Source: Pycnococcus provasolii (Eukaryota > Chlorophyta > Pseudoscourfieldiophyceae > Pseudoscourfieldiales > Pycnococcaceae). Taken from it: a stretch of DNA of 64,000 nucleotides. This document shows positions 1-64,000 of the stretch, piece by piece; the first letter of the stretch is position 1, and each line of letters begins with the position of its first letter. The translations under genes were made by a program, and so were the position numbers. Location: assembly GCA_938743325.2 (NCBI GenBank), contig OW568895.1:188501-252500 (forward strand), read 5' to 3'. Under the pieces are notes generated by a model, which saw nothing but the letters and a program-made list of their open reading frames with translations, searched no databases and was not told the origin of the DNA.

Positions 1-1823
1 ATGCAATTCCTACGATGCCTCAGCTCGCAGCGAGACAGCGAGGTCTCGAAGTACTTCATGTCTAGAATTGCGCGAATCGGGTCCGCGCGCACCAAGTTGT
101 GCCCGATTGCGTCCTGGAAGGGCACCGGCACACCCGTCGAGGCGTCGCGAACGTCGACTATGCCCCACCTGCCACCCGTTCCCATGTTGTCGTCAAACAT
201 GATATCCAGAACGTCTTCCTCAGGCTCCGGCGCACGCGGATTTCTGCTCGGCAGAAGCAGCAGCTTTCCCGCACGCCTCGCCTCGCGATTCCTGTGCCAG
301 TACGGATAGTCATCACGAAGCACGAGCAGGCGTCCCCGAGGGCCGTGCCACGACGACGTCTGACCGCTGGCGAGGAGACTTCCGACCGTCGTCCACGTGC
401 GCAGCGCCTTGTCGATGGCGGGGAAACCCACAAACTCCTGCACGGGCTGCGCACTTTCGTCGTTCCACATCACGCCAGGTGCACCTACAAGCATGCGTGT
501 GCTTTCTGCGTTTCCGGCAGATCGCTCGAATCGTCCAAATCCGAATTCCCAGTCCGGGGCAAACTCCGACGCAGACGAAAACTCTGACGGCGACATGGGA
601 TGCTCGCCTTTTGCCCATCTCTCGATATCGCGCGCGACGTCGACGGCGTCGCTTCCGAACGAGCGCAGCACGATGTACACGTCGCGTGACGTGGCGAGTA
701 GAACATTCAGCAGATGAAAGAATGACGGGAGAACCATTCCCATCTGAGGTTCGTCGTCGAGCGCGCTGACGAGCGCATCGTGCACGGACCTGAACATGTA
801 ACCAGGCTCGCCGTCGTCTGTGAATCGTTTCTTCAGAGTCTGTCGCAGTTTCTTTTTCTCCGCCATCTTTTTGGGGTCGCCGCCGTCAGTCGGGCCTGGA
901 TCAGGATGCAAGATGCTGTCTAAGAAATTGTGGTACGTCATCAAGTCCATGTCCTGGGCATCTTCGGGGTTGACGGCGAGGCTGAGTCGTCCAAACGCAC
1001 GCCAGCTTGGCACCATGTGGCTGTCGTGAGTCAGCCGTCCCCAAGCGCACTCCGCGAGCATGACGTTGACTAGGTCCGAGCTGTTTAAGTTTTGCACGGC
1101 ATCTGTCGCGACGATTGTTTTGTTGAGGTCGAAGTGAAGCACGAGTTTGGGACGACGTTGCTTTGTCTTCGCCGTTGGCGTCTTCGCCGTTGCTGTGTAG
1201 TTTTTGGCGCTTGCGGTTGGTGCGTCGTTTGTCTGGTTGGTTTGCGTGGGAAGGTGCACGAGGCTGATTTCTCTGTCGCGGTCCAGGCTTCGTGTCGTTA
1301 AGGTGTCATCTTGGACCTCCTCCATTTGGCGTCGTTTCACCTGGTCCATGCTGCTTCTTCCTGACTTGAGGTGGTTGTCTTCTTCGCCGAGTGCGCTACT
1401 GCTCCTCATTCCAATCGTGCCTTCGCTGTGTGCCAGCAGCGTCGTATCGTCCGACGAAGAGCCGATTCTGCTTTTATTTGTTGATATTTTTTCTGCGAGC
1501 ACGGCGTCGAATACCAGTCTAAGTGCGTCCGGCGCATCGGATCGGAACGTGATTGGTCGAGCTCGGCACTCCTTGATGAACGAGCGGAGCAGCGGCCACA
1601 CGATGTGCTTCGTATTTGTGTTTGTGTTGTTGTATGACGACGAGGCTGATACCGAGGCGTCTGCTACGGCAACACGCTGTTGTGCATCATCACCATCATT
1701 ATCACCACCACCACCATCATCGTGTTCCCCAAGGTCTCCTCTAGCATGATGCTCTGCTGATGAGGATGATGATGACGGAGTTTCATCATCCACGCGTGAT
1801 CCCGAACGACCTTTCTTACCCAT
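1..1823 (-). CDS. HAD-like hydrolase family protein, 3' end beyond window
   Basis: An open frame of 607 codons starts at an ATG at 1823 and runs off the left edge without a stop, so the C-terminus is missing. The first ~215 residues are low-complexity (S, D, N, T and G rich). The core opens near residue 230 with HFDLNKTI, the HAD-type Asp-x-x-x-T nucleophile motif. VLRSFG follows near residue 385 and FDDNMGTGGRWGIVDVRD near 545, which resembles the late acidic HAD motif. My recollection is that this arrangement marks a poorly studied HAD-like family of protists and some bacteria. Substrate and location are unknown. The family call rests on motifs only. Confidence 0.65.
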   Translation of the reverse strand, partial: MGKKGRSGSRVDDETPSSSSSSAEHHARGDLGEHDDGGGGDNDGDDAQQRVAVADASVSASSSYNNTNTNTKHIVWPLLRSFIKECRARPITFRSDAPDALRLVFDAVLAEKISTNKSRIGSSSDDTTLLAHSEGTIGMRSSSALGEEDNHLKSGRSSMDQVKRRQMEEVQDDTLTTRSLDRDREISLVHLPTQTNQTNDAPTASAKNYTATAKTPTAKTKQRRPKLVLHFDLNKTIVATDAVQNLNSSDLVNVMLAECAWGRLTHDSHMVPSWRAFGRLSLAVNPEDAQDMDLMTYHNFLDSILHPDPGPTDGGDPKKMAEKKKLRQTLKKRFTDDGEPGYMFRSVHDALVSALDDEPQMGMVLPSFFHLLNVLLATSRDVYIVLRSFGSDAVDVARDIERWAKGEHPMSPSEFSSASEFAPDWEFGFGRFERSAGNAESTRMLVGAPGVMWNDESAQPVQEFVGFPAIDKALRTWTTVGSLLASGQTSSWHGPRGRLLVLRDDYPYWHRNREARRAGKLLLLPSRNPRAPEPEEDVLDIMFDDNMGTGGRWGIVDVRDASTGVPVPFQDAIGHNLVRADPIRAILDMKYFETSLSRCELRHRRNC

Positions 1824-1898
1824 ACTATTATGTTTTACTAGTAATAGTAAGAAGGACGAATACAACGTAGCTAGGATAATAACACACAAGCTGATAAC

Positions 1899-1976
1899 AC
1901 ACTGACAAATAGACAGACAAGCTTCCAGATAGATGACACACTGACAAATAGACAGACAAGCTTCCAGATAGATGAC
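1899..1976. repeat. 39-bp tandem duplication
   Basis: Two back-to-back copies of a 39-bp unit contain ACTGACAAATAGACAGACAA, starting at 1901 and again at 1940. They lie just upstream of the HAD-like gene start and run into the simple repeat that follows. Confidence 0.85.
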
Positions 1977-2090
1977 ACACACGAGACACACACGAGACAC
2001 GAGACACACACGAGCGAGACACACACGAGACACGAGACACACACGAGCGAGACACACACGAGCGAGACACACACGAGACACACACGCCAA
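1977..2090. repeat. GACACACACGAG simple tandem repeat
   Basis: An interleaved array of GAGACACACAC and GAGCGAGACACACAC units covers about 110 bp. It reads open in several frames on both strands, which is a by-product of its period and not evidence of a protein. Confidence 0.85.
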
Positions 2091-2552
2091 CACGCCGAAA
2101 GCCGATGTGCTGATGCTAAAGTGTTGCCGCCGACTTGCTGTCCTTATTCGGTTGAGCCTCGTTGAGGGGGAAACCAGTCAGCCCTTTTGGTGATAAACCC
2201 CTAACTAAGGGTATTCCATCCCATCCAACAGAACCATCCAACCCCGAATATCACACCGAGGAAAAATCCCTTCCAGTCAAGAGAGGATCCCCCAGGCGGG
2301 TCACGTGATCGGATGTGATCCAGGGCCGACGTTGGCCGAGGCGTTACGATGAGGGGGTGTCACCACCTAGTCTATGCGGTATCCCCTGTTGGCTCTCTGG
2401 AATCGGCGAAAAGCTAACGAGGGCACGCACTGCTCCGGCAACATCGTATCGGCCTCATTTGTGTTCATTCTGATTCTGTGGCGGCTAATAAGTAGGTCAG
2501 TCAGCTTTACTCTACAGGTCTTGTAGGTCATAAGATAAGAGCTGATAGTACT

Positions 2553-2561
2553 CTATATATT
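2553..2561 (+). promoter_or_regulatory. TATA-like element upstream of GSH1
   Basis: CTATATATT lies about 45 bp before the GSH1 start codon, a plausible core-promoter TATA element. The call rests on sequence and spacing only. Confidence 0.3.
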
Positions 2562-2605
2562 AGGGACCCTGTATCTGTATTGTGTTTCGCCTGTTTCTTT
2601 GTTGA

Positions 2606-4126
2606 ATGATGACGCCTTTGATTCAGCCGCGCTCATCTTCATCGATGCTTGGCGTGCATCATCATCAGCATCATCATCATCAGCAGCATAGGCCGCTCTC
2701 GTCGCGCTCGCCAGTTTCATGCAGGCGCTCTTCTTCTTCTTCTTCTTCGCGTTCCCGGGGGCGTTCTTCTCCTTCGCGTGCGGCGGCATCCGCGCCTGAG
2801 TCGGCGCCGCCAATCACGAGGGAGGAGATGATCGCATACATAGCGTCGGGATGCAAGCCGAAGGCGGAGTGGCGCATTGGCACAGAGCACGAGAAGTTCG
2901 GATTCAACCTCAAGGATACCACGCCTATCGACTACGCGCAAATCAAACACCTCCTCGACGAAATTGGTGAACGCTTCGAGTGGGAACCCATCATGGAAAA
3001 GGAAAATATCATCGGACTCAAGCGATCAGACGGACAGTCCATCACGCTCGAACCAGGCGGACAGTTCGAGCTGTCAGGCGCACCGCTGCGAACCATACAC
3101 GAAACGTGCGCGGAAGTCAACAGCCACCTCTACCAAGTGCGCAACGTCGCGGAATCCATGGACGTCGGGTTCCTTGGAGTGGGCATGAACCCAAGGTACT
3201 CCGTCGACCAAACGCCCGTCATGCCCAAAGGAAGGTACAAGCTCATGAAGGCGTACATGCCAACCGTGGGAACCATGGGACTCGACATGATGTTCCGAAC
3301 CGCCACCGTGCAGGTCAACCTGGACTACGAATCCGAACCGGACTGCGTATCCAAGTTCCGTATCAGCCTCGCTCTCCAGCCCATCGCCACCGCGCTCTTT
3401 GCCAACTCGCCGTTCCGAGACGGCAAGCCAACCGGATTCAAATCCACGCGATCGCACGTGTGGACGGACACCGACAACGCGAGGTGCGGAGAACTGCCGT
3501 TCGTGTTTGACGACAACTTTGGATTCGAGAGGTACGTCGACTACATGATTGACGTTCCGATGTACTTCGTGTACCGGCCGGAGAAGGGTGGATACGTTGA
3601 CGCGCTCGGAATGAGCTTTCGTGACTTCATGGAGGGAAAGTTGCCATGCCTGCCAGGTGAACGGCCGACGAAACAGGACTGGGAAGATCACCTGTCCGTC
3701 GCCTTCCCAGAGGTGAGGCTGAAGAAGTTTCTGGAAATGCGTGGCGCGGATACCGGTAACTGGCAAAGTCTGTGTGCGCTGCCCGCTCTCTGGGTTGGCC
3801 TGTTGTACGACGAGGAGGCGCAAAAACAGGCTCTGGACTACATCAGCGACTGGACGGAGGAGGAACGGCACTACCTGCGTGAGGAGTGCCCACGCTTGGC
3901 GTTGGATACACCCTTCCGTGATGGAACGGTGCGTGACGTTGCACGCGATGTCTTGACGATCGCATCGCGAGGCTTGAAAAACCGAAGATACAAAGAGGTG
4001 CACTTCCTTGATCGGCTAAAAAATATTGTGGAGAGCGGTGAGACTGGCGCAGATCGACTGCTGCGCGAGTATGAGGAACGCGGCGACGGAAACTTGGACT
4101 TCATTTACCAGAAGTACCTCTTCTAA
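2606..4126 (+). CDS. GSH1: Glutamate-cysteine ligase, plastid plant type
   Basis: This protein catalyses ATP-dependent joining of glutamate and cysteine, the first step of glutathione synthesis. It is 506 aa in one exon. The first ~70 residues are Ser/Arg/His rich and look like a plastid transit peptide. The core starts near [12 protein letters not shown] and contains [51 protein letters not shown] and [14 protein letters not shown], typical of the plant/alphaproteobacterial class. Cys168 and Cys390 appear to match the plant regulatory CC2 disulfide pair. Cys348 matches one half of the CC1 pair, but its partner position is Ala333. The start is the first ATG in frame. A TGTAA poly(A)-type signal follows the stop. 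Confidence 0.95.
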
Positions 4127-4154
4127 ATCCAAATTTAGTCCACTAATAAAGTAA

Positions 4155-4159
4155 TGTAA
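4155..4159 (+). terminator. TGTAA poly(A) signal of GSH1
   Basis: TGTAA lies about 30 bp after the GSH1 stop. An AATAAA sits a few bases earlier, so either could direct 3'-end formation. The purine-rich (GGGA)n/(GA)n tract at 4205-4240 separates this gene from the converging aminopeptidase gene. Confidence 0.45.
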
Positions 4160-4244
4160 TTGCATTGCATTGTTTTTTTGTGTGTGTTCCTTGTGGGAAA
4201 ATAAAGAGAGAGAGAGGGAGGGAGGGAGGGAGAGAGAGGATGGG

Positions 4245-5840
4245 TTACACGCCGAAGCCTTTGGTTGCCTTCTTGGCCTTCTTCTTTTTTGACTTAGCTG
4301 CTGACTTCGATGGAGATGTTCTGGCCAATGATGCCTCGAGCTCCTTCATGCGCGTCGCCGCACCTTCGACATCAAGACGTTCGCCACCAGGCCGTGCGGT
4401 AAGAATCTCCACGCCGTCGTCAGTTACCATCAGCGTGTGCTCAAACTGTGCCGTCAAGCAAGAGTCGGTTGTTGTGACAGTCCAATCGTCATCCCAGAAG
4501 CGTCCCTGTGGAATGCGTTGTGTGTGCGTGTGTATGTGTTTTAATTTTTTGTGAGATGGATGCAGTTGTTTGGAAGAACAATTTATTTTTTTGTTGTATG
4601 CTGTTGATTGCATGGCAGTCGTCGTTGGGTCAGAACAAATAATGACTCGGTTTGTAATCACGCAGAAATGATCAGGTGAAAGATGGTGATAAAGTTTGGA
4701 TTGTTATCATCAAGCCGAACGACGACTCTTGTTTTTGCCATAAACGCGTGTGTGTGTGTGCGCGTGCGTGCGTGTGTGTTTTTTGATTTTGCTTGATGCA
4801 CATACCTTGACCGCACCAAGCGTAAGCATCGGCTCAATCGTGAACGTCTGTCCTGCAACCATGTAGTCAATGCCAGCCTTGCCCTTGGCGTTGCCCATCA
4901 GGCCGAATCCCGTTCCACTGCTCCCTCGTCGTACGGTGCGGTAGTGCACCACCGCCGGCCCGCTGTGAAACTGCTGTCCTACACCATGCCCAACAAAATC
5001 AGGGCAGACGCCGTAGCTCTGCGTGTCTGCGAAGTCCTGTATCGCGGCACCGATGGCGTGGAACGGCGCACCCGGCTGGCAGACGGCGATAGCACGCCAG
5101 AGTGCCTCCTCCGTGTCGTCCACAAGTTTCCGCGCGGCGTCACTGACGCTTTCTCCTACAAGAAACGTGCGAGAGCAGTCGCCGTGAAATCCATCCTCCG
5201 TGTATACGGTGACGTCTATGTTGACGATGTCTCCGTCGACGAGTTCCCTGGCGTCCGGGATGCCGTGGCAGATGACTTCGTTCACGCTCGTGCACACGCT
5301 CTTCGGGAACTTGCCGTAGTTGAGCGGGCTCGGGTACGCGTTATTTTCTATACATGTATCGTGCACGAAGATGTCAATTTCCTCCGTGGTGATTCCCGGT
5401 TTCGCGAGCGCGCCCGCCCGGTCCAGGATGGACGCCGCGAGCGCGCCCGCTTTTCTCATTGCTGTTTTATCCTCCGCCTTTTTTGCGATTTGCGCGGTAT
5501 CGTTCCACGGCGGCGACACGCCTGTGTCTGCGTACGGCGGTTTTCGGATGGATGCGGGTACGAGTCTCATGGGCGACACATCGAAAGGTATTAGCACAGG
5601 TTCACGCGCCGACCAGTGTTTTTTCTTGGAAGAAGAAGACGTGAACAAAGACATCGCCGCCGTGAAGAATCCCGATCGCGAACATCCAGACGCAACCTTA
5701 CAACGAGAAACATCAACCTTACAACGAGAAACACCACGAGACTGTGATCGTCCCGATGACAATGCCGAGAAGGAAATGCACCGCCCCCCTTGAGAAGAAG
5801 AAGAAGCCTTGGACAAGGAACAAGGAGTACGAACAAGCAT
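4245..5840 (-). CDS. Methionine aminopeptidase type I, organellar
   Basis: This enzyme removes the initiator methionine from new proteins. There are two exons: 5840-4806 and 4505-4245. The intron, 4805-4506, has GTATG at its start and CACAG at its end, and splicing joins GAVK to GRFWDDDW. The product is 431 aa. All five metal ligands of the family are visible: Asp in NIDVTVY, Asp in GDCSRTFL, His in GHGVGQQFH, Glu in TIEPMLT and Glu in [22 protein letters not shown] is the type I signature. A Ser-rich N-terminus of ~95 residues suggests plastid or mitochondrial import. It carries a short internal duplication, VSRCKV twice. The C-terminal tail is Lys rich. TTG lies upstream in frame, so the ATG at 5840 is taken as the start. 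The stop lies within a TGTAA. Confidence 0.93.
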
Positions 5841-6361
5841 AGCTTCTTGAAGAACAAAATTCAAAAAAAAAAAGATTCAATGAAGGCTCCTAGGATCCAG
5901 AGGATAAGACTTTTGGTGTTTTGTTTTTGTCATTGTCAGAGGCGGCGGGGGAACGCGCCCAGTAAGGGCTAAGGGCTAAGGGCTAAGGGGAACCTCGAAC
6001 CCCTACCGTAACCCCTATTCTTAACCCCTAACCCCTAACCCCTAACCCCTAACCCCTATTCTTAACCTGGATAATAACGGAAGTAATAATAGTCTAACAA
6101 ATAAGCTTGCTTCAAAGTGAATCAATCCAACTCCAACTCCAACCATGGAACCTACCTACCATGGTTCCAACAATCTCAAGGTTTTCAACGTCCATACCTC
6201 CTTCAACATACCACTCGTTCAGAGTTGTCCTCTTTTTTGAAAAAAACAATCTTATTATTAGTTATTACATCAATAGCAATATTGTACAACACAATACAAC
6301 ACACAGATCGACTGAATACTACAACGACTGATCTTCTCACACGATACGTAACTTGCTTACC
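5841..6361. other. Intergenic region with telomere-like repeats
   Basis: This is the AT-richer space upstream of the aminopeptidase and downstream of the methyltransferase gene. It holds the opposed telomere-like arrays at 5963-6066. I see no credible coding exon. Confidence 0.5.
5963..6066. repeat. Opposed telomere-like arrays (TAAGGGC)n / (CCCCTAA)n
   Basis: Three to four TAAGGGC units at 5963-5990 are followed, after 30 bp, by five or more CCCCTAA units at 6022-6066. The G-rich strand therefore changes sides within 100 bp. Units are 7 bp, unlike the 6-bp tracts elsewhere in the window. Confidence 0.85.
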
Positions 6362-7660
6362 TTAGTTGCTTCTCCTGTACGCCGCCACGAGCACGCTCTC
6401 GTGCGCCAAATCCGTCACGTGATTCGTCGACGCGTCCACGTCCAGCGCGACGTCGGCGAACGCGCGACGCAGGCCCAGTTCGCGCTCAAGCGTCAGGCGC
6501 ACACGACTCCACTCGTTCGTGCGACCACGCGGAATCTGCGCCAGCAAGAGAAGCGCGCCGTGCGTGTGCATGCAATCGCGCAAAATCGAGACGAGCATCT
6601 CGCCAATCGCTTCGCCCGCGTCCAGCTGATGACCGAGCAAACCCAGAGGGTCCGCGACGAGAACCGCGTCCGCGGTGCCAATCGTCGTCGTGTGCCAAGT
6701 TGACGTTCCATTCATTTCGACACGCTCGTGGGCGCGCCAACCGGCAGTCGCGTTCGCGACACCACCCGAAATGGCCAGAACGCGAGTGGAACGCGCGGGC
6801 AGAGGCGGCGTGAAGGCAACCTCCGCATTCTGCGCGGCCACATGCAGCGCCCTTCTTTTCGTGCCAACGCGAGCGTCGAAGTCAGCCAATACGACAGACT
6901 CGGCTCCCATGGCAGCGGCGCCGAGGCCAAGCACGCCCACAGCGCCTGCTCCCAGTTCCACGACGCGGCCGTGACGCACGAGATGTGGCTCCTTGCCAAG
7001 CCAGCGGAGCAGTGGGGCAGCCTCCGTCGCCGCACGTCCCGCGCACAGGCGCCTATCTTCCCTGAGTGCGACGCGACGTGTCAAAGCTGCCGCCACCTGA
7101 GGCACGTCGTCGACAAATGTCGCGTAAGCGCCGTCGCCGTTGCCGTCGTTGTCGTTCGCCGCACGCTCTTGCTTCACGAGCCTTTGGTGGTTACGCCATC
7201 GTTCCAGCTTGCACTCCGTTGATTTTTCTCGCGTCATCGGCGCGTATGGTACGTTCGCGCACGCGCCGTCGTGCGGAGCGTGCACACTCCACGTCGCTAC
7301 GTTTGCGAGCAGGTAGAGCACCACTAGAATGCGGTGTCTTCCCGGCGGTGCGGGTCGCGGGTCGCGCCACCACGACCCCGCCCTTGGTTCATTCTCCCGC
7401 ACTGGCATTGCTTGTATTTTTGCGTCATGGTTGAGTGCCATCGTCGACGATTCCCAGACTGATGAGGCGTGTATCATGACGTCAGGCAGAGCACGAATTT
7501 GCTTACCAGGAGATTGATCGCCAACAAACAACGACGCGTGTATGTAATTATTATTATCATCACCACCACCACCATCAGGTGAAAGCCCACACATCGGCAG
7601 CGAGCCCCCAGGGCCAGGGACCCCAGGGTGGAAGAGTGACGTGGATGACAAGCAGAGCAT
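6362..7660 (-). CDS. Rossmann-fold methyltransferase of the METTL21/lysine type
   Basis: This is probably an S-adenosylmethionine-dependent protein methyltransferase; its substrate is unknown. The 432-aa reading begins at an ATG at 7660. The C-terminal half carries the SAM motif VVELGAGAVGVLGLGAAAMG near residue 233, then VVLADFD and ADAVLVADPLGLLG, in the order seen in the methyltransferase-16 (METTL21/FAM86) group. A hydrophobic stretch, RILVVLYLLANVATW near residue 110, could be a signal anchor. The sequence CTGGTAAGC near 7510 on the minus strand looks like a splice donor, so the N-terminal ~75 residues may be wrongly included or interrupted by an intron. Confidence 0.65.
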   Translation of the reverse strand: MLCLSSTSLFHPGVPGPGGSLPMCGLSPDGGGGDDNNNYIHASLFVGDQSPGKQIRALPDVMIHASSVWESSTMALNHDAKIQAMPVRENEPRAGSWWRDPRPAPPGRHRILVVLYLLANVATWSVHAPHDGACANVPYAPMTREKSTECKLERWRNHQRLVKQERAANDNDGNGDGAYATFVDDVPQVAAALTRRVALREDRRLCAGRAATEAAPLLRWLGKEPHLVRHGRVVELGAGAVGVLGLGAAAMGAESVVLADFDARVGTKRRALHVAAQNAEVAFTPPLPARSTRVLAISGGVANATAGWRAHERVEMNGTSTWHTTTIGTADAVLVADPLGLLGHQLDAGEAIGEMLVSILRDCMHTHGALLLLAQIPRGRTNEWSRVRLTLERELGLRRAFADVALDVDASTNHVTDLAHESVLVAAYRRSN

Positions 7661-7868
7661 GACTCATATGAACATGACGCAGGCTTTAAGCGCAGGTGGC
7701 AGCGGCGCAGGGGCAGGTGGTGGCAGCGGAGGACGCGGAGAATGCGGTAGAGGACGGCGCCATGGCCATGCCGAAAAGGGGGTCCCCAAGACGACTATTT
7801 CACTTCAGGGGATTTCGTTCCCGAGGAAGGGACGGGATTAAATTAGGGGTTCGGGTAATTAATAGGGT

Positions 7869-8555
7869 TTACACTCGTTTTCCGTCCTTGTCGTGTTCGT
7901 TGTCGTCAAGGTCATCATCATGTCCGATGTCGGTTGTCAAGTTCTCGATGGTCGTCAACAACAAACTGAACTGCTTGCGCCTGATTTCCTTCGCCCGCAG
8001 CAAGCTTTCGTGCTCGTCCTGCAGTGTTTTCACCTCCTCAGCAAGCTTACTCAACTCTTGTGATGTGTGCGACCTCGGAGGCTCCTTGACAATCAAACGT
8101 CTCACGCCCTCGTACTCCTCAAGCCGCCGTCGTTTGCGCCTCGCGCGACTCAACTCGCTCTTCAGACTTTCAATCTCGGCCTGCGTCGCCTCCGCGCGTC
8201 GCGCGAGTGTCGACCTCACGTCGCCCGTCGCATCGCTCTCCTTCTCCAGTACTTCGGCTTTCGCCTCCATCTGCTCGAGCTGAAACGCCACCGCGGCGCA
8301 GTCTTTCACGAGCTGCGTGTACAGCTCTTTCGCGGCGTCTTCGTCAGAGCGTTCGACGGCGGTGGCGAACGTGAAGAACCGCTTCGCGAGCCGGTCCATG
8401 ATGGGAACACCGCGTGATGAGCTGGTTAGGGAGAGGAAGCGCGTTCTCAAGACGGCATCTTCGTCGACTTCGGCTGTGGATCCGGAAGCAGCCTGGCTGG
8501 AAGAAGCGGCTTTTATCGCCTGCTGCGCTGCTGCGCGCGCACCAGGAAGCGGCAT
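7869..8555 (-). CDS. THOC7: THO complex subunit 7
   Basis: THOC7 belongs to THO/TREX, the nuclear complex coupling transcription to mRNA export. The 228-aa single-exon product has the family layout: a helical N-terminus (DRLAKRFFTFATAVE), a long coiled coil (~75-150) ending in RRLEEYEGVRRLI, then EPPRSHTSQEL and a final helix RKQFSLLLTTIENL, followed by an acidic tail. The start is the first in-frame ATG. The stop TAA lies inside a TGTAA, a likely poly(A) signal. It lies 208 bp downstream of the methyltransferase start on the same strand. Confidence 0.85.
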   Translation of the reverse strand: MPLPGARAAAQQAIKAASSSQAASGSTAEVDEDAVLRTRFLSLTSSSRGVPIMDRLAKRFFTFATAVERSDEDAAKELYTQLVKDCAAVAFQLEQMEAKAEVLEKESDATGDVRSTLARRAEATQAEIESLKSELSRARRKRRRLEEYEGVRRLIVKEPPRSHTSQELSKLAEEVKTLQDEHESLLRAKEIRRKQFSLLLTTIENLTTDIGHDDDLDDNEHDKDGKRV

Positions 8556-9157
8556 CGTACTATGGCACCCACCTTATTTATGCGGGTCCCACACGTTATG
8601 ATGGCTCACGCGAGATGGAGCTGACACGGCTAACAGGAGGCTGACACGAAGAATGAACAAGGTGTTTTCGGCGAATCCGAACGACGAGGATTGGAGTGGT
8701 CCCGACGCTCAAAAGGGTTTTACTTTTTTAGCCCGAACCCTAACCCTAACCCTAACCCTAACCCTAATCTTCCCTGTTAATCTTCCCCCTTTTGGAACCC
8801 TTTCCTGGGAGGAAAAAGGACTTCGTAGTCCATAGGGGAGGAGGATTTTTCTCGTCAAATCCATAGTCTATGGTACCGTGCGGGCTGTGTGACGAGTACC
8901 CTGTTTTAAGTTGAGTTCGTTCTGACAATAGCTGCCTGTTGGCATAAGTTCGTCACGTCATTCGCTCGAAAATTAATGTTCGCGTACATAGTTATTATTT
9001 AACTATGTAACTTAGTACTGTTTCATCTTAGATAGTCAGATTTCAAAAGTAACATAGACAACTAACCTTAAGTGTGAACGATTCGATTCCATAGACTAGT
9101 CTAGATAGAAAAAACCCAAGATAACACTCCCGATACGATTACGTAAGGCGCCTTTTA
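8556..9157. other. Intergenic region upstream of THOC7
   Basis: This is a 0.6-kb spacer with the CCCTAA array at 8737-8768 and an AT-rich stretch from about 8900 to 9110. No gene is seen. Confidence 0.5.
8737..8768. repeat. Interstitial telomere-like (CCCTAA)5
   Basis: Five uninterrupted CCCTAA hexamers lie about 185 bp upstream of the THOC7 start codon. Confidence 0.9.
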
Positions 9158-10693
9158 TCATGCCGACAGAAGCTTGTACGTCGACTCGCCCAGCGCCTTG
9201 CACGCATTCTGGAAAGGAGCGTAAGCCATCACCTTCGTCAAATAATAGGAGCACAAGACGGTGATCCCAACGTACACGGGAAAGAACTTGTAGCCGAAAT
9301 AGCTTGCCATCGTCGCGCCGAACATCTGCTTCGCAATCACCTTCTTGTAGAAGAGCTGGCCGAGCGGTCCGTGCAGCAGGTAGAGAGGGAACGAAAGGCC
9401 GCCGAGGAACACGAGGAAAGGCTTCGCGAGAATCTCCGTCAGGCCGCCGTTGCTCTCCGAGCTCACGGTTGCGCGGTGCACCTGCATGAGGAAGAGACAC
9501 CAAAGAGGGATGAACACGAAGCCGCGAACGATCATGTCATTCACGGGAAGAGTGACGCCATTCACGAACGCAAACGCGCGGGCCGCCAGCAGGCCAACCA
9601 TGGCGACGGCGAGCGTAAAGGGCGCGGTGAGCGCTCCAACGGCGCCGTCCTCCTTTCGCTGCTCCATGGTGCGATCAGGTGCGTTGTCCGTCATCACGAG
9701 ACGGCATGCGACGGCGCCCATGAGAACTTCAAGAACCGCGTAGAAAGGATTGAAGCGCATGACGTTGAAGAAAACGAGGTTCGGGTGCTTGCCCATGCCC
9801 TCGAGCAGGCCGAGAGCACCTGGCACGTCGTATGTGTACGCGAGCTTGGCGATGCAGCTGATGACGGTAAGTGCGAGGAAAGCCTTCTTCAGGCCAACCT
9901 TTTTCATCTCCGCGAGCGGCTTGAGCGCGTACGGGAGCACGAACATGCTGAACGCGAGCGCGGAGAGGAACCACGTGGGCGCATTCCACAGCTCCGCCTT
10001 CATGGGAAACCACGCCTGCACCAACGTGAACGTCATGAGGGCGTGCAGGAGCGTCGCCTTGAGGCCGTTGTACGTCATGTCCGCGAACGCGAACATGGGC
10101 GTGAACACCACCTGGATGAGCAGGAAGAGCGGGTAGAATCCCATGACGCGCGCGACGGACCACTTGAGTGCGGGCTCGAGTCGGCTCATCGTCGCCTCGT
10201 AGGCGTTGAGTTCCGTGGACGTGTACGCGGCGACGTATCCCGAGATGACGAAGAAGGCGCCGACGACGACGTTAATCTGGCTGAAGAAGGCGAGCAGGAA
10301 CTTGTCTGGTGTCGCGAACGCGACGAAGTGTCCCGTGGCGATGTAGGCGATGAGGAAGAACCTGAGCGCGTCGAGTGCGGGCAGACGCGGCTTTTTCGCC
10401 TTCGCGGGGGGCACGCCTGCTGCGACCATGACGACCGCCGACCCGTTGGGCTTCGCGACGTAGCATCGCTGGCTTTCTCCTCGTCGCTGCACATCCCCCG
10501 TTGCCTTTCCCACTCCAACCTCACAACGAGGGTGAGCACGAGCGTGCGACACGCACACTCGAGAGGCTGAGGCTGAGGCTGAGGCTGAGGCCTTCCCGGA
10601 GACTCCCAGTTGTCGAGGAGCGGCCACGGACTTCACTGACGCCGACGCACACTTAGGACGAACACTACGGCCCGAGACTGAAACTGGCGCCAT
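9158..10693 (-). CDS. Acyltransferase 3 family membrane protein
   Basis: This is a multi-pass membrane acyltransferase (acyltransferase 3, OafA/NRF-6-like fold) that should O-acylate an unidentified substrate. The product is 511 aa from the ATG at 10693. Frames extending further begin with TTG. The first ~105 residues are Ser/Ala/Val/Arg rich, suggesting a plastid transit peptide, and include an (AS)n run encoded by a GAGGCT repeat at 10561-10589. The catalytic region opens with LPALDALRFFLIAYIATGHF, where the conserved Arg and His are present, and VVVGAFFVISGYV follows. About ten hydrophobic segments run to the C-terminus, including FLGGLSFPLYLLHGP near the end. Confidence 0.8.
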   Translation of the reverse strand: MAPVSVSGRSVRPKCASASVKSVAAPRQLGVSGKASASASASASRVCVSHARAHPRCEVGVGKATGDVQRRGESQRCYVAKPNGSAVVMVAAGVPPAKAKKPRLPALDALRFFLIAYIATGHFVAFATPDKFLLAFFSQINVVVGAFFVISGYVAAYTSTELNAYEATMSRLEPALKWSVARVMGFYPLFLLIQVVFTPMFAFADMTYNGLKATLLHALMTFTLVQAWFPMKAELWNAPTWFLSALAFSMFVLPYALKPLAEMKKVGLKKAFLALTVISCIAKLAYTYDVPGALGLLEGMGKHPNLVFFNVMRFNPFYAVLEVLMGAVACRLVMTDNAPDRTMEQRKEDGAVGALTAPFTLAVAMVGLLAARAFAFVNGVTLPVNDMIVRGFVFIPLWCLFLMQVHRATVSSESNGGLTEILAKPFLVFLGGLSFPLYLLHGPLGQLFYKKVIAKQMFGATMASYFGYKFFPVYVGITVLCSYYLTKVMAYAPFQNACKALGESTYKLLSA

Positions 10694-12331
10694 TGGTGCC
10701 AAGGAGTCACTGCAAGGAAACAAACAAACGAGCGAGGCACGAGCGAGACACACAAGCAAGTATATAAGGACAGCCGGGATGGCGAGATTCCGAGCGACTT
10801 ACGATACCGGGAATGCGCCGGGTATTGTATTGTACCGGGGAGAGACGAGACAAAACGACAACGACGGTCTAGAGTAAAAAGACCGACCTGGACAGATCAG
10901 CCTATTGCGAGTGGGACCCGAGCGCACGGGTCCCGATGGACACAGGAGGGAGAAAGATTTACCCCGACGATTGGGATTAGGGTATGGGGGGACCCGGAGC
11001 CAAATCTTATCCAGTTTTTTTTCTTTTTTTTTTTCCCCCAGGAGTTTCGGACCCTGGCACTCTGGCAGGAGTCCGGACAGGTATTCAGGACCCGGCTGGG
11101 GGTTTGGGGGTTTGGGGGTTTGGGGGTTTGGGGGTTAGTTTGGGGGTTTGGGGGTTTGGGGTTTGGGGTTTGGGTTTGGGTTATAACCTTAAGGTTAACC
11201 TTAGTTTCACTTTTTTTCTTTTAGGGTTTTAGGGATGTTTGGTCAACGGGTTCATGGTCGGGGACACGTGCACGGAGGGAGGAGGGCCACGGTTTGGTCC
11301 TTCTGAGCAGACCAGTCGTCCTGAGTCTCAGGGAGGCTGTTAGGTGCATGGAGCCTGCCGTCCTGTGCCTGGTCTCGGTGCATAAAACAGGTGCTCAAAA
11401 CTGTAAAATTGTGCGAAAAACTACGATAGAGTTCCATTCCTGGGAAAACGACGGAAAACGCACCCGCACCATTCCAGAATCCAGATTATTCGGCCCGAAA
11501 ACAACCAGCACCGCAACCGGCGCAACGAGGCCTTCCTGAAGGTAGTGAGTGACGAGTGACGAGTGACTGCAGCGCAGACTGCAGACTGCACAGTCTCTCC
11601 AACGAGTCCAACGAACGAGTTGCCTGCCACAGACAGAGGTTGAGTCCTTCACTGGTTTGCATCGGACTGGCGGATTGTTGGTGCGGTGCTGTGCGTGCGT
11701 GTTAGGCCCAACGACGACGTTTGCATTCTCGAGGATTCCCGTCCAACACGCAATGCGAGTTGTCAGGCAACTGGACAGGCAACCCACAGGGTGTTCTCCC
11801 GTTCTTCTCGTGTCCCGACTGACTCTCTGTGCGAGTGAGCTGAGCTGAGCCGTGAGAGCTCCCTCGAAACGGCGAAACTGACCCTTGAGCCTCAAGTGAG
11901 CTCGTAGTACGACTGGGCAACTGGCGTGGTTGCCTGCCTTTGCAACTGGTTGTTTTTCCAAGGGCCTCGAGGCAATCCCAGGAGTTGCGTGGGTCCCCAC
12001 CACTCCCTGGGAGTGCAGGCAGGTTACACAAGAAACAGTACAAGGCACGGTACAAGTAGTACTACAAGACCCTCTCCTCTGGCTCTTCAGAGCTCTTGCC
12101 AAGAGAGCTCGGAGTGAGCCGGCCGGAGAAGAGCTCTTTCTTCGAGCTCTCTGAGAGCTCTGTCGTCGCGTTGCTAGGACTCCTCGCGTGAAGTACACGG
12201 AGTCCGTGTGCGTGTGTGTGTGGCACCTTAAGCCTTAAGGACTCCCCGGCCTTAAGCGTACGTCCTCATACAGGCTCGTGGGTGAACAGGGGCCGCCCTT
12301 ACTTCGAGGCCCTTACTTGCTTGCTTAGTCT
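10694..12331. other. Long intergenic region before the dynein gene
   Basis: This 1.6-kb divergent promoter region lies between the acyltransferase and dynein genes. It contains the G-rich repeat at 11097-11182 and several short GAGCTC-centred inverted repeats around 12085-12160. A 267-codon minus-strand frame at 11395-12198 has no recognisable domain and is not called as a gene. Confidence 0.5.
11097..11182 (+). repeat. G-rich TTTGGGGG tandem repeat
   Basis: About a dozen units of TTTGGGGG, shortening to TTTGGGG and TTTGGG toward the right, lie on the plus strand. Runs of three to five G separated by TTT meet the pattern for intramolecular G-quadruplexes. It resembles a degenerate telomeric repeat. 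Confidence 0.85.
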
Positions 12332-15300
12332 ATGGCGGACGTCTCCTCTGCAGCGGCAGCGTCGGCGTCGGCGCCCCTTGGTGCTGAGGGGCCTGCCGGG
12401 CCCGAGCTCGCTGCCTCGTCCTCGTTGGAGGAGTCGTCGTCCTCGGCGGCAGAGGCCTCGGCGCCGGCAGCTCCGCAGTTGTCAGAAGGAGAAGAACCAG
12501 CTTTAGGCGCACCCTTGGGGGATGATGAATACGATGGCAGTGCCCATGGGGCAAATGGGACATACGACTACGACGACGACGAGCCGCCGCCCGCGGAGTA
12601 CTACGATCCCGAGCCTCAGCAGACGATGTTCAGCGTCGCGCAGATGGCGTTCGAAGACGACGCTGGTGCGTCAATATTTGCTGAGAGACTCCACCCGATC
12701 GACGACTCGCTCGTGCCGCGCGAGTGCCTCGTGCGACCAGGCTCAGCGGAGCTGTTCAAGCGCGAGGCAAGAGCGCTGCAGAGACTGCGCTCGAAGGAGT
12801 CGACGTACCTGCCTCACGTGCGCACGCTCGCGCAGCCGGTGGATGGTGTTCCGCTGAGCGGACCGCCGCCGACGTACATCACCAACGTCAGTCAGATGGC
12901 AAAGGCAAGGCGCGAGGCTGGGCGACGCGCCGTCCAGGCGAGCCGCATTCCCGCGGGCGCCACCGACGGGCCCAGCTGGGTGGAGAAGGAGTACGACAGC
13001 ATACGCTACTTGCCCGCGGAGATGGCTGGAAAGGTTCGCGGACCTGGCGAGCCGCTGCCGACGATACAGAGCAAGGTGAAGCTTACCAAGGAGGGTAGGC
13101 TGCCGCCCGCGGGAGCGAGCAGCCGGCGGAGGGACGTCGTCGGATTCGTCTCGCGAGAGTTCGAGAGCCTCGCCGCGAGCCAGACGGTGCCGTACGAAAC
13201 ACTCAAGCCGAGCCCTCCGGCGGCTACCGCGCCGGAGGGTGTTCTCCGCAGCTTCTTGCTCGCGTCCAAGCGAAACATGCGCGCCTACAAGATGCCCCCG
13301 ACGAGAAGTGCCATGGCACACACAGCCACCGTGTACGCGCGGCGTCCCGCCCTTCCTCACCACCACGACTCGACCAAGCTGACGCCTAGCGAGCGCATTG
13401 CGTGCTACTACACGCCGCATGCGGTGGGACTGTCGCCTCGCGCACTTGCGCTGCCGAAGGAATTGCGGCCCATCGTTGGAATTATCGACACGGGCGACCT
13501 GCCGGGCGGCGAAATGGCGCTTGCTCGCGGGGCGATGATCGACGAGGCGGAGGGCATGGCCACGAACACCGACGCCGTGCACGCCGCACGTAAGGCGAAC
13601 TTCATGCCACTCGAAATTTTCGACGACGAGGAGCACGAGCCGTTCACGCTGGCTGCGTGGAACGCACTAAGCATTGACAACCCCATGCGAGCGAAGACGC
13701 CGCTGTACCGCAAGTCGACGGACAAATGGGGATGGGAGCCATGCGACGTGATCGGGTACGATCCGAGCACGCGCACGTTTGCGGTGGTCATGCACGCAAA
13801 CGCGCAAACGCGAACGGCGAAGAGGATGAATCTGATGTTCGACGACGAGGACGAGGACGCGTTCCACCGCCGCATAGCCTTCGCACGCGCCGAGCGCGAG
13901 ATTACGGAGTCGGCAGCGCGTCTCAAGTCTTACATCGACGACCTCACCGGCCAAGAGGTTGTGCACACGTTCGACTACGTCGGCCTCCTCGCCGCCGTCG
14001 CGCGATCCGCGGCGGGAGTGTCTCGCGCTGCCACCGAATCGGCGGCAACTTACGTCATCAACGAAATTCGAGAGGCGTACGAGAAAGCGATTAAGCTCGC
14101 GTCGCTGCAGTACCGTCGTCTAGATTCCCAAGAGACGGCGAAGCTTGCCATCCTGCGCCTTCCGAACCTTCCAGCGGCGCCGGCGGCGCCTCCGCGCGGC
14201 CAACTTCCGCTCCTCGACGACTGGTCGATCTGGAACGAGGATGCGATGAGCGCGCCGTTCGAGGAGACGCAGGGTGCGATCGGTACAAACGCGCACGTTG
14301 CGATCCCGCCCGCGAGCCGAGGCCTGGTTGCCGTCAACGGGTTCCTTGCGGAGCACGCAGCGGACATCCTGGTGGGAGGCAGCTCTGCGCTCGTGCATCG
14401 AGTGGACCCCGGCAAAACGCCGAGCACGTCCTTGTACCGCGAGGAGGCGCCGATGAACCTCGAAAACTTCAACGAAATGCTCGCGCGCCACCGCGAGGGC
14501 GTGCTCGGGCGCGCGTCTGAGCTGATGCGGGAGTCAATGCAGGAGATGATGGCTGACGACCTGCAGGTCACACTCAACGGCGGCACACCTCTCGTATACG
14601 GCCAGCTGAGCGATGCGCACATTCGGCTGCTGCGTCGTGCGTCGCTGAATGCCGCGGACAAAGTTCGTGACAACATGCTCTCAAGTGCGGAGACGGTGGC
14701 AAGCCTTCTCGAGCACTACCTCGTTCCGGAGGGTTTCCAGGCTGTGCCGGAGCCGGGAGGTGAGTTCCCGTCGGACGGCAGCGTGCAGGAGTACCTCGGC
14801 GGCGCCATGCTCAACGTGAATTTACGCGAGGAGGACGGCAAGGTGGTGTTCGTGCCATCGCTGGAGGCTATCGAGTCTAGCATTATCTCGTTCTTCGACG
14901 AGTGTGTCGTCGCGTGCTCAAGCGTGACGGACCCCTTTTCTCAGGACGCTGGATTCGAGTGGTCGAAGTTCGAGGAGGGTCGCAACTGGGCGGAGGATGA
15001 GCGCATTCTCGCCAAGCGTGCGCGTGCCGTGGCGGCTTTGACGACGACGCTCGAAACGCTGCGCACACTCGCTAGTCGGTACGAGGCGCATCTGCCAGCG
15101 ATTTACGTCGACGTCGACGCGATGCTCGAGGAGATGGCTCCTGAGGAGACGCCGCTGGAGGCGTACGACGAGAAGATCACGGCTTTCCGCTCTGCGATCG
15201 AGGACGTCGAGTGCACGTCCGCCTCTGAGGTGTGCACGGGCATCTTGTTGGCTAATGTATCGGGCCTGCGCACCTCGATGGTGGATCGAGCGACGAGCAA

Positions 15301-18300
15301 CATCGAAGCGCTGCTGACGCAAGTACTTGATAAGACTTACAACCTGAACAAGGCTGTTGATGACTCGTACACGGAGATGTCCGTAGAGATGAGCAAGGTT
15401 GCGCCGGATACCGCTGGTGTGCTGCAGCTCAAGCAGTACATCGCAAGCTGCCAGGCAGAAATGCAGAAGCTCGAGGACGACATTGCCACGAACAAGTCGC
15501 GCGAGGATTTTCTCATGGAGCACCGATTCGAGATCCCCGATGAGCCAAACTTCGAGCAGAGCATGACGTCGTACGAATGGCCGAAGAACGTGCAGCAAAT
15601 GGTGGTTGATGCCGGCGCGAAGGCGGAGCAGGAGTACCGCGACTTCCAGATGCGCCTCAAGCAGAAAACGAAGGACTTTGCTGGCCTTCTCGAGCAGCTC
15701 AACGAGGAGGTGGAGGCGATGAAACTGTGCACGGATATTTCCATGATGGAGGAGTACAGCCTTCGCGTGGAGAAGCTCTCCGCACGACTGCAAGAGGCGT
15801 TGGCCACCGGCCAGGCGATCAACGAGGAGGAGGTGCTGTTCAACGTGAAGAAGACGGACTATCCCACCATTCCGCAAATGATCAAGGCGCTCGAGCCGTT
15901 CGTGACGCTCTGGACGGTTGCTTACGGCTTCTCGACGAAGTACGAGGAGTGGATGACGAATCCTTTCTCGAAGCTGGACCCAGAGGTTGTCGAGGAGACG
16001 GTCACCGGCTGGTTCAAGAAGGTGTTCAAGCTGACGAAGACAATGCAGGACGAGGCACTCATCGCGGTGGCGGAGCAGACGAAAGCGAAAGTCGAGGAGT
16101 TCCGCGCGTACGTGCCTCTTATCAACACGGTGTGCAACCCTGGCCTCCGCGAGCGTCACTGGAGCACAATGTCGGACATCGTCGGCTTCCACCTGCGTCC
16201 AACCGAGGATGCTACCCTGCAGCTGCTTGTCGAGAAGGAGGTTCACCTGCAGGCCCAAAGCCTCGAAGAGATTTCAGACACCGCCAGCCGCGAGCACAGC
16301 CTCGAGAAGGCTCTCGACAAGATGCAGGCGGACTGGGTGGGAATTGCATTCGAGTTGTCTCCTTGGAAGGAGACGGGCACGTTCATTCTCAAAGGTGGCC
16401 CCGTGGACGAGGCGCAGGCGCTTCTCGACGATCACGTCGTCAAGGCACAGGCGATGAAATCTTCTCCATTTGCCAAGCCCGTGGAGGACCGCATCGTCGC
16501 ATGGGAGAAGAAACTCGTCTACATGCAAGATTGCATGGACGCGTGGCTGACGTATCAGAGCAAGTGGATTTACCTTGAGCCAGTGTTCGGTTCGGAGGAA
16601 ATTCTCAAGCAGATGCCTGAAGAAGGCAAGAAGTTCGCGGGTGCGGACCAAGTGTGGCGCCGTATCATGTCTGACGTCCAGAAAAACCTCGACGTGCTGG
16701 TAGTGACCGAATTGGACAACCTGCTCGACGACCTGCAGACGAACAACAAGCTGCTGACGGCGATTGAGAAAAAGCTAGACGAGTACCTGACGACGAAGAA
16801 AATGGCGTTCCCTCGATTCTTTTTCCTTTCGAACGACGAGCTTCTCGAGATTCTCAGCGAGACGAAGGATCCGCTCAACGTGCAGCCTTTCGTTAAGAAG
16901 TGCTTCGAGTCGATGAAGGAGCTCAAGTTCGAAAAGGACTTGAACATTACGGGCATGGTTTCCGTGGAGGGTGAGCAAGTTCCTTTCGACTACCCCGTTG
17001 ACCCGAAGGGAGACTCGAATGGTGTGGAGAAGTGGCTGCTGCTCGTCGAGGGCGACATGAAGGACTCGCTGCATACCGTGCACGCCAAGTGCGTGGATGC
17101 CTATAAGCAGACGAAGCGCGCGGACTGGATTCTGCAGTGGCCCGGCCAGGTCATTCTCAGTGTGAGTCAAATTTACTGGACGGAAGACGTAACGAAGGCG
17201 ATCCAAGACGAGGGATCCGTTGGACTTGAGAAGCACGGGAAGAAACTAACCGATGAGCTCATGGGTACGGTAAATCTTGTGCGTGGCGAACTCACGAAGC
17301 TCCAGCGCGCGACGATCGGCGCGCTGGTCGTCATCGACGTGCACGCTCGTGACGTCGTCGTGGAGATGGCTGATGCTGGCGTGGAACGTGACAGCGACTT
17401 CAAGTGGCTCGCATGTCTTCGCTACTACTGGGAGGTTGACAACTCGGAAAACGCACGCAAGAAGGGTAAGGTGACAGTGCTCGTTCGCATGCTTAACGCA
17501 CTTGCGCGCTACGCGTTCGAGTACCTTGGCAACAGCGGGCGTCTCGTCATCACGCCTCTGACAGATCGTTGCTACCGAACTTTGCTGGGTGCGATCCACC
17601 TGTGCCTTGGAGGTGCACCCGCCGGACCCGCCGGGACGGGAAAGACGGAGACGACGAAAGATCTCAGCAAGGCTGTTGCGATCATGTGTGTCGTGTTCAA
17701 CTGCTCCGACTCCATGGACTACATCATGCTTGGCAAGTTCTTCAAAGGGCTGTCCAGCTGCGGTGCGTGGGCGTGCTTCGACGAGTTCAACCGCATTGAG
17801 CTTGAGGTGCTTTCGGTCGTCGCCCAGCAGGTGCTGACGATCCAGCGCGCGGTGGCACAATGCAAAAAGACCTTCATCTTCGAGGGCGTTGAGCTCAACC
17901 TGCTGCCGACGGTGAACGTGTTCATCACCATGAATCCTGGTTACGCCGGACGATCGGAGCTCCCGGACAACCTCAAGGCGCTGTTCCGCGACGTCGCGAT
18001 GATGGTTCCCGACTACGCGATGATTGGCGAGATTATATTGTACAGCTTTGGATACCTCGATGCTCGCAACATGGCCCGCAAGCTCGTGATGACGTACAAG
18101 CTCTGCTCGGAGCAGCTGTCGAAGCAGGACCACTACGACTACGGCATGAGAGCTGTCGTGTCGGTGCTGCGCGCTGCAGGAAATCTCAAGCGCAAGCCTG
18201 AGCTGGCGGATCTCAGCGAGGATGTGCTGATGCTTCGCTCGATTCAGGACGTGAATCTTCCCAAGTTCCTTGACCAGGACGTGCCGTTGTTCAAGGGCAT

Positions 18301-21300
18301 TCTCTCCGACCTCTTCCCCGGCGTCGTGCTTCCCGAGGCTGACTACGACAACATGCTCGCCGCGCTTAATGTTCACATGGCGGACGACAACCTGCAGCCT
18401 CTTCCTGGTTTCATCGAGAAGATTATTCAGCTCTACGAGATGATCGTCGTGCGCCACGGTTTGATGATCGTGGGTGATTCGTTTGGCATGAAGACGTGCA
18501 TGTACCGCACGCTCGCCAAGGCGCTTGGGGAGCTCAACGCGCGCGGGCAGAACGACGAGGAGAAGGTGAAGATCGTGGTGATCAACCCGAAGAGTGTGAC
18601 GATGGGGCAGCTCTACGGCGAGGATGATCCGATCTCCAAAGAGTGGACGGACGGCGTGCTCGCTGTGTCGTTCCGTAAGGCTGCTCGCGACACGAGCCCG
18701 GATCGCAAGTGGGTGCTCCTCGACGGGCCCGTCGACGCCATCTGGATCGAGAACATGAACACTGTGCTCGACGACAACAAGAAGCTTTGCTTAAACTCCG
18801 GCGAGATTATTGCGATGCAGGGACTGATGAACATGATTTTCGAAGTGCAGGATCTCGCCGTCGCTAGTCCCGCCACCGTGAGTCGCTGTGGCATGGTGTA
18901 CACGCAGCCAAGCCTTTTGCAGTGGCGCCCTCTCGTCGTCTCGTGGATGAACACCATCCCGGAGACGCTCGCGAGTGTTGAGAAACACAAGGAAACGATC
19001 ATGGCCATGGCGGATTGGCTCGTGCCCGTCGCACTTCGCATCGCATCCAAGGGAGCGAAGCAGACGGTGCCCATGCAGGCGGAGAACCTCACCGCGAGCT
19101 TGCTCAAGCTGTACGAGAGCCACTTCGACGAGCTGGGCGACCCTGAGCGATTCGGCAAGATGACGGAGAACCAGGTGACCGTCTGGCTCGAGTGCCTTTT
19201 CATTTTCAGTGTGACGTGGACGATTGGCGCCATCACCGACAACGACGGCCGCATCGCCTTCGACGCCGCTATGCGCAACGTCATCTCCGGCAATCCTGAT
19301 CCTCAGTACAAGGCGTTCGTGGGACCACACCGCAAGATTGCTCAGCCGGTACCCGGCGGTCAGATCATTCACAACTTCGTGTTCAACCGGGAGACGGGTA
19401 AGTGGGCGGTGTGGTCTGATATCGTGGATGCGCAGGAGATCAGCGTCGAGGATGCGTACACGACCATTGTCGTGCAGACGATGGACACGATTCGCTACAA
19501 ATATCTCACGGAGGTGCTCGTCACGCACGGCAAGCACACGCTGTACGTGGGACCCACGGGAACGGGTAAGAGCGTGTACAACAAGGATCTGCTGTTCAGC
19601 CTGCCGAAGGAAGAATGGGCGTACATGCTGTTCACCTTCTCGGCGCAGACGAGTGCGAACATGACGCAGGACATCATCGACGGCGGGCTCGACAAGCGTC
19701 GCAAGGGCATCTTCGGCCCTCCTCCGGGAAAGAGGATGGTCGTTTTCGTCGACGACCTGTCCATGCCACAGGTGGAGGTTTACGGCGCACAGCCTCCGAT
19801 TGAGCTGCTGCGACAGTTCATGGACCACGACGGCTGGTATGACCGCAAGGAGAACACGTTCCGCAAGCTTGTTGACGTGCAGTTCCTTGCGGCGATGGGT
19901 TCGCCCGGTGGTGGCCGCAACAACGTCACGAATCGCTACCTGCGTCACTTCAACGTCGTTGCGGTGACTGAGTTTGACGAAAGCACGATGTCTCGCATTT
20001 TCGGCGCCCTGGTCAACTGGTGGTTCCAACGCGAGGAATTTGGCGAAGACATCACGAAGTTTTCCAAGTCACTCGTCTCCGGCACGCTCGCGTTTTACGC
20101 CACGGCGCAGAAAGAGCTGCTCCCCACGCCGGCGAAGAGCCACTACACGTTCAACTTGCGCGACGTATCGAAGGTGTTCCAGGGCATAAGCATGGCGTCG
20201 CAGAAGGCGATCGATTCGACACAAAAGCTTATGAAGCTGTGGATCCACGAAACGATGCGCATCTTCTCCGACCGTCTTACGGACGAGCAAGATCGCGAGT
20301 GGTTTGCCATGACCATGAAGGACAAATTCGAGGCGAATTTCCGCGACAAGTTCGCGAAGGTGCTCCAGGTGGACAGCGGTCCTGTGAGCGCTGGTGTACT
20401 CCGTGGCCTTCTGTTCGGCGACTTCATGATTGCCGGCGCCGATCCTATGGTTTACGACGAAATTCCGGACCATGACAAGCTCCTCCAGGTGTGCAACGAG
20501 TACCTAAATGACCACAACAGCGTTTCAAAGAAGCCTATGCCTCTCACGCTCTTCATGTTCGCGCTCGAGCACGTGGCTCGCATCTGCCGCATCATCAAGC
20601 AGCCTGGTGGCCACGGACTGCTCGTTGGTGTCGGTGGTTCTGGGCGACAGAGTCTGACCCGTCTTGCGGCGTTCATGGAAGAATTCGAGGTGTTCCAAAT
20701 CGAGCTGACGCGCACGTACGGAAAGAACGAGTGGCGCGATGATCTGAAAAAGGCTCTTCGTATGGCTGGCGAGCAAAACAAGAGCACCATTTTCCTCTTC
20801 GCGGACACACAGATCGCGTGGGAGGGCATGGTCGAGGACATTGGTAGCATTCTAAACACGGCCGAGGTTCCCAATCTGTTTGACGGTGGCGACATGGCAA
20901 CCATCCTCGAGAACATCCGCAATCGCGCCAAAGCCGTTGGCCAGGACGGTTCGCGAGATTCCCTGTACAACTTTTTCGTCTCCGAGGTGCGCCAGAAGCT
21001 TCACATCGTCATGGCATTTTCGCCCGTCAGCGAGGAGTTCCGCGTTCGTCTGCGCAAGTTCCCGTCGCTCGTCACGTGCACGACAATCGACTGGTTCTCC
21101 GCATGGCCAAACGACGCGCTGCTCACGGTGGCCAATGCGCAGCTCGCCGACCTCACGGTGGAGGACTCGATCAAGCCGGCGCTCGCGGAGATGTGCGTGA
21201 AGTTCCACTCAGATGTCGCGGACATGAGCCTGAAGTACAAGGAGAAGGACGGACGGTATTTCTACGTGACTCCCACGTCATACCTTGAGCTCATCAGCAG

Positions 21301-24300
21301 CTATCTGAACCTCCTTGGCAATAAGCAGGACACGGTGTCGACGACGAAGAAGCGCTACGAGGTCGGTCTCGAGAAGCTCCTGTCGACGGAGTCTCAGGTG
21401 AACGGCATGAAAGCGGAACTCGAGGAGCTTCAGCCTAAGCTCGTGGTCGCATCCAAGGAAACGGATGACCTGATTGCCGTCGTGCAGAAGGAGACAATTG
21501 AGGCGGACAAGGTGAAGGTTCGCGTGTCCGCTGACGAGGCGTCCGCGGCCGGGGAGGCGGCGAAGGTGAAAGCTATCAAAGACGAGTGCGAGGCGGATCT
21601 TGCCGAGGCGATTCCCGCGCTGAATGCCGCGCTGAAGGCGCTCGATACTCTCACGAAGAATGACATCGTGGAGGTGAAGGGAATGAAGTCGCCGCCTGCG
21701 GGCGTCAAGCTTGTTATGGAGGCGGTTTGCATCCTCAAGGGTCTCAAACCGGCGCGCGTCAAGGACAAAGATTCGGGCAAGATGGTCGAGGACTACTGGG
21801 TGACCTCCGTGGGAATTATGCAGGGGGCTGACTTCCTGCCGTCGCTCAAGGAGTACGATAAGGACAACATCGACGCGAAGATCATTGCGCGCATTCGCGA
21901 CAACTACACCAGCAAGCCTGAATTCGATCCGGCGCTCATCAAAAAGGCTTCCAACGCCGCTTTCGGCCTGTGCCAGTGGGTACGCGCGATGGATTCCTAC
22001 GATCGCGTGGCAAAAGTTGTCGCCCCCAAGAAGGCTTCGCTCGCAGAGGCGGAGGCGACGTTGTCGGTGGTTATGGTGGCGCTTGCAGAGAAGCAGGCGG
22101 AGCTCAAGACTGTCGTGGACAAGCTCGAGGCGCTCGATGCACAGCTGCAGGAGGCACAAGCGAAGAAGGCGCAGCTCGAGGCTGACGTTGACCTCTGTTC
22201 GAAGAAGCTGGGTCGAGCGGAGAAACTCATCAGCGGACTCGGCGGCGAGAAGACGCGATGGACAGCCGCGGCGCAGCGCCTCGGCGGTCAGATGGTGCAG
22301 CTGACGGGCGACGTTCTCCTTAGCTGTGGCATGATTGCGTACATGGGAGTTTTCACGTCGGACTACAGGCAGGCGGCGATCGAATCGTGGACGACGCTCT
22401 GCCGCGATAAGAAAGTTCCGTGCAACGATGAGAAGTTCTCGCTCGAGGACGTTGTCGGCGATGCCGTAAAGATTCGCGCGTGGAATATTGACGGCCTGCC
22501 GAAGGATTCCTTCTCCGCGGAGAATGGAATTATTGCGGACAACAGCAGCCGCTTCCCCTACTGCATTGACCCACAGGGTGCAGCGAACAAGTGGATTCGC
22601 AACATGGCTGCGCACAACAAGCAGGGCATGTGCGTGGTGAAGATGTCTGACAGCCACTTCCTGCGTGAGCTCGAGACCTCGCTTTCGTTTGGCAAGACAA
22701 TGTTGATTGAGGGACTTGGCGATACTCTCGAGACTGTGCTCGATGCAATTCTTCTCAAGCAGACCTTTAAGCAGGGAGGTGGTATGATGGTCAGGATTGG
22801 TGACAGTTTGATCGAGTGGTCGAACACATTCCGCCTCTACTTGACGACGAAGCTCAGGAATCCTCATCTGTCGCCGGAGACGTGCACGAAGATCTGCTTT
22901 TTGAACTTCGCCATTACGCCATCTGGATTGGAAGATCAGTTGCTTGGCATTATCGTCGCGAAGGAGCGCCCGGATCTCGAGGAGGAGAAGAACAATCTCA
23001 TCATTCAGGGTGCGGAGAATAAGAGACAGCTCAAGGAGATTGAAGACAAAATACTGATGGTGCTTTCGTCGTCAGAGGGCAACATCCTTGAGGATGAGGA
23101 GGCTGTGGCTGTGCTCTCCGCCTCCAAGGTGCTCTCCGATGAGATCGCCGAAAAGCAGAAGATTGCCGAGGAGACGGAGAAGAAGATTGACAATGCTCGT
23201 GTTGGATACCAGCCTCTTGCACTTTACGTGAGCGTGCTCTTTTTCTGCGTCGCAGACCTTGCCAACATCGATCCTATGTACCAGTACTCCCTAGCGTGGT
23301 TTGTGTCGCTGTTCGTTCGATCGATCGCCGACGCGGAGAAGTCGAAGGATGTTCCAACGCGCCTCACACATATCCGTGAGCACTTTACGTTTTTCATCTT
23401 CAAGAATGTCTGCCAGTCACTCTTTGAGAGGCACAAGCTTCTGTTCGGCTTCATCATGTCGACACGCATTCAGATCCAGTACGGGGATCTCGAGAAGGGT
23501 GATCTGAGATTCCTGCTGACGGGAGGTGTGGGCATGGAAAACCCCAACAAGAATCCGACATCCTGGCTCGCAGACAAGGGATGGGATGAGCTGTGCCGCC
23601 TCGACGAGATTGAGCCATTCAGCGGCATCAAGGCGCACTTCGAGGGTAATGTGGAGTTGTACAAGGCCATCTACGATGCCGCGGAACCTCACGAGGAAAG
23701 TCTGCCCGGAGACTACCAAACGAAGCTGAAGCTGTTCCAGCGCATATGCGTGCTGCGGTGCATTCGCCCCGACAAGGTGGTTCCCGCGGTGACTACCTAC
23801 GTGACGGAGGCTCTTGGAAAGAAGTTTGTCGAGCCGCAGCCTTTCAACATTGGCCCCATCTACGCGGAGAGTTCTCCTGGCGTTCCGCTGCTGTTCGTGC
23901 TGTCGCCTGGCTCCGATCCCATGGCGTCTCTGCTCAAGTTCGCCGACGACAAAGGCGTGCACACTGAGGCGGTGTCGCTTGGTCAGGGTCAGGGACCCGT
24001 TGCGAAGGCGAAGATCAAGGAGGGTGTCGAGAAAGGACACTGGGTGGTTCTGCAGAACTGCCACCTTGCCAAGACATTCCTGCCCGATCTGGAGATACTG
24101 TGCGAGAAGGAAATCACGAAGGAGGATGTGAATCCGCAGTTCAGGCTGTGGCTCAGCTCGTACCCGAGCCCCATCTTCCCCGTGGCCGTGCTAGAAAATG
24201 CTGTGAAGATGACGAATGAGGCGCCCGCGGGACTGCGTGCTGGCCTCGAGCGCATCTACGCCATGGATCCCGTCCCAGATCCGAAGTTTTTCAACGGGTG

Positions 24301-25687
24301 CACGAAGCCGGAGGAGTTCCGCAAGATGCTCTTCTCGCTCGCCTTCTTCCACTGCACGCTACAGCAGCGCCGAATGTACGGCCCGATTGGATGGAACATC
24401 CCGTACGAGTTCAATGAGAATGATCTTCGCATCTGCGTGCGGCAGCTGTCCATGTTCCTCGACGAATACGACTACGTGAACCTCGAGATGCTGCACTATA
24501 CCGCCGGCGAGTGCAACTACGGTGGCAAGGTGACAGATGGGAACGACAGGCGGCTGATGAACGCCGTGTTGAGCATGTTCTACTGTGAGAATTGCATATC
24601 CGTTGACAAGTACAGGCTGACCGTGGACAAGACGCACGAGAGCGACGTTTACGTCGTGCCCCCGCACGGCGAGTACGACAGCTACCTCGCGTACATGGCT
24701 GAACTTCCGATCATCTCGCCTCCCATGACGTTTGGATTCCACCGCAATGCTGACATCACAAAGCAGATTAAGGAGACGAACGAAATGCTCGACACCTTCA
24801 TGCTCACGCAGAGCAAGGATAGCGGCGCTGGCGGCAAGACGAGCGACCAGATCATCGGCGAGACGGCGGAGGACATCCTCCGGCGCCTTCCCCCTAACTA
24901 TGACCTCGAGGTTGCCGAGCAGCGCTACCCCGTTACGTACTTGGACAGCATGAACACGGTGCTCGTGCAGGAGCTAGGACGTGTGAACATCCTGTTGTCG
25001 ACGATTCGAGACAGCCTCGTGCAGGTTGGCAAGGCTGTGAAGGGTCTCGTCACGATGTCCGACGCACTTGACGTCGTCGCGCAGGCGCTTCTGCTGGGCA
25101 AGGTTCCCGCGAGCTGGCTCGCTAAGTCATTCCCCAGCTTGAAGCCGCTGCCGGCGTACGTGAAGGAGTTGATTGAGCGCTGCGACTTTTTCCAGACGTG
25201 GTTAGACAATGGGCATCCCATCTCCTTCTGGCTTAGCGGTTTCTTCTTCACGCAAGCTTTCACAACCGCGGCGAAGCAGAACTATGCAAGAAAGTATACA
25301 ATCGAGATTGACATGATAGACTTTGACTTTTTCATGAAGGACAATCCTGGCGACACTGACGAGAGGCCTGAGGACGGCGTGCTTGTGTATGGAATGTTCC
25401 TCGAGGGCGCGAAGTGGGACTACGAAAAGCACGCCCTGGCGGAGAGCGATCCTAAGGTTCTGTTTACAAGTTTCCCGCCGATGCTCTTCCTGCCCGAGAA
25501 AACGACGAATATGCACCAGTTCGACAAGTACGAAGCGCCCCTCTACAAGACGAGCGAACGCCGCGGTATACTGAGCACCACGGGCCACTCGACCAACTTC
25601 GTTTGCGCTGTGTTGGTGCCGTCGAACATGCCAGAGAGCCACTGGATCAACAGAGGCACTGCGCTGCTCACCAGCTTGGATGACTAA
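12332..25687 (+). CDS. Axonemal dynein heavy chain, single-headed inner-arm type
   Basis: This is the motor subunit of a flagellar inner-arm dynein, which slides axonemal doublets using ATP. It is 4451 aa in a single uninterrupted exon. The tail spans ~1-1700, with a Ser/Ala/acidic N-terminus. AAA1 has an intact Walker A, GPAGTGKT (~1767), followed by GAWACFDEFNRIELEVLSV. AAA2 has VGDSFGMKT (~2047), lacking the usual Gly before Lys. AAA3 has GPTGTGKS (~2407). AAA4 has GVGGSGRQS (~2766). A coiled-coil stalk with the microtubule-binding region lies at ~3000-3310, then AAA5, AAA6 and the C-terminal domain. The AAA1 to AAA2 region resembles the DNAH3/7/12 group most. The N-terminus is several hundred residues longer than human DNAH7. 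TGTAA follows the stop at 25824. Confidence 0.95.
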   Translation: MADVSSAAAASASAPLGAEGPAGPELAASSSLEESSSSAAEASAPAAPQLSEGEEPALGAPLGDDEYDGSAHGANGTYDYDDDEPPPAEYYDPEPQQTMFSVAQMAFEDDAGASIFAERLHPIDDSLVPRECLVRPGSAELFKREARALQRLRSKESTYLPHVRTLAQPVDGVPLSGPPPTYITNVSQMAKARREAGRRAVQASRIPAGATDGPSWVEKEYDSIRYLPAEMAGKVRGPGEPLPTIQSKVKLTKEGRLPPAGASSRRRDVVGFVSREFESLAASQTVPYETLKPSPPAATAPEGVLRSFLLASKRNMRAYKMPPTRSAMAHTATVYARRPALPHHHDSTKLTPSERIACYYTPHAVGLSPRALALPKELRPIVGIIDTGDLPGGEMALARGAMIDEAEGMATNTDAVHAARKANFMPLEIFDDEEHEPFTLAAWNALSIDNPMRAKTPLYRKSTDKWGWEPCDVIGYDPSTRTFAVVMHANAQTRTAKRMNLMFDDEDEDAFHRRIAFARAEREITESAARLKSYIDDLTGQEVVHTFDYVGLLAAVARSAAGVSRAATESAATYVINEIREAYEKAIKLASLQYRRLDSQETAKLAILRLPNLPAAPAAPPRGQLPLLDDWSIWNEDAMSAPFEETQGAIGTNAHVAIPPASRGLVAVNGFLAEHAADILVGGSSALVHRVDPGKTPSTSLYREEAPMNLENFNEMLARHREGVLGRASELMRESMQEMMADDLQVTLNGGTPLVYGQLSDAHIRLLRRASLNAADKVRDNMLSSAETVASLLEHYLVPEGFQAVPEPGGEFPSDGSVQEYLGGAMLNVNLREEDGKVVFVPSLEAIESSIISFFDECVVACSSVTDPFSQDAGFEWSKFEEGRNWAEDERILAKRARAVAALTTTLETLRTLASRYEAHLPAIYVDVDAMLEEMAPEETPLEAYDEKITAFRSAIEDVECTSASEVCTGILLANVSGLRTSMVDRATSNIEALLTQVLDKTYNLNKAVDDSYTEMSVEMSKVAPDTAGVLQLKQYIASCQAEMQKLEDDIATNKSREDFLMEHRFEIPDEPNFEQSMTSYEWPKNVQQMVVDAGAKAEQEYRDFQMRLKQKTKDFAGLLEQLNEEVEAMKLCTDISMMEEYSLRVEKLSARLQEALATGQAINEEEVLFNVKKTDYPTIPQMIKALEPFVTLWTVAYGFSTKYEEWMTNPFSKLDPEVVEETVTGWFKKVFKLTKTMQDEALIAVAEQTKAKVEEFRAYVPLINTVCNPGLRERHWSTMSDIVGFHLRPTEDATLQLLVEKEVHLQAQSLEEISDTASREHSLEKALDKMQADWVGIAFELSPWKETGTFILKGGPVDEAQALLDDHVVKAQAMKSSPFAKPVEDRIVAWEKKLVYMQDCMDAWLTYQSKWIYLEPVFGSEEILKQMPEEGKKFAGADQVWRRIMSDVQKNLDVLVVTELDNLLDDLQTNNKLLTAIEKKLDEYLTTKKMAFPRFFFLSNDELLEILSETKDPLNVQPFVKKCFESMKELKFEKDLNITGMVSVEGEQVPFDYPVDPKGDSNGVEKWLLLVEGDMKDSLHTVHAKCVDAYKQTKRADWILQWPGQVILSVSQIYWTEDVTKAIQDEGSVGLEKHGKKLTDELMGTVNLVRGELTKLQRATIGALVVIDVHARDVVVEMADAGVERDSDFKWLACLRYYWEVDNSENARKKGKVTVLVRMLNALARYAFEYLGNSGRLVITPLTDRCYRTLLGAIHLCLGGAPAGPAGTGKTETTKDLSKAVAIMCVVFNCSDSMDYIMLGKFFKGLSSCGAWACFDEFNRIELEVLSVVAQQVLTIQRAVAQCKKTFIFEGVELNLLPTVNVFITMNPGYAGRSELPDNLKALFRDVAMMVPDYAMIGEIILYSFGYLDARNMARKLVMTYKLCSEQLSKQDHYDYGMRAVVSVLRAAGNLKRKPELADLSEDVLMLRSIQDVNLPKFLDQDVPLFKGILSDLFPGVVLPEADYDNMLAALNVHMADDNLQPLPGFIEKIIQLYEMIVVRHGLMIVGDSFGMKTCMYRTLAKALGELNARGQNDEEKVKIVVINPKSVTMGQLYGEDDPISKEWTDGVLAVSFRKAARDTSPDRKWVLLDGPVDAIWIENMNTVLDDNKKLCLNSGEIIAMQGLMNMIFEVQDLAVASPATVSRCGMVYTQPSLLQWRPLVVSWMNTIPETLASVEKHKETIMAMADWLVPVALRIASKGAKQTVPMQAENLTASLLKLYESHFDELGDPERFGKMTENQVTVWLECLFIFSVTWTIGAITDNDGRIAFDAAMRNVISGNPDPQYKAFVGPHRKIAQPVPGGQIIHNFVFNRETGKWAVWSDIVDAQEISVEDAYTTIVVQTMDTIRYKYLTEVLVTHGKHTLYVGPTGTGKSVYNKDLLFSLPKEEWAYMLFTFSAQTSANMTQDIIDGGLDKRRKGIFGPPPGKRMVVFVDDLSMPQVEVYGAQPPIELLRQFMDHDGWYDRKENTFRKLVDVQFLAAMGSPGGGRNNVTNRYLRHFNVVAVTEFDESTMSRIFGALVNWWFQREEFGEDITKFSKSLVSGTLAFYATAQKELLPTPAKSHYTFNLRDVSKVFQGISMASQKAIDSTQKLMKLWIHETMRIFSDRLTDEQDREWFAMTMKDKFEANFRDKFAKVLQVDSGPVSAGVLRGLLFGDFMIAGADPMVYDEIPDHDKLLQVCNEYLNDHNSVSKKPMPLTLFMFALEHVARICRIIKQPGGHGLLVGVGGSGRQSLTRLAAFMEEFEVFQIELTRTYGKNEWRDDLKKALRMAGEQNKSTIFLFADTQIAWEGMVEDIGSILNTAEVPNLFDGGDMATILENIRNRAKAVGQDGSRDSLYNFFVSEVRQKLHIVMAFSPVSEEFRVRLRKFPSLVTCTTIDWFSAWPNDALLTVANAQLADLTVEDSIKPALAEMCVKFHSDVADMSLKYKEKDGRYFYVTPTSYLELISSYLNLLGNKQDTVSTTKKRYEVGLEKLLSTESQVNGMKAELEELQPKLVVASKETDDLIAVVQKETIEADKVKVRVSADEASAAGEAAKVKAIKDECEADLAEAIPALNAALKALDTLTKNDIVEVKGMKSPPAGVKLVMEAVCILKGLKPARVKDKDSGKMVEDYWVTSVGIMQGADFLPSLKEYDKDNIDAKIIARIRDNYTSKPEFDPALIKKASNAAFGLCQWVRAMDSYDRVAKVVAPKKASLAEAEATLSVVMVALAEKQAELKTVVDKLEALDAQLQEAQAKKAQLEADVDLCSKKLGRAEKLISGLGGEKTRWTAAAQRLGGQMVQLTGDVLLSCGMIAYMGVFTSDYRQAAIESWTTLCRDKKVPCNDEKFSLEDVVGDAVKIRAWNIDGLPKDSFSAENGIIADNSSRFPYCIDPQGAANKWIRNMAAHNKQGMCVVKMSDSHFLRELETSLSFGKTMLIEGLGDTLETVLDAILLKQTFKQGGGMMVRIGDSLIEWSNTFRLYLTTKLRNPHLSPETCTKICFLNFAITPSGLEDQLLGIIVAKERPDLEEEKNNLIIQGAENKRQLKEIEDKILMVLSSSEGNILEDEEAVAVLSASKVLSDEIAEKQKIAEETEKKIDNARVGYQPLALYVSVLFFCVADLANIDPMYQYSLAWFVSLFVRSIADAEKSKDVPTRLTHIREHFTFFIFKNVCQSLFERHKLLFGFIMSTRIQIQYGDLEKGDLRFLLTGGVGMENPNKNPTSWLADKGWDELCRLDEIEPFSGIKAHFEGNVELYKAIYDAAEPHEESLPGDYQTKLKLFQRICVLRCIRPDKVVPAVTTYVTEALGKKFVEPQPFNIGPIYAESSPGVPLLFVLSPGSDPMASLLKFADDKGVHTEAVSLGQGQGPVAKAKIKEGVEKGHWVVLQNCHLAKTFLPDLEILCEKEITKEDVNPQFRLWLSSYPSPIFPVAVLENAVKMTNEAPAGLRAGLERIYAMDPVPDPKFFNGCTKPEEFRKMLFSLAFFHCTLQQRRMYGPIGWNIPYEFNENDLRICVRQLSMFLDEYDYVNLEMLHYTAGECNYGGKVTDGNDRRLMNAVLSMFYCENCISVDKYRLTVDKTHESDVYVVPPHGEYDSYLAYMAELPIISPPMTFGFHRNADITKQIKETNEMLDTFMLTQSKDSGAGGKTSDQIIGETAEDILRRLPPNYDLEVAEQRYPVTYLDSMNTVLVQELGRVNILLSTIRDSLVQVGKAVKGLVTMSDALDVVAQALLLGKVPASWLAKSFPSLKPLPAYVKELIERCDFFQTWLDNGHPISFWLSGFFFTQAFTTAAKQNYARKYTIEIDMIDFDFFMKDNPGDTDERPEDGVLVYGMFLEGAKWDYEKHALAESDPKVLFTSFPPMLFLPEKTTNMHQFDKYEAPLYKTSERRGILSTTGHSTNFVCAVLVPSNMPESHWINRGTALLTSLDD

Positions 25688-25823
25688 GTGTTTGTCGTGT
25701 ATTCTTCCGTGTTCCTCTAGCTGTACTTTCTTCTTGTTCCCTTGTTGCTATTCTTTCCGTCTATATGACGGTTCTGTTTATCTTCCCTCCTTCAAAATTT
25801 TATTAAGTTTGAAAAAAAACTTG

Positions 25824-25828
25824 TGTAA
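25824..25828 (+). terminator. TGTAA poly(A) signal of dynein gene
   Basis: TGTAA lies about 135 bp past the dynein stop codon, in the short region where the dynein and TDP1-like genes converge. Confidence 0.35.
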
Positions 25829-25891
25829 CGAAAAACAAAAGAGTGAGATTTGGAATTTGGTCATACAGTTTGTTGTTACAATAAGTTATCA

Positions 25892-27763
25892 CTATTCTGT
25901 ATCAGAATCATGGGTGCCAGCGAAGTTGCCGTGCCAAGGCAAAGCCGAGGAGGGACCTGCCCCACCGCTATACGCCAAGCGCAGCTGATCTTTGGCGTGC
26001 AATGCGTCGCGCTTGCGCTTGAAGGTCTTGACTGCGTTCTCAATCAAACCACCTCGCTTCTCCTTCTCAACGCCAGTTATATATTTCACAGCACCGAGGT
26101 GGTACGGCTCGTCTGTGGGGCCGTACGGCTCACCAGGCATCTCGTACGGCGTCTGCGATTGCCATCTTCGAGCCTCTTCCACGTCGCACGTCGTGAGCAG
26201 AACAGAAGCTTCGATCATCCCACCAGCGCCATGCTCGTCGCCCATGCTGTTCTGGGAGCAATTGTGCGAACCAATTAAGAGCACGCCTGCGAGTTCACGT
26301 CGCGCGGTCGGCTGCATCACACGTAGCCATATTTTGCTGTGGCTGTGACGTCGATCCGATGCGCGGTGCTCCGGCGTTTCGTGCGGCCAGTGGCGCTCCA
26401 GTCCGTCACGGAATAGTCGCTTCAGACCACGCCCGAACATCTCGTTCGTGCGATCCTTTGGAAAAGATTGCGTATGTGGTTCTGACACGCCATATCGAGT
26501 TGCCGTCTTGTCTGTCGGAAAGTGAATCAACGGCAGGGCAGACCGGCTCGACCCAAAACTCCGCGCAACTTCCGCGAGCCACTCTGGCTTGCACTCTCCC
26601 ACCGAGCCTGTTTGCACCATCACCGGCATGTCGTGTGACCCATTCGGCCACCGTGATCGCGCAAGCAATCTCCTCACGAGCATGTGTCCACCACCTCGTC
26701 GTGACGTCGTCAACACGAGACGTGCATCCGTTGTCAGGTCGTGTCGTGCCATCTCAAGCTTCATGAGTGCCTCCGCCACTGGATCGCCGCGGTGATTGCC
26801 TGTCATGGCAACGCCGAGAAATTCTTCGAGGTCTCGCGCAAATTGCGGTGGTTTTCGTGGTATCGGTGCACCCGGCGCATAGCGCTTGAAGTCTTGAACC
26901 CAAGACGACTGCATGATGTTGTAGTAGTCGCCCTGGAGGTTGGCGCTGGAGACCACGACGCGAAGTGTGTCTGAGAAGCGAACGAGCACCACCTTGGCGT
27001 GAAGTGATGCTCCACCAGTCGGGTTTATGCTCCTTCCCGCCTCGTGTTGCAGTACTCGCCACGTTCCCCGCATGCCAAGTTCCGCGAGGCGCTCCTCGAT
27101 GCTCGCTGGCGCATCTTCTGCGGTGTGGTACGCGATGAAGACGTCGGCGTCATGTGCGCCGGCTTTCGCCAGCTCTCTTGCGACGTGGTCGACGTTGAAC
27201 ACCATCGCCGTCGCGACGACGCACTGCGCGAGGTCGCCGTCGCCGTTCGGTCCGCTGAGCAGTTCGACGCGCGACACGAGATTGCCGTGATTCCCGTCGC
27301 TTGACGGCGAACTCACGACGATCTCGCGCCCGTCGAAGCGGCGGCGCCTAGCGGCTCCCGTGGTCGGCGCCGGCGCCTGTGCGATGTGTTGCGGCGTGTG
27401 TTGTGGCATGTGCAGCGACATGTCCGCGTCTTCCGGCAGAGGCGGCGGGTCAGGGAGCGGCGCCGCGTGCGCATCGTCGTCGCCGTACGGCTCACCCTTC
27501 ACCGAAGCCAAGGCGTCGTGTGGCTCACCCTTAACCCCAGCGGGTGCGCGCCCGCCGTCTCCGCACGGCTCACTCTTCACCGAAGCCAAGGCGTGGTGCA
27601 GCTCGCCCTTCCCCTGAAAGGCGTCGTCGACGTACGGAGCGCTCGCCGCCGCATCGGGTGCGCGCCCGCCGTCTCCGCACGGCTCACTCTTCACCGACGC
27701 CAAGGCGTGGTGCGGCTCGCCCTTCCCCTGCAAGGCGTCGTCAACGCACGGCTCGCTCTTCAT
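25892..27763 (-). CDS. TDP1: Tyrosyl-DNA phosphodiesterase 1-like protein
   Basis: TDP1 cleaves 3'-phosphotyrosyl bonds left by stalled topoisomerase I. The 623-aa product belongs to the phospholipase D superfamily. The first catalytic motif is SLHAKVVLVRF, followed by VVVSSANLQGDYYN. The second is SHSKIWLRVMQP, followed by LLIGSHNCSQ, giving the expected His-Lys-Asn sets. The first ~115 residues are a repeat region with a 38-residue unit (114 bp) containing KSEPCGDGGRAP and DDAFQGKGE. It presents several VKSE and VKGE sites, matching the SUMO consensus. Upstream in-frame codons start with TTG, so the ATG at 27763 is used. A TGTAA lies 12 bp past the stop. Confidence 0.85.
   Translation of the reverse strand: MKSEPCVDDALQGKGEPHHALASVKSEPCGDGGRAPDAAASAPYVDDAFQGKGELHHALASVKSEPCGDGGRAPAGVKGEPHDALASVKGEPYGDDDAHAAPLPDPPPLPEDADMSLHMPQHTPQHIAQAPAPTTGAARRRRFDGREIVVSSPSSDGNHGNLVSRVELLSGPNGDGDLAQCVVATAMVFNVDHVARELAKAGAHDADVFIAYHTAEDAPASIEERLAELGMRGTWRVLQHEAGRSINPTGGASLHAKVVLVRFSDTLRVVVSSANLQGDYYNIMQSSWVQDFKRYAPGAPIPRKPPQFARDLEEFLGVAMTGNHRGDPVAEALMKLEMARHDLTTDARLVLTTSRRGGGHMLVRRLLARSRWPNGSHDMPVMVQTGSVGECKPEWLAEVARSFGSSRSALPLIHFPTDKTATRYGVSEPHTQSFPKDRTNEMFGRGLKRLFRDGLERHWPHETPEHRASDRRHSHSKIWLRVMQPTARRELAGVLLIGSHNCSQNSMGDEHGAGGMIEASVLLTTCDVEEARRWQSQTPYEMPGEPYGPTDEPYHLGAVKYITGVEKEKRGGLIENAVKTFKRKRDALHAKDQLRLAYSGGAGPSSALPWHGNFAGTHDSDTE
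27547..27763. repeat. 114-bp coding repeats in the TDP1-like gene
   Basis: CGCGCCCGCCGTCTCCGCAC starts at 27547 and again at 27661, with the following sequence also closely matched. The period is a multiple of three, so the frame is kept. A partial third copy lies at the start codon end. Confidence 0.85.
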
Positions 27764-27925
27764 CCTAGCGGGTGCGCAACCGTAAGCTCCGCGCGGAGAG
27801 CTCGTCAAGACGATGACGTCTTGAGCTAATTCCTTCCTCGAGAAAAAAAGGGGGGAAAACGCTGGGGGACCCGCGGCTCAGGGGTCTCCGAAAACATGGC
27901 GATATGTTGTTGCAGCAGCCCTAGG

Positions 27926-27977
27926 CCCTAGCCATAACCCTAGACAGCAACCCTATCGTAGTTGCTAACCCTAACTA
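27926..27977. repeat. Degenerate telomere-like CCCTA tract
   Basis: Several imperfect units (CCCTAGG, CCCTAGC, AACCCTA, CTAACCCTAACT) lie about 170 bp upstream of the TDP1-like start codon. Confidence 0.55.
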
Positions 27978-28033
27978 AGCTGTCTCTTTAGGCTGCAAGG
28001 CTTCGTCGACCTCCTCGAGGCGACGTTCGTCTT

Positions 28034-28106
28034 GGAGGACTTCGAGGGTACGGGCGACTCACCACAAGGTGGTGTCCGGACACCAGCCCCGGCCTCGAAG
28101 TCCTCC
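28034..28106. repeat. Foldback element with nested palindromes
   Basis: GGAGGACTTCGAGG at 28034-28047 is repeated inverted as CCTCGAAGTCCTCC at 28093-28106. Between the arms are a perfect 14-bp palindrome, GGTGTCCGGACACC, and ACCACAAGGTGGT. The whole could fold into one long hairpin. Confidence 0.7.
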
Positions 28107-28262
28107 AAACTTCCGCGAGCCACTCCTACCGGAATTTGATGATCGTGACTTTCGCGTGCAGAGTCGCGCCCCCCGTTGGATTGATGCTTCTCCCCGCCTC
28201 GTGTTGCAGTATTACGCGCCATCGTCCCGAGCCTGTTTGTCGGGACCATCACCTCGAACGCC
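28104..28262 (-). pseudogene. Shuffled fragments of a second TDP1-like gene
   Basis: On the minus strand, 28213-28127 encodes a peptide containing LQHEAGRSINPTGGATLHAK, almost identical to the first catalytic region of the neighbouring TDP1-like protein (LQHEAGRSINPTGGASLHAK). It is directly followed by a stop and EWLAEV, which lies about 110 residues further on in the intact gene. It is preceded by a piece matching the VMVQTGS region, which should come later. Order and frame are broken, so this is a decayed, rearranged partial copy. Confidence 0.75.
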
Positions 28263-28918
28263 GGGTATCGCAGGTGACGCCGCGGTCGCCGCCTCGTGAG
28301 TCCTGACGAGGCCGAGCCGCGCGCGGCCGCGCGCAGTGGACGACTTGCCGACTACTACTATGTACATTCAATGCTCAGCTTATGATGATAGATAACACAA
28401 CAAAAACAACAAACCACAACACAACCATCTAACGGTTCTCGACCGGGATCCCAACGAAAAAACATTTGCTTGGACATATCCGTGAGACCAACGAGGTGTC
28501 CCGGTCGGCCGGTCCAACTTGAAGTGCGCGGCATTTGGAGTAACCGAAACTGCACCGTTAGCACGACGATTGACAAGAAGTGGGTGAAGTATCCTTAAGT
28601 CGACCTCCCGTGACCTTAAACTCAAGAGTCAAGACAGAAGTCAAGACGTTGTCTGACGTTTTTCAAGACGTTTTTTTTTGCCGTTTTTGCTGGGGTGGAT
28701 TCGGGTAGGGTGTACCAGGGTTAGGGTTACGGTTAGGGCTAGACTGCTCAAGACGTTTTTTTCCAAATCCCCCGACCTGACCGTAGGTGGAACATCGCGG
28801 AGTTCCGTCGGGGGAACCTCCTCGGCTTTTCAAACGGATCTGCTTCTGCTCCCGGCCCCGCCCGCCTTCCCCCGATCGAAACAAAATAATCTTGTCACAA
28901 AAAAAAAGAAAGTTGGCC
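28263..28918. other. Intergenic region upstream of spermidine-synthase-like gene
   Basis: This region contains three TCAAGACGT motifs (28641, 28663, 28748) and a short GGTTAGGGTTACGGTTAGGG telomere-like stretch at about 28718-28738. I see no supported gene. Confidence 0.45.
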
Positions 28919-30940
28919 ATGCCGGCATTGGCGTCGGCGTCGGCGTCGTCAGCAGGTGGTGGTGGTGGTGGTGGTGGTGGTGGTGGTTCTCCAAGTAATA
29001 GTTCGCTGCTCCAAACGATCCACTTAAGTTTACTACGGTGTATCCATCCGTCGAAACGTCTCAATAATTCTCTCAGTTGTCTCGCCTCTCGCCAATGCCT
29101 CTCGTCATTGCACTATGTGTGCGAATACAGTGAGAGCTTAGAAGATGAACTTGACGAGGACTCCCTTCACCAACTTCTTGATGACAACAACTCCAGCTCT
29201 TTCTCCATGCTTTCTTTCTTGACCACGCTCGCCGACGTTGCGCTGGTGTGCTCCTCCTCCTGCTCCTCTGAGATGTTGTTGACGGCGCAACTTCATCTCG
29301 CATTGGGAGCCTGCGCGAACCTTGTCGCAGCCCTACCTGCAAACTTCACAAGGCCGATCGCCGCCAAACTTGTCGACGCTGCAGCCGTATGCGCACACAA
29401 CGCACCAACGCCTGTGGTGAACCTGGCAAGCAATGTATTCGCACAAGACCAAGAAAGCATTTCAGGCACAACCCCACAAACGCAAGCGAAGTGGAGAAAC
29501 TTGCTTGCTGCTCAACTAGGAAATATCGAGGACACCGACGACGTCGACAGCGCTATCGCCGTCATCGTAGACGCACTCTGCCACGACGACGGCGATGTGC
29601 GCGAGGCGGCGGCGGCCGCCGCCGCCGCAGGACCCGACGCCGTCTCCGCTGTCGCCTGTGCCGCATGTCGTTCGCAAGACGGCGCCGCAGATGCACTTGC
29701 GCGCGCACTCTTCGAAGACGCGTGGGCACTTGCGGATGACGCGACGAAAAGACTGGACAACATCGACGACATAATCACTGTCCTTCGTCGACATGCCAAA
29801 AAATCACCACGTGCTGCTGAGACGTTGCGTGCGCTCCAATCAGGCGACGAAAACAAAAAGGACGACGACGGCGATGACAACCGCAATCCAGCTGCTCTCG
29901 AGCGTCTGCTTGGAGACCACGCCAACAAGGCAAGCACGACGCGGCCGCTATCTAAACTTGTTTTCATGCGCCGCTCGTCAATCAGCTCGCATGGCATCGT
30001 GTCTGTGGCACAGCACGGCAAGTCGTGGTGCGTGCTGCGCCTCGGATGCTGCCCACAGGGATGCTACCACACCGACGATGGAGACTCCGCGCTAGGCTTC
30101 GACTACGTGCGAGCGCTCGCGGCGTGCGCATCGCCGACAATAAACACAAAGGCGGCTTGCCTTAGTATAGGACTTGGCGCGGGTTCGCTTCCACGCTTCT
30201 TTGCACGACGTGGGGGATTTGGAGCGTGTCACGTGCTCGAGCTGGATGCGGCTGTCGTGGAAGCGTGCAAGACAACGTTACATCTGCGATGCGATGTCGT
30301 AGGTGGGGAAGATGTTGCGCGAGCATTGGGATGGGAAGGTGGCGGACATCGGCGTGGTCAAGGTGTGCGCGTGTGGATTGGAGATGGTGCGGATGCTCTC
30401 CCTCATCTCGTGAATGATGACAATACATCGTACGCAGCGATCTTCGTCGATGCCTACGACAGCCGTGGTCGTGTGCCAACATCATTCTACGAAGCCAATA
30501 TCCTTCGTGCTTGTTGTACGCTAGCCGCACGCCACGTCGTGCAGACTCGCTTGCCCGCCGTGGTGGTTGCGAATGTCTTCGACGGTACTGCCGAGGCGCG
30601 TGCGGACCTGTTGTCTTTGGCCACCACGTTGAATGCAGAATCTGAGATTGTGTGTGAAAGCATGCATGTGCACACGAGCACGCCGCATACCGTTCCGCTC
30701 GTTTCATCCACAGGCCGCGCTAATTCTGCGCTCGCCTTGTGGTTTCGATTCAGTGAATCGCGCGAAAAGCGCAAGGCACCTTTCATTCCCTCTCCGACAA
30801 CAAATGCGAACACCCTTTTATGGCCCTTCGACCCAAACTTGTATCTGCAAGGAGCACGTGCTGTGGACATGGGTGGTGGTGATGTTGGTGGTGTTGGTGA
30901 CCCACCAGGAAAGCGAAGACGTGGTATAACAAATATGTAA
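28919..30940 (+). CDS. Spermidine-synthase-fold protein with long N-terminal region
   Basis: The 673-aa product starts at the ATG at 28919; the longer frame begins with GTG. A Gly11 run follows the start. Residues ~30-385 are helical and Ala/Asp rich with no family I recognise; they may form alpha-helical repeats. The C-terminal ~270 residues have a SAM-type Rossmann fold: CLSIGLGAGSLPRFF (~415), HVLELDAAVVEACK, WIGDGADALPHL and AAIFVDAYDS, as in spermidine-synthase-like methyltransferases. Polyamine synthesis itself cannot be claimed, because the usual substrate residues are not evident. It converges on the phosphatase-kinase gene, with only 22 bp between the two stop codons. Confidence 0.65.
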   Translation: MPALASASASSAGGGGGGGGGGGSPSNSSLLQTIHLSLLRCIHPSKRLNNSLSCLASRQCLSSLHYVCEYSESLEDELDEDSLHQLLDDNNSSSFSMLSFLTTLADVALVCSSSCSSEMLLTAQLHLALGACANLVAALPANFTRPIAAKLVDAAAVCAHNAPTPVVNLASNVFAQDQESISGTTPQTQAKWRNLLAAQLGNIEDTDDVDSAIAVIVDALCHDDGDVREAAAAAAAAGPDAVSAVACAACRSQDGAADALARALFEDAWALADDATKRLDNIDDIITVLRRHAKKSPRAAETLRALQSGDENKKDDDGDDNRNPAALERLLGDHANKASTTRPLSKLVFMRRSSISSHGIVSVAQHGKSWCVLRLGCCPQGCYHTDDGDSALGFDYVRALAACASPTINTKAACLSIGLGAGSLPRFFARRGGFGACHVLELDAAVVEACKTTLHLRCDVVGGEDVARALGWEGGGHRRGQGVRVWIGDGADALPHLVNDDNTSYAAIFVDAYDSRGRVPTSFYEANILRACCTLAARHVVQTRLPAVVVANVFDGTAEARADLLSLATTLNAESEIVCESMHVHTSTPHTVPLVSSTGRANSALALWFRFSESREKRKAPFIPSPTTNANTLLWPFDPNLYLQGARAVDMGGGDVGGVGDPPGKRRRGITNM

Positions 30941-30945
30941 ATCTT

Positions 30946-30950
30946 TGTAA
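30946..30950 (+). terminator. TGTAA poly(A) signal
   Basis: One TGTAA overlaps the stop codon of the spermidine-synthase-like gene (30936-30940) and another follows 5 bp later. They fall inside the 22-bp gap before the converging neighbour. Confidence 0.4.
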
Positions 30951-30962
30951 TATAACTAAATT

Positions 30963-33602
30963 TCAAGCAGTACGCGCCTCGCGCTTCCTCAGCATGTTGT
31001 CCGCCTGACGAACGAGCCAGCAGGCGTGATCCACTGATTTGTTGTAGGAATTGCGGCCTAGTGATTTTCGATTCGCAGCGAGAGTTGTTGGACTCGCTTT
31101 GACACGAGCCCACTGATACGCAAACACGCAACGGCACATGTCGAGCACAGCCGATTCGTATTGCTGCGTGAGCACGTCACGAGGAAGCAGAAGGCGCGCC
31201 TCATCGATATTATCCGCCGCACCGTAGCGCACGAAGCTCTCCATCAAGCACGTGTGGTAATGATCCAGCAACGCCTCCTCCTTCGATCCGTCCGCAGATA
31301 AACACTCAATCCGTAAAGCTGCGACAATGTGATGAGCCACATCGGTGGCGGCGAGGCCGAAGCCGCACCACTGAAAGTCGATGAATCCCACGCCAACTGT
31401 GCCATCATCCTCGTCTCGGAAGAACACGTTTCCCTGCTTTGGGTCACCGTGTATCAGACACTTGCATCCAACTCCATTTCCAGTCGAGCCAAATGGATGC
31501 GCTTCCGCACCCACCTCCGCGGCAATACGTTGCAGTCTTTCACCTATTGTCGCAATCTCCACACCCTTGAGCATCGGTGACTTGGCAAACGCTTCGGCAA
31601 AATTTTCGCAGTGCATAGGCCAGTGTTCAGCGACGAGTGTCGTCAGTTGCTCGGCAGGCTGCATGGACGGCTGCCAGTACGCACCCGATGGCCAGACGGA
31701 AGACGTCAGCTCGTCTTGCGTCTCCTGTGATGCGGTACGCCAGAAAGCCGAATTCTCCCAAAAGTATGCATGCATCTTCGCCAAACCGGCGAGAGCTGCG
31801 TGTGCCTGTCTCTCGTCTAAAAGCCAAGATTGCGACCATCCATCCGACTCACGAAATTCTTGCAGGAGCAGCCCGAAGCGGCTTTCAATTGGGTCATGCT
31901 CGCAAGGCCTAAGATCCACGGCGTACGCTCGTGCGACCGGAACGCCGCTTTCCACGAGCGCCTCGCATGCCGCGGAGCCCAGAAACGACGCTTCCACGCC
32001 GTATGATTTCGTGTCTCTGGCCAGCTTCAGTGGTGCCGTGCGTGCTTTTAGACGCGCATGCTCTAGGTCACCCATGACGATACGCTTGTAGAATGCCGAT
32101 GCGGGAGGTGAAGGTACCGACGGCGACGGGCTCGCCGTGGTTGGCTGCCAATCAAAATCAAGGCGGCACGCGTCACTCATCAAACCTCGCACGGACCCCT
32201 TTTCTGGTGCTGAGTAACCAACGAGTTTGTATGCAGTCTCCTGCCCCGGCATCACCGATCCGAGAACTGCACGTTCCATCCAATCTCGATCTAGCGGTGC
32301 GCCCTCGAGACTTCGTGCTACATCCGCAGACTGTGCGATGCCATTGCGAACTTCAGCGTCGCCGTAGGCGCCATCTAGCAGCTTCAGAATTCGCGCATCT
32401 TCTCGCATTGCCTCACACACTTTGTCATGGTCGCCACGCCGTCCAGATCCTGATGCGATAACGCCGAGTGCATTGACGAGCCCTCCCGGCGCATCGGCGT
32501 CGTGCACAAGCGGAGCTCCAAAGAGATCGCTCACGTGCCCGCCCGTTGCCCGAACGACTGCTTCGGGTGCGCATGTATCCCACAGGCTTGTGCCAAAGTG
32601 CATAAGTGCAAAGTCAGCCCGCTCAGCGGCTACACAGAGCATCTTGTTGCCCGCACCGCCCTGGATCTCGTGCCTGACGGAATCTTCGCCGAGACTTGCA
32701 GCCAAGCAATCGCGTGCCGCGGCGAGAGTTGCGTTCTTGCTGTCTCCTGTCAAATTCACCGTGCTTGCATCGCCGAGTCTCTGAGCGTGCAGCGGCACGC
32801 CACCCTGTCTTTCTTGACCATCCTCGCCGACGACGCCTGAGCCGCCTTCCTCACCAACGATGCCGTATACGACGCAAGGCGCGCTTCCGTCAGCGGGAAA
32901 GGGCAAGCCGATGGCACCCGCGATAGCCCGTCCACGCCGCGCGACGCCAACGAGTGTTTGCACGGCACCGAGTCTTCCCTCAACGAACTCTCGCGTGCCG
33001 TCCACCGGGTCAACGAATACCGTGAGTTCGTCGACTGCGACTGTCGCTTCGTTCCCGCCTAGTTGTTTCAGGAGGTTATCTCGCAGCGCGGGTCCTTTTG
33101 CTGCCTGTTCCATCTCAGCGGCGCTGCATCCCGCGCTTCCATCCTCCTCTCCGACGATGCGCGCGGCTTGTATTGCGGGCGTGGAAGCGAGTGCAGCGAT
33201 GATCGCTTTTTGTGCCGCCAAGTCCGCCTCTGTGAGCATGGATCGCGCGTCACCTTCCACTTTCATCGACGCGGCGATTCGACGGCCACCCTCCCTTTGA
33301 GAATTCGATTCCGAACCACCTTGAATTTGTTCATCGTGTACTCTTCTAATTTCAAACAAGCCTCTCAGTGAAGCATCGACCAGAATTGACGTCAATGCTG
33401 AGAGGGAGATCCGGTGATCCTCCATATGAACCAAACCACCAACCTCTTGAAAACCACCACCACGACCTGATGATGATGATGAAGATGAAGAAGGACAGGA
33501 AGAAGGACAGGAAGAAGAATGACGTCCTTGTCGCACACCAACACAACCACGCACACGCACACGCACACGCCCGAGGTTGAGGCCCGATGAAAACGAGAGC
33601 AT
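30963..33602 (-). CDS. Fusion: 3'(2'),5'-bisphosphate nucleotidase + EcKinase-like kinase
   Basis: The 879-aa frame starts at the ATG at 33602; a second plausible ATG at 33425 (MEDHRISLSALTS) would give 820 aa. The N-terminal domain is a BPNT1-like phosphatase of the inositol-monophosphatase family, with GEED (~153), DPVDGTREFVEG (~198) and WDTCAPEAV (~340). All metal ligands are kept, so it should hydrolyse 3'-phosphoadenosine 5'-phosphate or a similar substrate. The C-terminal ~390 residues form an aminoglycoside-phosphotransferase/ecdysteroid-kinase-like fold, with CLIHGDPKQGNVFF (~717) and GFIDFQWCG (~740). Its substrate is unknown. The Ser/Arg-rich first 60 residues could be a targeting peptide. 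No intron or stop separates the domains. Confidence 0.8.
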   Translation of the reverse strand: MLSFSSGLNLGRVRVRVRGCVGVRQGRHSSSCPSSCPSSSSSSSSGRGGGFQEVGGLVHMEDHRISLSALTSILVDASLRGLFEIRRVHDEQIQGGSESNSQREGGRRIAASMKVEGDARSMLTEADLAAQKAIIAALASTPAIQAARIVGEEDGSAGCSAAEMEQAAKGPALRDNLLKQLGGNEATVAVDELTVFVDPVDGTREFVEGRLGAVQTLVGVARRGRAIAGAIGLPFPADGSAPCVVYGIVGEEGGSGVVGEDGQERQGGVPLHAQRLGDASTVNLTGDSKNATLAAARDCLAASLGEDSVRHEIQGGAGNKMLCVAAERADFALMHFGTSLWDTCAPEAVVRATGGHVSDLFGAPLVHDADAPGGLVNALGVIASGSGRRGDHDKVCEAMREDARILKLLDGAYGDAEVRNGIAQSADVARSLEGAPLDRDWMERAVLGSVMPGQETAYKLVGYSAPEKGSVRGLMSDACRLDFDWQPTTASPSPSVPSPPASAFYKRIVMGDLEHARLKARTAPLKLARDTKSYGVEASFLGSAACEALVESGVPVARAYAVDLRPCEHDPIESRFGLLLQEFRESDGWSQSWLLDERQAHAALAGLAKMHAYFWENSAFWRTASQETQDELTSSVWPSGAYWQPSMQPAEQLTTLVAEHWPMHCENFAEAFAKSPMLKGVEIATIGERLQRIAAEVGAEAHPFGSTGNGVGCKCLIHGDPKQGNVFFRDEDDGTVGVGFIDFQWCGFGLAATDVAHHIVAALRIECLSADGSKEEALLDHYHTCLMESFVRYGAADNIDEARLLLPRDVLTQQYESAVLDMCRCVFAYQWARVKASPTTLAANRKSLGRNSYNKSVDHACWLVRQADNMLRKREARTA

Positions 33603-33664
33603 GCACACCTCTCTGTGGAGAATGATGCGATCTTTTCAAGGGGATAAGATGAAGATGAGATGAG

Positions 33665-33929
33665 TGTTGCCGTCTCCAACGGCAAATCCATCCCCTAATC
33701 ATACAAATCAATCCCCTAATCATTCAAATCACCTTTTTGAACCGTTTGTCACGTCTTGACCTGCCGCCATCACATGGCATCACATCAAGACGTTTCAAGA
33801 CGTGCTCGCGCGCTTTCTGACGCGCTTGACTCGCGGCGCGCTGGCGGCGCGCCCTACTTTCTGACCCTAGTAATAAGATCATTCTACTTTCTTGATTAAC
33901 TTTCCCTTCACGCCATAGCTGACGGCTAT
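33665..33929 (+). repeat. 5' LTR
   Basis: The LTR begins TGTTGCCGTC and ends GACGGCTAT, so its ends are partly complementary. It carries two direct TCAAGACGT motifs and one inverted ACGTCTTGA, plus GC-rich palindromic GGCGCGCTGGCGGCGCGCC. It lies 63 bp from the ATG at 33602 of the divergent fusion gene. Confidence 0.93.
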
Positions 33930-33984
33930 ACTTGGTGGAGACGCTTAGTGCTTATCTCTGTACGACACTCACAACGCTCAAACA

Positions 33985-34845
33985 ATGGTGGCGCAGTCAC
34001 CGACACCATCCCTCATCTCTCGCCTTCGCGACGCAGTGATGTCGCCTTTTCGGCAGACAAACGCGCAGGGTGCACCCTACGCGGCTGAATCGCAGATTCC
34101 GCGAAACGAACATGTGGACGACGACATCACGCCGACACCTACCGCTGAAGCGTCGTCATCCTTCGACTCGGATCAGTCTCATCCTCCTCCGCCACCACCT
34201 CCTCCACCGCCTCCTCCGCCACCGCCGGCGCAGGAGAACACAGCCGGAGACTTGCAGGCTGCTATCGCGATGCTCATGCAACAACAGCAGCAGCAGAACC
34301 AACTCATGCAGCAACGCATGGAACAACAACAACAACAACAACAACAGCAGCAGCAACACCTACTTGCTCTGATCCAAGCGTCGCATTCGCAGCTAGGATC
34401 AACACCTACATCGACTCCGTCCAAAATTCCCGCCGATTCAACATCGAAATCGACAGCTGCCCCGAGGGTGCACGTCCCGGAATACATGGTGACAGATTTT
34501 ACGGTGCAACTGGACGTCGACTTAGATACGTTCATTCTGCAGATGGAGGAGATTCTAGATCGCGCTGGATGCACGCAACAGCACGTCAAGCTCGCTTTCG
34601 TCGCTGATTTCCTGAAGGGGCGATCGAACAAGTGGTGGTGGACCGAACGACGTTCGAAGCAGATCGACACTTGGGTCGCATTCTGCGCAGCTCTTCGTGA
34701 TCACGCCACCAGCCGGGGAGTGCGCGAGTCGCGTATCACCGCGTTCGAAGAACTCGTCCAACAGCCGGGACAGTCCGATCGTGAGTGGAAATTATCGCTG
34801 CTGGATACCCACAACATTGCTCAGTGGAACCTGGGAACACTCTGA
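33985..34845 (+). CDS. Retrotransposon gag-like protein
   Basis: This 286-aa single ORF is the only one in the LTR element. It contains a Pro12 run (~70-83), a Gln-rich stretch (~90-125), then a helical capsid-like region with FLKGRSNKWWWTERRSK, recalling the retrotransposon gag domain. The nucleocapsid zinc knuckle and all pol domains are absent. The frame ends 27 bp before the 3' LTR, as if an internal deletion joined gag to the end of the element. Confidence 0.8.
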   Translation: MVAQSPTPSLISRLRDAVMSPFRQTNAQGAPYAAESQIPRNEHVDDDITPTPTAEASSSFDSDQSHPPPPPPPPPPPPPPPAQENTAGDLQAAIAMLMQQQQQQNQLMQQRMEQQQQQQQQQQQHLLALIQASHSQLGSTPTSTPSKIPADSTSKSTAAPRVHVPEYMVTDFTVQLDVDLDTFILQMEEILDRAGCTQQHVKLAFVADFLKGRSNKWWWTERRSKQIDTWVAFCAALRDHATSRGVRESRITAFEELVQQPGQSDREWKLSLLDTHNIAQWNLGTL

Positions 34846-34871
34846 CCCACCCAGGACGGAGGGGGGGCGAG

Positions 34872-35136
34872 TGTTGCCGTCTCCAACGGCAAATCCATCC
34901 CCTAATCATACAAATCAATCCCCTAATCATTCAAATCACCTTTTTGAACCGTTTGTCACGTCTTGACCTGCCGCCATCACATGGCATCACATCAAGACGT
35001 TTCAAGACGTGCTCGCGCGCTTTCTGACGCGCTTGACTCGCGGCGCGCTGGCGGCGCGCCCTACTTTCTGACCCTAGTAATAAGATCATTCTACTTTCTT
35101 GATTAACTTTCCCTTCACGCCATAGCTGACGGCTAT
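34872..35136 (+). repeat. 3' LTR
   Basis: This copy is identical to the 5' LTR over 265 bp. It is followed by the ATGAG target duplication. Confidence 0.93.
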
Positions 35137-35149
35137 ATGAGGGAAATCG

Positions 35150-35255
35150 AAGTAAAATCTTTAGGGGGTTCGCGGTCGAATTAAGAGTTAGGGGTTTCGC
35201 GTTCGAATTAGGGGTTCGAAGTAGGGGTTCGAAGTAGGGGTTCGCCCTCTCCAAA
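35150..35255. repeat. Degenerate TTAGGGGTTCG-type repeat
   Basis: Imperfect units of GAATTAGGGGTTCG and GAAGTAGGGGTTCG fill the space between the retrotransposon and the next gene. They resemble the telomere-like tracts elsewhere but with a longer unit. Confidence 0.6.
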
Positions 35256-35275
35256 ATCATTTTATCATTTGCCAC

Positions 35276-36016
35276 ATGTCATCATGGCGCGACACGCTCT
35301 TCGTCTGGCGCGGTGAATTGGTTGTGCTTGGAGAAGGAGTAGCCTTGTTGGAAGAGGGTGAAGATGATGTCGGCTCTTCTTCTGAAAAAGGTGCTTCCTA
35401 TAAATGGCGTGGCTATTGGGTAGGTGTCGACGCTGCAAACGCCGCTGCCTGTAACATGCCGCGACCCTATAGGTTTGGCGCCTCCGAGGCTGACGGCGAG
35501 TTCGTCGCGGCGCTAGCAGGCGCGCCGATACCATGCGTGGAGCCCATCCTCGCCTCAAGCAGCAAATACACACTCGACGGGGATCAGTGGCACGACGACG
35601 AGTCGCACGAGATTGTCGTTTCGCAACATTCCGACGTGGATGGCGCGCGGCTCGTTGCAGCAAGCGGTTACAACGAGTTCGGGCATTTCGTGAGCGTTGG
35701 AAGCCTCGAAGGCGGCGTCTTGTGTCTCGCGCGGAGATACCTTGAAAAGCGAGACGAGAGGTGTGTAATGCGTGCACAACAAGTGCTCAACGTGGCAGCA
35801 GCATCAGGGGCAGTGGGCGGGGAGGCGCCGTGGCGCACCGCTGCGGATTTAATGGTTTCGGCCTTGCAGCCGCGCAAGCGTGCGCGCGGCGGAGCGAGCG
35901 AGCAGCCCGCAACAGCGGGAAGCGGTGGGAACGAAGTCAAAGGCCGTGGACGTCTGCCGAAATCGGCGGACGGGAGGCGCCAACGGGAGAGAGGGGAGGG
36001 CGGCACGTACAAGTAA
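35276..36016 (+). CDS. Conserved-looking protein of unknown function
   Basis: The 246-aa single-exon product has a well-structured N-terminal two thirds with motifs WRDTLFVWRGELVVLG, YKWRGYWVGVDA, NEFGHFVSVGSL and LCLARRYLEKRDERCV. These read like a compact globular domain. The last ~60 residues are basic, Gly/Arg rich and disordered, with a KPRKRAR-like cluster (QPRKRARGG) that could be a nuclear signal. I do not recognise the family. It is immediately downstream of the retrotransposon, on the same strand. Confidence 0.6.
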   Translation: MSSWRDTLFVWRGELVVLGEGVALLEEGEDDVGSSSEKGASYKWRGYWVGVDAANAAACNMPRPYRFGASEADGEFVAALAGAPIPCVEPILASSSKYTLDGDQWHDDESHEIVVSQHSDVDGARLVAASGYNEFGHFVSVGSLEGGVLCLARRYLEKRDERCVMRAQQVLNVAAASGAVGGEAPWRTAADLMVSALQPRKRARGGASEQPATAGSGGNEVKGRGRLPKSADGRRQRERGEGGTYK

Positions 36017-36104
36017 CGCCACTTGATTTCCCGTTGACGAGTTGAAAGAGTTGTTATTATGAAAAGAAATGAAAACGAAGAAATCGTTCGAGAGAGAAGT
36101 CACC

Positions 36105-39100
36105 TTATCCCGTGTTCTGCAATCCAGACGCGATGCCCTTAATGGTGATCTGCATCGTGTCCTCGACGCAGCTCAAGTAGCTGTTCACGTTCGGGTTCAA
36201 CTTCGCAACACTCTGGAACACCTCCGGAATGTCGAGCTCGTCTTTCGGGATGGATTTCGAGTCGAAACCTTCCTCTCGTGCCTTACGCACATCCTTCAGG
36301 CAAATCGCTTGAAGCACGTTCAGAGGTACAATGTACGGCGCACGCATGTCCAGACGGTGCTTGAGCAGATCCTGGTAGTGGAAGCCATCGTCGTCAAGGC
36401 TCTCATCATCATTTGTCAGCAACGCATCGTGGCTGGTAACTTGGAGCAGCATCTTAAGCGTCTCGTCGTATGAAGATCCCAACTTCTTGCCAAAACCGTG
36501 CAAGCTCGGATCCACCAGCTCGTCCTCGTACAGCTGCGCAATGCGCTTCTCGCTCTTCGCCAGCACCATTTCAAGCATGTCAACCGTCACCTTGAAGAAC
36601 GGCCAGTCGCGGTACATGGCCCTAAGATCTTCGCCATGGCCTTCATCCCAGAGAGTTTTCAGCGCCTTGCCCACGCCGAGCCAAACGGGTAGGTTAAAGC
36701 GTGTCTGCGTCCACGAGAAGATCCACGGGATTGCTCGAAGGGATGTGACGGTCATGTTGTTCTTTCGCTTCGACGGACGGCTGCCAATATTCAGGCGCGC
36801 AAGCTCCTGCGCAGGTGTCGCTTCGTTAAAGTATTTGATGAAGTCGGGATCCTGGAACACAATCCTGCGATACTCGTCGCAGCTATCCGACGCGAGCTTC
36901 GCCATCCGATCTCGCCACATCTGATCTGCCGTCGCCGGCGGCTCGAGACTGTGCAGGGCCACCGCGGCGGAGTATAGGTCGAACGTGCGGAATGCCAGCT
37001 CTTGATTAGCGAAAGCCTGCTCAATCACTTCGCCTTGCACTGTGACGCGCAACCTTCCATCGATCGTTCTCGGCGGCTGGCTGAGGATGCCCAGGTGACT
37101 CGGACCACCGCCACGGCCGACAGTGCCACCTCTGCCGTGGAAGAGCGTGAGTTTCACGTCGAATTTGTTGGCCACCTCGGTAATCTTCTCCTGCCCTTCA
37201 TACAACGCCCACGCCGCCGCCAAACGCCCGGCGTCTTTACCAGAATCCGAATAGCCAATCATCACCTCTTGGAATCCTTTGATGTGGTTCAGGTACCACT
37301 TGTTCGAGAATAGCGTGTTCATCACGCCCGGTGCATTGTTCAGGTCATCCAGCCTCTCGAACAACGGCGAAACGCGCAGGCAAAGCTCGTCGCTGCAACC
37401 GCACTCGCGCATCAGCAGCTTGACGCAAAGCACGTCACTTGCACACGTCGACATCGAGATGACGTACGCGCCAAGACTTCCTGGGAAATCGCGCGTGAGT
37501 TCCGCGACGGCACGGAATGTCTCAAGCACCTCCTCAGCCTCTTCATCCGCCTCGATGTGCGCATTGCCCAGCAGCGGCCGCCTTCCCTCGAGCTCCTTGG
37601 TGAGGAATTCAATCTTCTTCGCCTCGTCCCATTCCTTGTAGCTGCCGATGCCCATGTATTGCGTGATGGCATTCATCGCCATCATGTGACGCTCGCTCTC
37701 CTGGCGAATGTCGAGGCAGATGAGATTCAGTCCGAAGCAGCGAATCTGCCGAATCACGTCGCGGAGGTGCCCGTTGGCAATCTTCTCGTCCTTCGTCTCG
37801 CACAGGCTCTTGTAGCAAGCCTCCAGCGGCTCGAGGAGCTCCTCGACGTGCACGTAGACGTCCGTCGACAGAATGTCGCCGACGTTCTCGGAATTGCTGA
37901 ACGACCTGTCGAGGCGGCGCTGCAGGTAATCGCGCGTCGACCACAGCTTGTCGCGGATCTCAGCGAGAATCACGCGGTACGGCTGAGTGTCGGGAATCGG
38001 CTGCCAGAAGTCGGAATAGTTGCGCCGCTTACGGTTCATGGCAATGTCCTCGCGGCTGTAGCCCTCGTGCCTCTTGAGAACTTTTTGAACGCGCTCTTCG
38101 AATTCTTTCGTGCAGCGCCACATACTCAGGTCGAACATGAGCTGCTCAATCTTCTTGAAGTAGATGTTCATCGCACTCAACCTTGCCATGGTGACAACCT
38201 CGCGCGTGCATGATGCGGTCACGAACGGGTTACCGTCGCGGTCTCCGCCCATCCAGCTGCTGAACTTGAAGGTTGACGAGTTGAGCGGCAGTGGCGGCAT
38301 GCCGATGTCGTGCAGCGCCGAGTCGAGACGACGCAGGTAGATTGGCAGGGCGTCAAAAATCACCTCCTGCACGTAGCTAAGTCCCGCGCGCATCTCGTCC
38401 TGCGGCGTCGGTGGCCCGCGTCGGATTTCATCCGTGCGCCACGCAGCCTGCATGAGGCTTACAATCTTCTGCTCCACCTCGTACATCTCGAACGTGCTAA
38501 GCCTCACACGCTTCACGTGCGTGAGCTGCGTGCGAATATCGTTGTAGATTCGCAGAAGGCTTCGTCGCACAGCCTGCGTGGGGTGCGCCGTGAACACGAG
38601 CTCAACCGTCTGGTTCGCGAACTGGCTGTAGATCTCCTCCGGCGAGACGCCACCCTGGACAAGCTCCTTGACGGCGGCGTTCGACGTGCGTGGCTGACCC
38701 TCGATATTCCCTTTGGACGTTCGCATGTACCTGTTCTCGTGAGATGCGGACACTTCCTCCGAGATGTTGTGCAGGTTGACCATGTTGCTGAACGCCGACG
38801 CGACGAGGATGGCCTCGTACTTCTTCAGCTTGCGCACCGAGTCCGCGAGCTTCTGCAGTGACTCGCGCGAGCGCTCGTTGTTGTACTCCTCTCCAAGTGT
38901 GTACATGGCGAACACCTTATTCTTGAAGTCCGCACCAAGTGTTTCTTCGAGCACGCCGCCGAAGAGGCGCCTCACGTAAGCGTCGAGCGCCTCCTCCTCC
39001 TCCTCGAACCTCTGCGTGAGCCCGTCCAGCGACCTTTGGGAGACACCCCCTCCCGCGGGACTTCCCGCGATGTTCTGGGTGCCGAGTGAGAGTTCGTGCG

Positions 39101-39182
39101 CGAGCGTGTGGCTGCGCACGATAGGGTGCGCAGACAGGTCGTCCGCGCCGTCCGCCGAGCGCGTGCGCACGTGGTTGGACAT
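36105..39182 (-). CDS. PPC: Phosphoenolpyruvate carboxylase, plant type
   Basis: This enzyme carboxylates PEP to oxaloacetate, feeding anaplerosis or carbon concentration. The 1025-aa single exon has all active-site signatures: [31 protein letters not shown], the mobile loop [13 protein letters not shown] with [11 protein letters not shown], and [20 protein letters not shown]. It ends in QNTG, the plant-type C-terminus. The N-terminus is ~55 residues longer than in land plants. The regulatory phosphoserine motif of land plants (ASIDAQLR-like) is not seen; the equivalent stretch is Glu rich. It is taken as cytosolic, since no clear transit peptide is present. Confidence 0.95.
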   Translation of the reverse strand: [1025 protein letters not shown]

Positions 39183-40277
39183 ACTACTAGTAAGCAGAGC
39201 AAACTTCTGTGTGATGAGAGCACTGTGCTTACAGTAAGTTGCTTAAGTTGCGTGTGCGTGTGATGGCCGGCCCCCCCCGGAGAGGAGAGGTGGCGGCCCA
39301 CTGTAAGGGCCCACTGTTGGGGAGGAGGCCTCACACGGGATCAGAAGCACGGGATCCTCTTGTGGGACAACCAAGGCCCACGGTGTGTTTTATCATTAGT
39401 ATGGACATGCAGCCCATATGTGTTATCATAGACTCCTTTTTCGAGGGGCAACCTCAGTGAGTGTTGGCGCACGCGCTTCGCACAGAGCTCTGTCCCTGTG
39501 TGTCTCGCCTGTGTCTCTTCTCTTCACTCTGACAGTCTGAAGCATAGTCTAGGAAGCAGGAAGCTGGCACTTTCAGCGAGAAAAGGCGCACTCTCCTTCC
39601 AGAGTCTCACTCAGGTTCCCTCTCCCCTTCCAAACTCCAAAGCAACGTTTTCAACGAAACGAAGACAAAAACTAAGATTAGTTCTTACGCCTTTCCAACT
39701 TTGGTTGGTGGGATATTTATCATACTGTAGGTGCTGGTTATAGCTTGACGCGTTTCGCACGCTCCTCACGCGATGAAGGCTTCGTCTCCTATGTAGCTTT
39801 CTCGTGATATCTCTATGAAATTGATGAAATTCCGAGAGCAGGTTGAACGAGCACGCGACGTGAATTTTGACGCATTTTTCCATGAAAAATGCCGTGTATT
39901 TACGACGAAAAAAAGGTGCCATTTCCTTTGCGCACTCGCGGATCGTCTTTACCCTTATGATCACGTTTTGTGGATAAATGTATCCCCTTTTTCCCCTTTT
40001 CCATCCTTTCGCCGTCGGAAAAAAAAGACAAAAAGGCTCAAAAAGGTGTGCACGCTTCTTCACGCCGGCGAAGCGGCCAAGAAAACGGCAGAGCCTCGCC
40101 AAGAGGAGGAAGAGAAGGGGATGACTGAAGAGTGTGCAAGGGTGATGAGGGAACCAAGCACCTGGGACCCAAGAAACTCCCAAAAGATTCCCTGAACATG
40201 ATGCCAGTTCCCTAGTAAGGTTAAACCCCTAAACCAACCAAAGAAACGAGCGAACCCCGAACCGAATTGAAAGTGGA
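39183..40277. other. Intergenic region between divergent PEPC and MATE genes
   Basis: This is 1.1 kb. It holds a CCCTAGTAAGG/AACCCCTAAACC telomere-like patch near 40211-40235 and A/T-rich stretches. Open frames here (for example 39815-40195) show no domain and are not called. Confidence 0.45.
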
Positions 40278-42218
40278 ATGGAATGGTTTAAGAAAAGACA
40301 GACGCGCCAGAAGCCCCACCCCTCGGCCTCAAATGTTGACCACAAGTTGCATTCTCAAATTCACGCGTCCATGCCTCGCTCGTTGAAGTGGCGTGGTGGT
40401 GGGGGTGGATTGAGTCGTCGTGGTGGTATCGGGTTAATTGGCATTTCGTTGGTTCCTCCTCGTGGTGCTGGTCTTCTGCGTGGTACCTTTACACGTCATA
40501 ATAATTGGCATGTGTCGGTTACGGGAGGTGCAAAGCGGGGAGTTGCAGGTACGTCGTTATCTGAAAATGGGGGAGATGAAGATGATGACGATGAAGGACG
40601 TGAAGATTGCGGAAGTCTGAATGGGCGGAGGAGGATGGGATCTGTGCATCTTGAACATTGTGAAGAGATATCTTCAAAACATGGTAACGGGCACGCAGCA
40701 GCTCAGTGCCACCCGGATGGAGATCCCATGGCAAATCACGCACACGCAGGTGACCATTCGACGACGACGACGAACCACTTAAGCGTTCCCTCTGACGACG
40801 CAGAAGCAGAAAACAAGCCAGCCAAGCAGAAACGACGTCAGCGCAGCAGTAGAATCATGGACGACAGCCTCGGCACCGTGAGCTGGATGCGAATAGGAAC
40901 GACGCTGCGGAGCATCATCATCGTCGGGTTCCCTGAAATGTTGTGCTGCCTCGTGGAACCTGTCATCAGCTCTGCAGAAACCGTCTACCTCGGACGTTTG
41001 AGCTCGACGTATCTAGGTGCGACCGCAGCCACAACGGCGTTCTTCGCGCTCGTCTCAGAGCTGTGCTGCCAGCTGAGCGTGATGGCTGCCGCAGCGGTGG
41101 CTCGCGACACTGCACGCACAAGACGCGTTGCCTTCGAGGCCAAGCGCACGATGGACGCGACAGTCGCTATGGCGGTTGTTTTTGGTATCATCACTACTGT
41201 CGCCGTGCTCGTCGCAAACCACTTCGGAGCATGGACGATGCAGGGGCTTGACCCAAATGTCGCAAACGGAGTTGGGCAGTACGTCGTCGTGCGCGCGCTG
41301 GGAATCACCGCATTTATGATTTCAAATGCTTGCGAGGGTGCCTTCCTTGGCCTGCGTGATGCCGTCACGCCACTTCGACTATGGACTGTCAACGGGATCG
41401 TGTCGTTGGCCATGCTTGGGTCGCTGTGGTTCGTGGGCGGACCAGCGAGCATGAACCTCGCGAACGTCGCATTCGCGACAACCAGCGGGCAAGTGGTGGG
41501 CGCCGCATGTTTCCTTTGGGGTCTTCATTCTCGCAGCCTCATCGGATTCCAAATGCCTCAGTGGACGTACGGCAAGAAAGTATTGAGCCATGTGTCCGTC
41601 CTGCTCGCTGGTGCAATTGCGAGGATGACGACGTACAATGGCATGACCGCAGCTGCCGTCACATTTGGCATTGAGTCAGCGGCGGCGCACAAAATTGCCT
41701 TCGAGGCGTACTGGTTCCTCAGCTTCCTCACGGAGCCGAGCTTCACAGCCGGAAATGTGCTCATGGCCAACGTCGTGTCTGTGAGCGTGAAGAAAGCTCG
41801 GCAGATGTGTTTGGTTCTCGTTGGATTTGCTGCACTCATCGGAGTCTTTCTGCTCTTCGGCACGAATTTGTGGATGAGTACCACGTTATTCACGTCGGAC
41901 CAAGCCGTGTTGTCCGTGCTCGCGCTGATCGCTCCCTGGCTAGCATGCAAGGTGTTCTTCAGTAGCATCGTCTACTCGATTGAGGGAGTGATCATCGGTC
42001 TCGGTCGCGAGCGGTACCTGGCGAGCATCCATGTGATGAACTGCGGCATAATGCTCGCGTGGGGTGCATTTGCGACGAAACACGCTGTAGGTGTCAGCGC
42101 CTTGTGGTCTGTGATGGCTGGCTATCAGGTGTTGCGTTTGGTCGAGCACTCGATCTACTTTGCCACGCAAAAGGTTCTGGTGAAGGAGCACGCGCGCATG
42201 AATGAGAAGGTTGTGTGA
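40278..42218 (+). CDS. MATE family efflux transporter
   Basis: This is a multidrug and toxic compound extrusion antiporter, exporting organic molecules in exchange for H+ or Na+. The product is 646 aa. The first ~190 residues are hydrophilic and low-complexity (RGGGGGLSRRGG; acidic and basic runs), longer than usual, and may include an organelle-targeting peptide. Met33 is an alternative start. Twelve hydrophobic segments follow from SIIIVGFPEMLCCLVEPVIS, with MATE-like GFPEM, YVVVRALGITAFMISNACEG and FLGLRDAVTPL. The sequence is closest in style to plant plastid MATE proteins of the EDS5 kind. TGTAA follows the stop at 42247. The substrate cannot be told. Confidence 0.85.
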   Translation: MEWFKKRQTRQKPHPSASNVDHKLHSQIHASMPRSLKWRGGGGGLSRRGGIGLIGISLVPPRGAGLLRGTFTRHNNWHVSVTGGAKRGVAGTSLSENGGDEDDDDEGREDCGSLNGRRRMGSVHLEHCEEISSKHGNGHAAAQCHPDGDPMANHAHAGDHSTTTTNHLSVPSDDAEAENKPAKQKRRQRSSRIMDDSLGTVSWMRIGTTLRSIIIVGFPEMLCCLVEPVISSAETVYLGRLSSTYLGATAATTAFFALVSELCCQLSVMAAAAVARDTARTRRVAFEAKRTMDATVAMAVVFGIITTVAVLVANHFGAWTMQGLDPNVANGVGQYVVVRALGITAFMISNACEGAFLGLRDAVTPLRLWTVNGIVSLAMLGSLWFVGGPASMNLANVAFATTSGQVVGAACFLWGLHSRSLIGFQMPQWTYGKKVLSHVSVLLAGAIARMTTYNGMTAAAVTFGIESAAAHKIAFEAYWFLSFLTEPSFTAGNVLMANVVSVSVKKARQMCLVLVGFAALIGVFLLFGTNLWMSTTLFTSDQAVLSVLALIAPWLACKVFFSSIVYSIEGVIIGLGRERYLASIHVMNCGIMLAWGAFATKHAVGVSALWSVMAGYQVLRLVEHSIYFATQKVLVKEHARMNEKVV

Positions 42219-42293
42219 ATGTATGAACCTACACGTGAACATTGTATGTAACTACAGTACTTGTTTTTCTTCAGAACAAATGTTGTTTTACAG

Positions 42294-43262
42294 TCAAACG
42301 TCAGCTTTCGCTTTCGTCATTGTTTCGCGCTCCGCCTCTTCCAGTTGGACCCTAAAGTCGTCGCGCTGGTCCGCCAAACGTCGCGTCAGCGCGCGGAAGA
42401 ACTGACCGAGCAGCACGGACCTGATGCTTTTCTTCAGGCTGCGAATGCTCTTCTTTGCCTCCCGTGCCGCCTCAGAGCCGCTCGCGTCTTCGGCGTGGTC
42501 CTCCGCCGCCGTGCCGTCGATGAAACGGTGTTCTTCGTTGTCGACAACCATTTTCACCATGGCGTACATGTGTCTTGGCTCAACCCAGAGCTGCTCCATG
42601 AACTCGTCGACGAGCACTTCAGGCGCGAGGTCGTCCATCGTCGCCTTAGGTGCGCTCTTTGACGCACCGGGTAGAGCGAGCGCGCCGCCCTTCCACACGT
42701 GTGTATTTGCGCCAAGCAGAGGGTCGTTGCGTACTTTCGTTCTTGCTTGTTCGGCGAAGTACTTCCTACCTTTTTCGTCGAGTTCGTTTGTCCAGTATTC
42801 GACCATGGCGTTTTGCACGGCGTCGTTCGCGTTTGTGAATGCTTTTAGCGACGCTTTGACTTCGTGTCCCATCGCTTTGAGTACACCCGGCAAGCCTTTG
42901 GATGACATGTGATCTCCGTCAACAACCGGTTTAAAGTCTTCGACAACATTTTCCATGAACGATCCTTTGCCAGCATAGTTTTCTCCCACCGGCATGGAGT
43001 GTAAGGGACTATATGCAGGTTCCGACGCGAACTTTCTTAATAAAAGCACGAATGAAGTAACGAATACACACAGTAACGCACAGAGACCCAACCAAATTAG
43101 CTGTCTCGGAGTAAGAAATCGAAATCGGAATCGGATCCAGGAAAGGGGACCACCCGAAGCACGCAAAGCACGAGTTTTCTCTTTCGATTTTTTGGACTTC
43201 TTGGGATTCTTCGCATTATTATTATTCGAAGAAGTCACTGGTAACGAGGATGGGCCGGCCAT
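42294..43262 (-). CDS. Single-pass membrane protein of unknown function
   Basis: The 322-aa product has a short basic, Asn/Lys-rich N-terminus and one clear hydrophobic segment, LIWLGLCALLCVFVTSFVLL (~54-73). That suggests a signal-anchored (type II) protein with a ~245-residue helical, charged C-terminal domain. Motifs such as PEVLVDEFMEQLWVEPRH and a final coiled-coil-like segment, RRLADQRDDFRVQLEEAERE, are visible. No family is recognised. A TGTAA lies right after the stop on the minus strand. Confidence 0.6.
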   Translation of the reverse strand: MAGPSSLPVTSSNNNNAKNPKKSKKSKEKTRALRASGGPLSWIRFRFRFLTPRQLIWLGLCALLCVFVTSFVLLLRKFASEPAYSPLHSMPVGENYAGKGSFMENVVEDFKPVVDGDHMSSKGLPGVLKAMGHEVKASLKAFTNANDAVQNAMVEYWTNELDEKGRKYFAEQARTKVRNDPLLGANTHVWKGGALALPGASKSAPKATMDDLAPEVLVDEFMEQLWVEPRHMYAMVKMVVDNEEHRFIDGTAAEDHAEDASGSEAAREAKKSIRSLKKSIRSVLLGQFFRALTRRLADQRDDFRVQLEEAERETMTKAKADV

Positions 43263-43745
43263 ACTAAATAGTTAAATACCGGGTACTGAATCAATAATAC
43301 CTCTAGAGGCTCTGATCCAACGACAGGATTATAAGAATAATGGCGGCGAATCATCAGCCCTAATGAATGGCCTAACCCAACAACCCTAACCCAATAACCC
43401 TAACAACCCCAATAACCCTAACAACCCTAACAACCCCAATAACCCTAACCCAATAACCCTAACAACCCTGTTACCAACTCTCCCAAACCAAAGGACAGTA
43501 CTGGGTGCGTCCACTGCGTCCAGGAGGAATCAGGAGGAACCAGTGCAGTTTTGGTAGGTGGTATGAAGTCTCAGAGACAAGCTTGTGACCAGTCCGGGAG
43601 GATGTCCCAGGAGTTCCCCGACCTAATCCGTCGACCAAAGAAACACATTTCCCGGGACTGACCACAACGGAATAACCACAACGGGCCGAATTTCAGATCA
43701 CCTCAGATTTCAAAGACCACATTATTGATTATTTAAGTTCAAGCC
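43263..43745. other. Intergenic region with telomere-like array
   Basis: This 0.48-kb spacer between divergent genes contains the array at 43371-43470. The rest shows no gene. Confidence 0.5.
43371..43470. repeat. Degenerate (AACCCTAACAACCCCAAT)n telomere-like array
   Basis: About a dozen CCCTAAC/CCCCAATA units over 100 bp make a longer composite repeat built from telomere-like hexamers. Confidence 0.8.
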
Positions 43746-45392
43746 ATGGCGTCGTCATCCGGTGGCTCCGGTGGTGGTGTCTCCGGCTCGTTAAGTGACG
43801 AGCTTGACGTCTTGATGCGACGGGCGGCCACGGACACTCAAGCAGGATCGTCCTCCTCTTCGATTCCTGCATCCGTGGCGCTTTTTAACCCCACGTATAT
43901 GAGTGAAGACTCATCAACACGCTCTGGCATGGGCACTGGTCCTGCAGCAGTGTCGGAGTTCGCGGTGGTAAGGTCGACAAACGCAGCCGCGGCCGCGAAG
44001 ATCGCCGCGTTGAAACGAACAGCCTTGCCGCTTTTAATCGCTGTCCTGCCATTCGCGACGGGATACGCGCTTGGATACACTAGTCCAGCTGTGCCAAGCC
44101 TGCGCGAAGACGGACGCATCAACAACGCAGGAGAAGAGGCGAACCTTGCCGCTATGCTGCCGCTCGGAGCACTCGGCGGCGCACTCGCCGCAGGACACGG
44201 CGCAGATCGGTTCGGAAGGAGGTGGGCCGTCGCGCTCGCCGCTTGCGCCTTCTCCCTAGGATGGACCATTTTCGCTGGCAGAGGGATCACGTTCGGTCGG
44301 CTGCTCACTGGAGTGGGATGTGGAGCAAGCACGACCGTTGGACCGACGTACATCGCGGAGCTCGCACCGACGCGTCTGCGCGGCATATGCGGCGCGGGCT
44401 TTCAACTGTGTCTCACGATTGGTATTCTCGCCGTCTATTCCGCAGGCGCCGACGACAAGCAGGATAAAGGCACGTGGGCACGCCTAGCAGTCGGCGGGGT
44501 GATCCCGCCCACCATCCTGCTCCTCGCCGGCGCTGCACTGCTGCCCGAATCGCCGCGCTTTCTTCACATGGTGGGAAAGGATGCCGACGCGGCGCGCGTG
44601 CTGCAGGAACTCCACGGAGGCGAGGGAACCGTAGGCACGAAGAACCTTGTCGCCGAGGCGCAGGTGCTTGCCCGCACTGCAGCTCCGAATGCGAATGGGG
44701 CTGTCGCAAATGGCACCGCGGCGTCTCTGCAGTCGACGGGTGGAATGTCGACCGAACAACCGCTCTGGCGTCGACTCGCGAACGCATGGCGGCCGCTCTG
44801 CATCGGCATCGGCCTCAGCATCGCGCAGCAGTTCTCTGGAATCAATGCTGTGGTGTTCTTCGCCGGCGAGATTCTTCTCGCCACAGGCATTGGACACGAC
44901 GCGAACGACGTCGCCGTCGGCGTGGCAGTGATCCAAGTCCTAGCAACTTTCGCAGGAGTGCTGCTCGTTGAGCGCATGGGGCGAAGGCCTCTTCTCCTTG
45001 CAAGTTCCACGCTGATGGCGTCCGCTTGCTTCGCGATTGCCGCGACGGCCGAGGCGTCGAGCGCTACCGCGGCACGCGTCACCGCAGCAGCCTTGATGCT
45101 GTACATGGTTGGTTTCAGCACAGGTATGGGACCCGTGCCTTGGCTGATGCTGAGCGAATTGATGCCGCAGAACGTGCGCGGTGGTGCCACAGGTCTCGTC
45201 GCCGCGATCAACTGGATCTGCGGCATGGCGTGCGCCGCAACCTTCCCCGTTCTGTTTGCTTTCAGTCCATCCACAACCTTCGGGCTGTACGGCGGCGTGT
45301 GCCTATGCGCGATCGCGTTCGTTCGCGTCGCCGTGCCCGAGACCAAGGGACGTAGTTTGGAGAGTCTCGAGGTTGAGCTAGCGGCGAGGTGA
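43746..45392 (+). CDS. MFS sugar-porter family transporter
   Basis: This is a predicted proton-coupled or facilitative monosaccharide transporter of the GLUT/SP family. It is 548 aa in one exon. After a ~95-residue Ser/Gly-rich N-terminus come family signatures: GADRFGRRWAV (loop 2-3), YIAELAPTRLRG, PESPRFL (loop 6-7), QQFSGINAVVFF (helix 7), ERMGRRPLLL (loop 8-9), GPVPWLMLSELMP and VPETKGRSLE at the end. Twelve hydrophobic segments fit. The plasma membrane or plastid envelope is possible. The substrate is not determined. Confidence 0.92.
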   Translation: MASSSGGSGGGVSGSLSDELDVLMRRAATDTQAGSSSSSIPASVALFNPTYMSEDSSTRSGMGTGPAAVSEFAVVRSTNAAAAAKIAALKRTALPLLIAVLPFATGYALGYTSPAVPSLREDGRINNAGEEANLAAMLPLGALGGALAAGHGADRFGRRWAVALAACAFSLGWTIFAGRGITFGRLLTGVGCGASTTVGPTYIAELAPTRLRGICGAGFQLCLTIGILAVYSAGADDKQDKGTWARLAVGGVIPPTILLLAGAALLPESPRFLHMVGKDADAARVLQELHGGEGTVGTKNLVAEAQVLARTAAPNANGAVANGTAASLQSTGGMSTEQPLWRRLANAWRPLCIGIGLSIAQQFSGINAVVFFAGEILLATGIGHDANDVAVGVAVIQVLATFAGVLLVERMGRRPLLLASSTLMASACFAIAATAEASSATAARVTAAALMLYMVGFSTGMGPVPWLMLSELMPQNVRGGATGLVAAINWICGMACAATFPVLFAFSPSTTFGLYGGVCLCAIAFVRVAVPETKGRSLESLEVELAAR

Positions 45393-45552
45393 CGTACGGA
45401 GCGAACGCACACTTGTATTTGAAATGAAAAAAGAAAACTTATAAAATGATTTTGCTTACTCTCGAGATCTGTCAATTTTTAGATTTGAAATCTCTCACCC
45501 TCCAATGGAAAAATATTATGCGGTATTTTTGGTACTGGTCGTACTTTCTAGC

Positions 45553-46710
45553 TTACTCGGTCGACGTCTTGGGCTCCATGCGGTCCGCCGCACTTACGAT
45601 CTGGCCCGGGCTGAGCAGAACCATGCCGAGGAACGCGAAGGCGTAGATGCCGTAGCTCGTCGCTCCCGTGGGAATGCCGAGCACCTTCTCCGGAACCTCG
45701 CCGTGTACTGCCGGCTGGAACACGCTCTCGTAGTAGTGCGTCATCACGACGAAGAAGAGCATCGTCTGCGTTATGGCGCTGGCGCGGAAGCGAGTGGCGA
45801 AGAGCTGCAGCATAAGCATCCCTCCAACGAGGAGGTAGCCGATGATGGAGATGAACTGCACCTTGACGTACGCGGAGTGCCCTTGGTGGAGCTGGAACGA
45901 GCCCATGGGCTCGACACCTAGAACCTCCTGGAGCAGGCAAAGCATGACGAACCACAGCGCGAGTGCGCCGAGCAGTGTTTGCACGAGCCTCTGCAAGCTG
46001 AAGGCGCCTGGCCTGTAGGCGCGGCAGAGCAGGAGCATGGGAAGTGCGACAGCCACGGGCGGCACGGCGAGCAGCACAGCCGCAAGTACCTGCGCCTTCT
46101 TGCTGAGTCGCTTCTTCTCCTTTCCTTCCTTGCCTTGCATGTCCTTCACCTTCGTCACCGGTCCCGAGGAGCGCAGCACGTAGTTGCTCGCTTCCTCCCA
46201 CCCGTCGATGACGCGCCTTCCAATATCCTCGACGTGATCGCTGACGAATTCTCCGTACGAGTCGGACAGCGCGTTGAAGCGTCCGTAGTACGAGTTATCG
46301 CGTTCTGCGCGCGGGATGCGTCTGTGTTTCGAGCGCGCTGCCATGTCGTCGTGGATCTCGATGAGTTTCTCGGTATGCGAGCCGACGGAGTCCTCCCCCT
46401 TTTCGATCTCCTCTTCGAGCTTTTCTTTGTTGACGGTTTGCGTTTCCTCGTTGAGTATGTCTGCGGCTTGCACGACCTCTGTGGGCACGGGATCGGAGGA
46501 CGCTTCGGAGATTTCAGGGTCCTCCGGAGTTACATCCAAGACGTCTGAAGTGGAGCCGCCCTCGTCTTGCGTGAGGATTCGCGCACCGCTCACCATAACC
46601 TTAACGGGCGTGAAAACAAGGAAGATCACAAGCATAAGACCAAGAGCATGGCCATAAGACCAACCACCACCACCAGACAACCTTCCTCGAGGAAGAATAT
46701 GGCCGGCCAT
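45553..46710 (-). CDS. Multi-pass membrane protein of unknown function
   Basis: The 385-aa product starts at the ATG at 46710; the longer frame begins with GTG. One hydrophobic segment lies near the N-terminus (LGLMLVIFLVFTPVKVMV). A ~150-residue acidic, Glu/Asp-rich region follows, then at least five membrane segments in the C-terminal half, for example AAVLLAVPPVAVALPMLLLC and ALALWFVMLCLLQEVLGV. Short motif: THYYESVFQP. I do not recognise a family. Confidence 0.6.
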   Translation of the reverse strand: MAGHILPRGRLSGGGGWSYGHALGLMLVIFLVFTPVKVMVSGARILTQDEGGSTSDVLDVTPEDPEISEASSDPVPTEVVQAADILNEETQTVNKEKLEEEIEKGEDSVGSHTEKLIEIHDDMAARSKHRRIPRAERDNSYYGRFNALSDSYGEFVSDHVEDIGRRVIDGWEEASNYVLRSSGPVTKVKDMQGKEGKEKKRLSKKAQVLAAVLLAVPPVAVALPMLLLCRAYRPGAFSLQRLVQTLLGALALWFVMLCLLQEVLGVEPMGSFQLHQGHSAYVKVQFISIIGYLLVGGMLMLQLFATRFRASAITQTMLFFVVMTHYYESVFQPAVHGEVPEKVLGIPTGATSYGIYAFAFLGMVLLSPGQIVSAADRMEPKTSTE

Positions 46711-47489
46711 ATTATTGGCTAAGCTCCAGGAGACTATGTAGAGATCGATGAACGCGTTGGCAAAAAACACCAAACCGCCAACGAGTTTGAGATGCGCAAT
46801 GAATGGCAAGATGGGTGAGGCCCGAATAATAATGGCGATCTGAGGAGAACAAGAGCTCAACACCACCTTCCTTTCTTCGAGCTTTCTTCGCCTTCTCGAG
46901 TAGCTCGCTCAAGACGTTTTCGAGCAAGACAATACTCAATACCGTGGAGCTCGAGCTAAAATAAAAATACTGTACGCCGGCGAGAAGGACGAAGGAGAAG
47001 GAAAAGAATAATAATGAGGGTTTTGACGACGCAAATGACGTTCCTCTGTTCAGGTTGGGGATTCATCAGGAGGAAGCTTGGTACTTACAAACATACGCCT
47101 TGCAAGCGCGGCCAACTTGCCCTTCCTGGCACGCTAAAGCTATTCGACCGCCAACCTCTCGCTGTTTCTTGCTGGTCCCTCGAGGTTGTCCAGAGTAACC
47201 ATGGTGACTGCAGACAAACTCCACACAGTCCACAGTCCACAGGCTTCTCCCACACCTAGGCCACAGTGGGCCAGTGGGACCCACACGGATGTCCCAACGG
47301 ACTACTGAAGGACTGACGAGCCGCTCGTGAGAGAGCTTCATGGAGGCCCGAACCCCAAACCCGAACCCCGAACCCGAACCCCGATCCCTAACGTCACGCC
47401 CCCACCCTATGAACTTGAGGAGTGAGATTGCAACTTCTTCCCTTAAGGTTATGTATTCTACACACTATTCATGCCATGGCATGCGCCCT
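46711..47489. other. Intergenic region upstream of the LRR gene
   Basis: This region holds one TCAAGACGTTTT motif (46909) and a degenerate AACCCCGAACCCG repeat at 47346-47395. The repeat is open in the LRR gene frame but is probably untranslated. No other gene is seen. Confidence 0.45.
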
Positions 47490-48248
47490 ATGAAGCCGTC
47501 ACGGTCATGTCGTTGTCGTTTCACAGTTGTCGTAGTCGTTGTCGTAATCGGCGTGCTTTCTTTCACTTTAAGGGGTAAGGGTCTTAAACCTGGACCCTTA
47601 CCTTCACCACATTATAACGCGAGTTCGCCTCACGACGTGAGTTATCTGAGAGATGTATATCCAAACGAAGCACGCGCTCTCCTCGACATGTACGTCAACA
47701 CGAACGGAGACGCGTGGCTTCTCAACACCAACTGGGACGTCGCGGTGCTCCGCGACGTCGCGGAAGGACGACGAGAAAGCAGCGCGCCGTGGTGCAACAG
47801 CTGGCACGGAATCGAGTGTGACATGCACAAACGCGTTGACTACCTCGGCTTGCACGCCAACCAGCTGCAAGGAACGGTCGGTGCGTCGCTGTGCGAGCTT
47901 CGTGAACTCAAGCGGCTGTACCTGTGGCGCAACCGTCTGAGCGGAACGCTTCCTACTTGCCTCGGCGCACAAGGCGTGCAGGGCTCGCTCGCGTTTGTTG
48001 ACCTGCACGCGAACCGTTTTTCGGGAAGTTTGCCCCGTCACTTGTTGACGTCGTCCGAGGCGACGCACGTCATTTTGGAGGACAACGACTTCGAGGGCGC
48101 GGTACCTTTGGATGCGTCCGCGACACCTGGTGCGAAGTTGACGCACTTGTGGCTCGGCGTGAACCCGCGCCTCGTGGAGGAGACGCTACCTTCGTCCTTT
48201 GGAGCTTACCGAGCGTTTCAAAGACGAGTGCGAGGCGACGAACTCTAA
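47490..48248 (+). CDS. Leucine-rich repeat protein, secreted or signal-anchored
   Basis: From the ATG at 47490 the product is 252 aa and opens with a basic stretch and a Val-rich hydrophobic segment, FTVVVVVVVIGVLSFTL, a good signal peptide or anchor. An upstream in-frame ATG at 47340 would add 50 residues, partly encoded by a telomere-like repeat, and is less likely. The lumenal part has a plant-type LRR N-terminal cap (NTNGDAWLLNTNW, PWCNSWHGIECD), then about four LRRs of the plant type (LGLHANQLQGTV, LYLWRNRLSGTLP, VDLHANRFSGSLP, VILEDNDFEGAVP). There is no kinase domain. A role in ligand or cell-surface recognition is a family-level guess. Confidence 0.75.
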   Translation: MKPSRSCRCRFTVVVVVVVIGVLSFTLRGKGLKPGPLPSPHYNASSPHDVSYLRDVYPNEARALLDMYVNTNGDAWLLNTNWDVAVLRDVAEGRRESSAPWCNSWHGIECDMHKRVDYLGLHANQLQGTVGASLCELRELKRLYLWRNRLSGTLPTCLGAQGVQGSLAFVDLHANRFSGSLPRHLLTSSEATHVILEDNDFEGAVPLDASATPGAKLTHLWLGVNPRLVEETLPSSFGAYRAFQRRVRGDEL

Positions 48249-48264
48249 CAACAAGCGAAAACTG

Positions 48265-48294
48265 TAACCCTAACCCTAACCCTAACCCTAACCC
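48265..48294. repeat. Interstitial telomere-like (CCCTAA)4-5
   Basis: An uninterrupted CCCTAA array lies 17 bp after the LRR gene stop and about 130 bp before the RABL2 start. Confidence 0.9.
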
Positions 48295-48424
48295 AAGGGG
48301 TTCGAAGAAAATAAAAGAAACCTTTGAGATTAGGGGTTTGCAGTTTTTGCTACCTTTAATCTTAATTTTTTTTGCCACCCGGAACCCCTTGGGCTTTGTG
48401 CTTTGTCGCCTTGCACAACACGCC

Positions 48425-49555
48425 ATGGCGGACGCCTCCAACTTGCCGGGCGCTCCAGGCCACGGCGACGCCATCGCCGACGAAGTCAATAAGGTGCGTT
48501 GATGCTTATTGGTGCTTATTGGTGCTTATTGGTGCTTAAGGTGCTTATTGGTTGGTTTTGGGTTTCAGGTTGTGTTGTGTTGTGTTGTGTTGTGTCGTGT
48601 TGGCTTGGAGTTGACTTGGTTGGTTTTGGCGTGGCGTTGGTTGGTAAATATTTCGTTGGCTTTTCGTTGTGACTGATTCTGTGCGTTTTAGTTGTTGATG
48701 TGAAGATGGAATCCACACTTCACTCACACGCTCCAGTGAAGATGAAGTGAAATGAAACGAACACGTATGTCTCTGACACTGACGTGAACCAAACCAAAAA
48801 CGTCCTTCGCTTTCCTAGGAGTCGACGGAAGATGCCGTCAAGGTGATTCTACTTGGTGATACGGCTGTGGGAAAGAGCAAACTTGTGGAACGTTTTCTCA
48901 TGAACGGATATCAGCCTTGCCGACTCAGCACGTACGCGCTGACGCTCTACAGACACGACTGGAAACATCCAGACGGACGCGCGATTCACGTCGACTTCTG
49001 GGACACGGTACGAAGCGACAGACAAAGCCTCGCTCTCCCGAAAACCCATACACGCACGTGCGTGGTAAGCTGACGCCCCCCCCCTTTCTTTCTTAAAACT
49101 TTCCGCAGGCTGGCCAAGAGCAGTTCGCGAAGGTTCATCCGAGCTATTACTACCGCGCGCATGCGTGCATGTTCGTATTTGACGTCACGCGAAAACTCAC
49201 TTACAAAGCGTTGGATCGCTGGTTATCCGAGCTGCGCGAATACTCAGAAGCTAACATTCCCTGCGTCGTTCTCGCGAATAAAATCGACGTCGACTACAAG
49301 GTGACGTCAAAGTCCTTTGCCTTCGCCGAAAAGAACAAGATGCCGTTCTTTTTTGTCTCCGCCTCAGACGGCACGAATGTCGTAAAAGCGTTTCAGACAG
49401 CCATGAGCCTCGGCCTGAAGAAGAAGGAGGCGCCGCCGGAGGGACTCGACGCCGAAATCATGGCGCTGCTCGAGGACCCCACGCTCGGCCAGGTGGACGC
49501 GAGCCTGATTACGCCCAAGGACGGCGACGACTTCCTCAGCGGCGACCGTGCATAA
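48425..49555 (+). CDS. RABL2: RABL2-like small GTPase
   Basis: RABL2 works at the ciliary base, promoting intraflagellar transport and BBSome-dependent export. There are three exons: 48425-48493, 48819-49007 and 49109-49555. Introns begin GTGCG and GTACG and end CTAG and GCAG. The product is 234 aa. GTPase motifs: GDTAVGKSK (G1), WDTAGQEQF (G3, rebuilt across the second intron), NKID (G4), SAS (G5). RABL2 hallmarks are LSTYALTLYRHDW, VDFWDTAGQE, YYRAHACMFVFDVTRK and PFFFVSASDGTNVVKAF. There is no C-terminal prenylation cysteine, as usual for the family. It fits with the dynein gene in the same window. Confidence 0.93.
48501..48603. repeat. Short tandem repeats in RABL2 intron 1
   Basis: Four units of GGTGCTTATT and then about six units of TTGTG lie inside the 325-bp first intron. 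Confidence 0.8.
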
Positions 49556-50028
49556 GCGAACACCACTCATTCAGTAACGTTATGCAGTTTTACTTTGTCC
49601 AGTTCCCAGCGGCGGCCGTGGCCGTCCGTTACCACCAGTTCACATTCACCATTCAGCGGCGCGTTTGTGCGCGGCGATTATGCGATTCTGAATGGTTTAA
49701 AAGGTTCTACCAGGGGCCAATCATCACGGGGCGAAATAGTGCACACGAATAGAAAACAAGACAAAGTGGTGCGTTACTCCTTCAAACTAAGAAATGCGGA
49801 TTCACACACAACCTCCTTGCAAGAAACCACCTGGTTTTCTCGGTCTCACTGAGAGTACGTCGCTGTCGCCGCCGCCGGCTCTTTCGAGTCGTCGGCGCGT
49901 CGGAAGGCTCACATGTTGGAAACGTAATGTTCCGTATCGTCGTTCGCTATAGCACGTCCTTCCATCGCTTCTCCTCGCACGCCGTCCATGCCACGTGGTT
50001 TGGGGGGGTCGTTCAGTTTTCGTCACGC
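49556..50028. other. Convergent 3' region, no gene seen
   Basis: This is 0.47 kb between the converging RABL2 and secreted-protein genes. No domain-bearing frame or repeat is evident. Confidence 0.45.
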
Positions 50029-52743
50029 TCAGGTCAGTTTACGCAACTTCCTTCCATGGAAGAACGACGTAAACAACCGTTGCAGCTTTTCGTCCAGGTG
50101 CTTCTGCTTCGCGCCGATGTTCTGCCGAACAGCTGCAATCTGGTCCTCGGTCGTGGGATTGAGGTCCGCCGGATTCGCCAATGGCAGACACTGCTTCGTC
50201 GTCTGATCCTGAAACTTCGTGCAAATATACTCAATGTTTCCGCACACCGTGAATTTCGGCGCCTGAATGTACGGGCAGTTCGGACACGCGGGAATGTCGT
50301 TGATGGTTGCCGCACTCGTCGCGCCGAAACGGCGGAACTGGTCCACAACACCCAGACTTCCCTTCGCGCCTCTGTACGACTGCGTGTCCGGGTCAAGGTA
50401 CGAGCTCCAGCCCACACGCTCTCCGAGCTGTGTCTTGAGTGTAGTGTCGAACACCGGCTTGGGATGGCAGGCTTCCTTTTGGAAATCCGCCATCGTCACC
50501 GGTTTGTTGGTGACGGGGACGATGCTCGACTGGCCCGTTGGCGACCCGCCGTTTGCGTCGCACATAGAGCACAAGAAGCACTTTGGGTCACGATTCGCTT
50601 CCGTGATAGCGTTGCACGCCGTCACTTCGTCGTCGGAGCAGAAGTACAAGATGTCTGTCACCAAGCATCGCTTGCGCCACTCACAGCACGAGTCCGCGTA
50701 GAAACGTCCGGGGTACTCGTGGTTCAGCTGGTTGCCCTGGCCGTAGATGATAGGCGCCCATCCGTTGGTCGTCGTCACCACGTTGACGACGCGTGTTTCG
50801 GTGGTCGTGGTGCCGTACTGGTCAGCTGACGTGTACACCACCTCATACCTACCTGGAATCGCCGGGTTCACTGGGTTGGTGACTGTCACAGTGGTAGATC
50901 CACCGTCGCCAGTGTCAGTTGCCGTTGCTCCGGCGTCCGTGTACGTGTTGTAGGCCGTACTTGCCGTGTTCGTCACATCGAACGCGCCTGACATACTCTC
51001 AAGCGTCTCAGGATTATTGCCAGTAATCGTAATCACCGGTCCGACACCGTCGTTCGTGAGCACACGACGAGTTGCGAGCTTGCGCCTCTGCACATTCTTG
51101 AACTCGTCCTCTGCCGCAACGTAGACGTCGTGCATGTGACCCTCCGTGAGGCCTGAGACGTGCGCAGAGCCGGACGACGTCTCTTCGGCACCATCCACCG
51201 ACATGAGGCGTCGGCGGAACGCGCCAAGAGCGCGCCATGCTGAGAGCAGCGCACCTTCCACGCCGGTAGAGCCGTGGAATGGCATGACAGGCGCAGCGCG
51301 GATCGCGCCATACTGCACCTTGCCCGCTCCCTGAATCTCACGACTACGCAGCTCCTCGAACGTTGGCATGCGGTCAAGCGGAGGATCACTGCGGCGCGCA
51401 CGCTCGACAATCGCGTAGTATGCGGTGCCTGGCTCGTCGAGCGTCACCGTCAGCTTCAACGCGTGATCACCCACGTCGGACATCACGACGTCCGTAATCA
51501 GGGGTGGCGTCAGGTCGCGAAGAACGACAGGCGCGGGCATCAGCACGGGCTCGTCGCAACGCGCGGCGGCACCGTCGGATCCTGGACACGCATCTTCGCC
51601 AGTCTTCGGAGCCTTGGCGGGCACGGCAACCACCTGCACCGGCGAACGCTTCGCCCATCCCTTGAGCGGCATGTCGACGCGCGCCGTCGCGAAGGCGTGC
51701 GCTCCTGCGTCCGTCGGCGGCACACGCATCACGCCCCTCGCCACAGCCTTTTGGCTTCGCGCGCAACGCCCGGCTCGCACCTCCTGTGGCGCGGTGCCAT
51801 GCGCGTCCTGCTGGTGGCAGACGACGAAGGCGACGTCCGCCGGCACGCGTGGCATGATGCCCACGACCATGCCAGTTTCATCGATGTCCACCGCCTCCAC
51901 GTTGTCAACTATCGGTAGGGCGCCGTGCTGTTTGCTGCGAGGGTAGAAAAAGCTGCCGTCCGCGCGACGCACGTCGCCGATAGGGTTTTTGTTCGCGTCA
52001 AGGGCGACGGCAAACGCCGCGCAAGGCTTGCCTGGCAAGCAGCATCCAAGCGACGCGGCGTTCGTGGCTGCTGCCCGCTCTCCCTTTTCTCCCACCGGCT
52101 GGTGCAAAGGCAAACGCATCGCCTCGTTCGGCTTGGCGTTTGCGCTTGCACCGCAGATACCACGTGCCACCTGCTCCACGGTTGGCTTGGCGCTCGGCTG
52201 GAAGAGTCCAGCGGTGACTGAAGCGTGCATCTCGTCGCCCGCCGCGGCTGACACGTGCACCGCATCTCCGCTCGGCGTAACGCCCTTAACGATTGGTGTT
52301 TGCACGGACGGTTTCGGTGTTTCGTCATCCCCAGCTGGGATAGATGCCGTCGCACTGAGCACCGACGTTTCGTCTTCGCCCACGGTTGCCGTGACAGTGT
52401 ACATGGTTCCCCTCTGCAGCTTTAACGAGTCGTCCGCATCCACCCCACCGAAAGACGCCTCCCCTTTGCACGGCTCTCCTGCAGTGCCGTCGCCGCCGGC
52501 GCCGCACTGCGTAACAACAACTGCCGTGGCTACGTTTTGGTTTCCTCCGCTGTACGGCTTGAGCGCTAACTTCGCGGAGGTTGCTTGCGGCGTGTTAAGT
52601 TTTGCTATCAAGACGCCCTCGTCCGCGCTGTGGCTTAGGGTGAGTGACGGCGCCGACAGGGCGGCGCTTCCCGCCTCTTGTGCCTGGCCGAGCACGCACG
52701 GCGACGACGCGGCCAGGGCGAAGGCCAAGGTGCGCAGCGCCAT
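50029..52743 (-). CDS. Large secreted protein with Ig-like (DUF5011/HYR-type) domain
   Basis: The 904-aa single-exon product starts with a signal peptide (RTLAFALAASSPCVLG). The N-terminal ~550 residues are Ala/Val/Thr rich with beta-sandwich-like stretches and scattered cysteines. Around residues 575-665 lies an Ig-like module: GPVITITGNNPETL, YTDAGATATDTGDGGST, PAIPGRYEVVYTSAD and TTTETRVVNVV. The C-terminal ~230 residues are Cys rich (CCEWRKRC, CFLCSMCDANGG, ACPNCPY) and end in a basic helical tail. It is probably a cell-surface, scale or wall matrix protein. The exact role is unknown. Confidence 0.7.
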   Translation of the reverse strand: MALRTLAFALAASSPCVLGQAQEAGSAALSAPSLTLSHSADEGVLIAKLNTPQATSAKLALKPYSGGNQNVATAVVVTQCGAGGDGTAGEPCKGEASFGGVDADDSLKLQRGTMYTVTATVGEDETSVLSATASIPAGDDETPKPSVQTPIVKGVTPSGDAVHVSAAAGDEMHASVTAGLFQPSAKPTVEQVARGICGASANAKPNEAMRLPLHQPVGEKGERAAATNAASLGCCLPGKPCAAFAVALDANKNPIGDVRRADGSFFYPRSKQHGALPIVDNVEAVDIDETGMVVGIMPRVPADVAFVVCHQQDAHGTAPQEVRAGRCARSQKAVARGVMRVPPTDAGAHAFATARVDMPLKGWAKRSPVQVVAVPAKAPKTGEDACPGSDGAAARCDEPVLMPAPVVLRDLTPPLITDVVMSDVGDHALKLTVTLDEPGTAYYAIVERARRSDPPLDRMPTFEELRSREIQGAGKVQYGAIRAAPVMPFHGSTGVEGALLSAWRALGAFRRRLMSVDGAEETSSGSAHVSGLTEGHMHDVYVAAEDEFKNVQRRKLATRRVLTNDGVGPVITITGNNPETLESMSGAFDVTNTASTAYNTYTDAGATATDTGDGGSTTVTVTNPVNPAIPGRYEVVYTSADQYGTTTTETRVVNVVTTTNGWAPIIYGQGNQLNHEYPGRFYADSCCEWRKRCLVTDILYFCSDDEVTACNAITEANRDPKCFLCSMCDANGGSPTGQSSIVPVTNKPVTMADFQKEACHPKPVFDTTLKTQLGERVGWSSYLDPDTQSYRGAKGSLGVVDQFRRFGATSAATINDIPACPNCPYIQAPKFTVCGNIEYICTKFQDQTTKQCLPLANPADLNPTTEDQIAAVRQNIGAKQKHLDEKLQRLFTSFFHGRKLRKLT

Positions 52744-54136
52744 GGCTTCTTCTTGTTCGGAGGAGTTGTGGTTGCGTGAGGAAGGGCGTTGTTCGCGGCG
52801 GACCGCGTCGGTGGAGCAGAGGGGCAGAAAGGCGAGGTTTGTGGTTTTGGAGAAAATTATGCGCCAAGCGTCTGGTGCGAATTATGCGCTCATGAGACAA
52901 GGACGCTAGCACGCATCGGCGCTGTGAAATGCGAAATTCTTTGGCGTAAACCGTACGATGTACGTGTGGTTGCGACGATGCGATGCGATGCGCATCGAGG
53001 CGGCTATCAAAAATTCAGCATTTTTTTCCATGAATGTTTTTCATTTTTTTTTCAGTTTTTTTTCAGTTTTCTTCGGCTCATCTCCTCCTCCTCCTGTGAT
53101 GAGGTGCGTTGAGGCTCATCTCATCGTCTTCCTCGCTCATTCGTCGTCGGTCTGCTTCTTTCGGTCTGGTCTTACTCGCTGCTTTGCTAGCAGTCTGCTT
53201 CACTGCTCTCCTCTGCGTAGATGCTCTGTTCTCGCGTTGTCCCATCTACGATCTACGATAGGCTCTATGTGGAGGCGAGACTGTGGGCTATGAACCGTAC
53301 CTACCGTTGGAGACTTGGGCTGTATTGTAACTGCGTTGTCCGAAGGAATGGGAATTTACCGTTGAAGGCGGCACAACCGACCTGCTGAACCCCGTTGCCC
53401 GTTGCGAGAGCAGAGAGAGCTCTCACGAGAGCTTGCCACTTGCCGGTGCGAGAAAGCAAGACAAGCATTGGCAAGTTCATGGGTACGGTGTCCTTCGTTT
53501 GATTTCGCGCAGCGCCTTCGAATCAAGGAGGTCGGTCATTCGCGAAATACGGTCCAACTCCGTCGCAGATTCTACCTCCAGCCTCTCACCAAAACTCCGC
53601 CTTGTGCAGGCTATGTACAAGTCGACGAGGACGGAAGGTTGAGAACTTTGCGCAAAATTGACGCGAAAAAGACACACAAAAACCACGTTGATTTATACAC
53701 GTCTCTCGACCTGGCCATCGCATTCGTTGACTTGAATTTTCGCCAAATTAAGGTTAAGGAAAGTGCGCATCCCTCTCACTTATTTTTCTCAATCTCACCG
53801 TCGCGTTGCCAACGTGTCCAACGTGATTCCAACGTGAGAAGAGGACGGCCGTGCTCCTGTGCAAGCAGCTTTTTCTGTAGTCGGCCTTGGACTTCGAAGA
53901 AAGCTTCGTTGGAATAATAATAATATCCCGCACCGCGGGTTTTAATAACACTTCGAGTCCTTCGAGGACTTCGAGGGCTTCGGCGACGGGAAGAAAAGAA
54001 AAGAGCTTGCAAGAAGGAGCGCAGCATACCTTTTTTCAGCAGGCCTCGTGTACGTGTCCAACCTCCTTTCCCTGTTCTTTCTCCGGCCAAAGCTTTCTCA
54101 CTTTTCTATACACGTTTCTCCTGTTGTTTGTTTTCT
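52744..54136. other. Intergenic region, no confident gene
   Basis: This is 1.4 kb between divergent genes. A frame on each strand around 53400-53920 reads open, and the minus-strand piece 53686-53477 looks protein-like (ELDRISRMTDLLDSKALRE). I cannot join either to a start, splice sites or a family, so neither is called. T-rich and CTC-rich stretches occur near 53020-53100. Confidence 0.4.
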
Positions 54137-54642
54137 ATGGCGCTCAGCTCGTTCTCCGTCTTTTGTGCTCGCGCCTCCGGGCTGCGTGTGCCGGTGGCTG
54201 CGGTCGTCGCGCCCACTGTTGCTCTTTCGTCGCGCCTCTTCAACAGCGCAACCAACAACTCGCTCGTGCAGCTCTTCCACATGGAGGAGTTCTTTCACCG
54301 GCTCGACAAAAACTCCGACGGGAAAGTGACGGTTGACGAACTCGTCAACTACTACCAGGCCATGGGACGGACGGAGGCGGAGGCGGTCGAGGTGTTCGTC
54401 AAGGCGGACGTGAATCGGGACGGTAAGTGCTGTGCAACTTTATCAAATATATTACCACACGACCAAGAGGTGTAAGGCGCGTACTCACGACGTCATGCAC
54501 CTTCGCACACACGAAACCAACCTCAACGGAACGAAATACAGGTGAGCTGAGCGTCGAGGAGGTGGCCAACCTGCTGAGCGGCAACGTGCCTGACACGAAG
54601 TCGCCTCCCAAGGCCGAAGGGTCGGGCGAGGCTACGGCATGA
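54137..54642 (+). CDS. Small EF-hand protein, possibly mitochondrial
   Basis: There are two exons: 54137-54422 and 54542-54642. The intron starts GTAAGTGC and ends ACAG. The product is 128 aa. The first ~45 residues are Ser/Ala/Arg rich without acids, a likely organellar presequence. Two canonical EF-hand loops follow: DKNSDGKVTVDE and DVNRDGELSVEE. All calcium-ligand positions are acceptable, so it should bind Ca2+. The intron splits the glycine codon of the second loop. Without splicing, the frame ends soon after DVNRDG, destroying the second loop. Confidence 0.85.
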
Positions 54643-54959
54643 TGGTTGAGTCGCCGTTTCCGTCGCAATGTGGTATATGGTCGAGTGAACACGTGAACCG
54701 TGAACAAAGTTTGGCAAACATGTTACAAATATACAAGTGCTTTTTCAAACGCGACCTATTCAGTTGTCGCGCAAGTTGGCGATCGAGCTGCACAACGCGC
54801 CTTTCTTCTCACCTCGTTGGGCGGGTCGTCCTGCGCTCGTGGAGGCGCGCCGATTTCTCCTCGAGCCTGCTTATCTATTCGTATGCGCATCCTTCACAAG
54901 AAGCGCTTTTATTTTTTCTGCAGGAAAGCCTGATTGAACGAAGCACAACCACCATCCGC
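54643..54959. other. Convergent 3' region
   Basis: This is 0.32 kb between the EF-hand and CX9C genes. It should hold both 3' ends. Nothing else is seen. Confidence 0.45.
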
Positions 54960-55196
54960 TCACCTGTTGGATTGTTTCAATTTGTTGAAATTCTCGTAGC
55001 ACTTTTGCAGCAGTTTCACTTCCGCTTGACACTTCGTAAAGTTCCTAGAAGTCCGTTCGAGGCAAGACTCGAGGGACGCGTACACGGCACCACATCCTTG
55101 CTGGTTGACGAGCTCACCGAGCTCCGACGAGCCGTCCTCGAACTGCTCAGACGACGGCGACGACGGCGGCGGATGCGTCGACGAAGCAGGCTTCAT
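54960..55196 (-). CDS. Twin CX9C mitochondrial protein (COX assembly type)
   Basis: The 78-aa product starts at the ATG at 55196; the longer frame begins with TTG. The pattern C-GAVYASLES-C followed by C-QAEVKLLQK-C is a coiled-coil-helix-coiled-coil-helix fold with two CX9C pairs, imported and oxidised by the Mia40 pathway in the intermembrane space. The spacing and the CQAEVKLLQKC helix resemble COA4/CHCHD8-type cytochrome oxidase assembly factors. The exact orthology is uncertain at this length. Confidence 0.8.
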   Translation of the reverse strand: MKPASSTHPPPSSPSSEQFEDGSSELGELVNQQGCGAVYASLESCLERTSRNFTKCQAEVKLLQKCYENFNKLKQSNR

Positions 55197-55480
55197 CGAC
55201 AACAACAACAACAACAAAAGTAAAGTTAAAAACGCGTGTCACAACAAACCAACTTCTCACGCCAAGAAAGAATACGAATGCTCAGTGATGGAGCCTGGTT
55301 GTAAGATGCAAGTTTGACTCAACGCATGGACCATTTCAGTGGTTCATTCAGACGAGGTTTCAGCATGAGCACGACCTGCATTCGCGTTGTTTCTGCTGGT
55401 CAACAAAGCTGCGCCTTCTTGCCCGTTGTTGTTATCACCCCCATCCATCCATCCTCCTCGGCCGGTTTTCCTTGGGCAAC

Positions 55481-56563
55481 ATGCCGCCGAACGCTGCGCC
55501 ACGCCCTGTACTGGTCACCGCGTCACCAGCACGCTCAGTCGTGCCTTCGTCCCTCGGCGCGGTCGCAGACCTCACGCAGCCGCTCGTCAACGCGTCGCAA
55601 GCCATGGTGCGCGAGTACGAGGAGGAAATTACAAGTCTGGTCAATGCAAGGGAGGCGGAGATTTCACGCATTCAGGGATTCGTCGCCAGTGCGACGAAGG
55701 AACTCGTGCGCGCGAAGGAGTCGGAGGAAAAACGACTCAACGAACACATGTTCTTGCTACGCAAAAACTTTGAAACTGCCATGGCTGCACTTGAGGCTCA
55801 GGTGCGCGAACTTGTCGCACAAAGCACAGTGGCTATGGAGCACGAACTTGCAAACCAGCGTGACTGCAGCAAACAAATGCTCGAGGATAAGGCGCAGGAA
55901 CTCGTGGCCATGCTCGCAGGAGATGCGCCGAACGCTCCACCTTCTAGCGCACGCCGTGTCGCACCCACATCTGCAAGGCGGCCAGCCACGGCAACACCTT
56001 CAGCACCCTCACTATCGCTGCCTCAGTCGCGTCCTTCAACGAGCGTCCCTCACTCGCAGCAGGCGTTACCAAGCACGCCTCGACGCGAAATCATGGCCGC
56101 GGCGCCAACGTCGACGCCGAGAACCGCAGTCAGTGCGCAGCGAGCGCGCCCTGCCACTGCCGCGTCAGCAGTGACGCCGATATACAGAAATGCATCGCCA
56201 GGCGGTGATATGTACGTGTCGCCGGCTCAGCAGTCGCTTGCACCGTCTCCTGCACCGGAGGATCCCGTCGAACGTGCGCGTGCAATGCGCGCGAGCGCGG
56301 AGCAGCGGCTCAGCGCGCGCAAGATTGAGCGTACACCACAGCCGAAATCCAGCCCCGAGCAGCGACAGCGACGCGGAAGCACGATGAGTGGCATGCGTGC
56401 CGAAAGGGCGGTGAACGACTTGTCATCGAGCCTTGACATCTCGCCGAAGCGCCAGAATTCGAGGCATCTGCTTTCTTCACGCGCAGCTCATGCGCAGCAG
56501 TGGCTTGCTCGTCCTGTGAAGGTTCGCGATGTGGTTGGTGAAGGCATGAAATTGGGCGCTTAA
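55481..56563 (+). CDS. Coiled-coil protein of unknown function
   Basis: The 360-aa product starts at the ATG at 55481 (the longer frame begins TTG). Residues ~40-145 are a coiled coil rich in Glu/Ala (VREYEEEITSLVNAREAEI). The middle ~150 residues are Pro/Ser/Ala/Arg rich and disordered, with repeated SARR and STPR motifs. The C-terminal ~80 residues are basic with AMRASAEQRLSARKI. The whole composition recalls cytoskeletal or flagella-associated proteins, but I recognise no family. Confidence 0.6.
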   Translation: MPPNAAPRPVLVTASPARSVVPSSLGAVADLTQPLVNASQAMVREYEEEITSLVNAREAEISRIQGFVASATKELVRAKESEEKRLNEHMFLLRKNFETAMAALEAQVRELVAQSTVAMEHELANQRDCSKQMLEDKAQELVAMLAGDAPNAPPSSARRVAPTSARRPATATPSAPSLSLPQSRPSTSVPHSQQALPSTPRREIMAAAPTSTPRTAVSAQRARPATAASAVTPIYRNASPGGDMYVSPAQQSLAPSPAPEDPVERARAMRASAEQRLSARKIERTPQPKSSPEQRQRRGSTMSGMRAERAVNDLSSSLDISPKRQNSRHLLSSRAAHAQQWLARPVKVRDVVGEGMKLGA

Positions 56564-56886
56564 ATAGAAGTAAGCGAAAGCATAACAACGCTAGTCCGCA
56601 TTGCAAGCCTCAACTCCAACGTTGTGTAGGTTCAGTCCCAAAACATTCAACTGGTTTAGACATTCGAGCTAGGTGCAGTGGTAAGTGTGACTGACTCTTC
56701 AGTCGTCGTGTTTGCTGATGCACGGTTGGTGGCGATGATGACGACGACAACGGCGGCAACAAGCGCAAGCGCAAGCGGAGCTTGATATGAATGACACCAC
56801 GGAATGCGACGAATGGTGAGTGTGAATGGACGACAACTGGACAAAGTGACTCACGTTCCGTTACTGAATAAAGCAATCGCAGCATT
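56564..56886. other. Convergent 3' region
   Basis: This is 0.32 kb between the coiled-coil and carrier genes. AATAAAG at 56867 reads on the wrong strand for the carrier gene. Nothing else is seen. Confidence 0.4.
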
Positions 56887-58080
56887 TTAGTGTCCGCCCG
56901 TGGCGTCCATGAACAGCTCGTAGACCATGAACACCGTGCCGTGCAGCGGCATGCTTCCCATGAGAACTGGTCCAAGGCCCCTGTACAGAGCGAGCGGTCC
57001 ATCAGCTTTAACGGTGCGAACGGCGCAGTCGACCATGCCCTTGTAGTCATTTCCGGGCTGCTGCAGGCGCGACTTGAGGACGTCAAAGGGGTAGACGGGC
57101 AACCACGAGCTCGCGCCGGCTAAAGCGCCCGCGAACATCATCTGCCATGGTGCGTGGCGTCCATCCGCCTTGGCGGGCGGCATAGCCTTTTTTGTAACGT
57201 CGTACACGATGTAGTAGAGACCCATGGACGGCGCGTCGCGTGCCATGGTCGCGCCCGTTCCACGGAAGAGCTCCGCGACTCCCCTCTCTTTGATGAGATG
57301 TTTGGCGCACTCCCAGCTGTTTTTGTACTGCGTGCCGCCACCAATCGAACCAGCCTGCATGGCAATCTTGATGCTATCAGACGGCGCCATGACAAACGTG
57401 GAGGTGAATCCGGCGGCAAAACCGGCGAGGGCGATTTCGGTGTAGGAAGGTTTGTATCCCTCCGCCATGGACGTTCCCTTCTGCCCCGCGAAGATGTCGA
57501 GACAGTTTCCGTATGTGCCGAAGGTGATAGCCTTGATGATGCCGTACGCGGAGAGCGGCGCCATGACACCCCTGTAGAAGGACGCCATTCCCTCGTTTTT
57601 AGCGACGTGCGTGAACGCGCCGACCATGCTGTTGAATGCCCCAGTTTGCATGCGCACCTTGACGGTGTCGAATGGATAGCTGACAGCGACGCCGCACATG
57701 CCCCCGAGCGTTCCGCCGACGAAGTGTCGCGTCGCCTTCATGAGCGGGTGTTCTTCCGACGCGGGTGAGTGTGCCGCCGGCGGCGTTTGCGCCGGCGGCG
57801 TTTCTTTCACGGAGGCTGCGGCCATGAGCGCCACGGGGGAGGCACCTGAAGAGGCAGAGGCACCTGAAGAGCACGAGGCACCACCATTCCCTTGTAAACC
57901 CGACCCAGAGGCGGCTGCTGACGGAAGGGACGACGACGACGACGACGCATTAACATTACCACGCGAAGACACTAACGAACGGTAAGACACTAACGGTGAA
58001 TACGAAACATTGCGGTGATAAATTCCCATGGACGAGCCGCCAAGACCAAGGAAGGGCAGGGAGGCGTGTGCGTCGGACAT
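56887..58080 (-). CDS. Mitochondrial carrier family protein, carnitine/acylcarnitine-like
   Basis: This is an inner-membrane exchanger of the SLC25 family. The 397-aa product starts at the ATG at 58080; the upstream extension begins GTG. A Ser/Ala/Pro-rich ~100-residue N-terminus precedes three repeats with the signatures YPFDTVKVRMQ (~136), APSDSIKIAMQ (~232) and YPFDVLKSRLQ (~331). Resemblance to the carnitine/acylcarnitine and ornithine branch is strongest at MARDAPSMGLYYIVYD and DVLKSRLQQPGNDYKG. It is divergent from a carnitine acyltransferase gene, which supports the carnitine reading. A basic-amino-acid substrate remains possible. Confidence 0.78.
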   Translation of the reverse strand: MSDAHASLPFLGLGGSSMGIYHRNVSYSPLVSYRSLVSSRGNVNASSSSSSLPSAAASGSGLQGNGGASCSSGASASSGASPVALMAAASVKETPPAQTPPAAHSPASEEHPLMKATRHFVGGTLGGMCGVAVSYPFDTVKVRMQTGAFNSMVGAFTHVAKNEGMASFYRGVMAPLSAYGIIKAITFGTYGNCLDIFAGQKGTSMAEGYKPSYTEIALAGFAAGFTSTFVMAPSDSIKIAMQAGSIGGGTQYKNSWECAKHLIKERGVAELFRGTGATMARDAPSMGLYYIVYDVTKKAMPPAKADGRHAPWQMMFAGALAGASSWLPVYPFDVLKSRLQQPGNDYKGMVDCAVRTVKADGPLALYRGLGPVLMGSMPLHGTVFMVYELFMDATGGH

Positions 58081-58910
58081 GGCGACGACGAAAAGTGATC
58101 TAGACCCACCAGAACCCACCCCAAGGGCGAGGGCGACCGGACCGGAGTTCGGACCGGACGGTGGAGAAGGGAAACCTTCCCTCTCAACGAGAACCTCACG
58201 GGAGAAAAGACGGTTACAACGACTCTACGTACCTTCCTTCTTCTTCTTCTTTCAGTCTGTTTTGCCGGGCAGACGGCTGGCCGGGGGTCGGGTCGGTAAA
58301 GTCGACTGCACCTTGCTTGCAGTGGGGCATGTGAAAACCCACCTCCTCGTCCACGTCCAGGTCCAGGACGACGGGTCCCGTGCAGGAGACCTGTTCTTGA
58401 CGCCCTTCCTTGAGCCCTTCGATGATTTTTTTATATGCCTTTAGCGCTTTGCGTTCTCTTGCTCTTCGTCTTCCCGAACCTCGTCGAAAAGCTTCGAAAT
58501 GCCTTCGAAGCCTTCTCTCCGGACTTCGTTCGAGCTGTCATCTGGGCTCCAACCTTCACCGTATCAATAACAACCCTAACAACAAACCCGACCAGCTCCC
58601 CCGACCAGCTCAGGACCAGCTCACCCTACCAACAGCCCTAACAACAGCCCTAACAACAAAACCCGACCAGCTCACCCTAACAACAGCCCTACCAACAACC
58701 CTCCCAACCCTCCCAACAACCCTACCAACCCTACCACCAACCCTACCAACCCTAATTACAACAACCCTACCAAGAACCCTACTAACAACCCTAATTACAA
58801 CAACCCTAACCCATATCCTTTTCGGTTGGCCGTATCGTATCCGCCGCTTTGGGACCCCTCGAGCACCGTTCCCTCCTTGCACACAGATACAACCCAGATC
58901 TGCTTCCGGC
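58081..58910. promoter_or_regulatory. Shared divergent promoter region of carrier and acyltransferase
   Basis: This is 0.83 kb between two start codons pointing away from each other. It includes a T/C-rich tract ending TTCTTTCAG at about 58255, possibly a 3' splice site of a 5'-UTR intron on the plus strand, and the degenerate repeat at 58573-58813. Confidence 0.4.
58573..58813. repeat. Degenerate CAACCCTAC/CAACCCTAA array
   Basis: About 25 imperfect 8-10-bp units (AACAACCCTA, CCAACCCTACC, AACAGCCCTA) lie just before the acyltransferase start. They are open in the gene frame as Thr/Leu/Pro repeats, but are best read as untranslated. Confidence 0.8.
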
Positions 58911-61058
58911 ATGTCGTCCACGGCCACAAGTGCGATGTCCGCGCTCAGGGTCCTATTGGCTCAACGTACTGTAGGTCTCTCCTCTTCTTCTTGCGGGTTG
59001 CGCTTCTTGTCTTCTTCTTCTATCAGTCATGGTAATAAGAGGTACGACTACTCGTCCATGTACGAGACGAATTACCTCTCTTTACCGCGTCTTCCCATAC
59101 CTTCGTTACAAGATACATGCTCGCGATGGCTGAAAAGTACCAAGGCTTTGCACGAGTCTGAAGCTTCGTATGCTCAGACGGAAGCGGCGGCTCATGAGTT
59201 CTTCTCCTCCCCTGACGCTGCGGCTCTCCAAGAGAAACTTACCGCGATGGATGCCTCGGCAACAGCGAAGGGAGGGTACCCTCACAGTTACATCGAAAAG
59301 CTGTGGGACGACATGTACTTCGGTGACAGGTCGTTCCACCCCGTGTACTTCTCGCCGTTCTTCAAAATCATTGATACGCCTGACCCCAAAGACATGAAGC
59401 AAACGGAACGCGCGGCGAAGTTTGTGCACGGTTTCGCGAGGTGGACGCGTAAGGTGGTCGACGGCGAGTTTGAGGAAGACATGGCGGGAAAGCAGGGACT
59501 GTGCACGTCGTCCGTGGGACTCATGTTCAACTCGGCGAAAATTCCGGGCAAGGACAGAGACACACTCAGCGTGAACGCCAGCGCGGGACACGTCGCCGTC
59601 ATGAACGGTGGAGACGTTTTCATTATTGACGTGCTTGACGGAAAGGGCGGCATCATCTCCGTCGAGCACCTTACGAAGCTCATGGACCAGTGCGTTGACG
59701 GGTCGCAAACCGGCGACGTCGACCCCCGGGAATTCAAGATTCCAGCATTGACGTCGTACAAGCGCGGGAAGTGGGCGGAATGGCGCAAGACCCTTGATCA
59801 GGATGCTCTCAAGCTTATTGACGATGCGCTGCTGATGGTTTGCCTCGACGACGACGAAGTCGAGACGCGCACCGACATGGCAAGGAACTTGCTTATCGGA
59901 AATACGAAAAATCGCTGGTGGGACAAGCAGCAGCTCATCGTCGCACCCAACGGCATGATGGGATTCTGCTTCGAGCACAGCTACTCCGACGGCCTCGGAT
60001 GGGCACGGTTCATCCACGAGGTGATGTGCGACAACCTTGGCTACCATGCACCTCCTGTGGGCAGTCTCATCGAGCCGCTCAAAACATTCCCCGAGAGCGC
60101 CGAGCTCGTTTCCAGCCAGCCATCGCCTAAGTTGCTGACACTGGACGTTGGTGAGGAAGAGACGTATGATTTCTACGACCAGGTTGGCGACGCCGATTGG
60201 CGTACCGCCCTTGGCGACTACCTGTACCTTCAGGAACGCGTTCAGCTTCAGACGTGCGACTTTGAAGACTTCGGCAAAAATGAGATGAAGACATGGGGCG
60301 TGTCACCAGATGCGGGATGCCAGATGGCATACCAGCTCGCGTACTACCGCATTCATGGTCAGATGCCCGGCGTGTACGAGTCATGCGCGACGCGCAAGTT
60401 TTTCCACGGACGTACTGAGACGATCCGAAGCTCGTCGCCAGAGATGAAAGCAATGGTTCTTGCTGTGAACGAGGCGATGAAGATTGGCGCGGACCTCAGC
60501 TCTGCCAAGGAAGCTGTCGCCGCCGCTGCCGCACAGCACGTTGCCGTGTCTAAGAATGCGCAGAACGGGGAGGGTGTTGACCGCCACCTGAAGGCGCTGA
60601 AGGACGTTCTCGACAACCACATGGCACCTGCCCCACAACCGCCGCAGTATGGTGAGCCACAAGACATGGATATTGCGCGCAAGTTCTTCTCGCACCCCAT
60701 GATTGGACGCTCCGGAACGTGGGATCTGAGCACGAGCAACGCGTCGGGAAGCCCCTTCATCGACATTTTCGGTTTCGGCGCGGTGTCCGAGACGGGATAT
60801 GGCATCGGCTACCTCATCTTTGACGACAAGGTGGTGTTCAACATCACCTGCTTTAACGAGATGAAGCCAAAGTACGACGCCATTGTTGAAGACACGTATG
60901 GGTACTGGGGCGGCGACATCAGCGACGATGAAATCAACATGACACCCAAGGCGGAGCAGCAGCTCATTGGCCCGCACGAGGTGATCCCCAACGTCAAGCT
61001 GATGGAGCAGGAGCTGCGCAAGGCGCTGCACGACATTGGAAAGGTGATGAAGGCATGA
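58911..61058 (+). CDS. Carnitine/choline O-acyltransferase family enzyme
   Basis: This enzyme transfers acyl groups between CoA and carnitine. The 715-aa product starts at the ATG at 58911, with a Ser/Arg-rich mitochondrial-type presequence (ALRVLLAQRTVGLSSSS). The upstream in-frame extension is a telomere-like repeat with no ATG of good context. Family signatures: LPRLPIPSLQDTCSRWL at the N-terminus, catalytic His356 in FCFEHSYSDGLG, the STS motif in DLSTSNASGSP (~607), and GYGIGYLIFDDKVVFNITCF. Chain-length preference is not evident. It sits head to head with a carnitine-type carrier. Confidence 0.9.
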   Translation: MSSTATSAMSALRVLLAQRTVGLSSSSCGLRFLSSSSISHGNKRYDYSSMYETNYLSLPRLPIPSLQDTCSRWLKSTKALHESEASYAQTEAAAHEFFSSPDAAALQEKLTAMDASATAKGGYPHSYIEKLWDDMYFGDRSFHPVYFSPFFKIIDTPDPKDMKQTERAAKFVHGFARWTRKVVDGEFEEDMAGKQGLCTSSVGLMFNSAKIPGKDRDTLSVNASAGHVAVMNGGDVFIIDVLDGKGGIISVEHLTKLMDQCVDGSQTGDVDPREFKIPALTSYKRGKWAEWRKTLDQDALKLIDDALLMVCLDDDEVETRTDMARNLLIGNTKNRWWDKQQLIVAPNGMMGFCFEHSYSDGLGWARFIHEVMCDNLGYHAPPVGSLIEPLKTFPESAELVSSQPSPKLLTLDVGEEETYDFYDQVGDADWRTALGDYLYLQERVQLQTCDFEDFGKNEMKTWGVSPDAGCQMAYQLAYYRIHGQMPGVYESCATRKFFHGRTETIRSSSPEMKAMVLAVNEAMKIGADLSSAKEAVAAAAAQHVAVSKNAQNGEGVDRHLKALKDVLDNHMAPAPQPPQYGEPQDMDIARKFFSHPMIGRSGTWDLSTSNASGSPFIDIFGFGAVSETGYGIGYLIFDDKVVFNITCFNEMKPKYDAIVEDTYGYWGGDISDDEINMTPKAEQQLIGPHEVIPNVKLMEQELRKALHDIGKVMKA

Positions 61059-61216
61059 AAACGGGGAGAGGCTGTTTCGATGAGGAGGGAGAAACGCAAG
61101 GGTTCGGCGAGAGGATGATTCGAAAGCAAATTTAAATAAATAAGAAAGTTCGTTGGTAAATACGTTGCATGAAATAAAGGTAAACTCAATAGGCGATGAT
61201 GACGTAGGCGTCGTGG

Positions 61217-62419
61217 TCATGTGGCTAGCACCGGCTTGACTGGTTTCTTCCATACGAATCCGCCGGCGCCGCGTTTACCCTTCGTGGGGTCTGGTACTAC
61301 AAGTCTCGAGGCTGCGTCCAATTTCGGTTTGTGCTTTGTTCCCAACATCTCTCCGTAGTGGCCACGCTGCTCAACACGTACAATGCCAAACGCGTCGGAA
61401 ACCACGGTGATGCCGCCGTAATCAACGAAGGACGGCACCTCCATCAACTGAGCGTTCTGTGCTGATTCCTTCGATGGCGAACCACCCGCCGACGCCGTCG
61501 AAGCCGTCGGCGACGTCCCTGCTGCTTGCTGCTTCTCCTTTGGCGATGCGCGTTGCCTCGGCGGTGAGATGGGAGGTGGGAGCGGAGGCCGTGGAGGCCG
61601 TCCGTCTACGGGCGTGCAGTACATGTCACTGCGCATCGTGTCAAAGTCGAGCCTTGCCTGTGCACGCATCTCAAGAGCTCTCAGGTTTTCCGGTCGGTCC
61701 AGCGCGACTCTCGCCGAGGCCAAATTCGTTGGCATGCGAACAGAGTCTGCATACCAGCCGTGTCTATGCCGAATCCCCTCGTTCATCTCTCTCGCCTCGT
61801 CGTTGTCGTTCAAGAGTCTGGAAACTTCTGCACGGCTTGCGTCGAGCTTTGCACGTCGGCTGGCGAAGCGCGCGGTTTCGTTTGTCCAGCGCGTCACGCC
61901 TTGCACGCCGTCCACCACGGGCATGGCGAAGTCTGCCGCGGCTGCACTGCCTCCAAGTCGCCCCGACGACGCCAGCGGGCGCGCATAGCTTGCTCCAACC
62001 TTGCGCGGTAAGCTCGTGTCTGAGTTGGCGTACCCGGTGGAGAGCGTCTCTCCCGTGATTCGAGAGTGTGGGTGCACGTTCACGTAGTCTCCCAGCGACG
62101 TTGGCAGCATGATCCCTCTACCGCCGTCGAGGCTGTCTTCGATAATGGAGGCTGCAAATTTCTGCCTCCTCCTCCCCTCCGTGAGCGTGGGTGTTTCGCC
62201 GTCTCGGTGCTGCTCGCGCGAGTACGTGGGTGGTGCCGTCGAGCCTATGGTCGTCGTGTCGAGCTCTGCATATTCGCGTCCGGCGTGTACGAGTTCGTTC
62301 GGCGGCTGCGGCCTTCTGAGCGACGCGGGCACGGCGTTCGGCGGCGTGCGGTACGACGGCAGTTTGCGCAGGAGGTTGAGCGGCACGTGGCACGGCGCGC
62401 CACCCACCGGGTCCGACAT
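61217..62419 (-). CDS. Protein of unknown function, Pro/Arg-rich
   Basis: The 400-aa single-exon product has a conserved-looking N-terminus (LRKLPSYRTPPNAVPASLRR), a central helical region (TARFASRRAKLDASRAEVSR), a Pro-rich linker (RPPRPPLPPPISPPR) and a C-terminal block (YGGITVVSDAFGIVRVEQRG). The style recalls axonemal microtubule-associated proteins, but I have no family to name. It converges on the acyltransferase gene. Confidence 0.6.
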   Translation of the reverse strand: MSDPVGGAPCHVPLNLLRKLPSYRTPPNAVPASLRRPQPPNELVHAGREYAELDTTTIGSTAPPTYSREQHRDGETPTLTEGRRRQKFAASIIEDSLDGGRGIMLPTSLGDYVNVHPHSRITGETLSTGYANSDTSLPRKVGASYARPLASSGRLGGSAAAADFAMPVVDGVQGVTRWTNETARFASRRAKLDASRAEVSRLLNDNDEAREMNEGIRHRHGWYADSVRMPTNLASARVALDRPENLRALEMRAQARLDFDTMRSDMYCTPVDGRPPRPPLPPPISPPRQRASPKEKQQAAGTSPTASTASAGGSPSKESAQNAQLMEVPSFVDYGGITVVSDAFGIVRVEQRGHYGEMLGTKHKPKLDAASRLVVPDPTKGKRGAGGFVWKKPVKPVLAT

Positions 62420-62526
62420 GGCGTACCCTTAAGGTGAGACGGTTAGCGGCCTGGGGGGGTAGACCAAAGGGAACGGCAACGGGACGCGGCGGGGCAAGGC
62501 GTCCACCCCCGCACCTCCCAGGGGTG

Positions 62527-62552
62527 TTAGGGTTAGGGTTGCGGTTAGGGCT
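62527..62552. repeat. Telomere-like TTAGGG tract
   Basis: Four near-perfect TTAGGG units (one with GCGG) lie about 110 bp upstream of the preceding minus-strand gene. Confidence 0.7.
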
Positions 62553-62653
62553 ACAAGTAGACGTCCCCTTTTGTGACAACATTTTTAAAAGTCTTGTTAC
62601 GATAGTTCCGTTTTGTTTTGTTTTTGCTATAATATTTGACTAAAAGTAGTATC

Positions 62654-64000
62654 TTACATGCCGCCGTACAAGCGGCCGAGACTCTCGCCCGTTAAACTCA
62701 ACGCCATCAGGCTCGGAGTCACGGCATCCAGCAGATTCACGCGAGGGTCGAGCATCTTCGCCATGCCGACGAGGACGGACGTACAGACGACGAGAGAGGC
62801 GCACTGCGCATTCACGGACACGCCATGCTCGCGGCACAGCCAAAGGACTTGCCGTAGAACGATGTCAACATCCACCGCGCCGCGGCTCGTGCCACAGTGT
62901 TCGGAAAAGAGCTCCTCGATCCCGGAGGAGAACGCGAGCGCGTCGCTGTCGTTCGAGACATCGCACGACTTGTTGCTCATCGCGAGCAGATGGTGCGCCG
63001 CCTTGCTGCCACTTCCCGATGCCATGTGGCTCAAGAAGCTGAGAAAGTGATGTCTCGTGTCGCCCTCGAGCTCTTCGCACAGCCCAAAGTCTAGCAGAAC
63101 GATCTCCACGGTGTCAGCCGAGCCGTGTGTGCGGCAGAGAATGTTACCTGGATGCAAGTCGCCATGCACGAAGCGATCGCTCAGGAGCATCTTTAGGTAC
63201 GTGTCTGCGCCGCGTCCCACGACACTAGGACCAAGCGGATGACAAGGCTCCAAAGATTCTCCCTCCTCGGTGCTCGCATTCACCGAAGACGGCTTCATCT
63301 CGGCGATCCATTTGCCGACACTCTCGCCGCGCTCGTACGTCTCAACGAGCACATCGTCGCATCGCTCGAACCCCAGCAGAGGCTGCGGTGCCGTGACAGT
63401 TCCACGCCACTCTCGGAAGTGGCGATGAAATCGAAGGAGATTCTGCGCCTCCTGTCGCAGGTCAGCCTGCAAGCTGAGGCGCTCGGCAAACTGGGCAAGC
63501 GCCTGCTCAAGGCTACGAAAGAACGTGGACGCGGGAAACGCGTACACGAAAAGCGACACGATTTGGATGAGCAGTGCGAAGTCGCCCTCGATGCGCTCGC
63601 GCACGCGAGGATGACGAACCTTCAGCACCACAGGAACCGTCGGTGTTGTTGTGCTGCGGGAGGCGTATCCACCCATGGGATGGTAAAACATCGCGCGCAT
63701 CTGCGCGCGGTGAACCTGAGCGACACTCCCTGACGCCAAAGGTGTATAGTCAATCTGCGGGAAGATGTGACGCAGGATGCCGTCACGATCCGACATGTCA
63801 ACACCCGCGTCCGCAGCCGCGGATGCGCGCACCGGCCATGGCAGCGTGTCAACGAGGTGCTCGAGGCATCTTCGCGTGTGCAAGACACTGTGCACCGGAG
63901 CATCATCCTGCAGCTTCGCAAAGGCGGCATTCGCATCCTCGGGCAGAACATCTTTCCTCGCACTCATCCACTGGCACATCTTGATCAGTGCGGCACCGCA
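62654..64000 (-). CDS. ABC1/ADCK (UbiB-like) atypical kinase, N-terminus beyond window
   Basis: The 448 residues visible run into the right edge without a start. The family acts in quinone-lipid homeostasis in mitochondria or plastids. Motifs: ALIKMCQWMSARKDVLPED (the KxGQ motif, here KMCQ), the A-rich loop region SGSVAQVHRAQM, the VLKVRHPRV lysine, VHGDLHPGNILC and LLDFGLCEEL. The tail is ordinary for the family. A stop codon inside TGTAA ends the gene. The style is nearest to ADCK2-type members, but this is not certain. Confidence 0.88.
   Translation of the reverse strand, partial: CGAALIKMCQWMSARKDVLPEDANAAFAKLQDDAPVHSVLHTRRCLEHLVDTLPWPVRASAAADAGVDMSDRDGILRHIFPQIDYTPLASGSVAQVHRAQMRAMFYHPMGGYASRSTTTPTVPVVLKVRHPRVRERIEGDFALLIQIVSLFVYAFPASTFFRSLEQALAQFAERLSLQADLRQEAQNLLRFHRHFREWRGTVTAPQPLLGFERCDDVLVETYERGESVGKWIAEMKPSSVNASTEEGESLEPCHPLGPSVVGRGADTYLKMLLSDRFVHGDLHPGNILCRTHGSADTVEIVLLDFGLCEELEGDTRHHFLSFLSHMASGSGSKAAHHLLAMSNKSCDVSNDSDALAFSSGIEELFSEHCGTSRGAVDVDIVLRQVLWLCREHGVSVNAQCASLVVCTSVLVGMAKMLDPRVNLLDAVTPSLMALSLTGESLGRLYGGM

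Follow-up and report, generated by a model that had tools for sequence, protein, structure and literature searches.

Membership in the plant TR-GAG class of non-autonomous LTR retrotransposons implies, as we read it, a complete gag and an amplified family of like elements. The rule given for this class is that only a GAG (or GAG+AP) domain is recognised, and an element of less than 2 kb falls to TRIM if its gag goes unrecognised (PMC6022998). The second point of reference is the chromoviruses, Ty3/Gypsy elements with a C-terminal chromodomain, for which 5-bp duplications and a tRNA-Met primer site are reported in beet (PMC3605345). We have analyzed an element found in a stretch of 64,000 nucleotides (hereafter the window) of the marine species Pycnococcus provasolii CCAP190/2, a green alga, as the initial annotation of this DNA had supposed. 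It is probably a deletion-derived chromovirus passenger, correctly seen in that annotation and over-classified there as TR-GAG. Taken alone, this copy is an ordinary defective retrotransposon. Together with its relatives it shows a compact, nearly chromosome-complete genome in which one lineage has made several very recent insertions, all without detectable reverse transcriptase (RT) and each differently rearranged, and such a genome lets one ask when deletions arise and who supplies the enzymes. Among the best matches listed in a search of the open-licence literature (titles and openings of abstracts) there was no description of these elements.

The two LTRs (33665-33930 and 34872-35137, plus strand) are base-identical direct copies of 266 bp, both reading TGTTGCC...GGCTATA in a base-for-base comparison, and are covered by a direct repeat of 269 nt, 100% identical, with a start-to-start distance of 1207. 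A chance origin of a perfect 266-bp repeat is far outside expectation. Each LTR has a terminal palindrome consisting of TTGCCGT, a 5-nt loop and ACGGCAA (33667-33685 and 34874-34892). The interior of 941 bp holds, on the plus strand, a primer-binding-like (PBS-like) site, TGGTGGAGACGC, 2 nt after the 5' LTR (33933-33944), one ORF of 286 aa that is open from ATG to TGA (33985-34845) and a purine-rich tract directly before the 3' LTR (34853-34871). In the tract, GGAGGGGGGG (34858-34867) is followed by CGAG and then by the LTR, and the relatives that we call subfamily B have GAGGGGAGGGGCGAG as purine tract at the same place. Two copies of TGAG flank the element as target site duplication (33661-33664 and 35138-35141). 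Paired LTRs, duplication, PBS-like site and purine tract are the marks of an LTR retrotransposon, and the non-autonomous element with intact ends, a single gag-like ORF and a purine tract that had been annotated is indeed present. The identity of the LTRs stands as well; their length and that of the interior, given as 265 and 942 bp, had to be corrected.

The size of the duplication was read from nine insertions with both ends readable, a set that includes both sites on contig C5 and leaves two sites of subfamily D (C14 and C19) outside. All nine have a 4-bp duplication and an LTR ending in ..ATA. The 5-bp duplication ATGAG proposed before fits three of them, the window copy among these, and fails in the other six, so that TGAG replaces it. 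An A stands both as the last base of the LTR and immediately ahead of TGAG, which explains how 265 bp and ATGAG had been arrived at. A remnant or an assembly artefact (a collapsed or mis-joined repeat) might be thought of given the exact identity of the LTRs, as repeats can be misassembled. The duplication matches on both sides, and the assembly is described as resting on 444-fold HiFi plus Hi-C data with a QV of 58.2 (PMC11130579), which makes this explanation highly improbable.

The ORF is clearly gag-like by homology to other gags of the same genome. Its identity is 51% with the gag ORF on C5, 50% with that on C2 and 46% with one on C4 (C4:798), while a second C4 copy (C4:759) gives 37% over the N-terminal part and protein P0001 gives 70% over 34% of the query. 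The Pfam family Retrotrans_gag scores 17.2 bits against a cut-off of 24.1, over residues 207-264 and profile positions 4-62 of 97. Between A (the subfamily of the window copy) and B, the gags share 51% of amino acids over 261 codons, with pS 0.79 and pN 0.36 and with 111, 72 and 179 mismatches at codon positions 1, 2 and 3; therefore the gag frame has been coding through the A-B divergence. A capsid-like part, putatively residues ~180-277 (34522-34815) and broken off before the capsid domain is complete, is indicated by the gag alignment, by the Pfam match below cut-off and by Foldseek matches that are not significant. The structure model of the protein was poor (mean pLDDT 52.7), its Foldseek matches in the PDB, including Arc and Ty3 capsids, had a best E of 0.031, and the suggested likeness to these capsids is weak. 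A sequence search of the PDB gave one match, which was unrelated.

The alignment with the other gags stops at residue 277 (..LLDTHN), within the capsid part, and the gags of C2 and C4:798 extend some 50-60 residues past this point. What follows in the window protein, joined in frame, is IAQWNLGTL and the stop (34816-34845). This tail resembles ARWNLGSI, the pol-derived end in the relatives on C2, C4, C5 and C17, and FAQWNLGQL, the C-terminus of P0002 (ENA, 233 aa). The stop and the 3' LTR are 26 nt apart in the window copy and 19 nt apart in C2, with a purine-rich end to this stretch in both. To judge from these tails and from their position just ahead of the purine tract, the last nine or so codons are most likely the end of a chromovirus pol (integrase/chromodomain end), nine residues being a short match, and a deletion running from gag into the final pol codons would have produced the ORF. 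The earlier statement that there is no pol gene holds in that a Pfam search of the ORF gives no pol domain, and it misses this pol-like end. In the B element on C5, a member of a different subfamily, gag is broken at the very codon that aligns with the break in the window copy (..LLDAHN near 832.5 kb of C5; 34810-34818 in the window); the coincidence could reflect either a hot spot or chance.

The plant TR-GAG class, to which the element had been assigned, resembles it in the LTRs and in having only a gag-like ORF. As a true TR-GAG the element would belong to a gag-only family selected as such, with a capsid of its own or a shared one and a partner supplying pol. The sole gag-like ORF is open and in frame, and LTRs and duplication are intact, as this explanation would have it. 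Against it, the gag is truncated within the capsid and can be aligned only to residue 277, where those of C2 and C4:798 run further; its Pfam match stays below cut-off; a pol-like tail remains; and in the searched assembly the element was found as at least one full copy and at least one solo LTR, with no amplified family. We consider the assignment improbable and do not retain it. TRIM and LARD elements are similar in being non-autonomous and having LTRs, and differ in that the window element has a coding ORF; specifically, its 941-bp interior with 286 codons is far from the very short non-coding interior of a TRIM.

The copy numbers, which are lower bounds, come from 46 contigs (cited by C numbers) with 32,333,900 bases and represent one haplotype. 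The published assembly of the strain is described as 44 chromosomal scaffolds, a 24.3-kb mitochondrion and the plastid, with the contigs of the second haplotype deposited apart (PMC11130579). RuBisCO, used as a marker for the host, gave one nuclear match, which was not informative. An LTR occurring only once in the genome had been named as grounds for abandoning the first reading. We looked for this and found a solo LTR at C22:611586-611851, with three substitutions and one gap relative to the window LTR and a duplication of its own, ATAG. The other matches of the window element were LTR pieces at 74-83% or short gag matches, mainly in the simple-repeat part of gag. Searches with queries of the B type (no A-type pol sequence being known) gave no support for a pol ORF mis-assembled elsewhere.

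The closest relatives are the five copies of subfamily B with readable ends, every one with a different interior, and no RT was detected in them. Like the window copy they have 4-bp duplications (5/5), TGT...ATA ends and the terminal palindrome, and three of the five (C2, C4 and C5:833) have a PBS-like site almost as in A; unlike it they have LTRs of 243-244 bp and keep pieces of integrase and chromodomain. The copy on C2 has one ORF of 480 aa in which gag is joined to an integrase end, chromodomain-like and finishing in ARWNLGSI. In C4:759 gag is joined to the end of RNase H with a 4-bp overlap, GTCA, and a foreign repeat follows inside the integrase. In C17 the site after the LTR is joined to RNase H, so that the PBS-like site is missing, and the integrase is interrupted by an insert of ~1 kb. 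The C5:745 copy has a truncated 5' LTR and keeps the integrase end. Finally, in C5:824-833 gag is joined to RNase H over a fusion in which 22 of 24 bp on the RNase H side are identical to C17, and a copia element was then inserted (C5:825.5-833 kb; identical 440-bp LTRs, duplication AGGCA; young). Since this copia sits inside the already formed fusion, the deletion between gag and RNase H preceded it. Downstream of it lies an open frame of 568 aa with the RNase H end, integrase and a chromodomain-like end. A decayed sixth piece on C28 has a piece of integrase and part of an LTR at 92%.

When nine of the ten B LTRs were compared (the truncated one was dropped), seven LTRs from four insertions (two each of C2 and C17, one of C5:745, and those at C5:824 and C5:833) showed no difference over 243 bp. 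The two C4 LTRs were identical to each other, with five substitutions and a gap relative to the rest. Four differently rearranged copies with identical LTRs suggest, as the simplest explanation, that the rearrangement accompanies transposition, a timing argument drawn from B and not from the window copy; the GTCA overlap at the C4 junction and the C5 deletion older than its copia are in line with it. The alternative of a full-length integration whose middle was later deleted in the chromosome by microhomology repair agrees with the 4-bp overlap at one B junction and with a D copy on C7 whose 3' LTR is itself cut by the deletion, and the structure of a single copy cannot discriminate. However, at each of the four B sites with identical LTRs and different interiors, large deletions would need to have happened faster than any base change. 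Gene conversion among B LTRs or rapid later deletion may also account for the four copies. Altogether we regard deletion after integration as rather unlikely, although a real contender.

Our analysis indicates that the window element is probably an internally deleted copy from a Ty3/Gypsy chromovirus lineage of low copy number, non-autonomous, shortened by a template jump and integrated by a helper. The jump would have taken place during reverse transcription and removed protease, RT, RNase H and integrase, and the shortened cDNA would then have been packaged and integrated by the proteins of an intact relative. On its own, the truncated gag is probably unable to form particles, and therefore the element would move only as a passenger. 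No full-length A element is known, so the window junction has no parent with which to be compared. The junctions of C2 and C5, inspected by eye, had no clear microhomology, which counts against this explanation. After its insertion, the copy would have had little time to change.

The chromovirus nature of the lineage is suggested by two comparisons at the sequence level. The C-terminal SH3 of the integrase (SH3_Tf2-1) scores 32.1 bits in C4 against a cut-off of 30, and PF00385 (Chromo) is present in 17 of the 34 homologs of the C17 integrase end. Against it, the Chromo match of the C4 relative stays below its Pfam cut-off (12.1 against 25.1 bits). With chromoviruses the lineage shares the integrase SH3, the chromodomain-like end and a Ty3-like gag. 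The window copy departs from them in lacking pol and RT, in having lost the chromodomain by deletion and in its ends, which are not TG...CA; the lineage has 4-bp duplications and the beet chromoviruses 5-bp ones. Outside Pycnococcus, RI054_39g143750 (P0003) of Pseudoscourfieldia marina matches the B integrase of C4, C5 and C17 with 98% identity over 84 aa, and thus this close relative has subfamily B as well; the P0003 sequence is an interrupted fragment of B, and no A-type sequence was seen there.

An autonomous partner had been expected in the genome, and none was found in the searched haplotype. The queries were the gag, the integrase and RNase H ends of B, and the profiles PF00665 and PF00078 (RVT_1), scoring only the best candidates. 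The gag, RNase H-end and integrase-end queries retrieved deleted copies and fragments. The genome gave at least 37 matches of PF00078, a profile that may miss a divergent RT, and at least 40 of PF00665. All 37 RVT_1 matches were more than 70 kb away from any A or B locus (coordinates compared by eye). PF00665 did match at the B loci, in the open frame on C5 (C5:825653, with a score under the cut-off of the family) and in the copia insertion (C5:828949). Thus no partner with an RT can be seen in the searched haplotype, and searches of the best candidates cannot prove its absence. The helper may reside in the other haplotype or in other strains, or may have been lost recently.

Several candidates were rejected as partner. 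Next to the gag on C5, the long frame belongs to the copia insertion. Among weaker places, besides the decayed piece on C28, that on C26 is a frameshifted gag fragment and that at 208 kb of C22 a pol end 42% identical. Two others are among the retroelements matched by PF00665 or PF00078: a 2160-aa frame on C41 with a Ty3-type RT and another gag, without an LTR pair in 9 kb (C41:95700-104699), and a copia element on C9 with 329-bp LTRs. Neither had a match to an LTR of A, B or D or to a gag of A or C at E 1e-3. The C41 element presumably has a PHD-like region, and frames of 2127-2160 aa hold 15 of the 40 rve matches, on C41 and in 14 further places. Viral contigs contained no relative of the window gag or of the C17 integrase end.

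The primer was searched for with similar outcome. The PBS-like site of the window copy is one base from TGGTGGACACGC, the version of subfamilies B, C and D, and we take it to differ from a tRNA-Met primer site. A tRNA pattern with a perfect acceptor gave four matches against three in the control, and a T-arm pattern with up to two mismatches gave 60 against 72. Seven places of the latter were checked with ARAGORN, which found a tRNA at one, a tRNA-Ile on the mitochondrion-sized C45 (24,277 bp); its tail fits poorly with the PBS-like site and it was rejected. These pattern searches with the ARAGORN check yielded no primer tRNA for the site.

The element had been called young, a description that is justified relatively speaking. 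With no difference between the LTRs over 266 bp, their divergence has a 95% upper bound of ~1.1%, which does not give a date. At algal mutation rates around 4e-10 per site and generation, this bound allows up to about 13 million generations.

The remaining subfamilies show a further common trait. Subfamily D has loci on C7, C37, C19, C14 and C29, and its C7 copy (C7:391379-392109) has only the start of gag between LTRs and a 3' LTR without its first ~35 bp, with the duplication TACC intact; this cut looks post-integrational. The LTRs of A, B and C/D open with a palindrome that starts at position 1, 2 or 3 and has a stem of 6-7 bp; its arms are TTGCCGT/ACGGCAA, GTCACCG/CGGTGAC and (T)ATGACC/GGTCAT(A), respectively. 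In 21,300 window positions used as background, stems of at least 7 occurred at 0.2% and of at least 6 at 0.7%, and two copia LTRs tested had no terminal palindrome. The arms of C and D are the same, which leaves three independent cases. Differing arms at the same place of the LTR look like the compensatory evolution of a functional end, and candidate roles are recognition by the integrase and an RNA hairpin following the purine tract. The shared palindrome is a testable candidate recognition element. More tentatively still, and rather doubtfully in our own estimate, the chromovirus lineage of Pycnococcus might persist for the most part as a swarm of RT-less genomes, each deleted in its own way and similar to defective interfering genomes, which a helper that is rare or recently lost would mobilise; the lineage would recognise its own cDNA by unusual ends, namely TRT...ATA termini, 4-bp duplications and a palindrome kept by compensatory change.

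Regarding the insertion sites, TTAGGG-like motifs were found within 100 bp of six of the nine insertions (35138-35260 in the window and the flanks of those on C22, C37:337, C7, C2 and C4), compared with 23.6% of the non-ORF points of the window (P 0.007, post hoc and with a background from the window only), and a target preference is possible. Elsewhere in the window, ARAGORN with introns allowed reports at 28238-29638 a tRNA-Ala whose intron would measure 1306 nt, a call that is almost certainly spurious. The window copy lies 56 bp from the mechanical start of a minus-strand ORF (30963-33608) with inositol-monophosphatase and kinase-like domains according to Pfam, and on its other side the ORF 35276-36016 begins 138 bp beyond it.
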